This document shows, in pieces, positions 1 through 64,000 of a stretch of DNA of 64,000 nt. The notes beneath the pieces are model-generated. The model ran no database searches, was not told the DNA's origin, and worked only from the letters and a program-made list of their open reading frames with translations. Every line of letters begins with the position of its first letter. Within the stretch, counting starts at the first letter, position 1. The translations under genes were made by a program, and so were the position numbers. The DNA comes from Martelella alba (lineage in GTDB: Bacteria > Pseudomonadota > Alphaproteobacteria > Rhizobiales > Rhizobiaceae), in NCBI RefSeq assembly GCF_006516955.1, contig NZ_VHLG01000001.1:1-64000 (forward strand), in the 5' to 3' direction.

Positions 1-172
1 ACAATAAAAATTAATTTTTATTATTTATATATAATTATAAATTTGTAACAATTTAATACATTAAATTTCTGGCTATGAAAATTTTGTCATAATTTAATTT
101 ATGACAAATGATATTATGTTACGAGAATTTTGGATTATCTTTGATTGTACTGTATGTATTCGGAGAATTTAG
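1..172. promoter_or_regulatory. Very AT-rich upstream region of the sulfatase gene with inverted repeats
   Basis: The first 60 bases contain only about five G or C, and the next 60 only about eleven, in an otherwise GC-rich window. Positions 3-22 form a perfect 20-bp palindrome (AATAAAAATT/AATTTTTATT). Positions 83-108 hold a perfect 10-bp inverted repeat, TTTGTCATAA-N6-TTATGACAAA, with a further degenerate half site (TATGAAAA) at 74-81. This arrangement looks like a transcription-factor operator in the promoter of the downstream gene. AT-rich DNA of this kind is also the usual target of MucR/Ros-type silencers in this order; that link is inference. The region may extend upstream of the window. 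Confidence 0.6.
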
Positions 173-1996
173 ATGGATGTGCTGAATATTCGAGCGGATC
201 GAAAGAGGGGGTTACTCTCATCGGTCGGGAGAAGCGTGAATCTGGGTGGGGCGCTTGTCGGGCTTTCGCTGGTGCTCGTTGCTGCTGGTGGCGCTTTTGC
301 GCAGGATGCCGGCAATGCCCGTGGCTCGACCACGGGGCCAACCACTGCGAAGGGCTATGACTATCCCGGATTTTCCCTGCATATGTCGGATGTCAAACCT
401 GCGCCGAACATGTATCCGGCGCTGGTGCGTCCGCAACAGGATAAAGAGGCGCTGGAAAAACTCGCGGCACTGAAGCAGAAGACCGGAAAAAAGCCCAATA
501 TTCTGATTTTCCTGATGGATGATGTCGGCTGGTCCGATCCCGGATTCAATGGTGGCGGTGTTGCTGTCGGCAATGCGACCCCCAATATGGATGCATTTGC
601 CGAAAATGGTCTGCTGCTCACCTCTGCCTATTCGACGCCATCCTCATCACCAAGCCGGGCGACGCTTCTCACGGGTCAGAACCCGCTTCATCACGGCATT
701 CTGCGGCCGCCCATGTATGGTGAAGCCGGTGGTCTTGATGGTGCCCTGACGCTGGCGAAGCTCTTGAAGGATCAGGGTTACGTCACCCAGGGCGTTGGCA
801 AGTGGCATGTCGGGGAGAATAAAGGGTCTTTGCCGCAGAATGTCGGTTTTGATGACTATGTCGGTTTTCTCGGTGTTTCTGACATGTATACCGAGTGGCG
901 CGACATCTATATGAATCCCGAGATTGCGCTGTCGCCATCGCGTTACAAGATGATGATGGATGATGATTTCGATCATACGGAAGTACACTGCACGAGCGCC
1001 GACACGAGCAAATGCGAGTCCGGCCGCGAGATTGATCTGGATTATATTAAGGATCTTGATCAGCACTGGAAGGATGTGACGCTGAACTTTCTGGACAGTC
1101 AGAAGGGCAGTGACAAACCATTTTTCCTTTATCACGCCACGCGCGGCTGCCATTTCGACAACTATCCCAACGATAACTATGCCGGCAAATCGGCAGCGCA
1201 TACCGTCTTCAGTGACTGTATGGTCGAGTTGGACGATATTTTCGGCGAGATCACTGAAAAGCTCAAGGAAACTGGTGAACTTGACAATTCGCTGATCATT
1301 TTTTCGTCCGACAACGGTCCTGAATGCGAGGTCCCGCCCCATGGCCGCACTCTGTTTCGCGGCTGTAAGGGTTCTGACTGGGAAGGTGGTGTCCGGGTGC
1401 CGACATTCGCATACTGGAACGGGATGATTGAGCCAAGACGTTCCGACGGGTTGTTTGATTTTGCTGACATTCTGCCAACCGCCATGTCCCTTGCCGGAGT
1501 TCACGGCGGCGATATCGGCAAGCTGTTCGATGAGAAGACTTATATTGACGGCGTGGATCAGGCGTCCTTCCTGCTCGCTGACAATGGCGTTTCCAACCGG
1601 CGCAGCCGTCCTTATACGATCAACCAGTATTTTGGCGGCATGCGGATTGATGAGTACAAATATCTGTTCACCGGCGAGGTGGAGAATTCGATCGTCCAGA
1701 AGGGTGATTGGGGTGGTTTCTCCGGCAGCCTGTTCCATGACACCGGTGGCGCCCTGATGTTCAATCTTTATGAAAGCCCCAAGGAAGACGTCAATGTCGG
1801 CATCCGCCATATTCCGGCAACCGTTCCCCTGATGGGCGCGACAAGCTTTTACATGAAGGAGCTGATGAAGTTTCCGCCTCAGTTCAAGATTGGTTTTGTC
1901 AGCAACAATCCGGCAGTCTACAACCTCGCTCCGGAAGTGCGTGATGGCATCGGCAAGATGGTCGAGGAATATGGCCTCGGACGGCCATCCCCGTAA
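173..1996 (+). CDS. Secreted arylsulfatase, Ser-type (sulfatase family S1)
   Basis: The 607-residue protein would hydrolyse sulfate esters outside the cytoplasm. A signal peptide is visible (basic start, hydrophobic stretch about 24-40, cleavage likely after AFA at 43). The sulfatase signature [C/S]-x-P-x-R is S158-S-P-S-R162, so the residue to be converted to formylglycine is a serine. Further active-site features are D116/D117 (LMDDVG), K210 and H212 (GKWHVG), H321 and D380/N381 (SSDNGP). Ser-type enzymes are normally matured by an anaerobic radical SAM enzyme (anSME/AtsB); none is encoded nearby. The ATG at 173 has GGAG seven bases upstream. The substrate cannot be inferred. The gene sits alone behind an AT-rich promoter and before a gene-poor stretch, which fits an accessory gene. 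Confidence 0.93.
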   Translation: MDVLNIRADRKRGLLSSVGRSVNLGGALVGLSLVLVAAGGAFAQDAGNARGSTTGPTTAKGYDYPGFSLHMSDVKPAPNMYPALVRPQQDKEALEKLAALKQKTGKKPNILIFLMDDVGWSDPGFNGGGVAVGNATPNMDAFAENGLLLTSAYSTPSSSPSRATLLTGQNPLHHGILRPPMYGEAGGLDGALTLAKLLKDQGYVTQGVGKWHVGENKGSLPQNVGFDDYVGFLGVSDMYTEWRDIYMNPEIALSPSRYKMMMDDDFDHTEVHCTSADTSKCESGREIDLDYIKDLDQHWKDVTLNFLDSQKGSDKPFFLYHATRGCHFDNYPNDNYAGKSAAHTVFSDCMVELDDIFGEITEKLKETGELDNSLIIFSSDNGPECEVPPHGRTLFRGCKGSDWEGGVRVPTFAYWNGMIEPRRSDGLFDFADILPTAMSLAGVHGGDIGKLFDEKTYIDGVDQASFLLADNGVSNRRSRPYTINQYFGGMRIDEYKYLFTGEVENSIVQKGDWGGFSGSLFHDTGGALMFNLYESPKEDVNVGIRHIPATVPLMGATSFYMKELMKFPPQFKIGFVSNNPAVYNLAPEVRDGIGKMVEEYGLGRPSP

Positions 1997-2104
1997 TTCC
2001 GGCGGCGCTAGCGGGGTGGGGCGGTTTCATGATCTGTCCATGTTCGCTATCTGGCCATTGGTTTACAGCGTGACCGCCTCTCCCGATGAGGTCATGGAAA
2101 CGAT

Positions 2105-2129
2105 GATCGCCGCCTTGCGGGCGGCGATC
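2105..2129. terminator. GC-rich perfect hairpin downstream of the sulfatase gene
   Basis: GATCGCCGCC at 2105-2114 pairs perfectly with GGCGGCGATC at 2120-2129 around a five-base loop. There is no T-tract, so intrinsic termination is uncertain. It lies about 110 bp after the sulfatase stop codon. Confidence 0.45.
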
Positions 2130-2328
2130 TCTCCGGCATGGTAACGGTGATTCGGTGCTGGGAAGACAGCCAGTCCCGGAAAGCGGCCATGCCGAAGCAC
2201 AGGGTGCGCAACGCCAAAGCGATGGCGGCGGGCGCGAAGCTTGGTCCAAATGAGTCAGGCAGCCGTTCTATCGCTTTTTGTTTGAATCATAATTCTGTCG
2301 GTCCCGTTACATCCGGCCGGGTTAGGCT

Positions 2329-2490
2329 TCAATCCCAGGCACCTTCATGGGCTTTGACGGCCTCGTCCTTCAGCATCGGGCCGATACCGTCCACCTTGCG
2401 CTGGTCAGCCTCGAATACCCTGCGACAGGGCAGGTCAAGGGTCGGGTTTTCCGGGTGGTTGGTGGTGATCGTCTTCAGGCGGCGTTTCAC
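2329..2490 (-). pseudogene. Possible remnant of a minus-strand coding sequence
   Basis: A 53-codon frame opens at a GTG (2490) and ends at TGA (2329-2331). The translated C-terminal half (…VFEADQRKVDGIGPML…, ending KAHEGAWD) has a protein-like composition, unlike the surrounding noise frames. No convincing ribosome-binding site precedes it, and in-frame stops lie just upstream. It could be the C-terminal tail of a decayed gene or a chance frame. I do not recognise the family. Confidence 0.25.
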
Positions 2491-2857
2491 AACAGCATTT
2501 CGGTGAAATCACGCGTCTGGAATTTTCCAGGCCAGGACTGGTTCTGTCGATCAGATTGGATGCTGAACATGTTATTTAACAACGTGTGCCAATAAAAACT
2601 ATTATAATATTACATTTCCGGTTCCGACAGGTGCTGACATGACAACAGATCGATTGGTCTGTGCTGCCTGCTTCGGCATTGCGTGCTGCGCGGGTCTGTC
2701 TTTCTAGATTTAGCCGTTAGTGTATGCTTTCATTTTTTAGTGGTTTGCATGACGAAACAGTTGATCTATCCGTGATGTCGTCCATCCTGATCCGCGTCTG
2801 AGGAAGGAATCGTGAAGGGGGTCAACTTCACGACCTGCATGAAGGGACGAAAACAGG

Positions 2858-3304
2858 ATGTTGAAAGAATTCAGAGATTTTATTTCACGTGGCAACGTTG
2901 TCGATCTTGCGGTTGGTATCATTGTCGGTGCGGCCTTTACCGCGATCGTGCGTTCGCTGGTGTCCGATATTATCGATCCGATTATCGGCCTCATCATCGG
3001 CGGCGTCGATTTTTCGGACATGTATGTGGTGATGTCAGGCGAGGTTCCGCCTGATACGGGCCTTTCGGCCGCACGTGAAAGCGGCGCTGCAATTTTCGCC
3101 TATGGCGCGTTTATCACCTCGGTGATCAACTTTGTCATCATCGCTTTCGTCGTCTTCCTGCTGGTCAAGGCGGTTAATCGGATTCGGGACGCGGCGGATC
3201 GGAAAAAGAAGATCGAAGAGGCGGCACCTGCGGCGCCAGCGGGGCCAACGGAGCTTGAAGTCCTGCTGGATATCCGCGAGGAACTGCGCCGTCGCGACGC
3301 CTGA
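2858..3304 (+). CDS. mscL: Large-conductance mechanosensitive channel MscL
   Basis: This 148-residue inner-membrane protein forms the homopentameric channel that opens under membrane tension and releases solutes during osmotic downshock. The N-terminus [20 protein letters not shown] is the family signature, followed by the pore-lining first membrane helix (about 15-45). A periplasmic loop (about 48-75), a second membrane helix (about 78-103) and a charged cytoplasmic helix rich in Glu/Arg follow. The length is typical. The ATG has a weak purine-rich site upstream (gggacgaaaacagg). It is a monocistronic unit downstream of the gene-poor stretch. Confidence 0.97.
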
Positions 3305-3478
3305 TTGTCAAAGCTCATCGTCACCGTTGCGGGCAAGGATGATGCACGGGGCGATCAAAACTTGGATTGGGAACTGTCAAATCGCGGGCGGATCGGCTAG
3401 AGCGTCACCACTTGTTTCCCGACGGTTGATTGTCGCTTTCGCGTCGGGTTTGGATGATGACGCGGATTGGGTGGCATA

Positions 3479-4546
3479 ATGCATGGAGATGACTGGCCGG
3501 CTTTCAAGAAGGCCGTCACGACAACGCAGGGCCTGGAGGCGACCGGCCTGGTCGGGGCTGACGAGGCCGAGGGGCTGCGTGCTGTGGGCGAACAGTTTTC
3601 CATCAGGCTGACGCCGGCCGTCCTGGACAGTATCGCCACTGCTGAGCGCGATGATCCGGTCTATGCGCAATATGTGCCGGACCGTCTGGAGCTTGTTGCC
3701 CATGCGCAAGAACTCAGCGATCCGATCGGCGACGATGTCTTCGAGAAAGTGAAGGGCATCACGCATCGCTACCCTGACCGGCTGTTGCTGAAGCCGACCC
3801 ACACCTGCCAGGTCTATTGCCGTTTTTGCTTCCGGCGTGAAAAGGTCGGTAAAGCGGAAGAAACGCTTTCCGGTGATGAGCTTGATGCAGCGCTCGGCTA
3901 TATTCGCGATCACAAAGAGATTTTTGAGGTCATCCTGTCGGGTGGGGATCCGCTGATTCTGTCTGACCGGCGGATCGCGGTGTTGATGAGGGGGCTCGGT
4001 GCGATTGCCCATGTCGGCAGCATACGGATCCATACCCGTGTACCGCTCGTCGATCCTGCCCGCATCGGTGATGACCTGATCGCGGCGCTGCGGTCATCGG
4101 GCAAGGCGGTCAGTCTTGTCATTCATGTCAACCATGAACGGGAACTGCAGGCGCCGGTTCTGGCCGCCATTTCACGGCTTGTCGATGCCGGGGTGCCGCT
4201 GTTCTCGCAATCCGTTCTGCTCAGAGGCATCAATGATGATGCCGCAGTGCTGGCCGATCTGTTTCGCGCTCTGGTGCGCAATCGGGTCAAGCCCTATTAC
4301 CTGCACCATCTCGACAAGGCGCGCGGCGTCAATCATTTCCGCGTGTCGCTGGAGCGTGGCCAGGCCTTGATGCGGGCGTTGCGCGGGCATGTTTCCGGCC
4401 TTTGTCTGCCGACCTATGTTCTGGATATTCCCGGCGGCTACGGCAAGGTGCCGATCGGTCCGTCCTATGTCGCGCGCCGTCAAGACGGGTCTTATGTGGT
4501 CACCGACTATCTCGGTAATATGCATGACTATGCGGAGCTTGGTTGA
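3479..4546 (+). CDS. epmB: KamA-family radical SAM protein, probable EF-P (R)-beta-lysine ligase partner EpmB
   Basis: The 355-residue protein belongs to the lysine 2,3-aminomutase family. The radical SAM cluster motif CxxxCxxC is C110-C114-C117, and the pyridoxal-phosphate lysine lies in PGGYGK (K323). The length is close to EpmB, which makes (R)-beta-lysine for modification of elongation factor P. The longer lysine-catabolic aminomutases are about 415 residues. The in-frame TTG at 3467 gives four more residues, but the ATG at 3479 is the better start. epmA and efp are not in the window, so the EF-P role is inferred from family and length. Confidence 0.85.
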   Translation: MHGDDWPAFKKAVTTTQGLEATGLVGADEAEGLRAVGEQFSIRLTPAVLDSIATAERDDPVYAQYVPDRLELVAHAQELSDPIGDDVFEKVKGITHRYPDRLLLKPTHTCQVYCRFCFRREKVGKAEETLSGDELDAALGYIRDHKEIFEVILSGGDPLILSDRRIAVLMRGLGAIAHVGSIRIHTRVPLVDPARIGDDLIAALRSSGKAVSLVIHVNHERELQAPVLAAISRLVDAGVPLFSQSVLLRGINDDAAVLADLFRALVRNRVKPYYLHHLDKARGVNHFRVSLERGQALMRALRGHVSGLCLPTYVLDIPGGYGKVPIGPSYVARRQDGSYVVTDYLGNMHDYAELG

Positions 4547-4713
4547 CCGCCGGGCTGGGTCTTTCCGACCTTTTGAGCAAGGCAAATGCCGGTTGGCGAA
4601 TGACAAAATTAAGCGCGCGCCATTCTCACGCCTTGCCACATCAGATCAGCGCATTTAATAAAAATGCAGCGGAACGGACAGTTCCGCACGGTCGAGCGAG
4701 GCGAGGTGCAGCA

Positions 4714-5385
4714 ATGGTGAATTTCGAAACGGCGCGGGTCAAAATGGTCGAAAGCCAGATCCGGGCGACGGACGTAACGTCTCATCCGGTGATTTCGGCT
4801 TTTCTGTCTGTCCCGCGGGAGGCCTTTGTGGCGGCGGAAAACGCGGCATTGGCCTATATCGACGAGGATATTCAGATCACTGCCGCTGCTGCCGATGCAC
4901 CGGCGCGCTATCTGATGGAACCGTCGCCGCTTGCCAAATTGCTTCAGCTTCTCGAAGTGACGAAAAGCGACGTCGTCATGGTGGTTGGCAGCTGCGAAGG
5001 CTATGCGACCGCTATTTTGTCGCTGCTGGCCAATTCTGTCGTTGCGGTTGAAAGCGATGAGGCATTGGCAGCCTCGTCGTCTGAAAAGCTCACTGAACTC
5101 GGCTATGACAATGCGGCTGTTGTCTGTGCACCGCTGGAAGATGGCTACGCGCCGGAAGCACCCTATGATGCGATTTTCGTCAACGGTGCGGTGGAGTTCG
5201 TTCCAGATGCCATTCTATCGCAGCTGCGCGACGGCGGTCGCCTTGTCTCGGTGGTTGGCTACGGTCATGCCGCCCGCGCCAGGCTCTACCGGCGCGATGG
5301 CGAGAATTTTTCGGAACTTGCTTCTTTCAATGCGGCGGTAAAGCCGCTGCCTGGCTTTCGCAAGGCGCGCGCCTTCGAATTTTGA
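4714..5385 (+). CDS. pcm: Protein-L-isoaspartate O-methyltransferase family protein
   Basis: The 223-residue protein aligns in layout with Pcm enzymes, which use S-adenosylmethionine to repair isoaspartyl residues. N-terminal MVNFETARVKMVESQIRATD is typical of the alphaproteobacterial version. The SAM-binding motif I, normally GxGxGY, reads GSCEGY here, so the protein is a divergent member whose activity is uncertain. The frame is open back to 4543, but family similarity starts at the ATG at 4714. In related genomes the next gene is an outer-membrane tolC; here popZ follows after 237 bp with no tolC. Confidence 0.85.
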   Translation: MVNFETARVKMVESQIRATDVTSHPVISAFLSVPREAFVAAENAALAYIDEDIQITAAAADAPARYLMEPSPLAKLLQLLEVTKSDVVMVVGSCEGYATAILSLLANSVVAVESDEALAASSSEKLTELGYDNAAVVCAPLEDGYAPEAPYDAIFVNGAVEFVPDAILSQLRDGGRLVSVVGYGHAARARLYRRDGENFSELASFNAAVKPLPGFRKARAFEF

Positions 5386-5622
5386 GTGTGGCCGCGCCGA
5401 ATTCAACGCCGGCGCGACATGTCATTGAAAAAACTGTGAATACGTTATTACAGCGAACTTTGGCATACTCTCGTCTCGGCGCTGTCTGTCATATGATGCG
5501 ATTCGTTTCAGAAGTTTCGTCGGCTGGGCGCGCCGGGCAATCCGTTTGATTGCGAGTGTCGTCGACGAGGGACATGACATTCTGCGTATGTTTCCATGTC
5601 GCAGAGCACGGAAAGGTGAGTA
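5386..5622. other. Intergenic region between pcm and popZ, no tolC
   Basis: This 237-bp gap lies where related genomes usually carry a TolC-type outer-membrane gene. I see no TolC-like fragment in any frame, only probable promoter sequence for popZ. Confidence 0.5.
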
Positions 5623-6378
5623 ATGGCGCAGCCAAAGATGCAGCAAGAACCGTCCATGGAAGAGATCCTCGCATCAATCCGCAGGATTATCGACAGCGGT
5701 GATGAGGCCGGGCGCGAGCTTGAGCGCCAGCGCCACCTTCCCCAGGATGATGAACCCCAGGCCTATTCGCCTGAACCGCAACACAGCGCTGAAAACGGGC
5801 AGTCTCGGGTTCAGGATGAGCAGGAAGACAGATTGACCGCCGTGCCGCGCGCCGCTGAACCCGCGGCGGAGGGTTACGGGGATGCCGGGCCGCGGGATTG
5901 GGCACGTCCGGCGCCGGTTGTCGTCAATCGTGGTGATGACATGGCCTGGCGTGGAACGCGCTCCGAACCGGCAATTCACCCGGCATCGATTGGTGAAGTT
6001 GCAGCGGAAGTACGGGCCGCGACCGAGCGGGAAATGTCTGAGGAAACCAATAATCCTGAACCGGTTATTGTTGCCAATGAGACTGTTGCAGAGCCTGCTG
6101 CAGCACCCGAACCGGTTGAAATGGCCATCGAGAGGCCTGCGGAAACGCCCTCCGTCTCTGAACATCTGGTTTCGCTTGATGCCGAAAAGCGCGTTGGCGA
6201 TGCTCTCAGGGAGTTGAGCCGGGCGTTGAAGCGGGAAGGTTCGCGAACCGTGGACGAGATTGTCACGGCAGAGTTGCGTCCGCTGCTCAGCGATTGGCTG
6301 GATCGCAACATGCCGCCGCTTGTCGAGCGCCTGGTTGCTGAGGAGATCCGGCGCATGCGTGAAGGCCTTGAAGACTGA
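5623..6378 (+). CDS. popZ: Polar organizing protein PopZ (DUF2497)
   Basis: This 251-residue protein is the matrix-forming cell-pole scaffold of alphaproteobacteria, anchoring chromosome and cell-cycle proteins. The conserved N-terminal helix (EPSMEEILASIRRIIDSGDE, about 8-27) and the C-terminal helical oligomerisation region (about 180-251, ending EEIRRMREGLED) are both present. Between them lies a long acidic, proline-rich, low-complexity linker. The position directly before valS is conserved in the class. The start is ATG with AAAGGTGAGTA upstream. Confidence 0.93.
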   Translation: MAQPKMQQEPSMEEILASIRRIIDSGDEAGRELERQRHLPQDDEPQAYSPEPQHSAENGQSRVQDEQEDRLTAVPRAAEPAAEGYGDAGPRDWARPAPVVVNRGDDMAWRGTRSEPAIHPASIGEVAAEVRAATEREMSEETNNPEPVIVANETVAEPAAAPEPVEMAIERPAETPSVSEHLVSLDAEKRVGDALRELSRALKREGSRTVDEIVTAELRPLLSDWLDRNMPPLVERLVAEEIRRMREGLED

Positions 6379-6409
6379 AAAGACCCGGTTTTACGCCTGT
6401 TCTTCACTG

Positions 6410-6440
6410 AAGCCGCCCCATTCCGGGCGGCTTTGTTATT
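6410..6440 (+). terminator. Rho-independent terminator after popZ
   Basis: AAGCCGCCC (6410-6418) pairs with GGGCGGCTT (6425-6433) around a six-base loop, followed by a T-rich stretch. Confidence 0.8.
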
Positions 6441-6597
6441 GACAGTGTTTGTAGCAACCGCTTAACAACGGCTATTCTGAAAGCGGGTCGGATTTCGCCT
6501 TGGGCGGACCGCTCGTGACCTATTATTCTGAGCGGAACCTGGCGCGAGGATAAGCGTCGTCGCCTGAGGTTCCGGCAAACGCAGGAACTGGCTCGAA

Positions 6598-9516
6598 ATG
6601 CTTGAAAAGACTTATGATGCCGCGCGCGTTGAACCCGATATCGCCAAGCGCTGGGAAGAGGCCGAAGCCTTCCGTGCGGGCGCCAATGCCAAGCCGGGTG
6701 CGGAGTCCTTCAGCATTGTGATACCGCCGCCGAACGTGACGGGCTCACTGCATATGGGCCACGCGCTCAATAATACGCTGCAGGATATTCTGATCCGTTT
6801 TGAGCGCATGCGCGGCAAGGATGTTCTCTGGCAGCCTGGTATGGACCATGCCGGCATCGCCACGCAGATGGTTGTCGAGCGCAAGCTGATGGAAAATCAG
6901 CTGCCCGGACGCCGAGAGATGGGCCGTGAAGCTTTCGTCGATAAGGTCTGGGAATGGAAAGAGGAATCCGGCGGGCAGATCTTCAATCAGTTGCGCCGGC
7001 TCGGCGCTTCCTGTGATTGGTCGCGTGAGCGCTTCACCATGGATGAAGGCCTTTCGAAGGCTGTTTTGGAAGTGTTCGTAACACTTTACAAAGAAGGTCT
7101 GATCTATCGCGGCAAGCGCCTGGTCAACTGGGACCCGAAATTTGAAACTGCCATTTCGGATATGGAAGTCGAGAACAAGGAAGTCGACGGCCATATGTGG
7201 CATTTCAAATATCCGCTGGCCGGGGGAGAAACCTACACCTATGTCGAGAAGGATGAAGACGGGAATATCCTCCTCCAGGAAGAGCGCGACTATATCTCCA
7301 TCGCCACCACCCGTCCGGAAACCATGCTGGGTGATGGTGCCGTCGCTGTCCATCCCTCCGATGAGCGCTACAAGGCGATTGTCGGCAAGCTCTGCGAGAT
7401 CCCCGTCGGGCCGAAGGAGCATCGCCGCCTGATTCCGATCATCACTGACGAATATCCTGACCCGACCTTTGGTTCCGGTGCAGTCAAGATCACCGGTGCG
7501 CATGATTTCAACGACTATCAGGTTGCCACACGCAATAAGATTCCGCTTTACCGGCTGATGAACGAGAAAGCCGAGATGCGAGATGATGGCGAACCCTATG
7601 CCGTATGCGCGGCGCAGGCCATGGCGATCGGCAAGGGCGCAGCGCTGCCGGGCGAGGCGGAGGTCGACGACATCAACCTCGTTCCCGACGATTACCGGGG
7701 CCTTGATCGCTATGTGGCACGCAAGCGGATTGTCGCGGCAATCAATGAGGAGGGCCTTGCTGTTACGGTGAAGAACGCCGAGGGCGAAGAGGTTCCGCTG
7801 GTCGAGAACAAGAAGATCATGCAGCCATTCGGTGACCGTTCCAACGTCGTTATCGAACCGATGCTGACGGACCAGTGGTTTGTTGACAACAAGGCGCTTG
7901 CCGGCCCGCCGCTTGATTCCGTGCGCGAAGGACGGACCAACTTCATTCCGAAGAACTGGGAAAAGACCTATTTCAACTGGCTGGAAAATATCGAGCCATG
8001 GTGCATTTCGCGCCAGCTGTGGTGGGGGCACCAGATCCCGGCCTGGTATGGCCCGGATGGTCAGGTTTTCGTTGAGAAGTCTGAGGAAGAAGCGCTTGAT
8101 GCAGCGGTTCAGCACTATATTTCGCATGAAGGCCCGTGGAAGGCCTGGGTCGAAGAGCGGCTGGAAAATTTTGAGCCGGACCAGATCCTGACGCGTGATG
8201 AGGACGTTCTCGACACCTGGTTCTCTTCCGCACTCTGGCCGTTCTCGACGCTCGGCTGGCCGGATGAGACCGCAGAACTGGCCCGCTACTACCCGACCAG
8301 CGTTCTGGTGACCGGTTTTGATATTATCCCGTTCTGGGTCGTTCGCATGATGCAGATGGGGCTGCATTTCATGAAGAATGATGATGGAGACGGTATCGAG
8401 CCGTTCCACACCATCTATATTCACGCTCTGGTGCGCGATAAGCACGGGCAGAAGATGTCGAAGTCGAAGGGCAACGTCATCGATCCGCTTGAGTTGATCG
8501 ACGAATATGGTGCCGATGCGCTACGCTTTACGCTGGCGATCATGGCGGCGCAGGGGCGCGACGTGAAGCTGGATGAAAGCCGCATCGCCGGCTACCGCAA
8601 CTTTGGCACCAAGCTGTGGAATGCCACGCGCTTTGCCGAGATGAACGGCATGAAGCTGGACCCGGATTTCGAACCGGAAAAGGCGACCCAGACGATCAAC
8701 CGCTGGATCCTGACCGAATTGTCCAAGGCTGCGGAAGAAACAACGCAGGCAATCGAGGCCTATCGCTTCAACGATGCCGCAGGCGCGCTTTATCGCTTTG
8801 TCTGGAATCAGCTTTGCGACTGGTATCTGGAGCTTCTGAAGCCGGTCTTCAGCGGCGAGGATGAAAAGGCCAAGGCCGAAGCCCAGTCCTGCATCGCCTA
8901 CGTGCTTTCGCAAACCTACAAACTCCTGCATCCCTTCATGCCTTTCATGACCGAAGAGCTGTGGGCCTATATTACGGACGGCAAGCAGGGCCTGGCATGC
9001 CATGCAGACTGGCGCGTTCCGATCTTCCGCGATGACAAGGCGGCCGCTGAACTCAACTGGCTGGTCGATCTTATCACTGGCATTCGTTCCGTTCGGGCTG
9101 AAATGAACGTGCCGGCCGGTGCCATGGCGCCGCTCGTCATGATCGGGGCCAATTCCGAAACCCGCGAACGTCTCGGCCGTCACTTCCCGGCTGTCGAACG
9201 TCTGGCGCGCGTGTCGTCACTTGATTTCGAGAAGGTCGCCCCAAAGGGCTCGGCCCAGGTGATCATTGCCGAGGCGACGGCCTGCATTCCGCTTGGTGAT
9301 TTGATCGACATTGCTGCCGAAACTGCACGTCTGACCAAGGCGATCGGCAAGGTCGAGGCCGATATTCAGCGTTCGGAGAAGAAGCTTGGCAACGAGAAGT
9401 TCGTCGCAAATGCTGATCCGGCGGTGGTCGAGACCGAGCGTGAACGGCTGGAAGAGCACCGGCAGCAGCGAGAAATCCTCGCCGTAGCACTGGCTCGGGT
9501 CAACGAGGCTGGCTGA
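6598..9516 (+). CDS. valS: Valyl-tRNA synthetase
   Basis: This 972-residue class I aminoacyl-tRNA synthetase charges tRNA-Val in the cytoplasm. The HIGH-type motif is HMGH (52-55, within PPNVTGSLHMGHAL), and the KMSKS motif lies at 619-623. An editing (CP1) domain lies between them. The C-terminal anticodon domain and a terminal coiled-coil arm (about 905-970) are complete. The ATG at 6598 is the natural family start. The 219-bp gap from popZ, with a terminator inside it, implies its own promoter. Confidence 0.98.
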   Translation: MLEKTYDAARVEPDIAKRWEEAEAFRAGANAKPGAESFSIVIPPPNVTGSLHMGHALNNTLQDILIRFERMRGKDVLWQPGMDHAGIATQMVVERKLMENQLPGRREMGREAFVDKVWEWKEESGGQIFNQLRRLGASCDWSRERFTMDEGLSKAVLEVFVTLYKEGLIYRGKRLVNWDPKFETAISDMEVENKEVDGHMWHFKYPLAGGETYTYVEKDEDGNILLQEERDYISIATTRPETMLGDGAVAVHPSDERYKAIVGKLCEIPVGPKEHRRLIPIITDEYPDPTFGSGAVKITGAHDFNDYQVATRNKIPLYRLMNEKAEMRDDGEPYAVCAAQAMAIGKGAALPGEAEVDDINLVPDDYRGLDRYVARKRIVAAINEEGLAVTVKNAEGEEVPLVENKKIMQPFGDRSNVVIEPMLTDQWFVDNKALAGPPLDSVREGRTNFIPKNWEKTYFNWLENIEPWCISRQLWWGHQIPAWYGPDGQVFVEKSEEEALDAAVQHYISHEGPWKAWVEERLENFEPDQILTRDEDVLDTWFSSALWPFSTLGWPDETAELARYYPTSVLVTGFDIIPFWVVRMMQMGLHFMKNDDGDGIEPFHTIYIHALVRDKHGQKMSKSKGNVIDPLELIDEYGADALRFTLAIMAAQGRDVKLDESRIAGYRNFGTKLWNATRFAEMNGMKLDPDFEPEKATQTINRWILTELSKAAEETTQAIEAYRFNDAAGALYRFVWNQLCDWYLELLKPVFSGEDEKAKAEAQSCIAYVLSQTYKLLHPFMPFMTEELWAYITDGKQGLACHADWRVPIFRDDKAAAELNWLVDLITGIRSVRAEMNVPAGAMAPLVMIGANSETRERLGRHFPAVERLARVSSLDFEKVAPKGSAQVIIAEATACIPLGDLIDIAAETARLTKAIGKVEADIQRSEKKLGNEKFVANADPAVVETERERLEEHRQQREILAVALARVNEAG

Positions 9517-9547
9517 CAAGGGCCGGGCGAACCTGAAATGAATGGAG

Positions 9548-9571
9548 AAGGCGGCCTGATCGGGCCGCCTT
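9548..9571 (+). terminator. Hairpin after valS, left bracket of repeat copy 1
   Basis: AAGGCGGCC (9548-9556) pairs with GGCCGCCTT (9563-9571) around loop TGATCG. It has no T-tract. A near-match in inverted orientation (loop CGATCA) lies at 9781-9804 on the other side of the repeat element. Confidence 0.6.
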
Positions 9572-9579
9572 CAGGGGGG

Positions 9580-9773
9580 CTGACAAAACTCACCCCCTTC
9601 TGCTGATGTCATGCCTGTGCTTGTCACAGGCATCCAGCCGACGCGCGTCCGCGCGGCGAAAGGACTTGTCTATTCAAAGTCTTATGAAACTGGATCCCCG
9701 TGACAAGCACGGGGATGACGACGGAGGGGGCGGCCATTCCACCCAGAACAGGCAATCTGAACGACTTTGTCAG
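9580..9773. repeat. Dispersed intergenic element, copy 1 (194 bp)
   Basis: The element is bounded by 8-bp terminal inverted repeats CTGACAAA (9580-9587) and TTTGTCAG (9766-9773). It contains two perfect internal hairpins: ATGCCTGTG/CACAGGCAT at 9611-9633 and CCCCGTG/CACGGGG at 9696-9714. It shares long identical blocks with copy 2 at 26999-27192, which is the same length, and with the partial copy at 50567-50713. It has no coding capacity. It lies between the convergent valS and ABM genes. Confidence 0.85.
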
Positions 9774-9780
9774 CAGCCTG

Positions 9781-9807
9781 AAGGCGACCCGATCAGACTG
9801 CCTTTTT
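9781..9807. terminator. Hairpin with T-tract, right bracket of repeat copy 1
   Basis: AAGGCGACC (9781-9789) pairs imperfectly with GACTGCCTT (9796-9804), then TTT. It is the reverse complement of the hairpin at 9548-9571 with three differences. It could end transcription coming from valS. Confidence 0.6.
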
Positions 9808-9820
9808 CGTTCGTGCCAGC

Positions 9821-10150
9821 CTATTTCCGGCCAAAACCATAGGCGCGATCGATCCTGCCGATTCGGACATCGTATGCCTCATACCAGTTTTCGCGCCCCA
9901 GGTGCTGGGCGGCGAGGTGATCGACATTGCGCTTCCAGGCGCGGATTGCTTCTTCGTTTTCCCAGTAGGAATTGGTGATGCCGAAGCCGTCATTGCCGCG
10001 GGCGCTGTCAAATCCGATAAAGCCTGGCTGCTCCTGCGCCAATTCAACCATTTTATCCGACATCGCGTCATAGGCCAGATGATCGGCCTCGCGACGCTGT
10101 GATGAAAAAGCGACGATATAATAGGGTGGTGCAGGAAATGCATTGGGCAT
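9821..10150 (-). CDS. Antibiotic biosynthesis monooxygenase (ABM) domain protein
   Basis: The 109-residue protein has the small ferredoxin-like ABM fold pattern. It starts with a beta strand (YYIVAFSSQRR), then a helix (YDAMSDKMVELAQEQPGFIGFDSA), then NSYWENEEAIRAWKRNVDH, which is a typical ABM signature. Such proteins are mostly uncharacterised monooxygenase-like or stress proteins that act as dimers. The start ATG at 10150 lies 23 bp after the LysE-like remnant on the same strand. The specific function is unknown. Confidence 0.8.
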   Translation of the reverse strand: MPNAFPAPPYYIVAFSSQRREADHLAYDAMSDKMVELAQEQPGFIGFDSARGNDGFGITNSYWENEEAIRAWKRNVDHLAAQHLGRENWYEAYDVRIGRIDRAYGFGRK

Positions 10151-10173
10151 AGCTGTTGAATCCGTTGTTTCTT

Positions 10174-10470
10174 TCAGATCCGGCGGGCCGCATCCAGTAT
10201 CTTCAGGCCAAAAAGCAGCATGAAGCCAGGGGCGAGCCGGCTTTCAAAATCGCTCCGGTCATATGGGTCATAATCACTGACTCTTGGTATAAGCCAGATG
10301 AAGGAGGCCGCGGCAACGCCAGCTGCGGCGCGAAAACCTGCCGAACGTGACCGCGCTGCCGTGAAATAGCTGACGGCAACCGTGTTCGGCCCCGGCCGCA
10401 TCGCCATCAGAAGATGAATGAGTGCGAAATGCAGGAATGCACTAGGCATGGCCGTCGATCCGTTTGTCAA
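10174..10470 (-). pseudogene. LysE/RhtB-family amino-acid exporter remnant, internally deleted
   Basis: The 98-codon frame begins like a LysE-type exporter (helix 1 with RPGPNTVAVSYFTAARSRSAGFRAAAGVAAASF, about 25-57). It then jumps through a non-hydrophobic stretch (SDYDPYDRSDFESR) to what looks like the last membrane helix (APGFMLLFGLKILDAARR). Complete members have about 200-210 residues and six helices, so roughly half the protein is missing. The frame is still open, so the deletion may have preserved frame. About 36 bp around its second ATG (10449) resemble the start region of the downstream ABM gene, which hints at local recombination. It is probably non-functional. Confidence 0.65.
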
Positions 10471-10536
10471 AGGCTTGGCATGGGCATTTCGGCGGCTCGG
10501 GTCGGTTCTGTCAAGCCGTGGTGCTTGCCACCACGC

Positions 10537-11307
10537 CTACATCTTCACCGAATGACCGCCGTCAACGGTGATCGTGGCACCATTGATGAAAGACCCCGCA
10601 TCGCTGGCGAGCAGCAGCGCCGCACCGGCAATTTCCTCAGGCCGGCCCCAGCGCTGTACCGGAACGCGGGATTGGGCGAAGGCCAGCATATCTGGATCAT
10701 CGGCCAGGTGGGCATTGGTTTGCGTTGCGAACATGCCGGGCGCGATGATGTTGCTGGTAATACCGACCGGGCCATATTCTACTGCCAGTGCACGGGCAAG
10801 GCCTTCCAGCCCGGCCTTGGCCGCCGGATAGAGATTGTCGCCGGGCAGCGCATTATGGGCGGTGATCGAGCTGATGAAGATCAGCCGACCATGCCCCTTC
10901 GCTTTCATCACTGTGGCAGCGTCGCGGGAAAGGGCGATGGCTCCAATCAGATCGGTGGCCATGAAAGCGGTAATCTCGTCGTCGCTGAAGGCGCCAATGC
11001 TGCGGCGATCGCGTGCGCCGACATTGTTGACAAGGATATCGATCTGGCCATGCGTTTCGAGGATATCGGCCAGGGCCGCCCGCCGGGCTTCACCATCGGC
11101 GAGATCGAAGGCGCTGTAGGAGATCTTGCCGCCCGTCGAGCGGATATCATCACAAGCGGCGGCGAGACCTGCCTCATTGCGTCCGGTGATAATCACATGG
11201 GCGCCAGCTTCGGCAAATGAACGGGAGATTTCAAAGCCAAGGCCCTGCCGCGCGCCCGTGACAAGTGCGATCCGTCCACTGAGAGAGAAGCGATCGAGAA
11301 TGGTCAT
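10537..11307 (-). CDS. SDR-family NAD(P)-dependent oxidoreductase
   Basis: The 256-residue classical short-chain dehydrogenase has the cofactor motif TGARQGLG (17-24), the NNVG motif (94-97), the catalytic serine in ISSITA (146/147) and the YxxxK pair Y160/K164. The C-terminal motif DGGHSVKM is complete. Overall it resembles gluconate 5-dehydrogenase / 3-oxoacyl-ACP reductase-like SDRs, but the substrate cannot be assigned. T41-G-R43 after the second strand suggests NADPH preference. It is transcribed away from the rplM-rpsI terminator and towards the LysE-like remnant. Confidence 0.9.
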   Translation of the reverse strand: MTILDRFSLSGRIALVTGARQGLGFEISRSFAEAGAHVIITGRNEAGLAAACDDIRSTGGKISYSAFDLADGEARRAALADILETHGQIDILVNNVGARDRRSIGAFSDDEITAFMATDLIGAIALSRDAATVMKAKGHGRLIFISSITAHNALPGDNLYPAAKAGLEGLARALAVEYGPVGITSNIIAPGMFATQTNAHLADDPDMLAFAQSRVPVQRWGRPEEIAGAALLLASDAGSFINGATITVDGGHSVKM

Positions 11308-11471
11308 GGCGAAGCAATCCTTTACTGGAGGTCAAGTGGGGTCGGGTGATGGCAGGATATCCTGTTTTCAGGCATCTTTCAGGCGGGGCAACCCGAAATG
11401 CTGTTTCCCGATCACATGAGGCCGGCTGATCGTGAAGGCGACCTTGTGGGGCGCGTGGGCTGCAAAACAAG

Positions 11472-11498
11472 AAAAGGGCCGCACGAGGCGGCCCTTTT
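11472..11498 (-). terminator. Terminator of the rplM-rpsI operon
   Basis: A perfect stem AAAAGGGCCGC / GCGGCCCTTTT with a five-base loop lies 24 bp after the rpsI stop codon. Flanking T/A runs make it functional in both directions. Confidence 0.88.
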
Positions 11499-11522
11499 CC
11501 AAAACTGCAATGTCCCGAGCGA

Positions 11523-12002
11523 TTAGCGCTTGGAGAACTGGAACGAACGGCGGGCCTTGGCCTTACCGTACTTCTTACGTTCAACAACACGGCTGTCGCG
11601 GGTCAGGAAGCCACCCTTCTTCAGGATCGAGCGCAGAGCCGGTTCATAGTAGGTCAGCGCCTTGGAGATGCCGTGACGAACGGCACCGGCCTGACCGGAC
11701 AGGCCGCCGCCTGCAACGGTGGCGACGATGTCGAACTGGCCATCACGTGCCGCGGCAACGATCGGCTGCTGCAGGATCATCTGCAGAACCGGGCGGCCAA
11801 AATAGGCGGTGAAGTCCTTGCCATTGACGGTGATCTTGCCGGAACCAGCCTTGACCCATACGCGGGCGACGGCGTCCTTACGCTTGCCGGTGGCATAGGA
11901 ACGACCGAGGTCGTCTACCTTGCGTTCGTGAACCGGAGCGGCAGGGGTGGCATCGGCAGTGGCGATATCGCCCAGGGCCTTCAGATCGGAAAGCTCGGCC
12001 AT
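11523..12002 (-). CDS. rpsI: 30S ribosomal protein S9
   Basis: The 159-residue protein has the alphaproteobacterial N-terminal extension (about 1-35) before the S9 core, which starts [15 protein letters not shown]. The C-terminal tail RRSFQFSKR, which reaches the P-site tRNA, is intact. Its ATG overlaps the rplM stop codon (TAATG), so the two are translationally coupled. Confidence 0.98.
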
Positions 12003-12466
12003 TATGCGCTCCTTACATTCTTGCTGTTGAGCTTCGCAATATCAACTGCGACGGGATTCTGTGCTTCATGCGGATGGTTCGGACCTGCATAGACGCGCAG
12101 GTTCTTCATCTGGCGACGGCCAAGCGGGCCGCGCGGGATCATGCGCTCGACAGCCTTCTCGATGACGCGTTCCGGGAAACGGCCTTCGATGATCTGGCGC
12201 GCAGTGCGTTCCTTGATGCCGCCGATATAGCCGGTGTGCCAGTAGTACATCTTGTCGGTGTACTTCTTGCCGGTCATAGCGACCTTTTCGGCATTGATCA
12301 CGATGACATTGTCACCGTCGTCAACATGCGGCGTGTAGGTGGCTTTGTGCTTGCCACGCAGACGAAGTGCGATGAGCGAGGCGAGGCGACCGAGGACGAG
12401 GCCTTCAGCGTCGATCACGACCCACTTCTTTTCCACCTCGAGAGGCTTCTGGGAAAAGGTAACCAT
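12002..12466 (-). CDS. rplM: 50S ribosomal protein L13
   Basis: The 154-residue protein starts at the ATG at 12466 ([20 protein letters not shown]), the normal family start. The frame is open 15 codons further, but that part is not conserved. The core signature ([36 protein letters not shown], and [21 protein letters not shown] near the end) is intact. It is the first gene of the rplM-rpsI operon. Confidence 0.98.
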
Positions 12467-12778
12467 TTTTTCTACTCTTGTTTTGGACCCGGTCCGTTGC
12501 CGGTCGGGCATTTCTTGTTGCTTCTATTGATGCGCGAAAGACGCCTCAAACGACAACGCCGACCGTAGCCGACGTCTGCGGTTGTATAATCGGGCGACGC
12601 CTGGAGGTCAAGCTCTGTATCTTCTAGCTATGTAAAAAATACCATTGTAAAACAATCACTTAATAATGCGGTAAAATAATACCGTACATCGAGGGGCGGT
12701 GGTGGCCTCGTTTTCGGCGTTTCACTGCTCTAACGAGAATTTATATGCCGCGCCATGCGTCCGGGTGAAATGAATTGA

Positions 12779-12790
12779 GAACAGGTGTTC
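12779..12790. promoter_or_regulatory. Palindrome GAAC-N4-GTTC upstream of the VOC gene
   Basis: AGAACA-GG-TGTTCT (12778-12791) is a perfect inverted repeat. It has the GAAC-N4-GTTC form of Gram-positive LexA boxes. It lies 50 bp before the alphaproteobacterial-type direct repeat at 12841-12855. Its function here is unproven. Confidence 0.35.
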
Positions 12791-12812
12791 TGTGATGGGC
12801 GGGCAATCCCTA

Positions 12813-12855
12813 TTGACTTGACTTATGCGATGGCTAGACTGAACAAAAGAGGAAC
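12813..12855 (+). promoter_or_regulatory. Sigma-70 type promoter with alphaproteobacterial LexA box
   Basis: TTGACT (12813-12818) and TAGACT (12835-12840) are spaced by 16 bp. Immediately after, GAAC-AAAAGAG-GAAC (12841-12855) matches the alphaproteobacterial LexA operator, a direct repeat GTTC-N7-GTTC read on the other strand. The overlap with the expected start of transcription would let LexA repress the VOC gene. Confidence 0.65.
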
Positions 12856-12870
12856 AAATGGGGTTTGTCC

Positions 12871-13308
12871 ATGAAAGAATTTGATCGACGCATCACGATG
12901 CTTACACTTGGCGTGGCTGATCTTCAGCGTTCCACCGCATTTTATGGACGCCTTGGCTGGGCGCGTTCTGTTGCCTCGCAGGATGGCGTCACTTTCATTG
13001 CGCTTGACGGGATCGTGCTGTCGTTGTTCGGCCGCAAGGCGCTGGCGGAGGATGCGGGCCTGGAGGAGGGCATTGCCGGTGGGTTTCCCGGTTTCTCAAT
13101 GGCCTATAATGTCGGCAGCGAGGCGGCGGTCGATGAAACAGTGCAATTTGCCTGCGAATGCGGTGCGACATTGGTAAAACCGCCCCGCAAGGTCTTTTGG
13201 GGCGGCTATTCGGGTTATGTCGCCGATCCCGACGGCTTCCTTTGGGAGGTTGCATTCAACCCCTTCATGCCGCTGGATGACACTGGGTGCATGGTGCTGG
13301 ACAGATAG
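12871..13308 (+). CDS. VOC (glyoxalase/bleomycin-resistance) family protein
   Basis: The 145-residue single-domain protein shows two paired βαβββ modules. The first is ITMLTLGVADLQRSTAFYGRLGW, with VTFIALDGIVLSLFGR; the second is GATLVKPPRKVFWGGYSGYVADPDGFLWEVAFNPF. The DPDGFLWE segment is the usual metal-ligand region. The ATG at 12871 is preferred; an in-frame TTG lies two codons upstream. Family members range from glyoxalases to drug-binding proteins, so the substrate is unknown. A LexA-type box in its promoter suggests induction by DNA damage. Confidence 0.85.
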   Translation: MKEFDRRITMLTLGVADLQRSTAFYGRLGWARSVASQDGVTFIALDGIVLSLFGRKALAEDAGLEEGIAGGFPGFSMAYNVGSEAAVDETVQFACECGATLVKPPRKVFWGGYSGYVADPDGFLWEVAFNPFMPLDDTGCMVLDR

Positions 13309-13317
13309 GCTGCTGCG

Positions 13318-13659
13318 TTACCTGTCGCAGAACAACGCCAGCGGATCGTCGGAGCAATCCGGCGGGCCGGATTCGCAGCTGAGCACGAGGCAGGATTTTG
13401 TGTCCTTGGTCGGGATATAATTTTTCACTGCATGGCCTGCCTGCACGAAGCAGACGCCCGGGCTTTTGACATAGCGGTCGTAAAGAATGCGGCCGCTGCC
13501 ATCCGGGGCTGGATAACGTAAAATTGCAGCGCCTTCCTGGGCAACAACGGCCTGTGCCTGGGCGCAGGTCATGGTATTGACATCATATCTGTTGATGGCG
13601 CTGGCCGGTGCTGTTGTGGCCACCAGAAGTGCGGCAGCGAGAGCGAGTTTCAATTTCAT
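13318..13659 (-). CDS. Small secreted cysteine-containing protein
   Basis: The 113-residue protein has a clear signal peptide (MKLKLALAAALLVATTAPASA, cleavage at about 21). The mature part is about 90 residues with six cysteines (TMTCAQAQ, GVCFVQ, KSCLVLSCES, PDCSDD, ALFCDR), suggesting disulfides in the periplasm. The pattern TCAQAQAVVAQEGAAILRY recurs in small exported proteins of this order, whose role is unknown. It is convergent with the VOC gene. Confidence 0.75.
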   Translation of the reverse strand: MKLKLALAAALLVATTAPASAINRYDVNTMTCAQAQAVVAQEGAAILRYPAPDGSGRILYDRYVKSPGVCFVQAGHAVKNYIPTKDTKSCLVLSCESGPPDCSDDPLALFCDR

Positions 13660-13721
13660 TGGATCCTCCAGACGATCAACCGATGATTGTTTGACAGTAA
13701 CATGCAGAAGGGTTGTTTTCC

Positions 13722-14150
13722 ATGAACGAAATTGGCGAAGATCAGATTATCCGTCACGTTCTTGAGAGTGCCGAAACCATAGCGCTGGTCGGCGCTTCGC
13801 CAAAACCCGAGCGGCCGAGCTATGGTGTGATGGGCTTTCTTTTGTCGCATGGATATGATGTCATACCAGTCAATCCCGGCCTTGCCGGCAAGACCATCCA
13901 TGGCCAAATGGTCTATGCCAGCCTTGCCGATATTGGCCGCCCGCTGGACATGATTGATGTCTTTCGCGCATCGGATTTCGTCGGCGGTGTCGTTGACGAG
14001 GCACTGGCCCTGAACCCTTTGCCGAAGGTGATCTGGATGCAGCTTGGGATTGTCAATGAGGTGGCGGCGGCAAAAGCGCGGACCCTGGGGCTGACCGTGA
14101 TCATGGATCGGTGCCCGGCCATTGAAATACCGCGCTTGCTGGGACACTAG
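13722..14150 (+). CDS. CoA-binding protein (YccU-like, Rossmann fold)
   Basis: The 142-residue single CoA-binding domain protein resembles the N-terminal nucleotide-binding domain of succinyl-CoA synthetase alpha subunit. It shows IALVGASPKPERPSYGVMGFL (dinucleotide-type loop), VIPVNPGLAGKTIHG, IDVFRASDFV and a C-terminal IMDRCPAIEIPRL, in which the cysteine is family-typical. The ATG at 13722 is chosen over an in-frame TTG three codons upstream. Members are often linked to methionine or cysteine metabolism, and metY lies close downstream, but no direct role is known. Confidence 0.88.
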   Translation: MNEIGEDQIIRHVLESAETIALVGASPKPERPSYGVMGFLLSHGYDVIPVNPGLAGKTIHGQMVYASLADIGRPLDMIDVFRASDFVGGVVDEALALNPLPKVIWMQLGIVNEVAAAKARTLGLTVIMDRCPAIEIPRLLGH

Positions 14151-14171
14151 ACATCGTGTCTCAAAGGATTG

Positions 14172-14555
14172 TCAGCCTCTCAGCATATGCGGATTGGCCC
14201 GCATTTCATTGAGGATTTCCTGATTTTCGCAATAGTCGGTGAAATTGCGTTCCGCCGTTTCGCAGGAAAGATCGTTTCGGCAGCGCGCCTTGGCGTGGCA
14301 AGCGGCGCAATTGGCCTGCATGCCATAATAGAGCCTTCGATACTGAAACTCGGCTTCGACCGGATCAATATTGAGGGCCTTCATCATTTCCGTCATTTCA
14401 TTGGCGTCACGTGGCTCGGCATTGGCAATGTCTTTTGCCACAAGCCGCTGAAGAAAGGCCAGAAGTCCGGCCTCTTCGCCTTCAAAATGCTCTGTGCTGC
14501 GCCATTCGGCAAAACGATCGCATGCGCGATCTTCATGGTCTGGTATAGTGCCCAT
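14172..14555 (-). CDS. DUF6455 family protein
   Basis: The 127-residue protein carries the family's cysteine motif ANCAACHAKARCRNDL, followed by NFTDYCENQEILNEM near the C-terminus. The paired cysteines suggest a small metal or redox centre. The start is the ATG at 14555 with GGGAG seven bases upstream; the much longer open frame upstream is antisense to metY and not real. It is convergent with the CoA-binding gene and divergent from metY. The function is unknown. Confidence 0.72.
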   Translation of the reverse strand: MGTIPDHEDRACDRFAEWRSTEHFEGEEAGLLAFLQRLVAKDIANAEPRDANEMTEMMKALNIDPVEAEFQYRRLYYGMQANCAACHAKARCRNDLSCETAERNFTDYCENQEILNEMRANPHMLRG

Positions 14556-14696
14556 CGCAAGCTCCCTTAATGTAGGGCAGTCTTGACGTTTGCACAGAAT
14601 GCAGCATTGATCTTGATCAAAAGAGGCCGTTCCTGGTCGCGAGGAAGACGTTTTATATCCGGGGGCGGGGGACGACATAACGCAAGGGAAGGAGAT

Positions 14697-15983
14697 ATGA
14701 TGAGCGAGAAAGAGCCGGGATTTGCGACGCTTTCGATCCATGCGGGCGCAGCACCAGACCCGACAACCAATGCCCGGGCAACGCCGATCTACCAGACGAC
14801 ATCCTATGTTTTCAATGATTCCGATCATGCTGCGGCATTGTTCGGTCTGAAAGCTTTCGGCAATATCTATACCCGTATCATGAACCCGACCACAGCAGTG
14901 CTTGAGGAGCGCCTTGCCACGCTTGAGGGCGGTACGGCCGCCCTTGCTGTTGCTTCCGGTCATGCGGCGCAGTTCCTCACTTTTCATATGCTGATGCGGC
15001 CGGGCGATAATTTCGTTGCCGCCCGGAGGCTTTATGGCGGTTCTATCAACCAGTTCGGCCATTCCTTCGAGAATTTCGGCTGGCAGGTGCGCTGGGCCGA
15101 TCCCTTTGCGCCGGAAAGCTTTGCTGCCGAGATCGATGAGCGCACCCAGGCGATCTATATCGAAAGCCTTGCAAATCCTGCGGGCACCTTTGTCGATATC
15201 GAGGCGATAGCCAAGATCGCGCATGACCATGGGCTGCCGTTGATTGTCGACAACACCATGGCAACGCCTTACCTCACACGTCCGATTGCGCATGGCGCTG
15301 ACATCGTTGTGCATTCCCTCACCAAATTTCTTGGCGGCCATGGCAATTCCATGGGCGGTGTTCTCGTTGATGGTGGTACCTTCGACTGGTCCAAATCGGG
15401 CCGCTACCCGATGCTCAGCACGCCGCGCCCGGAATATGACGGACTGGTGCTGCATGAGGCCTTCGGAAACCTCGCTTTTGCGCTCGGCGCCCGGGTCTTG
15501 AGCCTGCGCGATCTCGGCCCGGCCATTTCCCCCTTCAATGCCTTCATGATTGCGACAGGCATCGAAACGCTGCCGCTTCGCATGCAGAAGCATTGCGACA
15601 ATGCGCTTGCCGTTGCCAAATGGCTGAAAACCCAGGAAAAGGTCGCCTGGGTCAGCTATCCGGGCCTTGAAGATGATGCCAATCACGCGCTGCAGCAGCG
15701 CTATGCGCCAAAGGGGGCAGGGGCGGTCTTCACCTTTGGTCTTGCCGGCGGCTTTGAAGCGGGCAAGACCTTTGTCGAAGGGGTCAAGCTGTTTTCGCAT
15801 CTGGCCAATATCGGTGATACGCGCTCACTGGTCATTCATCCTGCGTCAACCACCCATGCTCAGCTGACCGTCGAGCAGCAGATTGCTGCCGGCGCTGGCC
15901 CGGATGTGGTTCGCCTGTCAGTCGGCATCGAAGATGTCGAAGACATCATCGCAGATATTGAGCAGTCGCTATCCCGGTTGTAA
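14697..15983 (+). CDS. metY: O-acetylhomoserine sulfhydrylase
   Basis: The 428-residue PLP enzyme of the Cys/Met metabolism family makes homocysteine from O-acetylhomoserine and sulfide. Key parts are [27 protein letters not shown] at the N-terminus, the tyrosine/arginine region YTRIMNPT, the PLP lysine K210 in HSLTKFLGG, and the C-terminal [13 protein letters not shown] and [13 protein letters not shown]. The length fits MetY rather than MetZ or MetB (about 390). The start ATG at 14697 has an excellent AAGGAG site; a second ATG follows directly. I saw no SAM-II riboswitch upstream. Confidence 0.93.
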
Positions 15984-16018
15984 TTCCGCGGGGCGCCATG
16001 TCTGCCCGGTCTGACAGT

Positions 16019-16048
16019 GGCAATCCTGCCGAGAGGGGCAGGATTGCC
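16019..16048 (+). terminator. Hairpin after metY
   Basis: GGCAATCCTGCC (16019-16030) pairs perfectly with GGCAGGATTGCC (16037-16048) around a six-base loop. No T-tract follows, so it may act as an mRNA 3'-end stabiliser. Confidence 0.6.
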
Positions 16049-16183
16049 GTGAAATGGCGATTTTCGGCGAGGTGTTGCGCCCCGCTGATCACATTTGCCA
16101 TCATGCCTTAATTTCGTGCTCTTTATCCTGCATTCGCCAAAAGGTTGCGACAATAAAGATACACGAAAAAGGATCAGAGCAGC

Positions 16184-16453
16184 GTGGTACTGTTATTCCT
16201 GTTTTTTGTTGTGCTGGCTTTGGCAACGCCCTGCGTGGCGGCAGAAAAGCGCGAAGTCAGCAATGATCGGTCGATGCGGGCAAATGGTGCGGCGACTGTG
16301 CCTGGCGTGATCCCTGCAGCGCACAAGGCCGGTCAGCCGGTTTTGTGTGAACCTGGTACCGATCCGTCGGCGGACGGCCTGTTCTATCTGCCCGGAACGC
16401 AGCAGCGCTGTATTCCTGGTCCGATCGCACAGAAGGCGTTGCAGATGTACTGA
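16184..16453 (+). CDS. Small secreted hypothetical protein
   Basis: An 89-residue protein with a GTG start, a hydrophobic leader (VLLFLFFVVLALATPCVA, cleavage at about 20) and a mature region containing two cysteines (VLCEPG and QRCIPG). AAGGA lies about 10 bases upstream of the GTG. It is probably periplasmic. I do not recognise a family; the composition and leader support a real gene. Confidence 0.55.
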   Translation: MVLLFLFFVVLALATPCVAAEKREVSNDRSMRANGAATVPGVIPAAHKAGQPVLCEPGTDPSADGLFYLPGTQQRCIPGPIAQKALQMY

Positions 16454-16503
16454 AACTGCCGGCCGGCCGAAACGGCCGTCCGGTACGCAAGTGGAACTGT
16501 CGC

Positions 16504-17205
16504 TCAGCTGTTGAGGAGGATGTGCAGGAGCGGGGCGGTCAGGACATTGACAACGCCGACCAGCACCATAACCAGACCAGCCACAGAGCTTTCCTCAAGG
16601 CCTATTTCCGTAGCCTTCGCGACACCTGCGCCATGGGCGCCCATGCCGAAAAGCGCACCCCGTGCCATGGCAGATCGCAGCGGCAGAAAACGGATCAGGA
16701 AATCACCGATAATCGCCCCCGAAACCCCGGTAATGACCACGAAAACGGCGGTCAGGTCCGGAACGCCGCCGATATTCTGCGACACATTCATGGCGAAGGG
16801 GGTGCTGAGCGAACGGGGCAGAAGGCTCAGGCGCAGACTGCCATTGAGGCCGAGAAGGGTTGCAAGGCCCCAGGCAGAAAGAATGGCCATCGAACTGCCA
16901 ACGATGACACCGAACAGCAGGACCGGCCAGTAACGCCGGATTGTCTTCCACTGCTCAAAGATTGGCAGGGCGAAGGCAACCGTTGCCGGGCCCAGCAGCA
17001 GCACCAGCCAGTGTGTTGCGTGGATATAGCCGGCATAATTCTGCTTCAGTGCCAGCGCTAAAAGTATGAGCAGAACCGGTGCCAGCAGCAGCGGCGAGGT
17101 GAGCGGTGTCGGAAAGCGCCGGTAGATTCGTTTGGACAGCAGGTAGAACAGGATTGTTACGACCGACCAGAAGATGGTCACGATCATGGCTTCAAGAACG
17201 GGCAT
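16504..17205 (-). CDS. lrgB: LrgB/CidB family membrane protein
   Basis: The 233-residue inner-membrane protein has about six or seven hydrophobic helices. It carries the family's conserved SLLPRSLSTPFAMNVSQNIGGVPDLTAVFVVITG block and the GxGAHGAGVAKA motif. LrgB partners LrgA in a holin/antiholin-like system, linked in several bacteria to murein hydrolase control or to export of pyruvate or glycolate. The ATG at 17205 is preferred over an in-frame start nine codons upstream. Its start overlaps the end of lrgA by 14 bp, so the pair is translationally coupled. Confidence 0.9.
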   Translation of the reverse strand: MPVLEAMIVTIFWSVVTILFYLLSKRIYRRFPTPLTSPLLLAPVLLILLALALKQNYAGYIHATHWLVLLLGPATVAFALPIFEQWKTIRRYWPVLLFGVIVGSSMAILSAWGLATLLGLNGSLRLSLLPRSLSTPFAMNVSQNIGGVPDLTAVFVVITGVSGAIIGDFLIRFLPLRSAMARGALFGMGAHGAGVAKATEIGLEESSVAGLVMVLVGVVNVLTAPLLHILLNS

Positions 17206-17641
17206 GTCTTGCCTCGATGCGATGCATGACATTCAGGCCGAATTCGACGGCCAACGCCGTGCTGCCCATGACGACAACGATACCGCCAAAGATGACAGCC
17301 AAAATCTTCAGGCCCAGAAGGCCAAGAAATTCCGGATGATCAAGGATAGCCAGAACGGCCGGCACAAAGAATAGCAGCAGTTCGGCCAGAAACCAGCGTG
17401 CGCCGCGACTGATGCTCTGCGGCCTGAGATAGCCGCTCAGCAATGCCGCCAGTAGCGCAAACATGCCGATCACGCCGCCGGGAATGGCCAGACCGAAAAG
17501 GTTGGCAAGAGACTGCCCGGCAAACCAGATCGCACCGATCAGCACCAGTTGCCCGGCACGGCTGCCGCGAAGTTTGCGGCGCAGCATGACGGATGCTGCG
17601 TGAAATAATGTGGGGCTAGCGGGGGCAGTCAGGGCGACCAT
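17192..17641 (-). CDS. lrgA: LrgA/CidA family holin-like membrane protein
   Basis: The 149-residue protein has four predicted membrane helices and the CidA/LrgA core (QSLANLFGLAIPGGVIGMFALLAAL, LLFFVPAVLAILD). It starts at the ATG at 17641 (MVALTAPAS); eight further in-frame codons upstream are not conserved. It is the first gene of an lrgA-lrgB operon divergent from a LysR regulator, the arrangement seen for cidR-type control. Confidence 0.88.
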   Translation of the reverse strand: MVALTAPASPTLFHAASVMLRRKLRGSRAGQLVLIGAIWFAGQSLANLFGLAIPGGVIGMFALLAALLSGYLRPQSISRGARWFLAELLLFFVPAVLAILDHPEFLGLLGLKILAVIFGGIVVVMGSTALAVEFGLNVMHRIEARHARS

Positions 17642-17716
17642 GTTGTGTTCCTTTCGTCGCCGCAAGATATAAGAAGTTTCATTGTATTCTCAAAGTGAAT
17701 TGATTTCATTTAGGAT

Positions 17717-17731
17717 ATTCCATATTGGAAT
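17717..17731. promoter_or_regulatory. Probable LysR operator ATTCCA-TAT-TGGAAT
   Basis: A perfect inverted repeat with 6-bp arms and a 3-bp spacer has the T-N11-A form recognised by LysR regulators. It sits in the lrgA/lysR divergent region, ending four bases before the regulator's ATG, so it could serve for autorepression as well as lrgAB control. Confidence 0.6.
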
Positions 17732-17735
17732 GTAG

Positions 17736-18647
17736 ATGGAACTCAGAACCCTTCGCATCTTCGTCGCAGTTGTCCGCCATGGTGGCTTTTCGCAGGCCGC
17801 CAAGCATGTTTTCGTCACCCAGTCAGCCGTCTCGAAGGCGGTTCGTCAGCTGGAAGATGAGCTTGGTCTGGCGCTGATCGACCGGCAGGCACCAGGCGTT
17901 CAGCTAACCGATGCGGGCCGCGTTGTCTTTGCGCGAGCGCAACAGCTTCTGGCCCAGCGCGACGATCTGGTAACCGAACTCGATGAGCTGAAGGGCGTGC
18001 GGCGCGGACAGCTTACCCTCGGCCTGCCGCCGATTGGCAGCGACGCACTCTTCGCGCCGATCTTTGCCGCTTATCGTTCGCGCTATCCTGACATTGAGGT
18101 CAGCCTGTTCGAGCATGGCTCGCGCAGGCTGGAGGAACTGGTGACAACCGGTGAGCTTGAACTCGGCGCTTCGCTTCTGCCGTTTTCCGGCGCCTTTGAC
18201 TGGCAGGATGTGATTGCTGAGCCGCTTGACGTGATCCTGCGCGAGGATCATCCTCTGGCCAATCAGAAAAATATCAGTTTATCAGAGATTTCTAGTGAAG
18301 CTTTTATCCTGTTTGACAGCGGATTTGCCCTCAATCCAATCATTCTTGAAGGGTGCCGTGCGGCCGGTTTCCGGCCCAACGTGGCCGCACGCTCAAGTCA
18401 GATCAACTTCATTGTCGAACTGGTCGGCGCCGGGCTGGGGATCGGCTTTCTGCCGCGCCTGATCGCCAGTCAGCGCGTGCGACCCGGTGTGCGGCATGTT
18501 ACGCTTGAGGATCCGGGCATGGAATGGCACATGGCCTTCATCTGGCGGCGTGGAGGCTATCTGTCTTTTGCGGCCAAGGCCTGGCTTGATCTTGCGGCCG
18601 AACTGCGTGGAAAAGCCGCAGGACGGCGAGCGGACAGAGCGCCTTGA
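17736..18647 (+). CDS. LysR-family transcriptional regulator (CidR-like)
   Basis: The 303-residue protein has an N-terminal winged helix-turn-helix (1-60, RIFVAVVRHGGFSQAAKHVFVTQSAVSKAVRQLE) and a C-terminal effector domain (about 90-290). It is divergent from lrgAB across a 94-bp region that contains a T-N11-A palindrome, so lrgAB is the likely target. No good Shine-Dalgarno sequence is visible before the ATG at 17736; the palindrome occupies that place. The effector is unknown; acetate or pyruvate would fit CidR analogues (inference). Confidence 0.9.
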   Translation: MELRTLRIFVAVVRHGGFSQAAKHVFVTQSAVSKAVRQLEDELGLALIDRQAPGVQLTDAGRVVFARAQQLLAQRDDLVTELDELKGVRRGQLTLGLPPIGSDALFAPIFAAYRSRYPDIEVSLFEHGSRRLEELVTTGELELGASLLPFSGAFDWQDVIAEPLDVILREDHPLANQKNISLSEISSEAFILFDSGFALNPIILEGCRAAGFRPNVAARSSQINFIVELVGAGLGIGFLPRLIASQRVRPGVRHVTLEDPGMEWHMAFIWRRGGYLSFAAKAWLDLAAELRGKAAGRRADRAP

Positions 18648-18764
18648 AATATCGGCCTGACATTGGAGCGCTTTTCGATCTGAATGAATCAGATCGGCGC
18701 TCAATTCTGTGGTCTTTGCAGCGTGATCCTGTCAATCCTTGCTTCGTTCCGCCGGGATCAAGCT

Positions 18765-19949
18765 CTAGCTGGCGGCTTCCACCACGGAAAAGGCAGGGGC
18801 CGTATAATCCGGCAACTGAACCGAGCGATTCCGGCCGGTGGTCTTGGCTGTGTAGAGTGCCTTGTCGGCCCTGGTGACCATTTTGTCGAGCACTGTTTTG
18901 CTGCTGTCACCGACCGCAAGACCGATGCTTACGCTCATTGTGACCTTGCGCTCATCAAGTTCCAGCGGGCTGGTGTTGACGGCGGTGCGGATTCGCTCGG
19001 CGATTTCGAAAGCATCACTGTCATGCTTGACCCGGGCGAGAATCGTGAATTCCTCACCGCCGGTTCGCCCGAGAATATCTTCACTGCGCAGGCAATCTCG
19101 GACAATATCGGTAAAATGCTGCAATGCCAGATCGCCGGTGTGGTGCCCGAGCGCATCGTTGATCTGCTTGAAGTGGTCGAGATCAAGGGCGAAATAGGCG
19201 ATTCTGGCTGGCCGGGCATCCTTGCCGAAAAGCCGGTCCGTGGCGTCATCAATGCCGCGCCGGTTCAGTGTGCCGGTCAGGGGATCGGTACTGGCGAGAC
19301 GTTGCAGTTCGGTCTGGAACTTGCTCATCGCCAGGGCGACGGAAAGGAAGGCCTTGGCCGTGAAGACGAGGAAGGAGCTGACGATGAATATAGTGATCGT
19401 CATGCTCGAGATGGTGGCCTGGAACGGGGCGGCACTGATTCTCTGTATGGCAATCATCTGACAGATGCCCTCAACGGCAAAAATGGCAGCGAGGGCGAGC
19501 TGAAGGCGCCGGTTGCCGACAGCGGGCACCCGCCGGAGGAGGGCAATGGCAACAAAAGCGCAAAGGATGACATCCGCGCTAGCGAAAGCGAGCAGATTGG
19601 CCGCAGGAAGCCTCCCTGCTAGCAGGGCCATCATCAGCGCCCAGACGAACATTGAAGCCGCCGCCGCGATACGGGCGCGCAAGCCGCAGAGCGAAACTAT
19701 CGCCATTGCGATCAGGATATTGGCAAGGGACAGAAGGCCAAAGGACAGGGCGCCTGTGCCTGTGACATTGATCGCGTTTGTCATCACGATGCCGGCAAGT
19801 CCGATGCCCTTGATCAGAAGTCCAGTCGTCCACCAGGCGATATAGGGGCGTTCCCGCCTGCCGAGCGCAATTGGCAGAAGCAGGGCCGCCATTAAAAAGC
19901 AGTCAGCCGCCCAGGCGATGAGCGCGGTTGAATTGTCAAATAGATGCAC
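18765..19949 (-). CDS. Membrane-bound diguanylate cyclase (GGDEF)
   Basis: The 394-residue protein has an N-terminal membrane sensor region with about six hydrophobic helices (about 5-205) and a C-terminal GGDEF domain (about 220-385). The active site reads GGEEF, with RSED placed five residues before it. That matches the RxxD inhibitory site, so the enzyme should make cyclic di-GMP and be product-inhibited. The sensory region has no named domain that I can see. It stands alone, convergent with the LysR gene. The target process (motility, adhesion) is unknown. Confidence 0.92.
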   Translation of the reverse strand: MHLFDNSTALIAWAADCFLMAALLLPIALGRRERPYIAWWTTGLLIKGIGLAGIVMTNAINVTGTGALSFGLLSLANILIAMAIVSLCGLRARIAAAASMFVWALMMALLAGRLPAANLLAFASADVILCAFVAIALLRRVPAVGNRRLQLALAAIFAVEGICQMIAIQRISAAPFQATISSMTITIFIVSSFLVFTAKAFLSVALAMSKFQTELQRLASTDPLTGTLNRRGIDDATDRLFGKDARPARIAYFALDLDHFKQINDALGHHTGDLALQHFTDIVRDCLRSEDILGRTGGEEFTILARVKHDSDAFEIAERIRTAVNTSPLELDERKVTMSVSIGLAVGDSSKTVLDKMVTRADKALYTAKTTGRNRSVQLPDYTAPAFSVVEAAS

Positions 19950-20286
19950 GCCTGGCTCCTCGGTTGCAGCGAGCGTTTCACAAATCTAATAGCTTGGCAG
20001 TGAGGGTTGCTCAAAGGTGAATACAACCGTCTTTGCTGATAAACCGATTTTAAATTCAATTTTATATATTATTGTTGCGAAATTACAACCATAGAGGGTC
20101 TCGGTTTCGGGGGTATTGGGAAGGCAAGCGAATCGCTGGACCATTTTTTGCCGGTAGAGCCTGCCAAATGAAGGGTCGCGTGCCAATCCGTCAGGCTATG
20201 TCTTGAAGTGACAGGCACCGGCGCTCTATGTAAAAGGGGAATTGAGTGAATCGGACGGTTCCGGCGTCGCCGGAAAAAGGATGGAC
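19950..20286. other. Divergent intergenic region between the GGDEF gene and clpP
   Basis: A 337-bp region, AT-rich around 20035-20095, that holds the promoters of both genes. The clpP heat-shock-like promoter at 20202-20231 is listed separately. A short minus-strand open frame at 19986-20186 shows no coding features. Confidence 0.5.
20202..20231 (+). promoter_or_regulatory. RpoH-like promoter of clpP
   Basis: CTTGAA (20202-20207) and CTATGT (20226-20231) are separated by 18 bp, resembling rhizobial sigma-32 promoters (CTTGAA … CTATNT). Transcription would begin near 20238, inside which the ATG at 20287 is well placed. Confidence 0.5.
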
Positions 20287-20916
20287 ATGAAAAATCCCGT
20301 AGATACCGCTATGGCCCTGGTTCCCATGGTTGTCGAGCAGACCAATCGTGGCGAACGTTCCTACGACATTTATTCGCGCCTGCTGAAAGAGAGAATTATC
20401 TTTCTCACCGGTCCGGTCGAAGACCAGATTGCTTCTCTGGTCTGCGCGCAGCTCCTGTTTCTCGAGGCCGAGAATCCGAAAAAGGAGATCGCCCTTTACA
20501 TCAACTCACCGGGTGGCGTCGTGACGGCCGGAATGGCGATTTACGATACGATGCAGTTCATTCGTCCGGCCGTATCGACCCTTTGCATCGGTCAGGCTGC
20601 CTCCATGGGGTCACTGCTTCTGGCGGCTGGCGACAAGGGCATGCGTTTTGCAACGCCGAACGCGCGGATCATGGTTCATCAGCCTTCCGGCGGATTCCAG
20701 GGCCAGGCGTCAGACATCGAGCGTCATGCGCGTGACATTCTGAAAATGAAGCGCCGCCTGAACGAGGTCTATGTAAAGCATTGTGGCCAGAGCTATGAGG
20801 AAGTTGAAAAGACCCTCGACAGGGACCATTTCATGGATCCCGACGAGGCGCGCGACTGGGGAATCATCGACAAGGTGATGACTTCGCGCTCCGAAGTTGA
20901 AAATACGGCGTCCTGA
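20287..20916 (+). CDS. clpP: ATP-dependent Clp protease proteolytic subunit ClpP
   Basis: The 209-residue serine peptidase forms the tetradecameric proteolytic chamber used with ClpX and ClpA. The catalytic triad is S106 (GQAASMGS), H131 (MVHQPSGG) and D180 (LDRDHFMD). The ATG at 20287 has AAGGA five bases upstream and matches the family N-terminus ([18 protein letters not shown]). The ATG six bases earlier overlaps the ribosome site, and an in-frame TTG at 20242 is too close to the predicted transcription start. clpX follows after 329 bp. Confidence 0.97.
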
Positions 20917-21245
20917 TTTTGGCGGGCACCTGGATGTGGATGCTTTGCCATTCACCCGGGTGCACCTGCCGGACGACGAAAATGACCGCTGCACATAATT
21001 GTGTACGGTTTTGGGTTTAATCGCGTCATGAACTGATTATTAGTATTGACAGTTCAGGCTCGATATCGAGTCCTAGAGACGGAAGCGGTTGATCGGCGCA
21101 GCTGATTATTCGTAACGTTTGTGTCTTTGGACGAATTGTCTGTTGCGCAGGGTCGTGCACTTTCCGGTAAACGGAAAAAGGCGGGGCAGGCGGTTAAGAA
21201 GAATTCCGTTCCGGTTAAGGAGCGACGTGCTGGAAGGAAGTGATT
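20917..21245. other. Intergenic region between clpP and clpX
   Basis: A 329-bp region with no gene. It holds a perfect 12-bp palindrome, CTCGATATCGAG (21059-21070), and presumably a separate clpX promoter. I see no clear terminator for clpP. Confidence 0.45.
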
Positions 21246-22523
21246 ATGAGCAAAGTCAGCGGTAGCGGCGGCGGTGACTCCAAGAATACGCTCTATTGTT
21301 CGTTCTGCGGCAAGAGTCAGCATGAAGTCCGCAAACTGATCGCTGGGCCGACGGTTTTCATCTGCGATGAATGTGTCGAGCTGTGTATGGATATCATCCG
21401 CGAGGAAAACAAGACCTCGATGGTGAAGTCCCGCGATGGTGTGCCGACGCCGCAGGAGATCATGGGCGTTCTGGATGAATATGTCATCGGTCAGGGACAG
21501 GCCAAGCGCATTCTCTCCGTGGCCGTACACAACCATTACAAGCGCCTGGCGCATGCCTCCAAGGGCAATGATATCGAACTGGCGAAATCCAATATTCTGC
21601 TGGTCGGTCCGACAGGCTGTGGCAAGACCTATCTTGCCCAGACGCTGGCGCGGATCATCGATGTTCCCTTCACCATGGCGGATGCCACGACGCTGACCGA
21701 AGCCGGTTATGTCGGTGAGGATGTCGAAAACATCATTCTGAAGCTGCTTCAGGCTGCTGATTACAATGTTGAACGCGCCCAGCGCGGCATTGTCTATATC
21801 GATGAGGTCGACAAGATCTCGCGCAAATCCGACAATCCGTCGATCACGCGCGATGTGTCGGGCGAGGGCGTGCAGCAGGCGCTTTTGAAGATCATGGAAG
21901 GCACGGTGGCCTCTGTCCCGCCGCAGGGCGGTCGCAAACATCCGCAGCAGGAATTCCTGCAGGTGGATACGACCAATATCCTGTTTCTGTGCGGCGGTGC
22001 TTTCGCCGGGCTGGACAAGATCATCTCCGCGCGCGGCGAAAAGACTTCGATCGGCTTCGGCGCTTCGGTATCGGCCCCCGATGACCGGCGTGTCGGCGAT
22101 GTGCTGCGTGATCTCGAGCCCGAGGATCTGGTGAAATTCGGTCTTATTCCGGAATTCATCGGCCGTCTGCCGGTGATCGCGACGCTTGAGGATCTCGATG
22201 AGGATGCCCTGATCCAGATCCTGACAGAGCCGAAGAACGCCCTGATCAAGCAGTATCAGCGCCTGTTCGAGATGGAAGATGTCGAACTGACATTCCATGA
22301 GGATGCGCTGCGTGCGATTGCAGCACGGGCGATTGAACGCAAGACCGGTGCACGTGGTCTGCGCTCGATCATGGAGAAGATCCTGCTCGACACCATGTTC
22401 GAGCTGCCGACGCTGAAGGGTGTGCGTGAGGTGGTGATCTCGGACGAGGTCGTGGCGGGCACATCCCGCCCGCTCTACATCTATGCGAACCGGCCCGATG
22501 ACAAGGCCAATGCTTCGGCCTGA
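21246..22523 (+). CDS. clpX: ATP-dependent Clp protease ATP-binding subunit ClpX
   Basis: The 425-residue AAA+ unfoldase feeds substrates to ClpP. An N-terminal zinc-binding domain has four cysteines (YCSFCGKS and CDECVELC, about 14-42). The Walker A motif is GPTGCGKT and Walker B is [10 protein letters not shown]. Sensor-2 and the IGF-type ClpP-binding loop (SIGFGA) are present. The ATG at 21246 is preferred to an in-frame GTG two codons upstream; GGAAGTGATT precedes it. In alphaproteobacteria ClpXP also degrades cell-cycle regulators. Confidence 0.98.
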
Positions 22524-22544
22524 GGCTGGAGCTTAAGAGCTGTC

Positions 22545-22584
22545 GGGCCGGGCGCAGTGGCAACACGGGCGTCCGGCCCTTTTC
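22545..22584 (+). terminator. Probable terminator after clpX
   Basis: GGGCCGG (22545-22551) pairs with CCGGCCC (22573-22579), followed by TTTTCGTTTT. The loop is long (21 bases), with possible inner pairing. Confidence 0.65.
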
Positions 22585-22765
22585 GTTTTGGGCATTACGC
22601 TTTCGATCGATGATGATTGAGTTCGGATAGCAGGAAAACGCAGCGTAATATTGAAATGCGCCTTCCTAAGCTCCACTTGTTTCGTCACAGGCATATAAAA
22701 TATTGATCGGCATCCTCCCGCTGGTCCCCCGGTTTTCCGCCGGGTGAGTGAAAAGGAACAAATAT

Positions 22766-25183
22766 ATGACGCAGAACACGCCCGCAGCGACGCGCGCTGC
22801 TTTCCCGGTGTTGCCCTTGCGTGACATTGTGGTTTTCCCGCACATGATCGTGCCGCTTTTTGTCGGCCGCGAGAAGTCCATCCGGGCGCTTGAGGAGGTC
22901 ATGGCTTCCGACAAGCAGATCATGCTGATCACGCAGGTCAATGCCAGTGATGATGATCCCTCGCCGGAAAACCTCTTTCGCGTCGGCACGATCGCCAATG
23001 TCCTGCAGCTGCTGAAGCTTCCCGACGGCACCGTCAAGGTTCTGGTCGAAGGCAAGGCCCGCGCTGCGGTCGAGGAGATCACCGCGCATAAGGACTATTA
23101 CGAGGCCCAGGCCGAGGTTCTGGCCGAGCCGGAAGAGGATGCGGTCGAGATCGAGGCGTTGTCGCGCTCCGTGGTTTCCGAGTTCGAAAACTACGTCAAG
23201 CTCAACAAGAAGGTCTCGCCCGAAGTTGTCGGTGCTGCCGGTCAGATCGAGGATTATTCCAAGCTCGCTGATACGGTTGCCTCGCATCTCTCGATCAAGC
23301 TGACTGAAAAGCAGGAAATGCTGGAAACCACCAGCGTCAAGGAGCGGCTTGAAAAGGCGCTCGGCTTCATGGAAGGCGAAATTTCGGTTCTGCAGGTTGA
23401 AAAGCGCATCCGCACCCGCGTCAAGCGGCAGATGGAGAAGACCCAGCGCGAATATTACCTCAATGAGCAGATGAAGGCGATCCAGAAGGAACTCGGCGAG
23501 GGCGAGGACGGCCGCGACGAGATGGCCGAACTGGAAGATCGCATCAAGAAGACCAAGCTGACCAAGGAGGCCCGCGAAAAGGCCGATGCCGAGGTCAAGA
23601 AGCTGCGCAATATGAGCCCGATGTCCGCCGAGGCGACGGTTGTGCGCAATTACCTCGACTGGCTGGTCGGCCTGCCGTGGAGCCGCAAGTCCAAGATCAA
23701 GACCGATCTGAAAATGGCCGAGAAGATCCTCGACGAGGATCATTTCGGGCTGGACAAGGTCAAGGAACGGGTCGTCGAATATCTGGCGGTCCAGGCGCGC
23801 GCCAAGAAGATCAAGGGACCTATCCTCTGCCTCGTCGGCCCGCCCGGCGTCGGCAAGACCTCGCTTGCCCGCTCGATCGCCAAGGCGACCGGCCGCGAAT
23901 ATGTGCGCATGGCCCTTGGCGGTGTGCGTGACGAGGCGGAGATCCGTGGTCATCGCCGCACCTATATCGGCTCCATGCCTGGTAAGATCGTTCAGTCGAT
24001 GAAGAAGGTCGGCAAGAATAATCCGCTGTTCCTGCTCGACGAGATCGACAAGATGGGCGCCGATTTCCGCGGTGATCCGTCTTCGGCCCTGCTTGAGGTG
24101 CTGGATCCGGAACAGAACTCGACCTTCATGGATCACTATCTTGAGGTCGAATATGATCTGTCCAATGTGATGTTCATCACCACGGCCAACACGCTGAACA
24201 TTCCGGCGCCGCTGATGGACCGCATGGAAATCATCCGTATTGCCGGCTACACCGAAGAGGAAAAGCTGGAGATCGCCAAGCGGCACCTTCTGCCCAAGGC
24301 GATCGAGGAACATGCGTTGAAGCCGGAGGAATTCTCTGTCTCCGACGCTGCCCTGATGCGGATCATTCAGCAATATACCCGCGAGGCCGGTGTCCGTTCC
24401 TTCGAGCGTGAGCTGATGAAGCTGGCGCGCAAAGCCGTGACTGAAATCGTCAAGGGCGATCGCACCTCCGTCGGTGTGACGGCGGACAACCTTGAGGATT
24501 ATCTCGGCGTTCAGCGCTTCCGCCATGGCGAGGCCGAAGGCGAAGATCAGATCGGTGTCGTAACCGGTCTGGCCTGGACCGAGGTTGGTGGCGAATTGCT
24601 GACCATTGAAGGCGTGATGATGCCGGGTAAGGGTCGCATGACCGTAACTGGTAACTTACGAGATGTGATGAAGGAATCGATTTCGGCAGCGGCTTCCTAT
24701 GTCCGTTCGCGCGCGGTTGATTTCGGCATCAAGCCGCCGGTCTTCGACAAGACGGATATCCATGTGCACGTGCCGGAAGGGGCAACCCCGAAGGACGGAC
24801 CGTCGGCCGGTGTCGCCATGACCACGGCGATTGTCTCGATCATGACCGGCATTCCGGTCAACAAGGACGTGGCGATGACGGGTGAGATCACCCTGCGCGG
24901 CCGCGTCCTGCCGATTGGCGGGCTGAAGGAGAAGCTTCTGGCAGCGTTGCGCGGCGGCATCAAGAAGGTGCTCATTCCGGAGGAGAACGCCAAGGATCTG
25001 GCAGACATTCCGGATAATGTGAAGAACGGCATGGAGATCATTCCTGTCAGCCGGATTGGCGAGGTTCTTCAGCATGCATTGACCCGGATGCCGGAGCCGA
25101 TCGAGTGGGATGCAGCAGCCGAAGCGGCAGCGATTTCCGCCAAGGATGCGGAGGATGATTCCTCCAAGACCATGCCGCACTGA
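22766..25183 (+). CDS. lon: ATP-dependent Lon protease
   Basis: The 805-residue cytoplasmic protease degrades misfolded and regulatory proteins. It has an N-terminal LON substrate-binding domain (about 15-210), an AAA+ domain with Walker [10 protein letters not shown], and a C-terminal serine-lysine protease domain with S680 (DGPSAG) and K723 (GGLKEK). The ATG at 22766 has AAGGA nine bases upstream; the in-frame GTG at 22748 is less likely. The order clpP-clpX-lon-hupB is conserved across many proteobacteria. Confidence 0.98.
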
Positions 25184-25226
25184 TGCCGTAATTGGCCTGT
25201 TTTTCAGCAGTGTTGTGGAAAATGAT

Positions 25227-25257
25227 GGAAAAGGCCGGTCATTCGCCGGCCTTTTCC
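25227..25257 (+). terminator. Terminator after lon
   Basis: A perfect 12-bp stem GGAAAAGGCCGG / CCGGCCTTTTCC with a seven-base loop lies 43 bp after the lon stop codon. Confidence 0.8.
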
Positions 25258-25387
25258 ATAGAAATCGGGTGAAGACTCTTGCATTTCGCCTAAAGCCAAG
25301 GCTTTTGATTTGCAGCGGGCAGCGGCATGAATAGTCTGCACCCCAAGAACATTGAGTCGTTTCGAACCATTTAGAAAGGGTGGAAAC

Positions 25388-25663
25388 ATGAACAAGAGTG
25401 AACTCGTAACCTCTGTTGCCGAAAAGACCGGCCTCTCCAAGACCGATGCAGCTTCTGCAGTTGATGCGGTTTTCGACGCTGTTCAGGGCGAATTGAAGAA
25501 TGGCGGAGAAGTCCGTCTCGCTGGTTTCGGCGCGTTCACTGTCTCCCACAGCGCAGCTCGCAAGGGTCGTAACCCCTCGACTGGCGCTGAAGTCGACATT
25601 CCGGCACGCAATGTTCCGAAGTTTGCGGCTGGCAAGGGTCTGAAGGACGCTTGCAACAGCTAA
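25388..25663 (+). CDS. hupB: DNA-binding protein HU
   Basis: The 91-residue histone-like protein forms a dimer that bends and compacts DNA. It starts MNKSELVTSVAEKTGLSKTDA; the beta-arm signature GRNPSTGAEVDIPARNVPKF is present and the C-terminus GKGLKDACNS is slightly unusual in carrying cysteine. The ATG at 25388 follows AAGGGTGGAAAC. It has its own strong terminator. Confidence 0.96.
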   Translation: MNKSELVTSVAEKTGLSKTDAASAVDAVFDAVQGELKNGGEVRLAGFGAFTVSHSAARKGRNPSTGAEVDIPARNVPKFAAGKGLKDACNS

Positions 25664-25692
25664 GGCGTTTTCGGCGAAATTGCCGTGAACAG

Positions 25693-25721
25693 GCCCGGGG
25701 CTTTGCGCCCCGGGCTTTTTT
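25693..25721 (+). terminator. Strong terminator after hupB
   Basis: GCCCGGGGC (25693-25701) pairs perfectly with GCCCCGGGC (25707-25715) around a five-base loop and is followed by six Ts. Confidence 0.95.
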
Positions 25722-25814
25722 GTTGCCGCGCGCGTGAACGCTGCGTCACCCATAGCCATCTTGCCGCCCGCGCCCAATTCGCCTATGTGTCAGTGGTGGC
25801 TGGCAAGACTGGCC

Positions 25815-25957
25815 ATGTTCTCGGGGCGGGGTGAAACTCCCCACCGGCGGTAAGTGTTTAATTACACAAAGCCCGCGAGCGCCCGGCAGTTCTGCCGGGG
25901 TCAGCAGATCCGGTGTCATTCCGGAGCCGACGGTTAAAGTCCGGATGTGAGAGAACA
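25815..25957 (+). ncRNA. FMN riboswitch (RFN element)
   Basis: The conserved RFN blocks appear in order: GTTCTCGGGGCGGGGTGAAA at the 5' side, ACCGGCGGTA, AGCCCGCGAGC, CCGGTGTCATTCCGG, GCCGACGGTTAAAGTCCGGA and closing GAGAGAAC. It precedes ribN by about 100 bp. Downstream, CTCCTTT-TCTG-AAAGGAG (about 25977-25994) can form a hairpin that could act as the expression platform; no U-tract follows, so translational control is the likelier mode. Confidence 0.95.
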
Positions 25958-26053
25958 GCAGGTAACGGCCTGGCCGCTCCTTTTCTGAAAGGAGGCCTGG
26001 GCGTTCCTGACGTTTGTCCCGGTTCCGTTGTTTGAAAAAAGGATCGCGGGGAC

Positions 26054-26941
26054 ATGAACTCGGTTTTATATCGCTCTCCGGCGCTTGTGGGCGCCTTTTG
26101 GATGGTGCTGGCAGGTGTCACCTATGCCGCTGGCAATATTCTGGTGCAGGACCTGACCATGAGCATGGGTTTTCCCTCCTCGTCGGTCGCCTTCTGGCAG
26201 TATGGCATCGCCTTCCTGTTTTCACTGCCCTACCTGTTTCGTATCGGCCTTGGCGTTATGCGCACCAGTCATCCCGGCCGGCATATCCTGCGGGTGGTGC
26301 TGTCGGCGCTCGGCGTACAGGCATGGACCTTCGGCCTCGCCACCGTGCCGATCAGCCAGGCCATAGCGCTGGTCATGACCTCGCCTTTCTTCATCATCCT
26401 CGGCGCGCGCATTTTTCTCGGTGAAAAGGTTGGTCCCTCGCGCTGGGTGGCAACGGCTGTCGGCTTTGTCGGTGCGACGCTGATCCTGGAGCCATGGTCA
26501 GGCGCCTTCTCCTGGGCGGCGCTGCTGCCGATCCTGTCGGCGCTCCTGTGGGGTGGGGCGTCGCTGATTACCAAGAACCTGACGGCGGATGAACGGCCCG
26601 AATCGATCACGGTCTGGCTGTTGATGCTGCTGACGCCGATCAATCTCGCCGTTGCGCTTGGCGGTGGATTTGCCATGCCGACCGGCAGTATGATCTGGAT
26701 TGTCGTCGCGCTCGGTGTCGTCACCTTCATGGCGCAGTACTTCCTCACCCTGGCCTATGCCAGTGCCGATGCCGCTTATGTCCAGCCCTTTGACGATCTC
26801 AAACTGCCACTCAATGTGCTTGGCGGCTGGCTGGTATTCGGTTTTGCGCCCAATCTTCTGTTCTGGTTCGGCGCTGTGCTGATCCTCGGCGCGTCACTGT
26901 CGATCATGATGATCGAGCGGCGGCGTGAGGCCGCTGCCTGA
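26054..26941 (+). CDS. ribN: EamA/DMT-family transporter, probable riboflavin importer RibN
   Basis: The 295-residue inner-membrane protein has ten hydrophobic helices in two EamA repeats (about 10-140 and 150-285). The FMN riboswitch directly upstream ties it to flavin supply; RibN-type DMT transporters under FMN riboswitches are known riboflavin importers in rhizobia. The ATG at 26054 lies seven bases after a GGGG-containing site. No flavin biosynthesis gene is adjacent. The assignment rests mainly on the riboswitch and the fold. Confidence 0.85.
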   Translation: MNSVLYRSPALVGAFWMVLAGVTYAAGNILVQDLTMSMGFPSSSVAFWQYGIAFLFSLPYLFRIGLGVMRTSHPGRHILRVVLSALGVQAWTFGLATVPISQAIALVMTSPFFIILGARIFLGEKVGPSRWVATAVGFVGATLILEPWSGAFSWAALLPILSALLWGGASLITKNLTADERPESITVWLLMLLTPINLAVALGGGFAMPTGSMIWIVVALGVVTFMAQYFLTLAYASADAAYVQPFDDLKLPLNVLGGWLVFGFAPNLLFWFGAVLILGASLSIMMIERRREAAA

Positions 26942-26969
26942 GTGGGAAGGCCGAGAGCAGGATACAGAA

Positions 26970-26991
26970 AGGCCGGGCGATCACCCGGCCT
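26970..26991 (+). terminator. Hairpin after ribN, left bracket of repeat copy 2
   Basis: AGGCCGGG-CGATCA-CCCGGCCT forms a perfect stem of eight. The identical 22 bases recur at 27200-27221 on the far side of the repeat element. Confidence 0.65.
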
Positions 26992-26998
26992 CAGATTA

Positions 26999-27192
26999 CT
27001 GACAAACCCTAGCTCCTTCCCTAACGTCATGCCTGTGCTTGGTCCACAGGCATCCAGCAGACGCGCGTCTGCGCGTCGAAAGACTCTGCTTATTCAGATC
27101 CTCAAGAATCTGGATCCCCGTGACAAGCACGGGGATGACGACGGAGGGGCGGCCATTCCACCCCGAACTGGCAATCTGAACGACTTTGTCAG
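26999..27192. repeat. Dispersed intergenic element, copy 2 (194 bp)
   Basis: Same length and same ends as copy 1: CTGACAAA (26999-27006) and TTTGTCAG (27185-27192). Internal hairpins lie at 27029-27053 (ATGCCTGTG/CACAGGCAT) and 27116-27134 (CCCCGTG/CACGGGG). The right half is nearly identical to copy 1. It lies between the convergent ribN and aldo/keto reductase genes. Confidence 0.85.
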
Positions 27193-27199
27193 CAGCCTG

Positions 27200-27224
27200 A
27201 GGCCGGGCGATCACCCGGCCTTTT
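27200..27224. terminator. Hairpin with T-run, right bracket of repeat copy 2
   Basis: The same 22-base hairpin as at 26970-26991, followed by TTT on the plus strand. Flanking bases mirror each other (AAA…CAG on the left, CTG…TTT on the right). Confidence 0.65.
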
Positions 27225-27245
27225 GCGTTTCAATCCGAATGACGC

Positions 27246-28232
27246 CTACCAGCGCTGATGCACATGGGGGGCGATGCGGTTGCGATAGATCTCCGCCATG
27301 GCTTCCATCACTTCCGCACCGATCACCGGCAGGTCGGAGGCGGCCGCGTTCGCCTTGGCCTGTTCTGCATTGCGCGCGCCAGGGATGGCGACCGTGACGG
27401 CCTCATTCATGACGATCCAGCGCAGTGCAAAGGCCGCCATGCTTTCGCCGGCCGGTACATGTTTGCGGACTTCCTCGACGGCTTCGAGCGCGATATCGAA
27501 GGGAACGCCGGCAAAGGTCTCTCCAACATCGAAGGCGTCACCGGCGCGGTTGAAATTGCGGTGATCATCGGCGGCAAAGGCTGTGTCGCGGGTGATCTTG
27601 CCGGACAGCAGCCCGCTTGCAAGCGGCACGCGGGCGATGACGGCGATATTCTTCCGCTTCGCCTCCGGCAGAAACAGTGACGCCGGGCGTTGACGGAAGA
27701 TATTGTAGATGATCTGCACGCTTTCAACGCCGGGAAATTCGATCGCCTTCAGTGCTTCTTCGACCTTTTCGACGCTGACACCATAATGGGCGATCTTGCC
27801 CTTGGCCTTGATCCGGTCGAGCGCAGCGAAGGTTTCCGGCTGATAGAAGGCCTCGGTCGGCGGGCAGTGAAGCTGCACGAGATCCAGGCATTCAAGTCGC
27901 AGGTTTTTCAGGCTGCGATCGATGAAGGCTTCGAGATTTTCGAAATTATAGCCTTCTGCCACATGCGGATCGAGCCGGCGCCCGGCCTTGGTCGCAACGA
28001 AGGGGCGTGCGCCGCCGCGTTCCGCCAGCACATCGGCAATGATCTTTTCCGAACGGCCGTCGCCATAGACATCGGCGGTGTCAACGAAATTGATGCCCGA
28101 ATCAAGGGCGGCATTCAGCGCCTTTCGGCCATCTTCCTCGCTGACCGAGCCCCAGGAGCCGCCAATCTGCCAGGCGCCGAAGCCGATATTGGAAACCGGA
28201 CGGCCGATGCGGCCGAAACTGTGATAATGCAT
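27246..28232 (-). CDS. Aldo/keto reductase
   Basis: The 328-residue protein has the TIM-barrel AKR layout. The tetrad region is FVDTADVYGDGRSE (Asp, Tyr), ATKAGRR (Lys) and VQLHCP (His), and the C-terminal IPGARNAEQAKANA binds NADPH. It resembles the YajO/AKR11-like oxidoreductases of unknown physiological substrate. The ATG at 28232 has GGAGGAGAGG directly upstream, better than the in-frame ATG four codons earlier. It is transcribed alone and divergent from the nuclease gene. Confidence 0.92.
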   Translation of the reverse strand: MHYHSFGRIGRPVSNIGFGAWQIGGSWGSVSEEDGRKALNAALDSGINFVDTADVYGDGRSEKIIADVLAERGGARPFVATKAGRRLDPHVAEGYNFENLEAFIDRSLKNLRLECLDLVQLHCPPTEAFYQPETFAALDRIKAKGKIAHYGVSVEKVEEALKAIEFPGVESVQIIYNIFRQRPASLFLPEAKRKNIAVIARVPLASGLLSGKITRDTAFAADDHRNFNRAGDAFDVGETFAGVPFDIALEAVEEVRKHVPAGESMAAFALRWIVMNEAVTVAIPGARNAEQAKANAAASDLPVIGAEVMEAMAEIYRNRIAPHVHQRW

Positions 28233-28369
28233 CCTCTCCTCCATGGTGGGACCGGGGCCGGGACGGCCGCCTTCTAAAAAGCGCGTGGAACCTGCGCTTT
28301 TGGCTTGAAGTTGTCTCGGATGATCTTTTACCCCTCCATAGGCGAGGAGAAAAGCGAGGGACGCAAAAC

Positions 28370-29620
28370 TTGGCCCGATTTCGTTTCATTCATGCAGCTG
28401 ATCTGCATCTTGGTAGCCCGCTGTCGGGACTGGCCCTGAAGGACGAAGCGCTGGCCAGGCGCTTTGCCGAGGCCTCGCGTGATGCCTTTACCGGCCTGAT
28501 CGACGCAGCGCTTGCCGAAAAGGTCGATTTTCTGCTGATCGCTGGCGATATCTATGATGGTGCCTGGAAGGACAATCGCATTGGCCTGTTCTTCAATCGT
28601 GAAATCGCCAGGCTTGATCGTGCCGATATTCCGGTTTTCATTTTGCGCGGCAATCATGATGCTGAAAGCGTCGTGACGCGAACAATCACCATGCCCGAAA
28701 ATGTCCGCGAATTTTCCGTCAAGGCGCCGGAAACGATGCGGATCGATACGCTGAAGGTCGCGATCCACGGGCAGGGGTTTGCAACGCGCTCGGTCAACGA
28801 CAATCTCGCTGCCAGCTATCCGCCCGCCATGCCCGGCTGGTTCAATATCGGCATGCTGCATACGTCACTTTCCGGCCGTCCGCCGCATGCCCCTTACGCG
28901 CCCTGCACGGTGGATGACCTTCTGGCGCGCGGTTATGATTACTGGGCGCTCGGTCATGTCCATGCCTATGAGCAGGTGGTGGACATGCCACCAGTGATCT
29001 ATCCGGGCAATATTCAGGGGCGCAGTATACGCGAGACTGGCGAAAAAGGCGTGGTTCTGGTGACGGTGGACGAAGGCGAGGTCCGCCATCGGCGGCTGAT
29101 CCTCGACCGGGCCCGATTTGAACGGGCAACCGTCAATGTGACCCCGCAAATGGGCGAGGACGACATTTTCGCTGCGATTGAAGCGCGTGCGGCGAACTAT
29201 GCCGAAACAGCCGGAGAACGTCCCGTCGCTCTGCGTCTGGTGTTGAGCGGCACATATCAGCAGGCCGGCCGCATGATCGCCGAACGGCAGCAGTGGCATG
29301 ATGAGGCGGAAGCGGCCCTGCAGCGCAGCCATGGTGATCTGTGGCTGGAAAAACTGGAATTCGATCTTGAAACACCCGAAGTGGCGCGTCCGGTCATCGC
29401 CGATGCCGAGGCGGCGGTGGATTTTCGCGCACTGATCGAGGCTGTTGCCGGTTCACCTGAATTTGCAGCACAAGCCGGGGCGCTGGCAGATGAGATCCGC
29501 GCGCGGCTTCCTGCTTCCGTGTCGGATGAAACTGTGTTTCCGGGCGGAGATCTGGCCCGCTTGCTGGCCGAGGCCGAGCGCCTGCTCTTTGCCCGGCTCG
29601 ATATGGCGGAGGAAAGCTGA
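28370..29620 (+). CDS. Metallophosphoesterase, SbcD/YhaO-like DNA exonuclease
   Basis: The 416-residue protein carries the calcineurin-like nuclease motifs in order: D11-L-H13, GDIYDG (about 56-61), GNHD (about 93-96), H in MLHTSLSG and GHVHAYE. It is shaped like YhaO, a relative of SbcD/Mre11 with a longer C-terminal domain. It starts with TTG at 28370, since the first strand (FRFIHAADLHLG) begins at once and no ATG or GTG is available. It overlaps the next gene as TGATG, so the two form an operon and probably a nuclease-ATPase complex. Confidence 0.87.
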   Translation: MARFRFIHAADLHLGSPLSGLALKDEALARRFAEASRDAFTGLIDAALAEKVDFLLIAGDIYDGAWKDNRIGLFFNREIARLDRADIPVFILRGNHDAESVVTRTITMPENVREFSVKAPETMRIDTLKVAIHGQGFATRSVNDNLAASYPPAMPGWFNIGMLHTSLSGRPPHAPYAPCTVDDLLARGYDYWALGHVHAYEQVVDMPPVIYPGNIQGRSIRETGEKGVVLVTVDEGEVRHRRLILDRARFERATVNVTPQMGEDDIFAAIEARAANYAETAGERPVALRLVLSGTYQQAGRMIAERQQWHDEAEAALQRSHGDLWLEKLEFDLETPEVARPVIADAEAAVDFRALIEAVAGSPEFAAQAGALADEIRARLPASVSDETVFPGGDLARLLAEAERLLFARLDMAEES

Positions 29621-32600
29621 TGCGGTTCCTTTCGCTCGATCTCCTGCGCTATGGCTCCTTTACGGCGCGTAGCATCGCCTTCAGGCCGGACGCCGCGCTT
29701 CATATCGTCTACGGGCCCAACGAGGCCGGGAAGTCGTCCACGCTGTCGGCGCTTTCGGATCTTCTGTTTGGTTTTCCCGAGCGCGACGTGCGTTACGATT
29801 TCCTGCATGATGCACGCGACTTGCGGCTTGGGGCGGCGCTTGAGGCTCGCAATGGCGACACGCTCGGCTTCCGCCGGCGCAAGGGGCGCAAAAACACGCT
29901 TTTGATGGCGAATGAGAAGGAAACGCCGCTCAATGACGATGCGCTTTCGCCCTATCTCGGCAATCTGACACGGGATGTTTTCGAACGCGCTTTTGGTCTC
30001 GATTCGCAGCGTCTGAGGGCTGGTGGCGATGCCATGCTGGCCGATGGCGGCGAGATTGGCAGCCTGCTGTTTTCGGCGGCTTCCGGTCTGAAGGGGCTGC
30101 GCAGCGTCGGTCGCGGACTGAGCGATGCTGCGGGACAGATTTTCGAGCCCAACGGGCGGACCCGCCGGATCAACCAGATCCGCAAGGCCTATGACGAGGC
30201 GGGAAAACGCGAACGTGAGATCGGCCTAAAGGCATCGGACTGGGAGAAGATCAATCGTGAGGTCCGGGATAATGCCGAGGCCCTCGATCGGCTGGATGAT
30301 GCGCAGAAAGAGGCTGACAGGGCGTTGCAGGCCCTTCGGCAGATGGAGCGCCTGCGCGCCGTTGTTGAAGATATTGACCGGCTTGAGCGCGATCTTGCCG
30401 GGTTTGATGATCTGGCGCCCGTCTCTGTCGACATGGCCCGGCGCATCATGGTGCTTGCCGGTGAGATTGATGAGAATGCCGGCATGCTGGCGGAACGCCG
30501 TCAGGAGGTTGAAGCCTGTCGCGAACGGCTGCAATTGCTGCAAGTCGACAAGGCGTTGCTTGCCCATGGTGGCGAGATTGATGCGCTGGCACTCGACGAA
30601 GCGGTCTATCGTCAGGCGGTCGAGGATCTTGGCGAGATCGAACAGCATCTGCTGCAGTCAGAGGCGCGGCTTGCCGAAAGTGCGCGGCGGATCGGCGAGG
30701 CCAATGCATCGACATTGCCGCGTCGCGTGGCTGACGATATGGCACTGGCACGGCTGGCGCAGACCTTGCGCGAAGGCAAGGAGCTTACCGGTAACAGCAG
30801 GCGCAATGGTGAGGACCTTTTGCGGACGCGCGAGCGTCTCAGCCAGTTGGAGGCGGATGCGCCCGGCGAGCGGATAATCGATCCGGCGCCGCTGCGGCAG
30901 CGCTTTGACAGCCTGCGCGATGATTTGCGGCAGGCGCTGGAAGTTGATCAGCTGGCCCAGACGCTGGCAAAGGACGAGCGTGATCTGGCTGACGAGGCCG
31001 CTGCGCTGCGCCCGGCGCTTGGCGCGGTCATGACCGTGTCACCTGCCGAACTGCCCGCCACCGAGGCGCTGGTGCAGGCCGAGCGTCGCTATCGCGAAGC
31101 CGATCAGGCGCTGCGTGAAGCCGAATCCGCCTTAAACAGGCTGCGCGCAGACAAGTCCGTGCTCGAAAGGCAGCTCACCGATATCGCCGGAGCGGATAAT
31201 GTTCCAAGCCGCGCGATGCTGAGCGAGGCGCGCCAAACGCGCGACAGGATATGGCGGGATTTCACCGCGCAGCCTGATGATCAAAACCTCAGATATGACT
31301 TTGCCGATCACCTGTCTAAAACCGACAGGCTGGCCGATCAGTTGCTTGATGAGGCTGAGCGCGTTGCCATTCGAGAGGAAAAACTGCGCCAGATTGGCCG
31401 ATTGGATATCGAGATCGAGAAATCGATCGCGCTCGTCCAGCGCTGCAAGGAGGAATTTGACGCTGTCGGCACGGCCATTGCCGGGCTGTTTTCCGGAATT
31501 GGCGCGGCACCCGAGCCGGGCGAAATCCTGGCTTGGCGTCAGGCGGTTGATCGTCTGTTGAAATGGCGGGCACAGTTGCGCACGGATCGCGACCGGCTTT
31601 GCGGGCTTTCGCGCGCGGCGGAGGGGCTGCGCAAGGCGCTGGCAGCGCTTTGTGAGACCATGCTGCTTTCTGGCGGTGACAGCCTGCCGCTTGGCGCCCT
31701 TGCGCGGCTTGTCGCCGAGCGGATCAAGGAAGTGGGAGATGATTTCGAGCGCCAGCGTGATCGCGAAAGCGCACTGAAGGCACTGCGTGGCGAGATTGAC
31801 CGCTACGAGGCGGCAGGCGAGCGGCTGGGCACCTTGGAAGCCGCTTGGCGCGATGACTTTGCCGCTGCGCTTGCAGCTTGCCACCTTCCCGCCGACACCG
31901 TGATAGAAGGCGGTGAGGCGGCCCTTGATGTGCTGAAACATCTGCCGGCGCAGATTGAGGATCACGAACGCCTGACAGCGCGCAAGACCCGAAGCCTTGC
32001 AACGATCCAGCATTTTGACGGCCGCGCAGATGAGCTTGCAAAAGCCTGTGACCCGGCGCTTCTGGCTGGCCATCCGCTCACCATCGCAGCTGCGCTTGCC
32101 AAACGGCTTGCTGAGAACCGCGCAGCCGAGGAACGTCTCAGATCCGGCCATGAGCAGGAACGCAGCCTGGCGGCCAAGGTTGAGACGCTGCGAGCGCAAG
32201 AGGCTGTGTTGAAGGCGGAATTTTCGACCCTGATCGCAGCCCTTGAGGAGGGCGTTGCCGAAAATGATCTCGTCGCCAGGCTGGAACACCGGGCCGCCCT
32301 TGTCGACAAGCTTTCCGGCGAGCGACGCCACTTTACCGCGATTGCCGGCGATGCGGATGAAGTCACAATCCGTGCCGCCATCGCCGAGAAGGACGCTGAT
32401 ACCACGGCGCGCGAGATTGCCGGAGGTGAGGCCGATCTCGCCGATCTCAGGCGGCGTTGGGACGGGCTGATCGAGGAGCGCTCACTGCTGCGCCAGCGCC
32501 GTGACGCACTGACAGATGGCGAAAGCGCGGAAATGGCGGCATTCATTCGGGTGTCGGCAGAGACGGAGGCGCTGGAGGCAGCACGTGAATGGCTGGTGAC

Positions 32601-33060
32601 AAAGATGGCCGCAGAGTTGCTGGAGCGTGCCTCTGAACGTTATCGCCAAAGCCGCGCCGATCCGGTGATAAGTGCGGCAGGGCGTCATTTTGCGACGCTG
32701 ACCTGTGATGCGTTTTCCGGTCTCGGGCAAAGCTTTGACGATCAGGACAACACGATCGTGACGGCGATCCGCGTCGATGGTTCTGAGGTCGGGATTGCGG
32801 GGCTGAGCGATGGTACGCGCGATCAGCTTTATCTGGCGTTGCGGCTGGCCTTTGTCGAGGATTATGCCCTGCGCAACGAGCCGTCGCCGCTGATCGTCGA
32901 CGATATTTTCCAGACCTTTGACGATCAGCGCAGTCTGGCGGGGTTGAGAACCCTTGCCGGGCTTGGCGGCGTGCAGACGGTTCTCTTTACCCATGAACGT
33001 GCCCTGGTCGACATGGCCGAGGCGGCGTTGGGCGGAACCGTTGATACGATCCTGTTGTAA
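29620..33060 (+). CDS. AAA-family ATPase, SbcC/YhaN-like
   Basis: The 1146-residue protein has an N-terminal ABC half with Walker A GPNEAGKSS (32-40). A long coiled-coil region (about 170-1000) rich in Glu, Arg, Ala and Leu follows. The C-terminal half carries the signature LSDGTRDQLYLALRLA (from 1062) and Walker B LIVDDIF (D1094/D1095). This is the SMC/Rad50-like plan of YhaN. With the preceding nuclease it should act in DNA end processing or repair. The ATG overlaps the upstream stop. Confidence 0.9.
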   Translation: MRFLSLDLLRYGSFTARSIAFRPDAALHIVYGPNEAGKSSTLSALSDLLFGFPERDVRYDFLHDARDLRLGAALEARNGDTLGFRRRKGRKNTLLMANEKETPLNDDALSPYLGNLTRDVFERAFGLDSQRLRAGGDAMLADGGEIGSLLFSAASGLKGLRSVGRGLSDAAGQIFEPNGRTRRINQIRKAYDEAGKREREIGLKASDWEKINREVRDNAEALDRLDDAQKEADRALQALRQMERLRAVVEDIDRLERDLAGFDDLAPVSVDMARRIMVLAGEIDENAGMLAERRQEVEACRERLQLLQVDKALLAHGGEIDALALDEAVYRQAVEDLGEIEQHLLQSEARLAESARRIGEANASTLPRRVADDMALARLAQTLREGKELTGNSRRNGEDLLRTRERLSQLEADAPGERIIDPAPLRQRFDSLRDDLRQALEVDQLAQTLAKDERDLADEAAALRPALGAVMTVSPAELPATEALVQAERRYREADQALREAESALNRLRADKSVLERQLTDIAGADNVPSRAMLSEARQTRDRIWRDFTAQPDDQNLRYDFADHLSKTDRLADQLLDEAERVAIREEKLRQIGRLDIEIEKSIALVQRCKEEFDAVGTAIAGLFSGIGAAPEPGEILAWRQAVDRLLKWRAQLRTDRDRLCGLSRAAEGLRKALAALCETMLLSGGDSLPLGALARLVAERIKEVGDDFERQRDRESALKALRGEIDRYEAAGERLGTLEAAWRDDFAAALAACHLPADTVIEGGEAALDVLKHLPAQIEDHERLTARKTRSLATIQHFDGRADELAKACDPALLAGHPLTIAAALAKRLAENRAAEERLRSGHEQERSLAAKVETLRAQEAVLKAEFSTLIAALEEGVAENDLVARLEHRAALVDKLSGERRHFTAIAGDADEVTIRAAIAEKDADTTAREIAGGEADLADLRRRWDGLIEERSLLRQRRDALTDGESAEMAAFIRVSAETEALEAAREWLVTKMAAELLERASERYRQSRADPVISAAGRHFATLTCDAFSGLGQSFDDQDNTIVTAIRVDGSEVGIAGLSDGTRDQLYLALRLAFVEDYALRNEPSPLIVDDIFQTFDDQRSLAGLRTLAGLGGVQTVLFTHERALVDMAEAALGGTVDTILL

Positions 33061-33083
33061 CGGTGGTCTACCGCCGCGGGTTG

Positions 33084-33104
33084 GCGGGGCCACGAAAGCC
33101 CCGC
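33084..33104. terminator. Bidirectional hairpin between convergent genes
   Basis: GCGGGGC (33084-33090) pairs with GCCCCGC (33098-33104) around a seven-base loop between the convergent YhaN-like and HIT genes. No T-tract. Confidence 0.5.
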
Positions 33105-33121
33105 ATGATAGACGGACAGGC

Positions 33122-33547
33122 TCAGAGCGACGCGCGGATTTTCTCGGCATGGGCCGCAAGCACGGCACTGTCTTCCATCTTGTCGTGATGGCGCTTCAGT
33201 TCGACGCCTTCATGGCGCGGAATGACATGGAAATGCAGGTGAAACACCGTCTGTCCGGCTGCTGGCTCATTGAACTGGCAGACGAATACGCCGTCTGCTT
33301 CAAAGGCCTTCTTCACCGCGACCGCGATTTTCTGGACGGTCGGGATGATGGCTGACAGCACTGCCGGATCGGCATCGAGAATGTTGCGGGATGGCGCGCG
33401 CGGGATCACCAGGACATGGCCGGGCGCCTGCGGCATCACATCCATCACCGCGATGGCATGCTCATCCTCATAGACGCGGACGGAAGGGATATCGCCCTTC
33501 AGGATCAGGGCAAAGATATTGCTGTCGTCATAGGCTTGTGTCGTCAC
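33122..33547 (-). CDS. HIT-family hydrolase
   Basis: The 141-residue protein has the histidine triad H103-L-H105-F-H107 followed by VIP, and the family N-terminus NIFALILKGDIPSVRVYED. HIT proteins are nucleotide hydrolases or transferases (Hint-like); the natural substrate is unknown. The GTG at 33547 is preferred because GGAGG lies five bases upstream; an in-frame TTG four codons earlier overlaps that site. It follows the FemAB-like gene by about 20 bp on the same strand, so the two are probably co-transcribed. Confidence 0.9.
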   Translation of the reverse strand: MTTQAYDDSNIFALILKGDIPSVRVYEDEHAIAVMDVMPQAPGHVLVIPRAPSRNILDADPAVLSAIIPTVQKIAVAVKKAFEADGVFVCQFNEPAAGQTVFHLHFHVIPRHEGVELKRHHDKMEDSAVLAAHAEKIRASL

Positions 33548-33567
33548 GGTGTCCTCCAAATCTGCGG

Positions 33568-34746
33568 TCAGTCCGCATCGGTTTTTCTGAATGGCGAATG
33601 TTCGGAAAGATAGGCATTTGTCTCCGCCACGCCTTCGCGTTCATGTTCAAGATATTCGGCGATGGCACGGCGCAGCCCCTCATGGGCGATATAGTGGGCC
33701 GAATGGGTGGTGACGGGCAGATAGCCACGCGCCAACTTGTGTTCGCCCTGGGCGCCGGCTTCGACCCGCTTGAGACCGCGGGCAATGGCGAAATCGATCG
33801 CCTGATGATAGCAGACCTCGAAATGCAGAAAGGGATGATCCTCGATACAGCCCCAGTGGCGGCCGAACAGCGCATCGGAGCCGATGAAATTGATCGCGCC
33901 GGCGATATAGCGGCCATCCCGCTTTGCCATCACCAGAAGAATATCGTCGGCCATGCGCTCGCCGATCAGTGAGTAAAAAGCGCGGGTGAGATAGGGGCGG
34001 CCCCATTTGCGGCTGCCGGTATCCATGTAGAAGGCGAAGAACTGATCCCATATATCTTCGGTCAGATCTGATCCTGTCAGCCATTCAATGGTGATGCCGT
34101 TTTCAAGCGCGGCGCGACGCTCCTTGCGCAGCGTTTTGCGTTTGCGCGAGGCAAGTGTTTCGAGAAATTCTTCGTGACTGGCATAACCTTCGTTGTGAAA
34201 ATGGAACTGCTGATCGGTGCGGTGAAGATATTCAGCGTCCTCGTAAATGCCGATTTCCTCTTCCGGCACAAAGGTGACATGCGCCGATGAAACGCCTAGC
34301 CTGCGGGTGACCTCCTTCAGAGAATCAGCCAGAAGCGCCTGACCCGCGCTGCGGTTGATGCCATCGGCAATCAGAAGATGGGGCGCGGTGGCGGGCGTGA
34401 AGGGCAGGGAGGCCTGCAATTTCGGGTAATAGCGTCCGCCCGCGCGTTCAAAGGCATCGGCCCAGCCATGGTCGAAGACATATTCGCCCTGGCTGTGGTT
34501 CTTCAGATAGCAGGGAAGCGCGCCAACCAGCGTCCCACCTTCCGTCTCCAGCAGCAGATGATGACCAAGCCATCCGGTATCGGCGGTCGCCGAACCTGAT
34601 TCTTCAAGGGCCGATAGAAACGCGTGCGACAGAAAGGGATTGTAAGGCGCCGCACCGCCGCGTGTGACATGCGGCAGCGCCGCCCACTGTTCCGGTGCTA
34701 TGTTGGCAAACGCGTTTTCGATACGGATTTGCAGGTTTTCGCTCAA
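33568..34746 (-). CDS. FemAB/GNAT-like peptidoglycan-recognition family protein (DUF482)
   Basis: The 392-residue protein belongs to the family often named peptidogalycan biosynthesis/recognition, with a double GNAT-like fold. Diagnostic segments are NPFLSHAFLSALEESGS, FDHGWADAFERAGGRYYPKLQ, RKRKTLRKERR, GSRKWGRPYLTRAFYSLI and HWGCIEDHPFLHFEVCYHQAID. Aminoacyl or acyl transfer is predicted but the substrate is unknown. The start ATG is at 34746. GDPD and RidA-like genes lie upstream on the same strand, suggesting one transcription unit. Confidence 0.87.
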   Translation of the reverse strand: MSENLQIRIENAFANIAPEQWAALPHVTRGGAAPYNPFLSHAFLSALEESGSATADTGWLGHHLLLETEGGTLVGALPCYLKNHSQGEYVFDHGWADAFERAGGRYYPKLQASLPFTPATAPHLLIADGINRSAGQALLADSLKEVTRRLGVSSAHVTFVPEEEIGIYEDAEYLHRTDQQFHFHNEGYASHEEFLETLASRKRKTLRKERRAALENGITIEWLTGSDLTEDIWDQFFAFYMDTGSRKWGRPYLTRAFYSLIGERMADDILLVMAKRDGRYIAGAINFIGSDALFGRHWGCIEDHPFLHFEVCYHQAIDFAIARGLKRVEAGAQGEHKLARGYLPVTTHSAHYIAHEGLRRAIAEYLEHEREGVAETNAYLSEHSPFRKTDAD

Positions 34747-34821
34747 AATCGTCTCGTGACTGAAGCCGATCCGGGTGATGCGCGGGGCGCAACCGGCCCG
34801 GATCTGCGTGATGAAGGGACG

Positions 34822-35535
34822 TCAGACGCGCGGATCAAAGCCCTCAAAGGTCATCTGATCGGCGTTGGCAAAAGTGATGTCTCGTGCGCGCTCGTCGCGG
34901 ACGGTCCAGGTGATGATGGTCTTGCCATCCGCCTTGAGGCCGGAGATGAACGCATTGGGGAGATGATCATAATAATAGGAGACAAAATCAAGACCGATCG
35001 ACACGGCCTTGCGATGCGCGTCGAAGGCTTCTTCGGTGTCACCCATCGCGGTCAGCCCCAGCGGCCTGGGCGCACCGGCGCTTTTGAGGTCACGCAGGAG
35101 CTGGGCGTCAAAACTCATCAGGGCGACCGGCCCCTTGTAGCCAGCCAGGCAATCAAGCACGGCCGTGGCGAAGAGCGGGTTATGGCTGGGCGCCGTTTTC
35201 AGCTCTACGACCAGCGGAACACGGCCATCTGTCAGCGCCAGCAGATCGGTGAAACTTGGAATGGTCGCGTCCGTGGTGCCGATCTTGATGGTGGCAAGGC
35301 GTTCCGCCGTCTCATTCTCGGGAACGAGATCAAGACCGCAGAGGCGTTTCAGATCATCGTCATGAAACACCATGGGAATGCCGTCTGCGGAAAGATGCAG
35401 ATCGCATTCAATGGCGAAACCGGCATCGATCGCACGCTTGAAGGCGGGGAGAGAATTCTCCCACACCGCCTTGTTCATGTCGTGATAACCGCGATGCGCA
35501 ATCGGCTGGGCGGTCAGGAAGGGAAATTCGCTCAC
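34822..35535 (-). CDS. Glycerophosphodiester phosphodiesterase
   Basis: The 237-residue protein would hydrolyse glycerophosphodiesters to glycerol 3-phosphate and an alcohol. Visible active-site residues are the H-R-G of PIAHRGYHD, E and N in WENSLPAF, E-x-D in IECDLHLSADG and H in MVFHDDDLKR. There is no signal peptide, so it is cytoplasmic. It starts with GTG overlapping the RidA-like stop codon (GTGA), which indicates translational coupling. Confidence 0.92.
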   Translation of the reverse strand: MSEFPFLTAQPIAHRGYHDMNKAVWENSLPAFKRAIDAGFAIECDLHLSADGIPMVFHDDDLKRLCGLDLVPENETAERLATIKIGTTDATIPSFTDLLALTDGRVPLVVELKTAPSHNPLFATAVLDCLAGYKGPVALMSFDAQLLRDLKSAGAPRPLGLTAMGDTEEAFDAHRKAVSIGLDFVSYYYDHLPNAFISGLKADGKTIITWTVRDERARDITFANADQMTFEGFDPRV

Positions 35536-36005
35536 AGCGAAATCTCCAGCACGGCATCGATTTCGACGGCGGCATTGAGCGGCAGCGAAGCCATGCCAAC
35601 GGCGGCACGCGCATGCTTGCCGGCATCGCCGAAGACATCACCGAACAGGTTCGACGCGGCGTTGATGACGAGGTGCTGATCGGTGAAATCCGGGGTCGAT
35701 GCAACGAAGCCGTTGAGCTTGAGGACACGGACGACGCGCGACAGATCGCCGCCGAGCGCCGCATTGGCCTGGGCCATGAGATTGATGGCTGAGGCCCGCG
35801 CGGCCCGCTGGCCGTCCTCAAGCGATACGGTATCACCGAGCCGGCCGGAGGCGACCATGACGCCGTTTTCGGTCGGCAGCTGGCCTGAAATGATGAGTTG
35901 GTTGCCCGAAATGACAAAAGGTACATAGTTCGCAGCAGGTGCTGCGGGTGAGGGAAGCGTGATTGAAAGGGCTTTCAGACGTTCGTCAATGGAACTTGCA
36001 GTCAT
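35532..36005 (-). CDS. RidA/YjgF family protein lacking the catalytic arginine
   Basis: The 157-residue protein is of the longer RidA-like subgroup. RidA enzymes hydrolyse reactive enamine/imine intermediates and use an arginine in the segment VxVARLP; here that segment reads VGMASLP, with Ser in place of Arg. It is therefore unlikely to be a standard imine deaminase. The trimer-fold strands (YVPFVISGNQLIISGQLP, AVEIDAVLEISL) are intact. It is the first gene of a probable unit with the GDPD gene. Confidence 0.85.
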   Translation of the reverse strand: MTASSIDERLKALSITLPSPAAPAANYVPFVISGNQLIISGQLPTENGVMVASGRLGDTVSLEDGQRAARASAINLMAQANAALGGDLSRVVRVLKLNGFVASTPDFTDQHLVINAASNLFGDVFGDAGKHARAAVGMASLPLNAAVEIDAVLEISL

Positions 36006-36101
36006 GTCACACCTGATGGTCTTGTATGAAAAATGAAAGAGAATTGGCAGAGCCTAGGCTTTTCTATACGATCATTTCTCAAAGCCAAGGGGAGTTTGCC
36101 A

Positions 36102-36926
36102 ATGCGGGCCGTTGCCGCCGTTAAAACCATAACCCTTTCTGTTGGCCTGGGTGTGACAGCCCTGCCGTCAGCCGGAATGGCTGCAGCGCTCGCACCTCAC
36201 CGCGCAATCTACGATCTTTCGCTGGAATGGGCTTCCAAACAGTCGGGCATCGAAGGGATTGACGGGCGATTCGTCTATGAATTTACTGGCGGTCTCTGTT
36301 CCGGCTACATCACCAATATGCGCATGGTGACCGATATTCTGAAGGAATTCGAGACGGTCAATTCCGACCAGAGCTCGTCCAGCTTTGAAGATCTGGGCGC
36401 GGGCACGTTTTCATTTTCGTCCAAAGTGTTCTCCAACGCCGATCTGCAGTCGGAGCGCAAGGGTGAGGCCGTTCGCCAGAGCGACAAGGCGATTGATGTG
36501 ACGGTGCAGGACGGCGACGGCGCGACGCTGCCGGAAGCGGAGTTTCCGACCGAATATATGGAAGGCATCATCAGGGCGGCTGCAAACGGAAAATCGGTCT
36601 ATCAGGCCCGCACGTTCGATGGGTCGGGCAATGAGATCATGCTGGCGGTGACGATGATCGGCCATGCCGTGGACGTGCCGAAAGCCGCTGACCTGAAAAC
36701 CGTGAGCGCGCCGCGTGAACGCGCCTGGCCGGTGACCACCGCCTATTATCCGACCGGCGCTGCGACAAGTGATGAGATGCCAAGCTACACGATGTCGATG
36801 CTGCTTGGCGAAGATGGCATCAGCCACGATCTGCTGATGGATTTCGGCGATTTCCGCATCTCGGCCGAGATGACGGCGCTTGATCTTTTGCAGCCGGTTG
36901 CCTGCACGGCAAAGAAAGACGGCTGA
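36102..36926 (+). CDS. eipB: Periplasmic envelope integrity protein EipB (DUF1849)
   Basis: The 274-residue exported beta-spiral protein supports cell-envelope integrity in Brucella. A signal peptide (to about residue 27, PSAGMAAA) precedes LAPHRAIYDLSL, the conserved opening of the mature protein. Two cysteines, C66 (GGLCSGY) and C268 (PVACTAK), match the disulfide described for Brucella EipB. The ATG at 36102 has AAGGGGAG upstream. It is divergent from the RidA-like gene. Confidence 0.9.
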   Translation: MRAVAAVKTITLSVGLGVTALPSAGMAAALAPHRAIYDLSLEWASKQSGIEGIDGRFVYEFTGGLCSGYITNMRMVTDILKEFETVNSDQSSSSFEDLGAGTFSFSSKVFSNADLQSERKGEAVRQSDKAIDVTVQDGDGATLPEAEFPTEYMEGIIRAAANGKSVYQARTFDGSGNEIMLAVTMIGHAVDVPKAADLKTVSAPRERAWPVTTAYYPTGAATSDEMPSYTMSMLLGEDGISHDLLMDFGDFRISAEMTALDLLQPVACTAKKDG

Positions 36927-36944
36927 GAGAAACAGCCCTTGAAA

Positions 36945-36976
36945 TGCATTTTCGCAGGTAACGTTGCGAAAATGCA
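36945..36976. repeat. Perfect 12-bp inverted repeat between eipB and rpsB
   Basis: TGCATTTTCGCA (36945-36956) and TGCGAAAATGCA (36965-36976) are separated by eight bases. No T-tract follows. It may be the eipB 3' hairpin or an operator for the rpsB promoter. Confidence 0.6.
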
Positions 36977-37142
36977 CGCTTTCGCCTTGCATTTCACGAT
37001 GAAAACAGGTATCGGCCAGCCATTCCACACGCAGGCTTTGGGATCTTCCGGGAGAAATCCGGCTGGTTCCGCCGGTGATGACCGTTCTTAAGGGCGTTCA
37101 TTCATGGGCTTGCGGAGGTTAAACCGGAAAAGGAGAAAAGGC

Positions 37143-37931
37143 ATGGCATTGCCTGATTTTACCATGCGCCAGCTGCTTGAGGCAGGTGTGCATTTTGGTC
37201 ACCAGACCCACCGCTGGAACCCGAAGATGAAGCCGTTCATCTTTGGCGAACGCAACAACATTCACATCATGGACCTGGCCCAGACCGTTCCGATGCTGAG
37301 CCGTGCGCTGCAGGTCGTATCCGACACTGTTGCCCGCAATGGCCGCGTTCTGATGGTTGGCACCAAGCGCCAGGCTTCCGAAATCATCGCCGACAGCGCC
37401 CAGCGTTCGGCCCAGTATTACGTCAACTCCCGCTGGCTCGGCGGCATGCTGACCAACTGGCGCACGATTTCGAACTCGATCCAGCGCCTGCGCAAGCTCG
37501 ACGAGATCCTGTCCAACGAAGCCCAGGGCTTCACCAAGAAGGAACGCCTCAACCTGGAGCGCGAGCGTGAAAAGCTCGACCGTGCTCTTGGTGGTATCCG
37601 CGATATGGGCGGCGTTCCCGACCTGATCTTCATCATCGACACCAACAAGGAAAAGATCGCGATCGAAGAAGCCAAGCGTCTTGGCATTCCGGTCGTGGCC
37701 GTTGTTGACTCGAACTGCGACCCGGACGAAGTCGATTACCCGATCCCCGGCAATGATGACGCCTCGCGCGCCATCTCGCTTTATTGCGACCTGATCTCGC
37801 GCGCTGCCATTGACGGTATCGCCCGCCAGCAGGGTGCAGCAGGCATCGATCTCGGCGCTGCCATTGAAACGCCGGTTGAGCCGGCTCTCGATGACGCTGC
37901 CGGCGACGAAGCCGAAGGCAAGGCCGAGTAA
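37143..37931 (+). CDS. rpsB: 30S ribosomal protein S2
   Basis: The 262-residue protein starts [29 protein letters not shown] and contains FVGTKRQ-type ([12 protein letters not shown]) and [30 protein letters not shown] signatures. It has the acidic C-terminal tail usual in this order. The ATG at 37143 has an AAGGAG site. It heads the rpsB-tsf-pyrH-frr-uppS cluster. Confidence 0.98.
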
Positions 37932-37946
37932 GGCTGAAATGATGAT

Positions 37947-37975
37947 GCGACCGTGCTTTTGTGCGGTCGCCTTTC
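37947..37975 (+). terminator. Hairpin between rpsB and tsf
   Basis: GCGACCG (37947-37953) pairs with CGGTCGC (37964-37970), followed by CTTTCC. It is probably an attenuator rather than a full stop, since tsf is normally co-transcribed with rpsB. Confidence 0.5.
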
Positions 37976-38211
37976 CTCCCGATTGTGGAGATGTGGTGGC
38001 TCGGAGCCGATGCGCGAAGAGCCATGGTGATGCAAAGGCCGCAAGCGGACTTTCATCGGTTTTCGACTGCCTGAGCGCGCGCATGGCGCAGGTTGCAGGT
38101 GGTGACGGTGGTGTTTCATCACCCTGTCACAGTTAAGGGTACATTTCGTTGCCCAAATGCGGCGCTGGCCTGACGGTGCTGCGCTTTAAGCGAATGGACA
38201 AGAGGCAAGAT

Positions 38212-39138
38212 ATGAGCACGATTACGGCTGCTATGGTGAAAGAGCTGCGCGAAAAGACCGGCGCAGGCATGATGGATTGCAAAAAGGCTCTGGCCGAAAC
38301 CGACGGCGATATGGAAGTCGCGATCGACTGGCTTCGCGCCAAGGGCATCGCCAAGGCCGACAAGAAGTCCGGCCGTACCGCTGCCGAGGGTCTTGTCGGT
38401 ATCGCCAGCAACGGCAAGGACGCCATTGTTGTCGAGGTTAACTCCGAGACAGACTTCGTTGCCCGCAATGACGCTTTCCAGGAACTGGTTTCCGGTATCG
38501 CTAATGTTGCCCTCGAAACGGATGGTTCCGCTGAAGGTATTGCCGCTGCGACCTATGCCAAGACCGGCAAGTCCGTCGATGAGAGCATCAAGGACGCTGT
38601 TGCCACCATCGGTGAGAACATGCATCTGCGTCGCGCTATCAAGCTTTCTGTCGGTGATGGTGTTGTTGCGACCTATGTTCATAACTCCGTTTCGGAAGGT
38701 CTTGGCAAACTCGGTGTTCTCGTTGCGCTCGAATCGACCGGCGACAAGGATGCCCTGCTTGCTATCGGCCGTCAGATTGCCATGCATGTTGCAGCCACCA
38801 ACCCGCTGGCGGTTACGCCGGATGACGTTGACGCCGAAATCGCAGGCCGCGAGCGTGCCGTGTTCCTGGAACAGGCCAAGGAATCGGGCAAGCCGGCCGA
38901 GATCGCTGAAAAGATGGTAGAAGGCCGCATGCGCAAGTTCTTCCAGGAAGTCGCACTTCTGTCGCAGGCTTTCGTCATCAATCCCGACCTGACGGTTGCA
39001 GCAGCGGTCAAGGAAGCGGAGAAGGAAGTCGGTGCACCGATCAAGGTTGCCGCGATTGCCCGCCTTGCTCTTGGCGAGGGCGTCGAGAAGGAAGAAAGCG
39101 ACTTCGCAGCAGAGGTTGCGGCGACAGCCAAGGGCTGA
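38212..39138 (+). CDS. tsf: Elongation factor Ts
   Basis: The 308-residue nucleotide-exchange factor for EF-Tu has the N-terminal UBA-like domain with [19 protein letters not shown] and the core motif [14 protein letters not shown]. The start is the ATG at 38212. A strong hairpin follows its stop codon. Confidence 0.98.
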
Positions 39139-39160
39139 TCGCGCTTTGGATCTGCAAAAC

Positions 39161-39194
39161 CGAAGGGCACCGCGTGACAATGCGGTGCCCTTCG
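39161..39194 (+). terminator. Terminator between tsf and pyrH
   Basis: CGAAGGGCACCGC (39161-39173) pairs perfectly over 13 bp with GCGGTGCCCTTCG (39182-39194). The following T content is modest. It lies upstream of the true pyrH start. Confidence 0.82.
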
Positions 39195-39230
39195 TGTATC
39201 CGGGTTTTATTGCTGTTCGGGAGTGGATTT

Positions 39231-39950
39231 TTGGCCAAACCTATTTTTAGTCGTGTTCTTCTGAAAGTTTCCGGCGAAGCTTTGATGGGCAATCAGGGGT
39301 TCGGCATCGATGTTGCGATTGCGGACAGGATTGCTGCCGATATTGCCGAAGTGCGGGCGATGGGCGTCGAGATCGGTCTGGTGGTCGGTGGTGGGAATAT
39401 TTTCCGCGGCGTTGCCGTAGCATTGAAGGGTGGCGACCGGGTAACCGGCGATCATATGGGCATGCTTGCGACTGTCATCAACGCACTGGCGCTGGCCACT
39501 TCGCTGCGCAAAATCGGTATTGATACGGTTGTCCTTTCGGCGATTGCCATGCCGGAGATCTGCGAATCCTTTTCGCAGCGTGCGGGGCTTGCGCATCTTG
39601 CCTCGGGGCGGGTGGTGATTTTTGCCGGCGGTACCGGCAATCCCTTCTTTACGACCGACTCGGCCGCCGCTCTCAGGGCTGCAGAGATGGGCGCCGAGGC
39701 GATCTTCAAGGGAACGCAGGTTGATGGTATCTATTCAGCCGATCCGAAGAAGGATCCCGATGCAGTGCGCTTCGACGCGATCAGCCATGCCGAGGTTCTC
39801 GAACGCGGACTGCAGGTCATGGATGTTGCTGCGGTTGCGATTGCGCGTGAAAACAATATACCGATCGTCGTCTTCTCGATTCACGAAAAGGGCGGTTTTG
39901 GACAGATCATGACGGGCAACGGCTTGAAGACGATCGTCGCCGACGTCTGA
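39231..39950 (+). CDS. pyrH: UMP kinase
   Basis: The 239-residue hexameric enzyme phosphorylates UMP to UDP. It shows VLLKVSGEALMG (nucleotide site), VVGGGNIFRG, the UMP site GDHMGMLATVINALAL, and IFAGGTGNPFFTTDSAAALRA. I choose the TTG at 39231 (LAKPIFSRVLLK), with GGAG seven bases upstream. The in-frame ATG at 39174 lies inside the tsf terminator hairpin and is not conserved. Confidence 0.95.
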   Translation: MAKPIFSRVLLKVSGEALMGNQGFGIDVAIADRIAADIAEVRAMGVEIGLVVGGGNIFRGVAVALKGGDRVTGDHMGMLATVINALALATSLRKIGIDTVVLSAIAMPEICESFSQRAGLAHLASGRVVIFAGGTGNPFFTTDSAAALRAAEMGAEAIFKGTQVDGIYSADPKKDPDAVRFDAISHAEVLERGLQVMDVAAVAIARENNIPIVVFSIHEKGGFGQIMTGNGLKTIVADV

Positions 39951-40018
39951 AATGGAACGGAGGTACGTGCCGGGCACCTTGAGAGGAAAGCCCCGCGTGC
40001 TGGAACGGGAGAAAATAT

Positions 40019-40579
40019 ATGAGTGACGCAAACGATCTCAGTGAACTGAGCCGTCGGATGGATGGCGCTGTCAGTTCTTTCATCAGCGATATCAATTCGC
40101 TTCGCACCGGTCGCGCTTCGGCGAATATTCTCGATCCTGTCATGGTCGAGGCCTATGGATCGCGCGTGCCGCTGAACCAGGTCGGCAACATCACCGTGCC
40201 GGAGCCGCGCATGCTCTCGGTCAATATCTGGGACAAGTCGATGGTGAACGCCGCAGATCGCGCGATTCGCGAATCGCATCTCGGCCTGAACCCGATCATG
40301 GACGGCCAGACATTGCGCATTCCGCTGCCCGAGCTTAACGAAGAGCGTCGCCGGTCTCTGGTCAAAGTTGCCCACGAATATGCTGAAAAGGCACGTGTTT
40401 CCGTGCGGCATGTTCGGCGTGATGGCATGGATGACCTCAAAAAAGCTGAAAAAAACGGTGATCTCGGTCAGGATGAGAGCCGCGCGCTCTCTGACAGGGT
40501 TCAGCAGCTCACCGATGCGGCTATTTCGCGGGTGGATGAATTGCTTGCTGACAAAGAAAAGGAAATCATGCAGGTTTAG
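40019..40579 (+). CDS. frr: Ribosome recycling factor
   Basis: The 186-residue protein, with EF-G, splits post-termination ribosomes. Signatures include [64 protein letters not shown] and [13 protein letters not shown]. The length is standard. It follows pyrH by 68 bp in the same unit. Confidence 0.98.
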
Positions 40580-40611
40580 CCCTCCTTTGGTCTGTAGTGT
40601 CGAGTGTTCGA

Positions 40612-41355
40612 ATGACAAAGTATCCCAATGATACGGTGCCTGAACACGTAGCCATCATCATGGATGGCAACGGACGGTGGGCCAATGGGCGTGGTTTCAA
40701 GCGCATCATAGGGCACCGGAAAGGCGTCGATGCGGTGAAGGTGGCTGTCGAATCCGCTCGGGATGCAGGCGTTGGCTACTTGTCCCTGTTTGCGTTTTCA
40801 TCGGAAAACTGGAAACGGCCGAAAGATGAGGTTGATAGCCTCATGGGGCTGATCACGGTTTTTATTCGGCGTGAGCTTGCCAATTATCACCGTCAGAACA
40901 TCCGTTTTCGCATGATCGGCGATAAGTCCGGCCTTTCGGACGTGGTCGTGTCAGCGCTGGACGACGCTGAGGAGATGACACGGAATAATACCGGGCTGAC
41001 GGTGATCGTTGCTGTCAATTACGGCGGGCGCGCAGAGATTGCCCGCGCTGTTAAGGCGATTGCCGAAGACGTGGCTGCAGGGCGCCTGAAGGCGGAGGAC
41101 GTCGGCGAGGACGCGATTGCGGCCAGGCTTGATACGTTCGGTATCCCTGATCCCGATCTGATCATCCGTACCAGCGGTGAGCAGCGTCTTTCCAATTTCA
41201 TGCTCTGGCAGGCGGCTTATTCCGAATTCCTGTTTCTGCCGTGCCTCTGGCCGGATTTTTCGAGAGAGACCTTCTTGTCAGCGCTGGAAACCTATGCCCG
41301 GCGTGACCGGCGTTTTGGTAGTGTTGTCGAGCAGGCGGCATTGACGGGTATCTGA
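40612..41355 (+). CDS. uppS: Undecaprenyl diphosphate synthase (di-trans,poly-cis)
   Basis: The 247-residue cis-prenyltransferase makes the C55 lipid carrier for peptidoglycan and lipopolysaccharide. It has HVAIIMDGNGRWA with the catalytic aspartate, the FSSENWKRP segment and the C-terminal DLIIRTSGEQRLSNFMLWQ. The ATG at 40612 is the family start although its ribosome site is weak. Its stop overlaps the cdsA ATG (TGATG). Confidence 0.97.
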   Translation: MTKYPNDTVPEHVAIIMDGNGRWANGRGFKRIIGHRKGVDAVKVAVESARDAGVGYLSLFAFSSENWKRPKDEVDSLMGLITVFIRRELANYHRQNIRFRMIGDKSGLSDVVVSALDDAEEMTRNNTGLTVIVAVNYGGRAEIARAVKAIAEDVAAGRLKAEDVGEDAIAARLDTFGIPDPDLIIRTSGEQRLSNFMLWQAAYSEFLFLPCLWPDFSRETFLSALETYARRDRRFGSVVEQAALTGI

Positions 41356-42227
41356 TGCAGCGTGAACTGAAACTTCGGATCCTTTCCGGGATCGTTATGG
41401 CCGTGGTCGTGCTGGCTGCCGCGTGGCTTGGTGGGCTGTCCTTCAGGCTGCTTTCGGTCCTGATCGGCTTGCTTGCCTATTATGAGTGGTCAACCATGGC
41501 TGGCGGCAGCAATGGGCGGCTCCGCCCCGAATTTCTGATCGGCTGGGCAGGCTTGCTGATGGTCAGTGCGCTCGTTTTATCGAATGTCTACGTTCCCGCA
41601 TTGCTGGCGCTGTGTGTCGCTGGCGTCGTTTTGGCGACAGGTGTCGTCGGCCGCACGCAACACCGTTGGGCTGCGGGCGGACTGATCTATTCCGGTCTCA
41701 TCGCCATTGCATTGGCCTCATTGCGTGGCGAAGGGCAGGGTGGCCTGTTTGCGCTGCTGTTTCTGTTTGCCGTGGTATGGACGACGGATATCGCGGCTTA
41801 TTTCGTCGGCCGTGCGATTGGCGGGCCAAAGCTGGCGCCTGCAATTTCACCGGGCAAAACCTGGTCTGGCGCGATTGGCGGGACATTGGGCGGTGTCGTG
41901 GCAGGACTTGCTGTCGTGCTGATCTCGCCTGGGGCTATCGGACCTGCATTCATCGGGCTCAGTCTTCTTCTTTCGGTCGTCAGCCAGATCGGTGATCTTG
42001 GTGAATCGGCCATGAAGCGTCATTTCGGCGTCAAGGATTCGAGCCACCTTATTCCCGGTCACGGCGGCGTTATGGACCGCGTGGATGGTCTCGCTGTTGC
42101 CGCTTTCGTGCTTTTTGCTGTGGCAGCGGTTCTGGCCGGGCTTCATGGCGGGACATCATTGCAGTCGGCGGGACATATGCTGTTCGGTGCTGATGCCGGG
42201 CTCCAGCAACCTGTGGGAACTGATTGA
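41355..42227 (+). CDS. cdsA: Phosphatidate cytidylyltransferase
   Basis: The 290-residue inner-membrane enzyme converts phosphatidic acid and CTP to CDP-diacylglycerol for phospholipid synthesis. It has seven or eight hydrophobic helices and the CdsA signature SAMKRHFGVKDSSHLIPGHG followed by GVMDRVD (near 218-244). It overlaps uppS at its start and rseP at its end, both as TGATG, indicating tight coupling. Confidence 0.96.
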   Translation: MQRELKLRILSGIVMAVVVLAAAWLGGLSFRLLSVLIGLLAYYEWSTMAGGSNGRLRPEFLIGWAGLLMVSALVLSNVYVPALLALCVAGVVLATGVVGRTQHRWAAGGLIYSGLIAIALASLRGEGQGGLFALLFLFAVVWTTDIAAYFVGRAIGGPKLAPAISPGKTWSGAIGGTLGGVVAGLAVVLISPGAIGPAFIGLSLLLSVVSQIGDLGESAMKRHFGVKDSSHLIPGHGGVMDRVDGLAVAAFVLFAVAAVLAGLHGGTSLQSAGHMLFGADAGLQQPVGTD

Positions 42228-43354
42228 TGGATCTGATTTTTACCAGTGTTATCGGGCGTATTGTCGCATTTATCGTGGCCGTCTCGTTCCTGGTCTTTTT
42301 TCACGAACTGGGGCACTATCTCGTCGCGCGCTGGTCTGGAATTCGCATTCTTGCCTTTTCGATCGGGTTCGGCCCCGAGATTTTCGGCCGGACTGACAAG
42401 CATGGAACGCGCTGGAAGGTGTCGGCAATTCCGCTTGGCGGCTATGTGCGCTTCTATGGTGATGAAGACGCTGCCAGCCAGCCTGATTTTCAGTCGCTTG
42501 CCGCGCTTTCGCCGGAAGAGCGGGAAAAGACCTTCAATGGCGCCAGATTGTGGAAACGTGCAGTGACGGCCGCGGCGGGACCGGTTGCCAACTTCCTGCT
42601 GGCGATCGCGATTTTTGCCATATTATTCTCGGTCTATGGCCGGCAGGTTGCTGACCCCGTGGTTGCGGAAGTGCAGCCCGACAGCCCGGCCGCGACGGCA
42701 GGCATTGTTGCTGGCGATGTGATGAAGGCGCTCGACGGGCATCCGGTGTCGACGTTTGATGATGTCAGCCGTTATGTCAGCGTCCGGCCCGAAACCCCCA
42801 TTACTGTGACGGTTGATCGGGATGGCAAGCTGGTTGATATCAAGCTCGTACCTGAGCGCGTCGATATCAAGGATCAGTTCGGCAACAGCGTCGAGCTCGG
42901 CCGAATCGGTGTGGTCACCAATAGCCAGGCAGGCAACTTCCGGGTCCAGACCTATGGCCCGGTGGGGGCTGTCTGGCAGGGTGTGATACAATGCTGGCAC
43001 ATTGTTTCCGGTACCTATGATTACCTGGTCAGCGTATTTGCCGGCAGGATGGCGGCCGATCAGATCGGCGGGCCTGTGCGGGTGGCCGAGATGGCGGGGC
43101 AGATGGCATCGCTCGGCTTTGCAACATTCCTGAATTTTGCGGCTGTGCTCTCTGTATCCGTCGGTTTATTCAACCTTTTGCCGGTACCCATGCTGGACGG
43201 CGGCCATCTGCTGTTTTATGCGATTGAAGCCGTACGCGGCCGGCCGCTCTCGGAACGTTCGCAGGCCATCGCCTTCAGGATTGGGCTTGCGCTGGTCGTT
43301 TCACTGATGATTTTTGCCACCTGGAACGACACAATCGGCAGGATGACGGGATAA
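42227..43354 (+). CDS. rseP: RIP-family site-2 zinc protease RseP
   Basis: The 375-residue inner-membrane metalloprotease has the zinc motif H26-E-L-G-H30 in the first helix, the second motif NLLPVPMLDGGHLL near the C-terminus, and one periplasmic PDZ domain (about 125-205). RseP cleaves membrane-bound anti-sigma factors and leftover signal peptides. The PDZ count of one is usual in rhizobia, against two in E. coli. The ATG overlaps the cdsA stop. Confidence 0.95.
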   Translation: MDLIFTSVIGRIVAFIVAVSFLVFFHELGHYLVARWSGIRILAFSIGFGPEIFGRTDKHGTRWKVSAIPLGGYVRFYGDEDAASQPDFQSLAALSPEEREKTFNGARLWKRAVTAAAGPVANFLLAIAIFAILFSVYGRQVADPVVAEVQPDSPAATAGIVAGDVMKALDGHPVSTFDDVSRYVSVRPETPITVTVDRDGKLVDIKLVPERVDIKDQFGNSVELGRIGVVTNSQAGNFRVQTYGPVGAVWQGVIQCWHIVSGTYDYLVSVFAGRMAADQIGGPVRVAEMAGQMASLGFATFLNFAAVLSVSVGLFNLLPVPMLDGGHLLFYAIEAVRGRPLSERSQAIAFRIGLALVVSLMIFATWNDTIGRMTG

Positions 43355-43724
43355 TTATATTCAATTCATGGTTGCCATGATTTGTTTTTGCGATTAACGC
43401 TTGAGGCTCCTGTGTTTCAATGCGTGTCCTGCATCTGATTGCGACGTTGAAGCGCTTGCTCCGGAGACAAAGCTGTGCAAATCTGCGCTTGCGTTTGTCA
43501 GGGGACATGTTACGAACGGGTTAATGATGCGTAAACAGCCACTTGCGGGTTCTGGTTACGGTTCATTTACGATAAATCAAAGAGATAGTGGCGATTTGGC
43601 CACTCTTGCGGTGTATTAGGTATTTCTGGCACAAGGCATCTTGCGATCCGGGGCAGGTTCATTGCAAAAATGCTGATGAAAGTCTGGGCAGAGATTCTGA
43701 GCGAGTACAAAGGTAGATTTTAGC
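43355..43724. other. Intergenic region between rseP and bamA
   Basis: A 370-bp gap without a gene. It contains an inverted repeat AGTGGC-GATTTG-GCCACT (43587-43604) and probably the promoter that drives bamA and the lpx genes. I see no clear terminator for rseP. Confidence 0.5.
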
Positions 43725-46061
43725 ATGGCCGGTTCAAAGTTCTTGAACACAGTTTCTGGTGCGGCACTTTCCATAGCGTTGGCTGTTACCGGTGGAGTTG
43801 TCTCTGCCGTAGCCTTGCCGGGAGACGCACTGGCTGCCGTGGTCAGCAAGATCGTTGTCAACGGGACCGGTAACGCCGGTACTGATGCTGTCAAGTCGAA
43901 GCTCACCATCGTTCCCGGAAAGAGCTTCACTGATGCCGATATCAATCAGTCGATTCGCAATCTCTACAGCTCGGGATATTTTTCGGATGTGAGCATGTCG
44001 GTTTCCGGTTCGACGCTCGTGGTGAATGTTTCCGAGAATCAGATGATCAATCAGGTTGTCTTCAACGGCAACAAGAAGGTCAATGACGAGAAGCTGAAAG
44101 GTGTTGTCTCGCTGAAGTCGATGGGCCCCTATAATAAGGCCCAGGCAGAGCTTGACGCGCAGCACATCAAGGACGCCTATGCGCAGATCGGCCGGTCTGA
44201 CGTTGAGGTGACGATTGATACTGCAACGGTTCAGGATAACCGCGTCAATGTTGCCTTCGTGATCAATGAGGGCGGACGTACCAAGACCAAGAAAATCATC
44301 TTCAATGGCAATTCTGCTTTTGCAGACGCCCGCCTTGCCGGTGTGATCGCGACGCGGAAGTCGACTCCTCTGTCCTTCCTGACGCGCGCTGACATCTACA
44401 ATCCTGACAAAGTTCGTCACGATGAAGATCTGCTGAAGACCTTCTATAATAATCACGGCTATCCCGATTTCCTCGTTAAGTCGACGGATGTGGATTACGA
44501 TGAGGATAGCAATAGCTACACGATCACCTTTAATCTCAGCGAGGGTGACAAATACACGTTTGGCGATGTGGCTATCGACAATACGGTTACCGGTGTCGAC
44601 GTCGACAAACTGAAAAAGCAGATCAAAACCAAAGACGGCAAGGTTTATGATGCCGATTATATTCAGCAGTCTGCTGAATCGGTCACGGCCTCGGTGTCTT
44701 CTCAGGGGTATCCCTTCGCGCAGATCACGCCGCGGGGGACGCGTAATTTCACGGATAATACGGTTTCGCTGAAATATTCGATCGATCCCGGCCCGCATGC
44801 CTATATCGAGCGCATCGACATTGTCGGCAATACGCGTACGCGAGATTATGTCATTCGCCGCGAGTTCGACCTTGCCGAAGGCGATGCCTACAATATCGAG
44901 ATGATCAATCGCGCCAAGCGTCGCCTTGAGGCTCTGGGCTATTTCAGCAATGTCGATGTGACGACCCGTCAGGGCTCGTCGCCTGACCGTGTCATCGTTA
45001 CGGTAAACGTCACGGATGAGCCGACCGGTTCGTTCGCGATCGGCGCGGGCTATGATGCCGAGGGCGATTCGCTGGTCCTCGAACTCTCGGTTCAGGAAAA
45101 GAACTTCCTAGGCCGGGGTCAGTTTATTCGCGCATCGGTCGGTGCAGGTGCCGATAATTCGCAGATTTACAATTTCAATTTCACCGAGCCATATTTCCTT
45201 GGCTATCATATCGCGGCGGGTTTCGATCTGTATCGCGCCGTGTCGTCTTCCAACGACTATTATGATTACGCCGAGACGGCTGGTGATATTCGCTTTACAG
45301 CGCCGCTGACGAACAATCTGTCTTCGACCTTCCAGTATAATCTCCAGCACTTCGACTATACCGGTTCAGGCGACTGGGAGAACGACAGCAATCTTTCACC
45401 GATTTATCAGAATCTGATCACGAATGGACCGTGGACGGTTTCGTCGATTTCGCAGAGCTTCAATTATTCGGATATCGACAATCCACAGCTGCCGCGTGAA
45501 GGCACGCTGGCTGCCCTGACCAACGAATTCGCCGGCCTTGGCGGTGATTCGCACTACTACAAGATTTCGGGCAAGGCACGTGTTTATCAGATGCTGTCTG
45601 ATGAGGCCGATATCATCGGCTCTCTGACGGTGCGGGGTGGCTATGTGGTGCCGACCGATGGAAACCTGAATGTGTTTGACCAATTTGTCATTGGTGGGAA
45701 TGAAATTCGCGGTTTCAAGTCCAATGGTATCGGTCCGCGGACGACACAGGGTGACGCTCTGGGCGGCACCACTTATGCGACGGTTTCGGCTGAGGCTAAC
45801 TTCCCGGTTCCGCTTATTCCTCAGGATATCAGCCTGCGTGGCGCGGCCTATGTCGATGCGGGTACGCTGTTCGGCAACAAGGTTGATACACAGGGGTATG
45901 ATATCAATGGTACGACGGCTGCGATTCGTGCATCGGTTGGTATTGGCCTGATCTGGAACTCGCCCTTCGGTGATCTTCGCTTCGACTATGCTGTTCCTTT
46001 CATGAAACAAAGCTACGACGACGTCGAGAATTTCCGTTTCGGTATTGCAAACACGTTCTGA
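43725..46061 (+). CDS. bamA: Outer-membrane assembly factor BamA
   Basis: The 778-residue Omp85 protein inserts beta-barrel proteins into the outer membrane. It has a signal peptide (cleavage after DALA, residue 37), five POTRA domains (about 38-440) and a 16-strand C-terminal barrel ending in the phenylalanine signature FGIANTF. The VRGF-type barrel motif appears as NEIRGFKSNGIGPR. The start is ATG at 43725. lpxD follows after 45 bp, so it is probably the first gene of a bamA-lpx operon. Confidence 0.97.
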   Translation: MAGSKFLNTVSGAALSIALAVTGGVVSAVALPGDALAAVVSKIVVNGTGNAGTDAVKSKLTIVPGKSFTDADINQSIRNLYSSGYFSDVSMSVSGSTLVVNVSENQMINQVVFNGNKKVNDEKLKGVVSLKSMGPYNKAQAELDAQHIKDAYAQIGRSDVEVTIDTATVQDNRVNVAFVINEGGRTKTKKIIFNGNSAFADARLAGVIATRKSTPLSFLTRADIYNPDKVRHDEDLLKTFYNNHGYPDFLVKSTDVDYDEDSNSYTITFNLSEGDKYTFGDVAIDNTVTGVDVDKLKKQIKTKDGKVYDADYIQQSAESVTASVSSQGYPFAQITPRGTRNFTDNTVSLKYSIDPGPHAYIERIDIVGNTRTRDYVIRREFDLAEGDAYNIEMINRAKRRLEALGYFSNVDVTTRQGSSPDRVIVTVNVTDEPTGSFAIGAGYDAEGDSLVLELSVQEKNFLGRGQFIRASVGAGADNSQIYNFNFTEPYFLGYHIAAGFDLYRAVSSSNDYYDYAETAGDIRFTAPLTNNLSSTFQYNLQHFDYTGSGDWENDSNLSPIYQNLITNGPWTVSSISQSFNYSDIDNPQLPREGTLAALTNEFAGLGGDSHYYKISGKARVYQMLSDEADIIGSLTVRGGYVVPTDGNLNVFDQFVIGGNEIRGFKSNGIGPRTTQGDALGGTTYATVSAEANFPVPLIPQDISLRGAAYVDAGTLFGNKVDTQGYDINGTTAAIRASVGIGLIWNSPFGDLRFDYAVPFMKQSYDDVENFRFGIANTF

Positions 46062-46106
46062 TTTCGTCATCCAGAACCTGGATACTTTGTTCTGGAGCTT
46101 TGGCTG

Positions 46107-47165
46107 ATGGAAAACACTAAATTCTTCGGCACGCGTAAGGCGGTTCGTCTCGGCGAACTGGCAGAGCGTGTCGGGGCTGAACTTGCCGACCAGTCTGCTG
46201 CTGAGCGGCTGGTCGAATCGGTTGCGCCTATCTATCGCGCTGGCGCTTATGATGTGTGCTATATACAATCACGCGGGGCGCTTGCGGAATTGGCAAGCTG
46301 TCACGCCGGTGGAATTTTCTGTCCGCCGGAATTGCAAGCTGCGATCCCTTCGGCGATCCCGGCACTGGTGTCGAAAAATCCGCAATTTGCTTTTGCGCGC
46401 GCTGCGGCATTGCTGTATCCGTCGGCCCTGCGCCCGCAGATGGCTGTGGAAAGTGATGAGCGCATTTCTCCTTTTGCATCAATTGATCCTACGGCCGTTC
46501 TTGAAGAAAGTGTCGAGGTCGGTCCGTATGCGGTGATCGGTGCACGCGCACAGATCGGGCGTGGGTCGTCGATCCAGAGCGGGGCGGTTATCGGTGCGGA
46601 TGTGAAGATAGGCCGCAACACGACGGTTAGCGCCAATGCGACGGTTTTTTACGCTTTGATTGGCAATGACGTCATCTTGCATCCCGGCGTGCGCATTGGG
46701 CAGGATGGGTTCGGCTATTCTGGCTCGCCAACCGGGCTTTTCAAGATCGTTCAGACGGGCCGTGTCATCATCCAGGACAGAGTCGAGATCGGTGCCAACA
46801 CGACGATTGATCGCGGCGCGATGGACGACACGGTGATTGGTGAGGGCTCCAAGATCGATAATCTGGTGCAGATTGGTCACAATGTTCGCATTGGCCGGCA
46901 TTGCGGTGTGGTCAGCCAGGTCGGCATTGCCGGCAGCACGGAAATTGGTGACGGTGTCATGATCGGCGGTCAGGTCGGTATTAACGGGCATATCCGTATC
47001 GGAAATGGCGTTCAGATTGCAGCCAAGAGCGGCGTATTTACAGATGTGGAAGCGGGAAGGCGCATTGGCGGCATACCTGCAATCTCGATCCGGGAACACT
47101 TGCGGCATATAGCTGAGACCATGGCGCGTTCTGCGCGCCGGGAGAGTAAGCGGGGAGAAAAGTAG
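46107..47165 (+). CDS. lpxD: UDP-3-O-(3-hydroxyacyl)glucosamine N-acyltransferase
   Basis: The 352-residue enzyme adds the second acyl chain in lipid A synthesis. It has an N-terminal uridine-binding domain (about 1-105) and then a left-handed beta-helix of hexapeptide repeats (about 108-320). The catalytic-site segment is [13 protein letters not shown]. The start ATG is at 46107. fabZ begins one base after its stop codon. Confidence 0.97.
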
Positions 47166-47166
47166 C

Positions 47167-47634
47167 TTGACAGACGCAACGACTGAGACGCTGGGCGCCA
47201 TGGAACTTCTTGAGATTATGAAGTTTCTTCCGCATCGCTATCCTTTTTTGCTGGTTGATCGCATTGTCGAAATTGACGGTGATCATAGTGCGGTTGGTAT
47301 CAAGAATGTAACCGCCAATGAGCCGCATTTTACCGGGCACTTTCCTGAAATGCCGATTATGCCGGGTGTCCTGCTGGTCGAAGGAATGGCTCAGACTGCG
47401 GGCGCGATCTGCGCGCGCAGGGCTGGGGAGACCGGAAATCTCGTCTATTTCATGACCATCGACAATGCGCGGTTTCGCAAGCCGGTTGTGCCCGGGGATC
47501 AGGTGCGCTTCCATGTCGAAAAGCAGAAACAGCGCCGGAACGTCTGGAAGTTCCATTGCGAAGCCAAGGTTGATGGCCAGCTTGTTGCCGAAGCCGATAT
47601 TGGCGCGATGATGGTGCATAAGGAAGAAGAATGA
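47167..47634 (+). CDS. fabZ: 3-hydroxyacyl-ACP dehydratase FabZ
   Basis: The 155-residue hot-dog-fold enzyme dehydrates 3-hydroxyacyl-ACP in fatty-acid synthesis. The active site is in [20 protein letters not shown] (His and Glu). The start is TTG at 47167, with GGGGAG about 10 bases upstream; the ATG inside ([18 protein letters not shown]) would lose a conserved lead-in. Its location between lpxD and lpxA is universal and balances fatty acid against lipid A flux. Confidence 0.96.
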
Positions 47635-48455
47635 GTGCGATAGCCAGCTCGGCGCGGATTGACCCCCGGGCATGTGTGGAAGACGGCGCAGTGGTCGGGG
47701 AAAATGTCTCGATTGGTCCGTTTGCCTATGTCGGGCCGAAGGTTAGGCTCGGAGATGGTGTGACGCTGATGCATCACGCGGTGGTTTCGGGTGCGACGAC
47801 GATCGGGCCGAACTCCAGCGTCTTTCCAATGGCGGTTATCGGCGGGGATCCGCAAAGCGTTCGCCATGATGGCAGTGAAACAACCCTTGATGTGGGGGCG
47901 AACTGCATCATGCGCGAGGGCGTGACCATGAACACGGGCTCTTCGCATGGCGGCTGCAAGACTGTTGTCGGCGACAACAATCTGTTCCTGGCCAATTCCC
48001 ATGTCGGGCATGATTGCATTCTTGGCAGCCATATTATTCTGTCCAACAATGTCATGGTTGGCGGTCATGTCGAAATCGCTGATCGTGTGATTCTCAGCGG
48101 TGGTGCGGCTATCCATCAATTTGTCCGTATCGGGCGTCAGGCTTTTGTCGGCGGTCTTGCTGGTGTGGTGAATGATGTCGTCCCCTATGCAATGATCGTT
48201 GATAACCCGGCCTTCATGGGCGGGCTGAATGTTGTCGGCATGACGCGGTCGGGCATGGCGCGAGCTGATGTCCATGCTGTGCGTCGCGCCTACAAGGCGA
48301 TTTTTGCCGATGGCCGGGTCAACGAGAATGCCAGCGCCATTCGTGCCGACTTTGAAGATTGTGCGCCGGCGCTTGAGTTGATTGATTTTGTTCTTGCGCG
48401 CGGTGAACGCGGTCTGACGACACCGGGCTCGCGGCGCAAGGGAAACGACGATTGA
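47631..48455 (+). CDS. lpxA: UDP-N-acetylglucosamine acyltransferase
   Basis: The 274-residue trimeric enzyme performs the first step of lipid A synthesis. Hexapeptide repeats of a left-handed beta-helix run from about 5 to 190, with the catalytic histidine region in [19 protein letters not shown] and the C-terminal helical domain complete. The ATG overlaps the fabZ stop codon (ATGA). Confidence 0.97.
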
Positions 48456-49321
48456 TGGCGGGGCCGATGGCGCCGGCAGGGGAAACGGTTGCCATCATTG
48501 CCGGAAATGGCCGCTTGCCGCATCTGGTTGCCGAGGCGACGCGCGATCGTGGCTATTCTCTTTTGATCGTGCAGCTGGCAGGAGAGGATAGTCTGCCCTG
48601 GGGGGATTTTCGCGTCATTGAGGCTGATCTTGGTGCGTTTGCGCCAGTAGTCAGCGCGCTTAAACGTCAGGGCGTCCGCAAAATCGTTCTGTCCGGCGGC
48701 GTGCGCCAGCGTCCGGAATTGCGCGCGCTCAGGCCAACGCTTCGCGTCATCTTTTCACTGCCGTCGATCATCTCCAATCTTCGTGGCGGCGGTGATGATC
48801 GGGTGCTCAGGATGGTGATCAGCCTGTTTGAGCGGCATGGTTTTGAGGTTATAGGTGCGCAGGAACTGGTCGGCGATCTTCTGGTAACAGAGGGTGTGCT
48901 TGGCAGCTGCGCACCGGATGCGGTGGCGCTTTCGGATATCGATATCGCGGCAGATGCGGCGCATGCGCTCGGTGCGCTGGACATTGGCCAGGGGGCTGTT
49001 GCCGTTGGCGGACGAGTGGTGGCCGTCGAGGGCCCCGAGGGAACGGATGAAATGTTGGCGCGTGTCGTGCGCATGCGCACGATGCGGCGGATTTCTGCGA
49101 CGCGGCCCGGCGTGCTGGTGAAAATGTGCAAGCCAAATCAGGATTTGCGGGCTGATCTGCCGTCAATCGGCGTTGAGACGATCATGCGTCTCAAGGAGGC
49201 TGGCCTGACCGGGGTGGCCGTGGAAGCGGGCAAGGCCTTTATTCTTGATCGCGCCGAGACGATTGACGCGGCAGATCGATCGGGGCTTTTCATTTATGGT
49301 CTAGTGCCGAAATCTGACTGA
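48455..49321 (+). CDS. lpxI: UDP-2,3-diacylglucosamine pyrophosphatase LpxI
   Basis: The 288-residue protein (DUF1009) hydrolyses UDP-2,3-diacylglucosamine to lipid X, replacing LpxH in alphaproteobacteria. It shows VAIIAGNGRLPHLVAEATRDRGY, GGVRQRPELRALRP, AQELVGDLLVTEG and the C-terminal KMCKPNQDLRADLPSIGVETI. The ATG at 48455 overlaps the lpxA stop (TGATG). The presence of lpxI and the absence of lpxH in the cluster agree with this lineage. Confidence 0.95.
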   Translation: MAGPMAPAGETVAIIAGNGRLPHLVAEATRDRGYSLLIVQLAGEDSLPWGDFRVIEADLGAFAPVVSALKRQGVRKIVLSGGVRQRPELRALRPTLRVIFSLPSIISNLRGGGDDRVLRMVISLFERHGFEVIGAQELVGDLLVTEGVLGSCAPDAVALSDIDIAADAAHALGALDIGQGAVAVGGRVVAVEGPEGTDEMLARVVRMRTMRRISATRPGVLVKMCKPNQDLRADLPSIGVETIMRLKEAGLTGVAVEAGKAFILDRAETIDAADRSGLFIYGLVPKSD

Positions 49322-49355
49322 AACGGAATCAAATTCGTCCATGAGGTGACCAGCC

Positions 49356-50507
49356 ATGTCCGCGCCGTTGAAAATAGCTGTCATCGCCGGAGAGGCATCG
49401 GGGGACCTTCTGGCGGCCGATGCAATTGCCGAGATGAAAAGGCTGAGCGCACGACCTTTGACGCTGATGGGCGTGGGCGGTGACGCGCTGGCTGCTGAGG
49501 GGCTAGAATCACTCTACGATTATTCTGAACTGTCGATCATGGGCTTTACCCAGGTGATCGCCAATTTGCCACGGCTGTTGCGGCGGATCTTGGAGACGGC
49601 CAAAGCCGTGATCGAGGCAAAGCCGGACCTGCTGTTTATCGTCGACAGTCCTGACTTCACCCATCGCGTTGCCAGGCGTGTGCGCAAGGCGCTGCCTGAT
49701 CTGCCGATCGTTCAGTATGTCTGCCCCAGTGTCTGGGCGTGGAAGGCGTATCGTGCGCGGGAGATGACGGATTATGTCGATCATGTCCTTGCCGTCTTGC
49801 CCTTTGAGCCCGAGGCGATGGCCCGTCTTGGCGGTCCACCAACGACCTTTGTCGGTCATCGGCTGACGGCTAATCCCAATGTGGTCGCGGCGCGAAATGC
49901 GCTGCGCGGTGGAAGGGCCGATGGTCGCAAGACCATCCTGCTTCTGCCAGGTTCGCGTGGCGGCGAAATCCGCAGCCTGTCGCCGGTCTTCGCCGAGGTG
50001 GCGTCGATCTTGTCGGAGCGTGGCGGCGACTTTCGCTTTGTCACGCCGACAGTCGGCCATCGGGAAGCACAGGTACGGGCGGCCGTCGAAAGCTGGCCGG
50101 AAAAGCCAGAGATTGTCGTCGGCGAAGCAGCCAAATGGCAGGCTTTTGCTGAAGCCGATGCGGCGGTGGCAGCCTCCGGTACTGTAGTGCTGGAGCTTGC
50201 GCTGGCCGGGGTTCCTGTCGTCTCTGCCTATAAGGCGGACGTCATCGGCCGGTTTTTGCTCAAGAAAATCGTTATCTGGTCCGCTTCTCTCCCAAACATC
50301 ATTGCGGACCGCCCACTGGTACCGGAATATTTCAATGACACGATGCGCGCGGGCGCACTGGCGCGCTGGATGGAGTTGCTGAGCGCGGATACGCTACAGC
50401 GCAAGCTGATGTTGGATGGTTTCGATACCGTCTGGCACACAATGTCGAGCGATGTGGCGCCTGGCCGGAAAGCTGCACAGATCTTGCTGGATTATGCAAA
50501 AACCTAG
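49356..50507 (+). CDS. lpxB: Lipid A disaccharide synthase
   Basis: The 383-residue family GT19 glycosyltransferase joins lipid X and its UDP precursor. It contains IAVIAGEASGDLLAADAIAEM, SPDFTHRVARRVRK, YVCPSVWAWKAYR and LLPGSRGGEIRSLSPVF. It ends the bamA-lpx run. In related genomes gltA often follows; here a partial copy of the dispersed repeat and then hspQ on the other strand follow. Confidence 0.97.
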   Translation: MSAPLKIAVIAGEASGDLLAADAIAEMKRLSARPLTLMGVGGDALAAEGLESLYDYSELSIMGFTQVIANLPRLLRRILETAKAVIEAKPDLLFIVDSPDFTHRVARRVRKALPDLPIVQYVCPSVWAWKAYRAREMTDYVDHVLAVLPFEPEAMARLGGPPTTFVGHRLTANPNVVAARNALRGGRADGRKTILLLPGSRGGEIRSLSPVFAEVASILSERGGDFRFVTPTVGHREAQVRAAVESWPEKPEIVVGEAAKWQAFAEADAAVAASGTVVLELALAGVPVVSAYKADVIGRFLLKKIVIWSASLPNIIADRPLVPEYFNDTMRAGALARWMELLSADTLQRKLMLDGFDTVWHTMSSDVAPGRKAAQILLDYAKT

Positions 50508-50566
50508 AGCATCAGGCAGCGGTTCGGTATCGGCGAACGCTGTGGCAGCCGGGCAGCCTCGAACTG

Positions 50567-50713
50567 GATCCGGCCGATGCGTGTCCGCGCGGTCAAAGCT
50601 TCTTTTGTTCAATGTCTTTTTGGGAGGGGGCTGGATCCCCGCGACAAGCGCGGGGATGACGGCGGAGAGGAATGCACTTCACCGCACACAGGCAATCTGA
50701 ACGACGTTGTCAG
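50567..50713. repeat. Dispersed intergenic element, partial copy 3
   Basis: Matches the right two-thirds of copies 1 and 2: a GTCCGCGCGG block, the hairpin CCCCGCG-ACAAG-CGCGGGG (50637-50655), the tail GGCAATCTGAACGAC and a terminal GTTGTCAG (50706-50713). The left end with CTGACAAA is missing or unrecognisable. In the hairpin a T-A pair of the other copies is replaced by C-G on both strands. It lies between the convergent lpxB and hspQ genes. Confidence 0.75.
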
Positions 50714-50749
50714 CTCTCTGAAGCCGACATGGGCCAGCCCTGGGGCTGC

Positions 50750-51079
50750 TCAGTGTGCGACTGCATGGCGAGGCATGAAGTGGCCTGTATCATTCAGCTG
50801 AAATATCTCTTCGAGCTTGGGATTGCTTAAAGGTTCGCCGCTGGTATCGCGATCGATATTGCTTTCGGCGATATAGGCGAGGTAGCTGCCTTCCTCATTT
50901 TCTGCGACCAGCGTGTAGAAGGGCTGATTCTTGTCTGGCCGGAGTTCCAAAGGCAGCGAGCGGTACCATTCCTCGGTGCGGGAAAAGACCGGATCGACAT
51001 CCAGAACAACGCCGCGCAACGGTAGTGAGCGGTGCGATACGACTTCACCAATGCAGAATTTCGCGTTCCGTATTTCCAT
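50750..51079 (-). CDS. hspQ: Heat shock protein HspQ
   Basis: The 109-residue hemimethylated-DNA-binding/HspQ family protein acts in E. coli as a specificity-enhancing factor of Lon. Family features are FCIGEVVSHRSLPLRGVVLDVDPVF, EEWYRSLP, QPFYTLVAENEEGSYLAYIAESNI and PLSNPKLEEIF. The ATG at 51079 has GGAAAAACCCC upstream. A heat-shock-type promoter lies just before it. lon itself is in this window at 22766. Confidence 0.94.
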   Translation of the reverse strand: MEIRNAKFCIGEVVSHRSLPLRGVVLDVDPVFSRTEEWYRSLPLELRPDKNQPFYTLVAENEEGSYLAYIAESNIDRDTSGEPLSNPKLEEIFQLNDTGHFMPRHAVAH

Positions 51080-51102
51080 GGGGTTTTTCCTTTCATCAAT
51101 TG

Positions 51103-51130
51103 ATATGGCGATGAAAAGCCTGAAAACAAG
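51103..51130 (-). promoter_or_regulatory. RpoH-like promoter of hspQ
   Basis: On the minus strand CTTGTT (51130-51125) and CCATAT (51108-51103) are spaced by 16 bp, close to the sigma-32 consensus. The start of transcription would fall near 51095, leaving a leader of about 16 bases before the hspQ ATG. Confidence 0.6.
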
Positions 51131-51181
51131 AGGTGATAGCGGTGTCAGGAGACACCCCCGTCAAACGGACGCGCCAAAACG

Positions 51182-51212
51182 AAAAAACCGGCCGCTTTTG
51201 GCGACCGGTTTC
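51182..51212 (-). terminator. Terminator after glnA
   Basis: On the minus strand AAACCGG and its partner CCGGTTT form a stem with additional inner pairing (CGC/GCG), ending in six Ts. It lies 25 bp after the glnA stop. Confidence 0.85.
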
Positions 51213-51236
51213 GGAATATTTGAACTGACCGAAAGA

Positions 51237-52646
51237 TCAGACCGAATAGTACATGTCGTATTCGACCGGATGCGGGGTCATTTCGAAGCGCTGAACTTCT
51301 TCCATCTTCAGGTCGATATAGGCGTCGATCTGGTCATCGTCGAATACGCCACCGGCGGTGAGGAATTCGCGATCCTTGTCGAGGCACTCAAGAGCTTCAC
51401 GCAGCGAACCCGAAACGGTCGGGATTGCCTTGAGCTCTTCCTTCGGCAGATCGTACAGGTCCTTGTCCATGGCATCGCCAGGATGGAGCTTGTTCTTGAT
51501 GCCGTCGAGGCCAGCCATCATCAGGGCTGCGAAAGCGAGGTAGGGGTTTGCGCCCGGATCGGGGAAGCGAACCTCAACGCGCTTTGCCTTCGGCGAGGAG
51601 CCGAACGGAATGCGGCAGGAAGCAGAACGGTTGCGGGCGGAATAGGCCAGCAGAACCGGAGCTTCAAAGCCGGGTACCAGACGCTTGTAGGAGTTGGTCA
51701 GCGGGTTGGTGAAGGCGTTGATTGCCTTGGCATGCTTGATAACGCCGCCGATGTAATACAGGCAGGTTTCCGACAGGCCGGCATATTCATCACCAGCAAA
51801 GGTCGGCTTGCCATCTTTCCAGATCGACTGATGAACGTGCATACCCGAGCCATTGTCGCCATAAACCGGCTTCGGCATGAAGGTTGCGGTCTTGCCATAG
51901 GCATTGGCAACCTGATGGACGCCGTACTTGTAGATCTGGGTCTTGTCGGCCATGCGGGTCAGCGTGTCGAAGACCATGCAGAGTTCGTGCTGGGCAGCAG
52001 CAACTTCGTGGTGATGCTTTTCAACGACGATGCCCATTTCAGCCAGAACCGTGAGCATTTCCGAGCGCATGTCCTGAACGCTGTCGACCGGCGGGACCGG
52101 GAAGTAACCGCCCTTGGTGCGCGGACGATGGCCGAGGTTGCCGGTCTCATAGTCAGCATCGTTGTTGCTGGGCAGTTCGGTGCTGTCGACCTTGAAGCCC
52201 GTATTGTAGGGGTCGGAGGCAAACTTGACGTCGTCGAAGACGAAGAATTCCGGCTCGGGGCCGAAGAATGCGGTGTCGCCGATGCCGGTCGACTTCAGAT
52301 AGGCTTCAGCCTTCTTGGCCGTGCCGCGCGGGTCGCGGTTATAGGCTTCGCCGGAGAGCGGCTCGAGAACGTCGCAGAAAACAACGAGCGTGGACTGCGC
52401 GAAGAAGGGGTCCATGTGGGCGGTCGCCGTGTCGGGCATCAGCACCATGTCGGACTCGTTAATGGCCTTCCAGCCGGCGATCGACGAGCCGTCGAACATA
52501 ACGCCATCTGCGAACATGTCTTCGTCGACAGCCGATACGTCCATCGTCACGTGCTGCAGCTTGCCCTTGGGATCGGTAAAGCGCAGGTCGACGAACTTGA
52601 CGTCGTTGTCCTTGATTTGTTTCATAATATCTGCTGCGGTCGTCAT
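51237..52646 (-). CDS. glnA: Glutamine synthetase type I
   Basis: The 469-residue dodecameric enzyme assimilates ammonia into glutamine. Active-site segments include [33 protein letters not shown] and [10 protein letters not shown]398 in [10 protein letters not shown] is the adenylylation site used by GlnE. It follows glnB on the same strand after 69 bp, the classic glnBA operon, so it can be read from the sigma-54 promoter before glnB. Confidence 0.98.
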
Positions 52647-52715
52647 TAACGTTTTCCTTGCATGTGATGACGATATGATTTCCCCGCCTTGAATAAGGGG
52701 GAGGGAAGGCTCGGA

Positions 52716-53399
<684 letters not shown>

Positions 53400-54863
53400 A
53401 TGCAGATTCTCACGCCGGCGGAAATGGGAATGGCAGATCGGCTTGCCGCGGAGGGGGGCATCGACAGTTTCGGGCTGATGGTGAAAGCTGGCCACGCCGT
53501 GGCGGCTGCAGCATTGCGGCATTTCCCGGATCTCACACGGGCCGTGATCTTTTGTGGTCCCGGCAATAATGGCGGCGACGGCTATGTTGCGGCCAATGTG
53601 CTGGCCGATGCAGGCGTACCCGTAGCGCTCTTTCATTTCGGAGATCCCGCGCGGCTAAAGGGCGATGCGGCGATTGCGCGCAATAGCTGTAATGTTGAAA
53701 GTCGCGACATTGTTGAATTTACCCCGGAACCGGGAGATCTGGTGATCGATGCGCTGTTTGGTGCGGGCCTGGCGCGGCCGCTGGATGGCGCGGTTGCGGC
53801 CCTGATTGAAACGGTTGGGGCAAGCAGCACGCCGGTTCTTGCGGTCGACCTGCCGTCCGGTCTTTGCGGGCGGCGCGGACTTGTTCTCGGCGCAGCATTT
53901 CAGGCGCGGCGAACGGTCAGCTTCATGGCGCCGAAACCCGGTCACTATCTTTTGCCGGGGCGGACCCTGTGTGGCGTGGTCGAAATTGCCGATATCGGCA
54001 TCCCGCAACGGATCATCAATCGGGCAGCCGGGCGCTTTGTGCTCAATGGGCCGGAGGAGTGGCGAAGCCTTTTGCCGCGACCAGAGGCCACGAGCCATAA
54101 ATATAGCAGGGGGCATTTGGTGGTTTTTTCCGGCCCGCATCATGCAACGGGTGCCGCCCGGCTCGCCGCCCATGCGGGGCTAAAGGCAGGCGCTGGCCTG
54201 GTAACCCTAGCCGTGCCGAGCGCGGCCGCGGATGTCGTTGCCGCACATGAGACGGCGATCATGCTGCGAAGTATCGATGAAGCGGAAGAGCTGGCAGAGT
54301 GGCTGAAAGACGGGAGACTTTCGGCATTCGTTCTTGGTCCAGGTTTTGGTGATGCAGCCAGGGCGCGGGCCTTCGTCCGTCTTCTGGCCGGCAAGCCACT
54401 GGTACTGGATGCGGACGGCATTTCAGCTTTCGCCGCAGAGCGCGATCATCTGTTTAAACGCCTGAAGGCCGAGGCGGTGAATACGGTGCTGACACCACAT
54501 GAAGGGGAGTTCCGGCGCATGTTTCCTGAAATTGCCTCTGAAACAGCCTCAGGCAAGATGGAAAAGGCGCTGGCGGCGGCAAATCTTTCCGGCGCGGTTA
54601 TTCTTTATAAAGGCGCTGATACCGTCATCGCTTCGCCCGATGGGCGTGCGGCGATCAATGCCAATGCGCCGCCTTTCCTGGCAACGGCGGGGTCCGGCGA
54701 TGTGCTGGCCGGGTTGATCGGCGGGCTGATGGCTGAAGGGATGCCGGCCTTTGAGGCGGCCTGTGCCGGTGCCTTTCTGCACGGCGAGGCCGGGAACCGG
54801 GCAGGGCCGGGGCTTTCGGCTGAAGATCTCTGTGCGCATCTGCCGCCGCCTGAAACGCTGTAA
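53400..54863 (+). CDS. nnrD: Bifunctional NAD(P)H-hydrate epimerase / ADP-dependent dehydratase
   Basis: The 487-residue protein repairs hydrated NAD(P)H. The N-terminal epimerase domain (NnrE, about 1-205) shows FCGPGNNGGDGYVAA and AVDLPSGLCG. The C-terminal ribokinase-like dehydratase domain (NnrD, about 220-485) shows KYSRGHLVVFSG, LDADGISAF, LTPHEGEFRRMFP and the anion-hole segment ATAGSGDVLAGLIGG. The ATG at 53400 has GGAGG directly upstream. It is divergent from glnB. Confidence 0.95.
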   Translation: MQILTPAEMGMADRLAAEGGIDSFGLMVKAGHAVAAAALRHFPDLTRAVIFCGPGNNGGDGYVAANVLADAGVPVALFHFGDPARLKGDAAIARNSCNVESRDIVEFTPEPGDLVIDALFGAGLARPLDGAVAALIETVGASSTPVLAVDLPSGLCGRRGLVLGAAFQARRTVSFMAPKPGHYLLPGRTLCGVVEIADIGIPQRIINRAAGRFVLNGPEEWRSLLPRPEATSHKYSRGHLVVFSGPHHATGAARLAAHAGLKAGAGLVTLAVPSAAADVVAAHETAIMLRSIDEAEELAEWLKDGRLSAFVLGPGFGDAARARAFVRLLAGKPLVLDADGISAFAAERDHLFKRLKAEAVNTVLTPHEGEFRRMFPEIASETASGKMEKALAAANLSGAVILYKGADTVIASPDGRAAINANAPPFLATAGSGDVLAGLIGGLMAEGMPAFEAACAGAFLHGEAGNRAGPGLSAEDLCAHLPPPETL

Positions 54864-55018
54864 AATGATCCTATCCGTCGCATTTGGCGTGCAGGAAGGA
54901 TGCGTGTTGATCTTGAAATTTCGCGCTATATCTGTGATGCGGTCAGGTGTCGCAATTTTGCAAATCCCGATGGCGCCAAAGCCTTGCGCCTGGAATGACA
55001 GATCAGTAGCTGGAAGAC

Positions 55019-55465
55019 ATGCCGGAATATAAAACCACCCGCCACGTTAAACACTCAGCCGAACGGATGTTCGATCTCGTTGCCGACATCGAAAGCTATC
55101 CGGAATTCGTGCCGCTTTGTGAAGCGCTGATCGTGCGTTCCCGTCGTGAGCGCGACGGCAAGCAACTTATCATTGCCGACATGACGGTCGGCTACAAAGC
55201 CATACGCGAAACCTTCACCACCCAGGTGGCGCTGGACCGGCAGATCAGGCGCATCGACGTGAAATATGTCGACGGGCCGTTCCGCTTTCTCGATAACCAG
55301 TGGCTTTTCGAGGATAATGGCGAGAATGCATGTGATGTAAAATTCTACATCAATTACGAATTCAAGAACCGCCTGCTTGGCGGGCTGATGGGCTCGATGT
55401 TCGACCGGGCCTTCCGCAAATTCTCTGAAGCATTTGAGGCCCGGGCCGACAGGATTTATGCCTGA
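55019..55465 (+). CDS. Coenzyme Q-binding COQ10/RatA-like START-domain protein
   Basis: The 148-residue single START-like domain protein carries the family opening FDLVADIESYPEFVPLCEALIVRSR and the C-terminal helix [17 protein letters not shown]. Family members bind ubiquinone and support respiration; the bacterial name RatA comes from an E. coli homologue and need not imply a toxin. In related genomes it follows pdhABC-lpd-lipA; here those genes are missing and nnrD precedes it. It is convergent with cinA, overlapping by 10 bp. Confidence 0.93.
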   Translation: MPEYKTTRHVKHSAERMFDLVADIESYPEFVPLCEALIVRSRRERDGKQLIIADMTVGYKAIRETFTTQVALDRQIRRIDVKYVDGPFRFLDNQWLFEDNGENACDVKFYINYEFKNRLLGGLMGSMFDRAFRKFSEAFEARADRIYA

Positions 55466-55956
55466 GCGAGCGCCTCAAGCATGCCGAGCGCCGATCTGAC
55501 TGTTGCCCGGCGGATCGCCGCGCGGCCGATGTCGCCATAACGGCTCTCGATGTGCTGGATATGTCCGGCGCGGTCGCGGGCGGCGAGGTGAACGAGGCCG
55601 ACAGGCTTTTCTTCCGTGCCGCCGGTCGGGCCGGCAATGCCGGTGACCGCAATCGCCATATCGGCATTGGAGCGCCATAAAGCGCCGGCGGCCATCTGCA
55701 GTGCGGTTTCGCGCGAGACGGCGCCATATTGATCGAGAATGGCTTTCTGCACGCCGAGCATCTCCATCTTCGCCTCGTTTGAATAGGTGACGAAGCCGCG
55801 GTCGACAACGGCGGACGAGCCCGAGATTTCAGTGAGTGCTGCGGCAATCAGGCCGCCCGTACATGATTCTGCCGTCGCAATCATGGCGCGGGTGCGGGTG
55901 CAATATTCGATCAACACGCGGGCGCGTTCTTCCAGATCAGGGTCGAGAATACTCAT
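55456..55956 (-). CDS. pncC: Nicotinamide-nucleotide amidohydrolase, CinA C-terminal family (PncC)
   Basis: The 166-residue protein is the stand-alone CinA C-terminal domain, which deamidates nicotinamide mononucleotide for NAD recycling. Signatures are [49 protein letters not shown] and [20 protein letters not shown]. Its ATG overlaps the end of ispDF by four bases (ATGA), so the two are coupled. Confidence 0.94.
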
Positions 55957-57164
55957 TTTGGCTCTCCATAATGCACCGACGCTGTCGCGATGGCGGCAAT
56001 GCCTTCGCGCCGGCCGACAAAGCCGATGGTCTCGTTGGTGGTCGCCTTGACCGAGGCGCGGTCAAGCGAGATGCCGAGACATTGCGCAATGTTCTGGCGC
56101 ATGGCGAGGCGATGCGGGCCGACCTTGGGGGCTTCGGCAATCAGCGAGACATCGGCGTTCAGGATGGTGCCGCCCTTGCCCCGGACGATTTTCGCTGCAT
56201 GTTCGAGGAAGATTTTCGATGCCGCACCGCGCCATTGCGGGTCGGTTGGCGGGAAGTGATCGCCGATATCTCCTTCGCCGCAGGTGGCCAGAAGGGCATC
56301 TGTCAGAGCGTGAAAAGCGACATCGGCATCGGAATGACCGGACAGTGTCATGTCATGAGGAATGAAGACACCACAAAGGGTTACACCATCCCCGTCAACC
56401 AGTTTATGAACATCATATCCATTCCCGGTGCGAATATCGGGAATGATTGCGGAAGAGAGTTTTTCATCGGCCATGGCGATATCCCGCTTCAAGGTCAGTT
56501 TGACATTGTCGGCTAGGCCTTCGACCAGCGTCACTGGCAGGCCGGCCCATTCCGCGATGCCGGCGTCATCGGTAAAATCCAGTTTCCCGGCCGCGCTGGC
56601 GCGTTCATGGGCTTGCCTTATCGCCGGATAGGCAAAGGATTGCGGCGTCTGCGCGGCATAGAGACCGGCGCGGGACACGGTTTCGGCGACTGTGCCGTCA
56701 TCGGCGCGGCGCTTCAGCGTATCGGCAACGGGGATCGCTGGCAGCACCGCAGACGCGCCGCTTTTGAGCGCATCGGCTATGCGTTCCAAAAGCGCGATAT
56801 CGAAAAAGGGCCGGACGGCATCATGTATCATCACGTGAGTAGCGCCACGCCCTTCCAGCGCCCTGAGACCGGCCAGCACCGACATCTGCCGCGTTGCGCC
56901 GCCGTGAACAAATTCGATCTTTTCCGCCCCTGCGACGATATTACGCGCCGCAACAAACAGGGCTTCATCATCCGGGTGGATGACAACGACAATGCGTCCT
57001 TCGGCCTGTCGCCACGTCGAAAAAACCGAAAGCGTGTGGGAAATGACGGGTTTTCCGCCGATCGGGCGGTATTGTTTCGGCCCTTCCTCGGGGGCACCGG
57101 CCCTTTCACCGCGACCAGCGGCGACGATGATAATGGCGGGCTGAAAGCGTGATCCGGGTTGCAT
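55953..57164 (-). CDS. ispDF: Bifunctional IspD/IspF of the MEP isoprenoid pathway
   Basis: The 403-residue fusion joins 2-C-methyl-D-erythritol 4-phosphate cytidylyltransferase (IspD, about 1-235; [22 protein letters not shown]) to 2-C-methyl-D-erythritol 2,4-cyclodiphosphate synthase (IspF, about 245-403; [29 protein letters not shown], and the zinc ligands D and H). The fusion is typical of alphaproteobacteria. It is divergent from dusB. Confidence 0.96.
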
Positions 57165-57320
57165 GGCCGATGAAAGTCCGCAAAAATGATTCCTGTTGGC
57201 GCAGACGTTACAGTGATGGCGTCATATTTCCAGCGTTTGCCTAAAATTTGTGTATCGCAACCGATTTCACTTGGCAGATCGGATCATTTTGTCTAAAAAT
57301 AGGGCAAAATAATTGACTGC

Positions 57321-58334
57321 GTGAAAGATAGTCATTTGCACAAATTCAACCCTTCCGACACATTTGAAATCGGTGGCGTGACAATTCGTAACCGGATTGT
57401 GCTGGCGCCGATGTCCGGTGTGACGGATCTTCCCTTCAGGCAGATTGCCTGGCGTCACGGAGCCGGTCTTGTTGTGACCGAGATGATTGCCAGCCGGGAA
57501 CTGACCTTCAATACCGCCGAAAGTTGGGCAAGGCTTAAAGGTGCCGGGCTGAAGCCGCATATGGTGCAGCTTGCAGGCCGCGATCCTGCCTTCATGGCAG
57601 AGGCTGCACGGATCGCCGAGGGTGAGGGCGCCGACATTATTGATATCAATATGGGCTGTCCCGCGAAAAAAGTCGTAGGCGGTTATACCGGTTCGGCGCT
57701 GATGCGCGAACCTGAGCGCGCCCTTGCCATCATTGAAGCGACCGTTCAGGCCGTCAGCGTTCCGGTGACGGTCAAGATGCGCCTTGGCTGGGATGAAAAC
57801 AGCCTGAATGCACCGGAACTCGCCTATGCTGCCGAACAGGCAGGCGTTCGGGCCGTCACGGTTCATGGGCGAACGCGCATGCAGTTTTACAAGGGCCAGG
57901 CCGACTGGGATGCGATTGCAGCTGTTTCCGACCGATTGACAGTTCCGCTGATTGCTAATGGTGATGTTGAAACAGCGGGCGATATTGCTGAAATCGCTCG
58001 CCGTTCCGGGGCCACGGCGGTGATGCTCGGGCGCGGTTGTCAGGGGCGGCCCTGGCATGCCGGCGCATTGGCTGGGCATGTAAAGCCCGATGCCTCCGAG
58101 GCGACGGCAATTGTACTGGAACATTACGAGGCGATGATGGGCTTTTACGGTTCTCACGTCGGCGTGCGGCATGCCCGAAAACATGTGGCGTGGTATCTGG
58201 AGCGCTTGGCTCCTTCGCTTGATGATGGTCGAAAGGCCGAAATCATGACAGCACGGGACCCCGGTTTCGTGCTCAGACAGCTTGAAGAGATTCTTGGCGA
58301 TCAGGGCGCCACGGAAGGCAGAAAGGCCGCATGA
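57321..58334 (+). CDS. dusB: tRNA-dihydrouridine synthase DusB (NifR3)
   Basis: The 337-residue FMN enzyme reduces uridines in tRNA. It has [13 protein letters not shown] (FMN site), [20 protein letters not shown] with the catalytic cysteine, [25 protein letters not shown] and [11 protein letters not shown]. The start is GTG at 57321. Its frame ends four bases into ntrB (ATGA overlap); linkage to ntrBC gave the family its old name nifR3. Confidence 0.95.
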
Positions 58335-59464
58335 ACATGAAGAAGAACGGTCTCGGCGATGCAGTGCGGCCGGAGGATTCGCTCGCCGCCGACGTACTGA
58401 ATGCAATCCAGAATCCGGTGGTTCTTGTGGATGAACAAGGGCATATCACTTACGCGAACTGGGAGGCCGAGGTGTTTTTTGGCGCGAGCGCCGCACATCT
58501 CGCCCGTCAGCCGCTGTCAAAATATATTCCCTTCGACAGCCCGCTGCTGTCGTTGATCTCGCAGGTGCGAGATCGCAGGGCGCCGGTGAACGAATATCGC
58601 GTTGATCTGTCATCGCCACGGCTGGGGCAGGACAAGCTGGTCGATATCTATGTCGCGCCCGTTGGAGATCAGGGATCGGTGGCGCTGGTCTTTCAGGTCC
58701 GCTCCATGGCTGACAAGATTGATCGCCAGCTGGTGCATCGCGCGGCTGCCCGCTCGGTCACCGGACTTGCAGCGATGCTGGCCCATGAGATCAAGAACCC
58801 GCTTTCCGGTATTCGTGGCGCCGCCCAGCTGCTTGAAACCAATGCCAGCGATGACGACAGGGCGCTGACACGGCTGATCTGCGACGAGACTGACAGGATT
58901 GTTTCGCTGGTTGACCGGATGGAAATCTTTTCCGATGAGCGGCCGATCGATCGTGTTCCGCTCAACATTCACTCGGTGCTGGATCATGTGAAGGCGCTGG
59001 CACAGGCCGGTTTTGCCCGTGATATCAAGATCATCGAAAATTATGATCCTTCCTTGCCGCAGATCTACGCCAATCGTGACCAGATGGTACAGGTGTTTTT
59101 GAACCTGGTGAAGAATGCGGCGGAGGCGGTGGCCGGAAAACCGGATGCTGAGATCGTGTTGACCACGGCCTACCGGCCGGGCATTCGCCTTTCTGTCGCT
59201 GGCTCACGCGAGAAGATTTCGCTGCCGCTGGAATTCTGTGTTCATGACAATGGGCCGGGGGTTCCGGCGGATCTGATGGCCCATCTTTTCGATCCCTTTA
59301 TCACGACGAAGCCGAACGGAACGGGCCTTGGCCTTGCCCTGGTTGCCAAGATCATTGGTGGCCATGGCGGCATTATCGAGTGCGAAAACCAGAGTAATCG
59401 TACGACATTCCGTATTCTGATGCCGGTTTCGAAAGACGTCTCGACAGGCGCGATCACACAATAA
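58331..59464 (+). CDS. ntrB: Nitrogen regulation sensor kinase NtrB
   Basis: The 377-residue soluble histidine kinase has an N-terminal PAS domain (about 22-125), the phospho-accepting H152 in [21 protein letters not shown], and an HATPase domain with DNGPGVP and GTGLGLALV (about 255-370). It phosphorylates or dephosphorylates NtrC according to P-II. Its ATG overlaps dusB, and ntrC follows after 21 bp. Confidence 0.97.
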
Positions 59465-59485
59465 AGACAGACAGGACATTTTCCG

Positions 59486-60943
59486 ATGACCGCTACCATT
59501 CTTGTCGCAGATGACGATGCAGCCATTCGCACCGTTCTCAATCAGGCACTGAGCCGCGCCGGATATGATGTTCGCATCACATCGAATGCCGCGACGCTGT
59601 GGCGCTGGGTTTCCTCCGGTGAAGGCGATCTCGTTCTCACCGATGTGGTGATGCCGGATGAAAATGCCTTCGATCTCTTGCCACGCATCAAGAAGTCACG
59701 CCCGGATCTGCCGGTGATTGTCATGAGTGCGCAAAATACCTTCATGACGGCTGTCAGGGCCTCGGAGAAGGGCGCTTATGATTACCTGCCCAAGCCCTTC
59801 GATCTGACCGAGCTGATCGCGATTGTCGGTCGCGCCCTGTCCGAGCCGAAGCGCAAGCCGGCACCGATGGATGATGACATGCAGGACGGCATGCCGCTGG
59901 TCGGTCGTTCGGCGGCCATGCAGGAAATCTACCGGGTTCTGGCACGGCTGATGCAGACCGATCTGACGCTGATGATTACCGGTGAATCGGGAACAGGCAA
60001 GGAACTTGTCGCGCGGGCGCTGCATGATTACGGCAAGCGCCGCAACGGTCCTTTCGTCGCCATCAACATGGCGGCGATCCCGCGTGATCTGATCGAATCA
60101 GAGCTTTTCGGTCACGAAAAGGGCGCCTTCACCGGGGCCCAGACCCGGTCTTCCGGCCGTTTCGAGCAGGCCGAAGGCGGTACGCTGTTTCTCGATGAAA
60201 TCGGCGATATGCCGATGGATGCCCAGACCCGCCTGCTGCGCGTTCTCCAGCAGGGGGAATATACGACGGTTGGCGGCCGCACGCCGATCCGCACCGATGT
60301 GCGAATCGTCGCCGCCACCAACAAGGATCTGAAGCAGTCCATTCATCAGGGCCTGTTCCGCGAGGACCTTTATTACCGCCTGAATGTCGTACCGCTTCGT
60401 CTGCCACCTCTGCGCGAGCGGACCGAGGATATTGGTGATCTGGTTCGTCACTTTGTGCAAGGCGGCGAGGCTGAAGGGCTTGGCGGCAAACGTTTCGAGC
60501 AGGAAGCCATTGATGCCATGAAGGGCTATGGCTGGCCGGGCAATGTGCGCGAACTGGAAAATCTTGTCCGCCGGCTGATGGCGCTTTATCCGCAGGATGT
60601 AATCACCCGCGAGATTGTTGAACAGGAACTGCGTTCCGATCAGCCGGAGGCGCCGGTTGACAAGGCCAGTAGCCGCAATGGCATGCCGACGATCGCCCAG
60701 GCAGTTGAGGAAAACATGCGCAGCTACTTTGCCAGTTTCGGCGAAAGTCTGCCACCTTCCGGCCTCTATGAGCGGGTATTGAGCGAAGTGGAATATCCGT
60801 TGATCCTTGCTGCTTTGACGGCAACACGAGGCAATCAGATACGCGCGGCCGATCTTCTGGGCCTGAACAGAAATACCCTGCGCAAGAAGATCCGTGAGCT
60901 TGGTGTTTCGGTTTACCGTAGCTCGCGCGGTGCGTCATCTTAG
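59486..60943 (+). CDS. ntrC: Nitrogen regulation response regulator NtrC
   Basis: The 485-residue sigma-54 activator has a receiver domain with D53 ([10 protein letters not shown]), a central AAA+ domain with Walker A GESGTGKE, the sigma-54 contact loop GAFTGA, and a Fis-type helix-turn-helix at the C-terminus ([20 protein letters not shown]). It is the expected activator of the sigma-54 glnB promoter in this window. Confidence 0.98.
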
Positions 60944-60984
60944 GCCGTTGCGTGGTTCAGCAGAAACCATTGTGGAATATCGCT

Positions 60985-61013
60985 CAACGCCGGGGCTCAC
61001 CGTTCCGGCGTTG
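60985..61013. terminator. Hairpin between ntrC and ntrY
   Basis: CAACGCCGG (60985-60993) pairs perfectly with CCGGCGTTG (61005-61013). No T-tract follows. It may separate ntrBC from ntrYX transcripts. Confidence 0.5.
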
Positions 61014-61133
61014 ATCGGTCTGTGGCGCGGCCGTTGCATTTGTGCCACATTCTGTTGCATATAATCCACATATATCGTTCACGCGGCAGGGCTTGATTCC
61101 GGTTCACCGCAAAAGACTGGCAGACGGTGGGGC

Positions 61134-63437
61134 ATGGCCGCTTCGGCAAGTGATAGTGATAATGTCCAGCACTTGGATGCTGATGAGGACGACGTTCAGT
61201 ACGGGCAGGGGACCGCGCGGGCTATCTTGCGTTCTCCCGGCATGGCGCTTGTTGGCGGCGCCCTGCTGATTGCGATAGCATCACTTCTGATTTTGCTGGG
61301 TCTCACCCCGGTCAAGCCGACAGGCCATGTGGTCATCGCGCTGGTGGCTGCGAATTCTCTGTTCGTGCTGGCGCTCATCTACCTCATATCAAGTGAAGTG
61401 GTCCGGCTTCTGCGGGCCCGCCGCCGTGGCCGTGCCGCAGCCCAGTTGCATATCCGCATTGTCCTATTATTCTCGATCGTTGCCGTGACGCCGGCAATTC
61501 TGGTCGCGATCTTTGCAACGCTGACGCTGAATGCCGGGCTTGATCGATGGTTTTCGATGCGCACGCAGGCGATCGTCGAATCATCGCTCAATGTGGCCGA
61601 AGCCTATATGCAGGAGAATAACAGCATCCTTCAGGGCCAGACATTGTCCATGGGCAATGATCTTGAACGCAATCGTTCGCTTTATGTGCTTGATCGCAAG
61701 GGCTTTACCGATCTTGTGACCCGGCAGGCGCGCGGACGCGGCATGCTGGGAGCCTTTCTGGTGCGCTCTGATGGTAGCGTGATCCTTCAGGCGGATATGG
61801 GCGCAGATGAGCCGAAACTGCCGGATGTTCCGAAGGATGCGCTTGAAAAGGCAGCCGCCGGGCAACCGACGCTCATTCCCTCTGGCTCGACCAATCTGGT
61901 CGGGGCCATTGTTGCCCTTGAGGCCATTCCGGGCAGCTATCTCTATACCATCCGTGCAGTCGATCCCAATGTGATGGGCGCGATGCGGATGATCAATGAC
62001 AATTTCAGTGAATATCACTCCATGGAAAAGGGGCGTCTGTCGTTGCAGATCGCCTTTGCCGTTCTTTATCTGGGCTTTGCGCTGATCGTGCTGCTGGCTG
62101 CGATCTGGACCGGCATTGCCGTCGCTGATCGTATCGTATTGCCGATCCGGCTGCTGATCGGGGCTGCTGACCAGGTGGCTTCCGGTGATCTGCGGGTGGT
62201 GGTGCCGGCACGCACGATTGACGGCGATGTCGGCCGGCTTTCGCGGACGTTCAACAAGATGGTTGCCGAAATTCGCGGGCAGCAGCGCGAGGTGCTTCTG
62301 GCCAAGGACGAGATCGATGACCGGCGCCGTTTCATTGAAGCCGTGCTTTCTGGTGTGACTGCAGGGGTTATCGGCGTTGACGAAAACCGCGTTGTCACGA
62401 TTGTGAACCGGTCTGCCGAAGATATGCTGGCTTTCAGCGAAGGCGAGTTGTCAGGGAGGAAGCTCAAGGACGTTGCGCCCGAGATTGATATCGTCATGAC
62501 CGCAGCGATGCGCAGAAGGCGCAAGAATTTCCTGCGGCAGGTCAATCTCATGCGGCACGGCAATGAACGGACGCTGTCGGTTCAGGTGACGCGGGAGGAG
62601 GCCAATGATGTCGAGAGTTCCTATGTCATCACGCTTGACGACATTACCGATCTCATTATCGCTCAGCGTTCTTCCGCCTGGGCGGATGTCGCGCGGCGTA
62701 TCGCCCATGAGATAAAAAATCCGCTGACCCCGATCCAGCTTTCGGCCGAACGGCTGAAGCGGCGCTTTGGCCGGCAGGTTGAAAGCGATGATGACCGTAA
62801 GGTTTTCGATCAGTGTACCGATACGATCGTCCGGCAGGTGGAGGATATCGGCCGCATGGTCGATGAGTTCTCGGCCTTTGCCCGCATGCCCAAGCCGTCG
62901 AAATCACAGATTGACCTGCGGGAGATCCTTGTGGATGCCGTTTTCCTCCGGGAAATGGCGCAAAGCGACGTAAGCTTTGTCCGCGAACTCGGCGACAAGC
63001 CGCTGCGTGGCTATTTCGACGGCCGCATGCTGGGGCAGGCTTTCGCCAATATTATCAAAAATGCTGTCGAGGCAATCGAGGCGGTTCCCGCTGAAGATAT
63101 TGACGGTGAAAAGAAAGTGCTGGTGCGCGCCGGTTATGACGAGGCAAGGGATCGTTTCGTTGTCGACATCATCGATAACGGAAAGGGCCTGCCCGTCGAA
63201 AACCGGCATCTCATACTCGAGCCATATATAACCATGCGCGAGAAGGGGACGGGGCTGGGGCTGGCCATCGTCCGCAAGATTATCGAAGAGCATGGTGGCA
63301 CGCTTGGCCTGCATGATGCGCCAGACGATTTTGCCAATGGCCGGGGAGCCATGATCCGCGTGGAACTGCCACACATCCAGGATGTGGAAGGCGGACGCGA
63401 AGAAAAAGACAAGGAAGTAAAACAAGATGGCGTCTGA
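61134..63437 (+). CDS. ntrY: Membrane sensor histidine kinase NtrY
   Basis: The 767-residue kinase has three or four membrane helices (about 40-70, 78-98, 118-140, 305-330) enclosing a periplasmic/extracytoplasmic sensing domain. A HAMP domain, a PAS domain (about 395-500), HisKA with the histidine in [26 protein letters not shown], and HATPase with IDNGKGLP and GTGLGLAIV follow. NtrYX responds to nitrogen and redox conditions in alphaproteobacteria. The ATG at 61134 lies in a 190-bp gap after ntrC. Its end overlaps ntrX by 11 bp. Confidence 0.96.
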   Translation: MAASASDSDNVQHLDADEDDVQYGQGTARAILRSPGMALVGGALLIAIASLLILLGLTPVKPTGHVVIALVAANSLFVLALIYLISSEVVRLLRARRRGRAAAQLHIRIVLLFSIVAVTPAILVAIFATLTLNAGLDRWFSMRTQAIVESSLNVAEAYMQENNSILQGQTLSMGNDLERNRSLYVLDRKGFTDLVTRQARGRGMLGAFLVRSDGSVILQADMGADEPKLPDVPKDALEKAAAGQPTLIPSGSTNLVGAIVALEAIPGSYLYTIRAVDPNVMGAMRMINDNFSEYHSMEKGRLSLQIAFAVLYLGFALIVLLAAIWTGIAVADRIVLPIRLLIGAADQVASGDLRVVVPARTIDGDVGRLSRTFNKMVAEIRGQQREVLLAKDEIDDRRRFIEAVLSGVTAGVIGVDENRVVTIVNRSAEDMLAFSEGELSGRKLKDVAPEIDIVMTAAMRRRRKNFLRQVNLMRHGNERTLSVQVTREEANDVESSYVITLDDITDLIIAQRSSAWADVARRIAHEIKNPLTPIQLSAERLKRRFGRQVESDDDRKVFDQCTDTIVRQVEDIGRMVDEFSAFARMPKPSKSQIDLREILVDAVFLREMAQSDVSFVRELGDKPLRGYFDGRMLGQAFANIIKNAVEAIEAVPAEDIDGEKKVLVRAGYDEARDRFVVDIIDNGKGLPVENRHLILEPYITMREKGTGLGLAIVRKIIEEHGGTLGLHDAPDDFANGRGAMIRVELPHIQDVEGGREEKDKEVKQDGV

Positions 63438-64000
63438 TATTCTTGTCGTTGACGACGAAGCAGATATACGAGACATCGTGTCAGGCATTTTGTCTGATGA
63501 AGGCCACGAAACCCGTGTCGCCCACGACAGCGACAGCGCATTGGCAGCGATTGCAGATCGCGTTCCACGCCTCATATTTCTCGATATATGGATGCAGGGA
63601 AGCCGGCTCGATGGGCTTGGCCTTCTGGATGAGATCAAGGTCCGCCACCCGGATCTGCCGGTCGTGATGATTTCCGGCCACGGTAATATTGAGACGGCTG
63701 TATCGGCGATCAAGCGCGGTGCTTTTGATTTCATCGAAAAGCCATTCAAGGCCGACCGGCTGGTGCTGATCGCTGAACGGGCGCTGGAAAATTCACGGCT
63801 GAAGCGCGAAGTCTCGGAGCTGAAACGAAAGAGTGGCGACCCGGAAGAGCTGGTCGGATCGTCGCTCTTGATTTCACAACTGCGCCAGACGATTGAAAAG
63901 CTCGGTCCGACCAATAGCCGGGTGATGATTTTTGGTGGTTCGGGCAGCGGCAAGGAAGTCGCTGCACGCCTTCTGCACAGCCGCTCACTGCGCGCCGAAG
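63427..64000 (+). CDS. ntrX: Response regulator NtrX (partial, runs off the window)
   Basis: The first 191 residues are present. The receiver domain has D53 (LIFLDIWMQG) and the conserved Lys in FIEKPFKADR. The AAA+ domain begins with Walker A GGSGSGKE, where most homologues have GPSGSGKE. The central and DNA-binding parts lie beyond 64000. The ATG overlaps the ntrY stop region by 11 bp, so they are translationally coupled. Confidence 0.95.
   Translation, partial: MASDILVVDDEADIRDIVSGILSDEGHETRVAHDSDSALAAIADRVPRLIFLDIWMQGSRLDGLGLLDEIKVRHPDLPVVMISGHGNIETAVSAIKRGAFDFIEKPFKADRLVLIAERALENSRLKREVSELKRKSGDPEELVGSSLLISQLRQTIEKLGPTNSRVMIFGGSGSGKEVAARLLHSRSLRAE

Follow-up and report, generated by a model that had tools for sequence, protein, structure and literature searches.

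A multicopy palindromic element of Martelella alba with IS1182-type ends and duplicated flanking hairpins

The element and its copies in the window

The window, that is, the whole stretch of 64,000 nucleotides of Martelella alba DNA analysed here (contig NZ_VHLG01000001.1, positions 1 to 64,000), contains three copies of a short repeat, all on the plus strand. Copy 1 (9572..9781) lies 3' of a gene named valS from its translation, and copy 2 occupies 26991..27200. Both measure 210 bp, the outer 7–8 bp of the left end of copy 1 being degenerate (CAGGGGGG). Copy 3 (50568..50721), located 3' of an lpxB-like gene that was likewise named from its translation, is decayed and left-truncated and aligns with positions 60–209 of the consensus at 76% identity, in good agreement with the truncated third copy of the original prediction. 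The same prediction had bounded copies 1 and 2 by CTGACAAA and TTTGTCAG. Both copies were found where it had placed them, with 194 bp between these motifs, but the motifs are not the boundary of the element, as the conserved ends extend another 8 bp outwards at either side. The unit is about 209 bp (the modal length over 66 paired places in the genome) and has 16-bp ends TCAGACTGCTGACAAA..TTTGTCAGCAGTCTGA, with TCAG..CTGA as the outermost bases.

Two internal hairpins per copy, also predicted originally, were recovered in copy 1 (9611-9633 and 9694-9716) and in copy 2 (27029-27053 and 27114-27136). The inner core of copy 1 (9609..9727, plus strand) consists of two REP-like hairpins standing face to face and resembles dispersed repeats of Rhizobium and Sinorhizobium. 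Outside the element, a further hairpin adjoins each end. At copy 1, the left hairpin (9549..9571) has the same loop as the empty site of a sister species described below, and the right hairpin (9782..9804, plus strand) is decayed, carries the loop in inverted form and is followed by a T run. At copy 2, the left hairpin (26971..26990) is an exact direct duplicate of the right hairpin (27201..27220, plus strand), which has a T run. A pattern scan of the window for terminators made one call at copy 2, on its right hairpin, and none at copy 1, where the right hairpin also went without a call. A mechanical open frame of 151 aa that spans copy 2 and beyond was not counted as a gene. Short (about 209 bp), multicopy and without evident coding capacity, the element has the features of a MITE. 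Rfam returned two matches above the gathering score in the window, neither of them at the element: an FMN riboswitch (25813-25960) and an rpsB sRNA-family match (37026-37142).

Copies in the genome and their flanking hairpins

A search of the M. alba genome (G000) gave at least 41 near-full-length matches with E values of 4.1e-56 or better (40 of 121 candidates scored), which bears out the predicted dispersal of the repeat beyond chance. A right-end pattern of 20 bases, with at most 3 mismatches allowed, matched the same genome 170 times, compared with 19 times for the reversed control, a figure that is not a copy total because either end of one copy can match. The sample for closer analysis comprised 34 matches in the first 30 loci plus 40 further stretches fetched around right ends, and pairing the ends by rule in these loci gave 66 distinct places. 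Within this fetched part of the genome, 65 of the 66 end pairs were real copies: 61 aligned on the same strand to 150 or more of the 209 consensus positions (hereafter the verified copies), three aligned on the other strand and one over 141 positions. The remaining pair, at 964 in L030, failed the consensus alignment and was rejected as false. Another locus, L043, had been a candidate mobiliser, its ends lying 1444 bp apart, and proved to be an element interrupted by an insertion sequence of the IS481 family (L043:1740-2990 on C44; 280 bits, cut-off 224), which sits inside the second hairpin. The sister species carries the element at this site without the IS481-family insertion.

By eye, nearly all sites among the 34 matches had a GC-rich hairpin on both sides, its sequence differing from site to site. 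The similarity of the left to the right flank was scored in direct or inverted orientation, with pairs of flanks from different loci as a control. The score reached 24 or more in 51 of the 61 verified copies, compared with 31 of 3660 cross-locus pairs, and stayed below 24 in the other 10. An exact flank duplicate of at least 14 bp was kept in 17 of the 66 pairs, compared with 2 of 4290 cross pairs. Based on the better-scoring orientation, 50 of the 66 pairs were direct and 12 inverted, copy 1 among the latter, with 4 ties. Plain strand transfer predicts direct hairpin pairs alone, and simple insertion does not explain the inverted-loop minority. One inverted-loop pair of flanking hairpins, seen at L021 and L289, is common to M. 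alba and the sister species, indicating that this state is old and stable.

The gene context of the copies is of the terminator type. Among the 42 of 66 pairs with a direct score of at least 26, the sequence outside the left hairpin was A-rich in 36, that outside the right hairpin was T-rich in 29, and both were seen in 23. The open frames flanking the 61 verified copies, called by a longest-open-frame rule and not from annotation, were convergent in 29 cases, ran in the same direction in 27, diverged in 4 and were unclear in 1. Such an excess of convergent and same-direction neighbours is expected if insertion takes place at terminators. At one site (L003/L013) two elements stand in tandem with a common hairpin between them, and L316 in the congener G007 looks alike by eye; these arrangements suggest that duplicated hairpins become targets again. 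At the first tandem site, the sister species has a single 228-bp copy that is a partial match, and recombination loss in that species is a possible origin of the difference.

The sister species (G005) also supplied the comparison of an occupied with an empty site that the original prediction had called for. Its sequence is 87% identical to the window over the last 917 bp of valS, and 3' of this gene it carries a single hairpin, GGCGGCCTGATCGGGCCGCC, without the element. In the window, the element follows valS with hairpin GGCGGCCTGATCGGGCCGCC on its left and the decayed copy with inverted loop on its right. Hence, the second hairpin at copy 1 is a target duplication, and at this one empty site the two species differ by the insertion of the element plus one hairpin. 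At the site of copy 2, G005 (L288) carries the element in opposite orientation with the same hairpins on either side. Within the set, this G005 copy is closest to L018 (0.946), window copy 2 ranking third (0.930), and the closest relative of window copy 2 in the set is the G005 copy (0.930), figures that are compatible with both inversion in place and independent insertion. Overall, 20 stretches were fetched from G005; 19 of them contained end pairs, 17 of these 19 reached a flank score of 24, and 8 of the 20 stretches had flanks in common with those fetched from G000. In a search of 101 relatives with up to 7 candidates scored per genome, full-length matches occurred in G000 and G005 only, which provisionally indicates a narrow spread of the full-length element.

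IS1182-type ends and target duplication in relatives

The original prediction had reasoned that a transposase gene bounded by the same ends would identify the mobiliser, and such genes were found in relatives, in insertion sequences of the IS1182 family. The M. alba genome itself, a draft of 55 contigs, gave no DUF772 match and no IS1182 transposase match, so mobilisation there would be historical. DUF772 was present in 32 of 101 genomes. Four of 30 DUF772 loci were checked for ends of their own. Three of them (L100, L104 and L106) have ends of the MITE type with 0–1 mismatch each and a hairpin on both sides, with exact hairpin duplicates at L100 and L104. The fourth, L103, is of the IS1182 type with diverged ends (3 and 2 mismatches) and has no hairpin duplicate. 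The L104 protein scored 478 bits against the IS1182 model NF033551 (cut-off 270). When the MITE consensus was compared with IS1182 copies, the best matches were the outer 16–19 bp, which are exact, and nothing but these ends was among the best matches. Decayed remnants of the IS, its end included, remain in G007 and G003, two other species of the genus.

The exact right-end pattern was found in 11 of 13 genomes of the genus and in 23 of the 101 relatives, with one control match overall. From four congeners, 20 further stretches yielded 17 end pairs, 108–221 bp long, of which 13 reached a flank score of 24. Sequence from two congeners agreed at 100% with plasmid records of Martelella sp. NC20 and M. 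lutilitoris. The 15 of these 17 MITEs that were viewed varied in their cores, of which there were several kinds containing either one or two hairpins. A distinct MITE family in G008 (L300, L303 and L309) is 114 bp long and has, between the same ends, just one internal hairpin.

We then examined target duplication in full-length IS1182 copies. Of 189 places found in a scan of named genomes with the L104 protein, the best 80 were kept. Both ends and enough flank were present in 48 of them, 3 stood at a contig edge and 29 gave no match for one end, 26 of these being truncated by a contig end and 3 (L197, L198 and L243) not. The 48 copies represent different sites and are not independent by species, several being from Mesorhizobium sophorae. 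An exact direct duplicate of 16–26 bp was present in 38 of these 48 (from the best 80 of 189), compared with 2 of 2256 cross pairs. In 37 of the 38 the duplicate was centred within 1 base of a hairpin dyad, where random placement would give 7%. The length of the duplicate showed a weak correlation with that of the longest stem that could form when the A/T tails were counted in (r 0.28; equal in 5 of 38). Under a rule set after this result, in which the stem was ended at the outermost G-C pair, agreement with the GC stem-loop was closer (r 0.61; equal in 20 of 38 and within 2 bases in 34 of 38), which places the cut, in most cases, at the junction of the GC stem and the A/T tails. The ten copies without an exact duplicate were L174, L176, L201, L202, L216, L232, L236, L238, L241 and L249. 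Several of these, namely L174, L176, L201 and L238, stand between two different hairpins and are perhaps products of recombination between copies.

Six more distant, plasmid-borne IS1182 copies, chosen for spread at 55–80% protein identity, came from Salinivibrio kushneri, Alkalihalophilus pseudofirmus, Bacillus subtilis, Vibrio penaeicida, Sphingobium and Brevibacillus borstelensis. In this spot check of 6 among 2795 matching records, all six had 18–20 bp, hairpin-like by eye, repeated at both ends. Taken with the empty site, the ends common to the element and the IS copies of relatives bear out the predicted MITE-like, non-autonomous nature of the element. The IS1182 insertion sequences (NF033551, with a DUF772 transposase) have the same 16–19 bp ends and show hairpin duplication in most copies examined; they possess a transposase gene, which the MITE lacks. 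The terminal inverted repeats of the element are those of the full-length IS, with the outer 16–19 bp identical, and so are target choice and duplication (51 of 61 MITE copies and 38 of 48 IS copies). The mobile-element reading of the original prediction thus stands in its essentials, with a larger unit, and with true ends and duplicated hairpins that it had missed.

Proposed insertion at terminator hairpins and its alternatives

We consider it very probable that the element is an IS1182-family MITE that was moved in trans and inserted at terminator hairpins, duplicating the hairpin in the process. A trans-acting IS1182 transposase, of the kind present in relatives, would recognise the 16–19 bp ends, and the element would enter at the foot of a transcription-terminator hairpin. 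The DDE transposase would attack both strands at the base of the GC stem, probably on a hairpin extruded as a cruciform, and link the 3' ends of the element to the two positions attacked; gap repair would then leave one full hairpin on each side of the element. Attack at the hairpin feet would produce a target duplication without fixed length, set by the GC stem-loop, and a duplication that follows the hairpin in this way may best be explained by attack points that come close together in space at the extruded cruciform. The A run would tend to stay with the left hairpin copy and the T run with the right, so that both neighbouring genes should keep a terminator and insertion should be nearly harmless. 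The neighbouring genes probably retain their stop signals after insertion.

It is quite unlikely that the element merely inserted near terminators and that the second hairpin was copied later, by gene conversion or template switching, both genes needing a terminator. The inverted-loop hairpin pairs at 12 of 66 places would fit such copying, and the arms of a large inverted repeat could template one another. However, in 32 of the 38 full-length IS copies with a duplicate, the exact direct duplicates adjoin the IS ends without a gap, which is the signature of insertion. Gene conversion or template switching may still account for the inverted-loop minority.

Quite improbable is an origin as a palindromic mosaic of the RIME, Bru-RS or REP type that spread by an unrelated or unknown route, its IS1182-like ends being incidental. 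REP elements are moved by RAYT transposases and are characterised by a conserved tetranucleotide at the hairpin foot together with a RAYT gene. The core of the element (~110 bp) matched dispersed repeats in 103 plasmid records (Rhizobium 50, Sinorhizobium 49, Agrobacterium 3 and Neorhizobium 1). None of the 103 covered more than 80% of the query, and the 20 of 103 matches listed had 46–50% query coverage and 70–80% identity. These intergenic palindromic repeats of Rhizobium, which we take to be of the RIME type, are like the core of the element in having two facing REP-like hairpins and unlike the element in that the four copies viewed, one of them between kdpC and kdpD, have no IS1182-type ends. 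The copies of the element, however, have a common boundary at IS1182-type ends, the duplication begins at that boundary, and other MITEs of the genus combine the same ends with different cores. The RIME-type mosaic that the original prediction had offered as an alternative is supported for the inner ~110 bp only, and the most likely course of events is that IS1182-type ends came to surround a palindromic repeat. Finally, that the flanking hairpins belong to the element, as a terminator pair of its own carried to each new site, is highly improbable, since the hairpins found at both ends of most copies are site-specific in sequence by the cross-locus controls and the sister species, at its empty valS site, has the same hairpin in a single copy.

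Duplication of a terminator hairpin by an IS1182-family MITE can be compared with what is described for this family. ISfinder lists direct repeats of 0–60 bp for the IS1182 family, and specialists may have seen long repeats. According to the available parts of the sources, IS1272/TnSha1 of staphylococci, a member of the family with 16-bp ends, chooses its target hairpins, among them several confirmed terminators, for their structure rather than their sequence, and is reported to remove the hairpin or replace it, with no duplication (PMC4923244, PMC5678879), with blunt hairpin deletions reported in PMC4923244. The 2017 article PMC5678879 draws whole-hairpin duplication as one of three pathways, IS1272 taking the hairpin-losing one. 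The element is thus like IS1272/TnSha1 in its hairpin targets and 16-bp ends and unlike it in that the hairpin is doubled; at the valS site and in the IS copies, no replacement of the stem-loop of the IS1272 type was seen. A general statement in PMC12056078 has IS1182-family elements moving with or without target duplication and possibly recognising DNA structure. MITEPye1 of Paracoccus yeei is a gene-less, intergenic element of 159 bp with IS1182-like ends, for which 1–3 chromosomal copies are reported (PMC11578231). It differs from our element in its 4-bp direct repeats, and the available part of that article makes no mention of terminator duplication. Repeats of 4 bp are also listed for ISPse1 (PMC3281130) and ISCaa15 (PMC3196728). 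Beyond the alternative drawn in PMC5678879, the accessible portions of the open-access literature yielded no description of an IS1182 element duplicating a whole hairpin.

A broader reading is tentative, and we hold it to be somewhat less probable than an even chance: duplication of whole terminators by structure-guided insertion could be a general mode of IS1182 elements across phyla. The extruded hairpin would be read as a four-way junction and both ends joined at its feet, whatever its length, and the family would multiply terminators as self-renewing, nearly harmless landing sites. On the same tentative reading, many palindromic intergenic repeats of Rhizobiaceae would be cargo of an IS1182 system, and variants of one mode of recognition would account for both the hairpin loss of IS1272 and the 4-bp repeats, which are perhaps duplications of the loop. 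The 4-bp repeats of ISPse1, MITEPye1 and ISCaa15 and the duplication-free IS1272 stand against such generality across IS1182.

A DDE-type element with a target duplication that tracks the hairpin would have to recognise DNA structure and not rely on a fixed spacing of cuts. The proposed insertion would also give a simple reason for the build-up of the element, in that each insertion should leave both genes terminated and make a new target. These results further point to a possible mobiliser of one class of palindromic intergenic repeats in this bacterial group.
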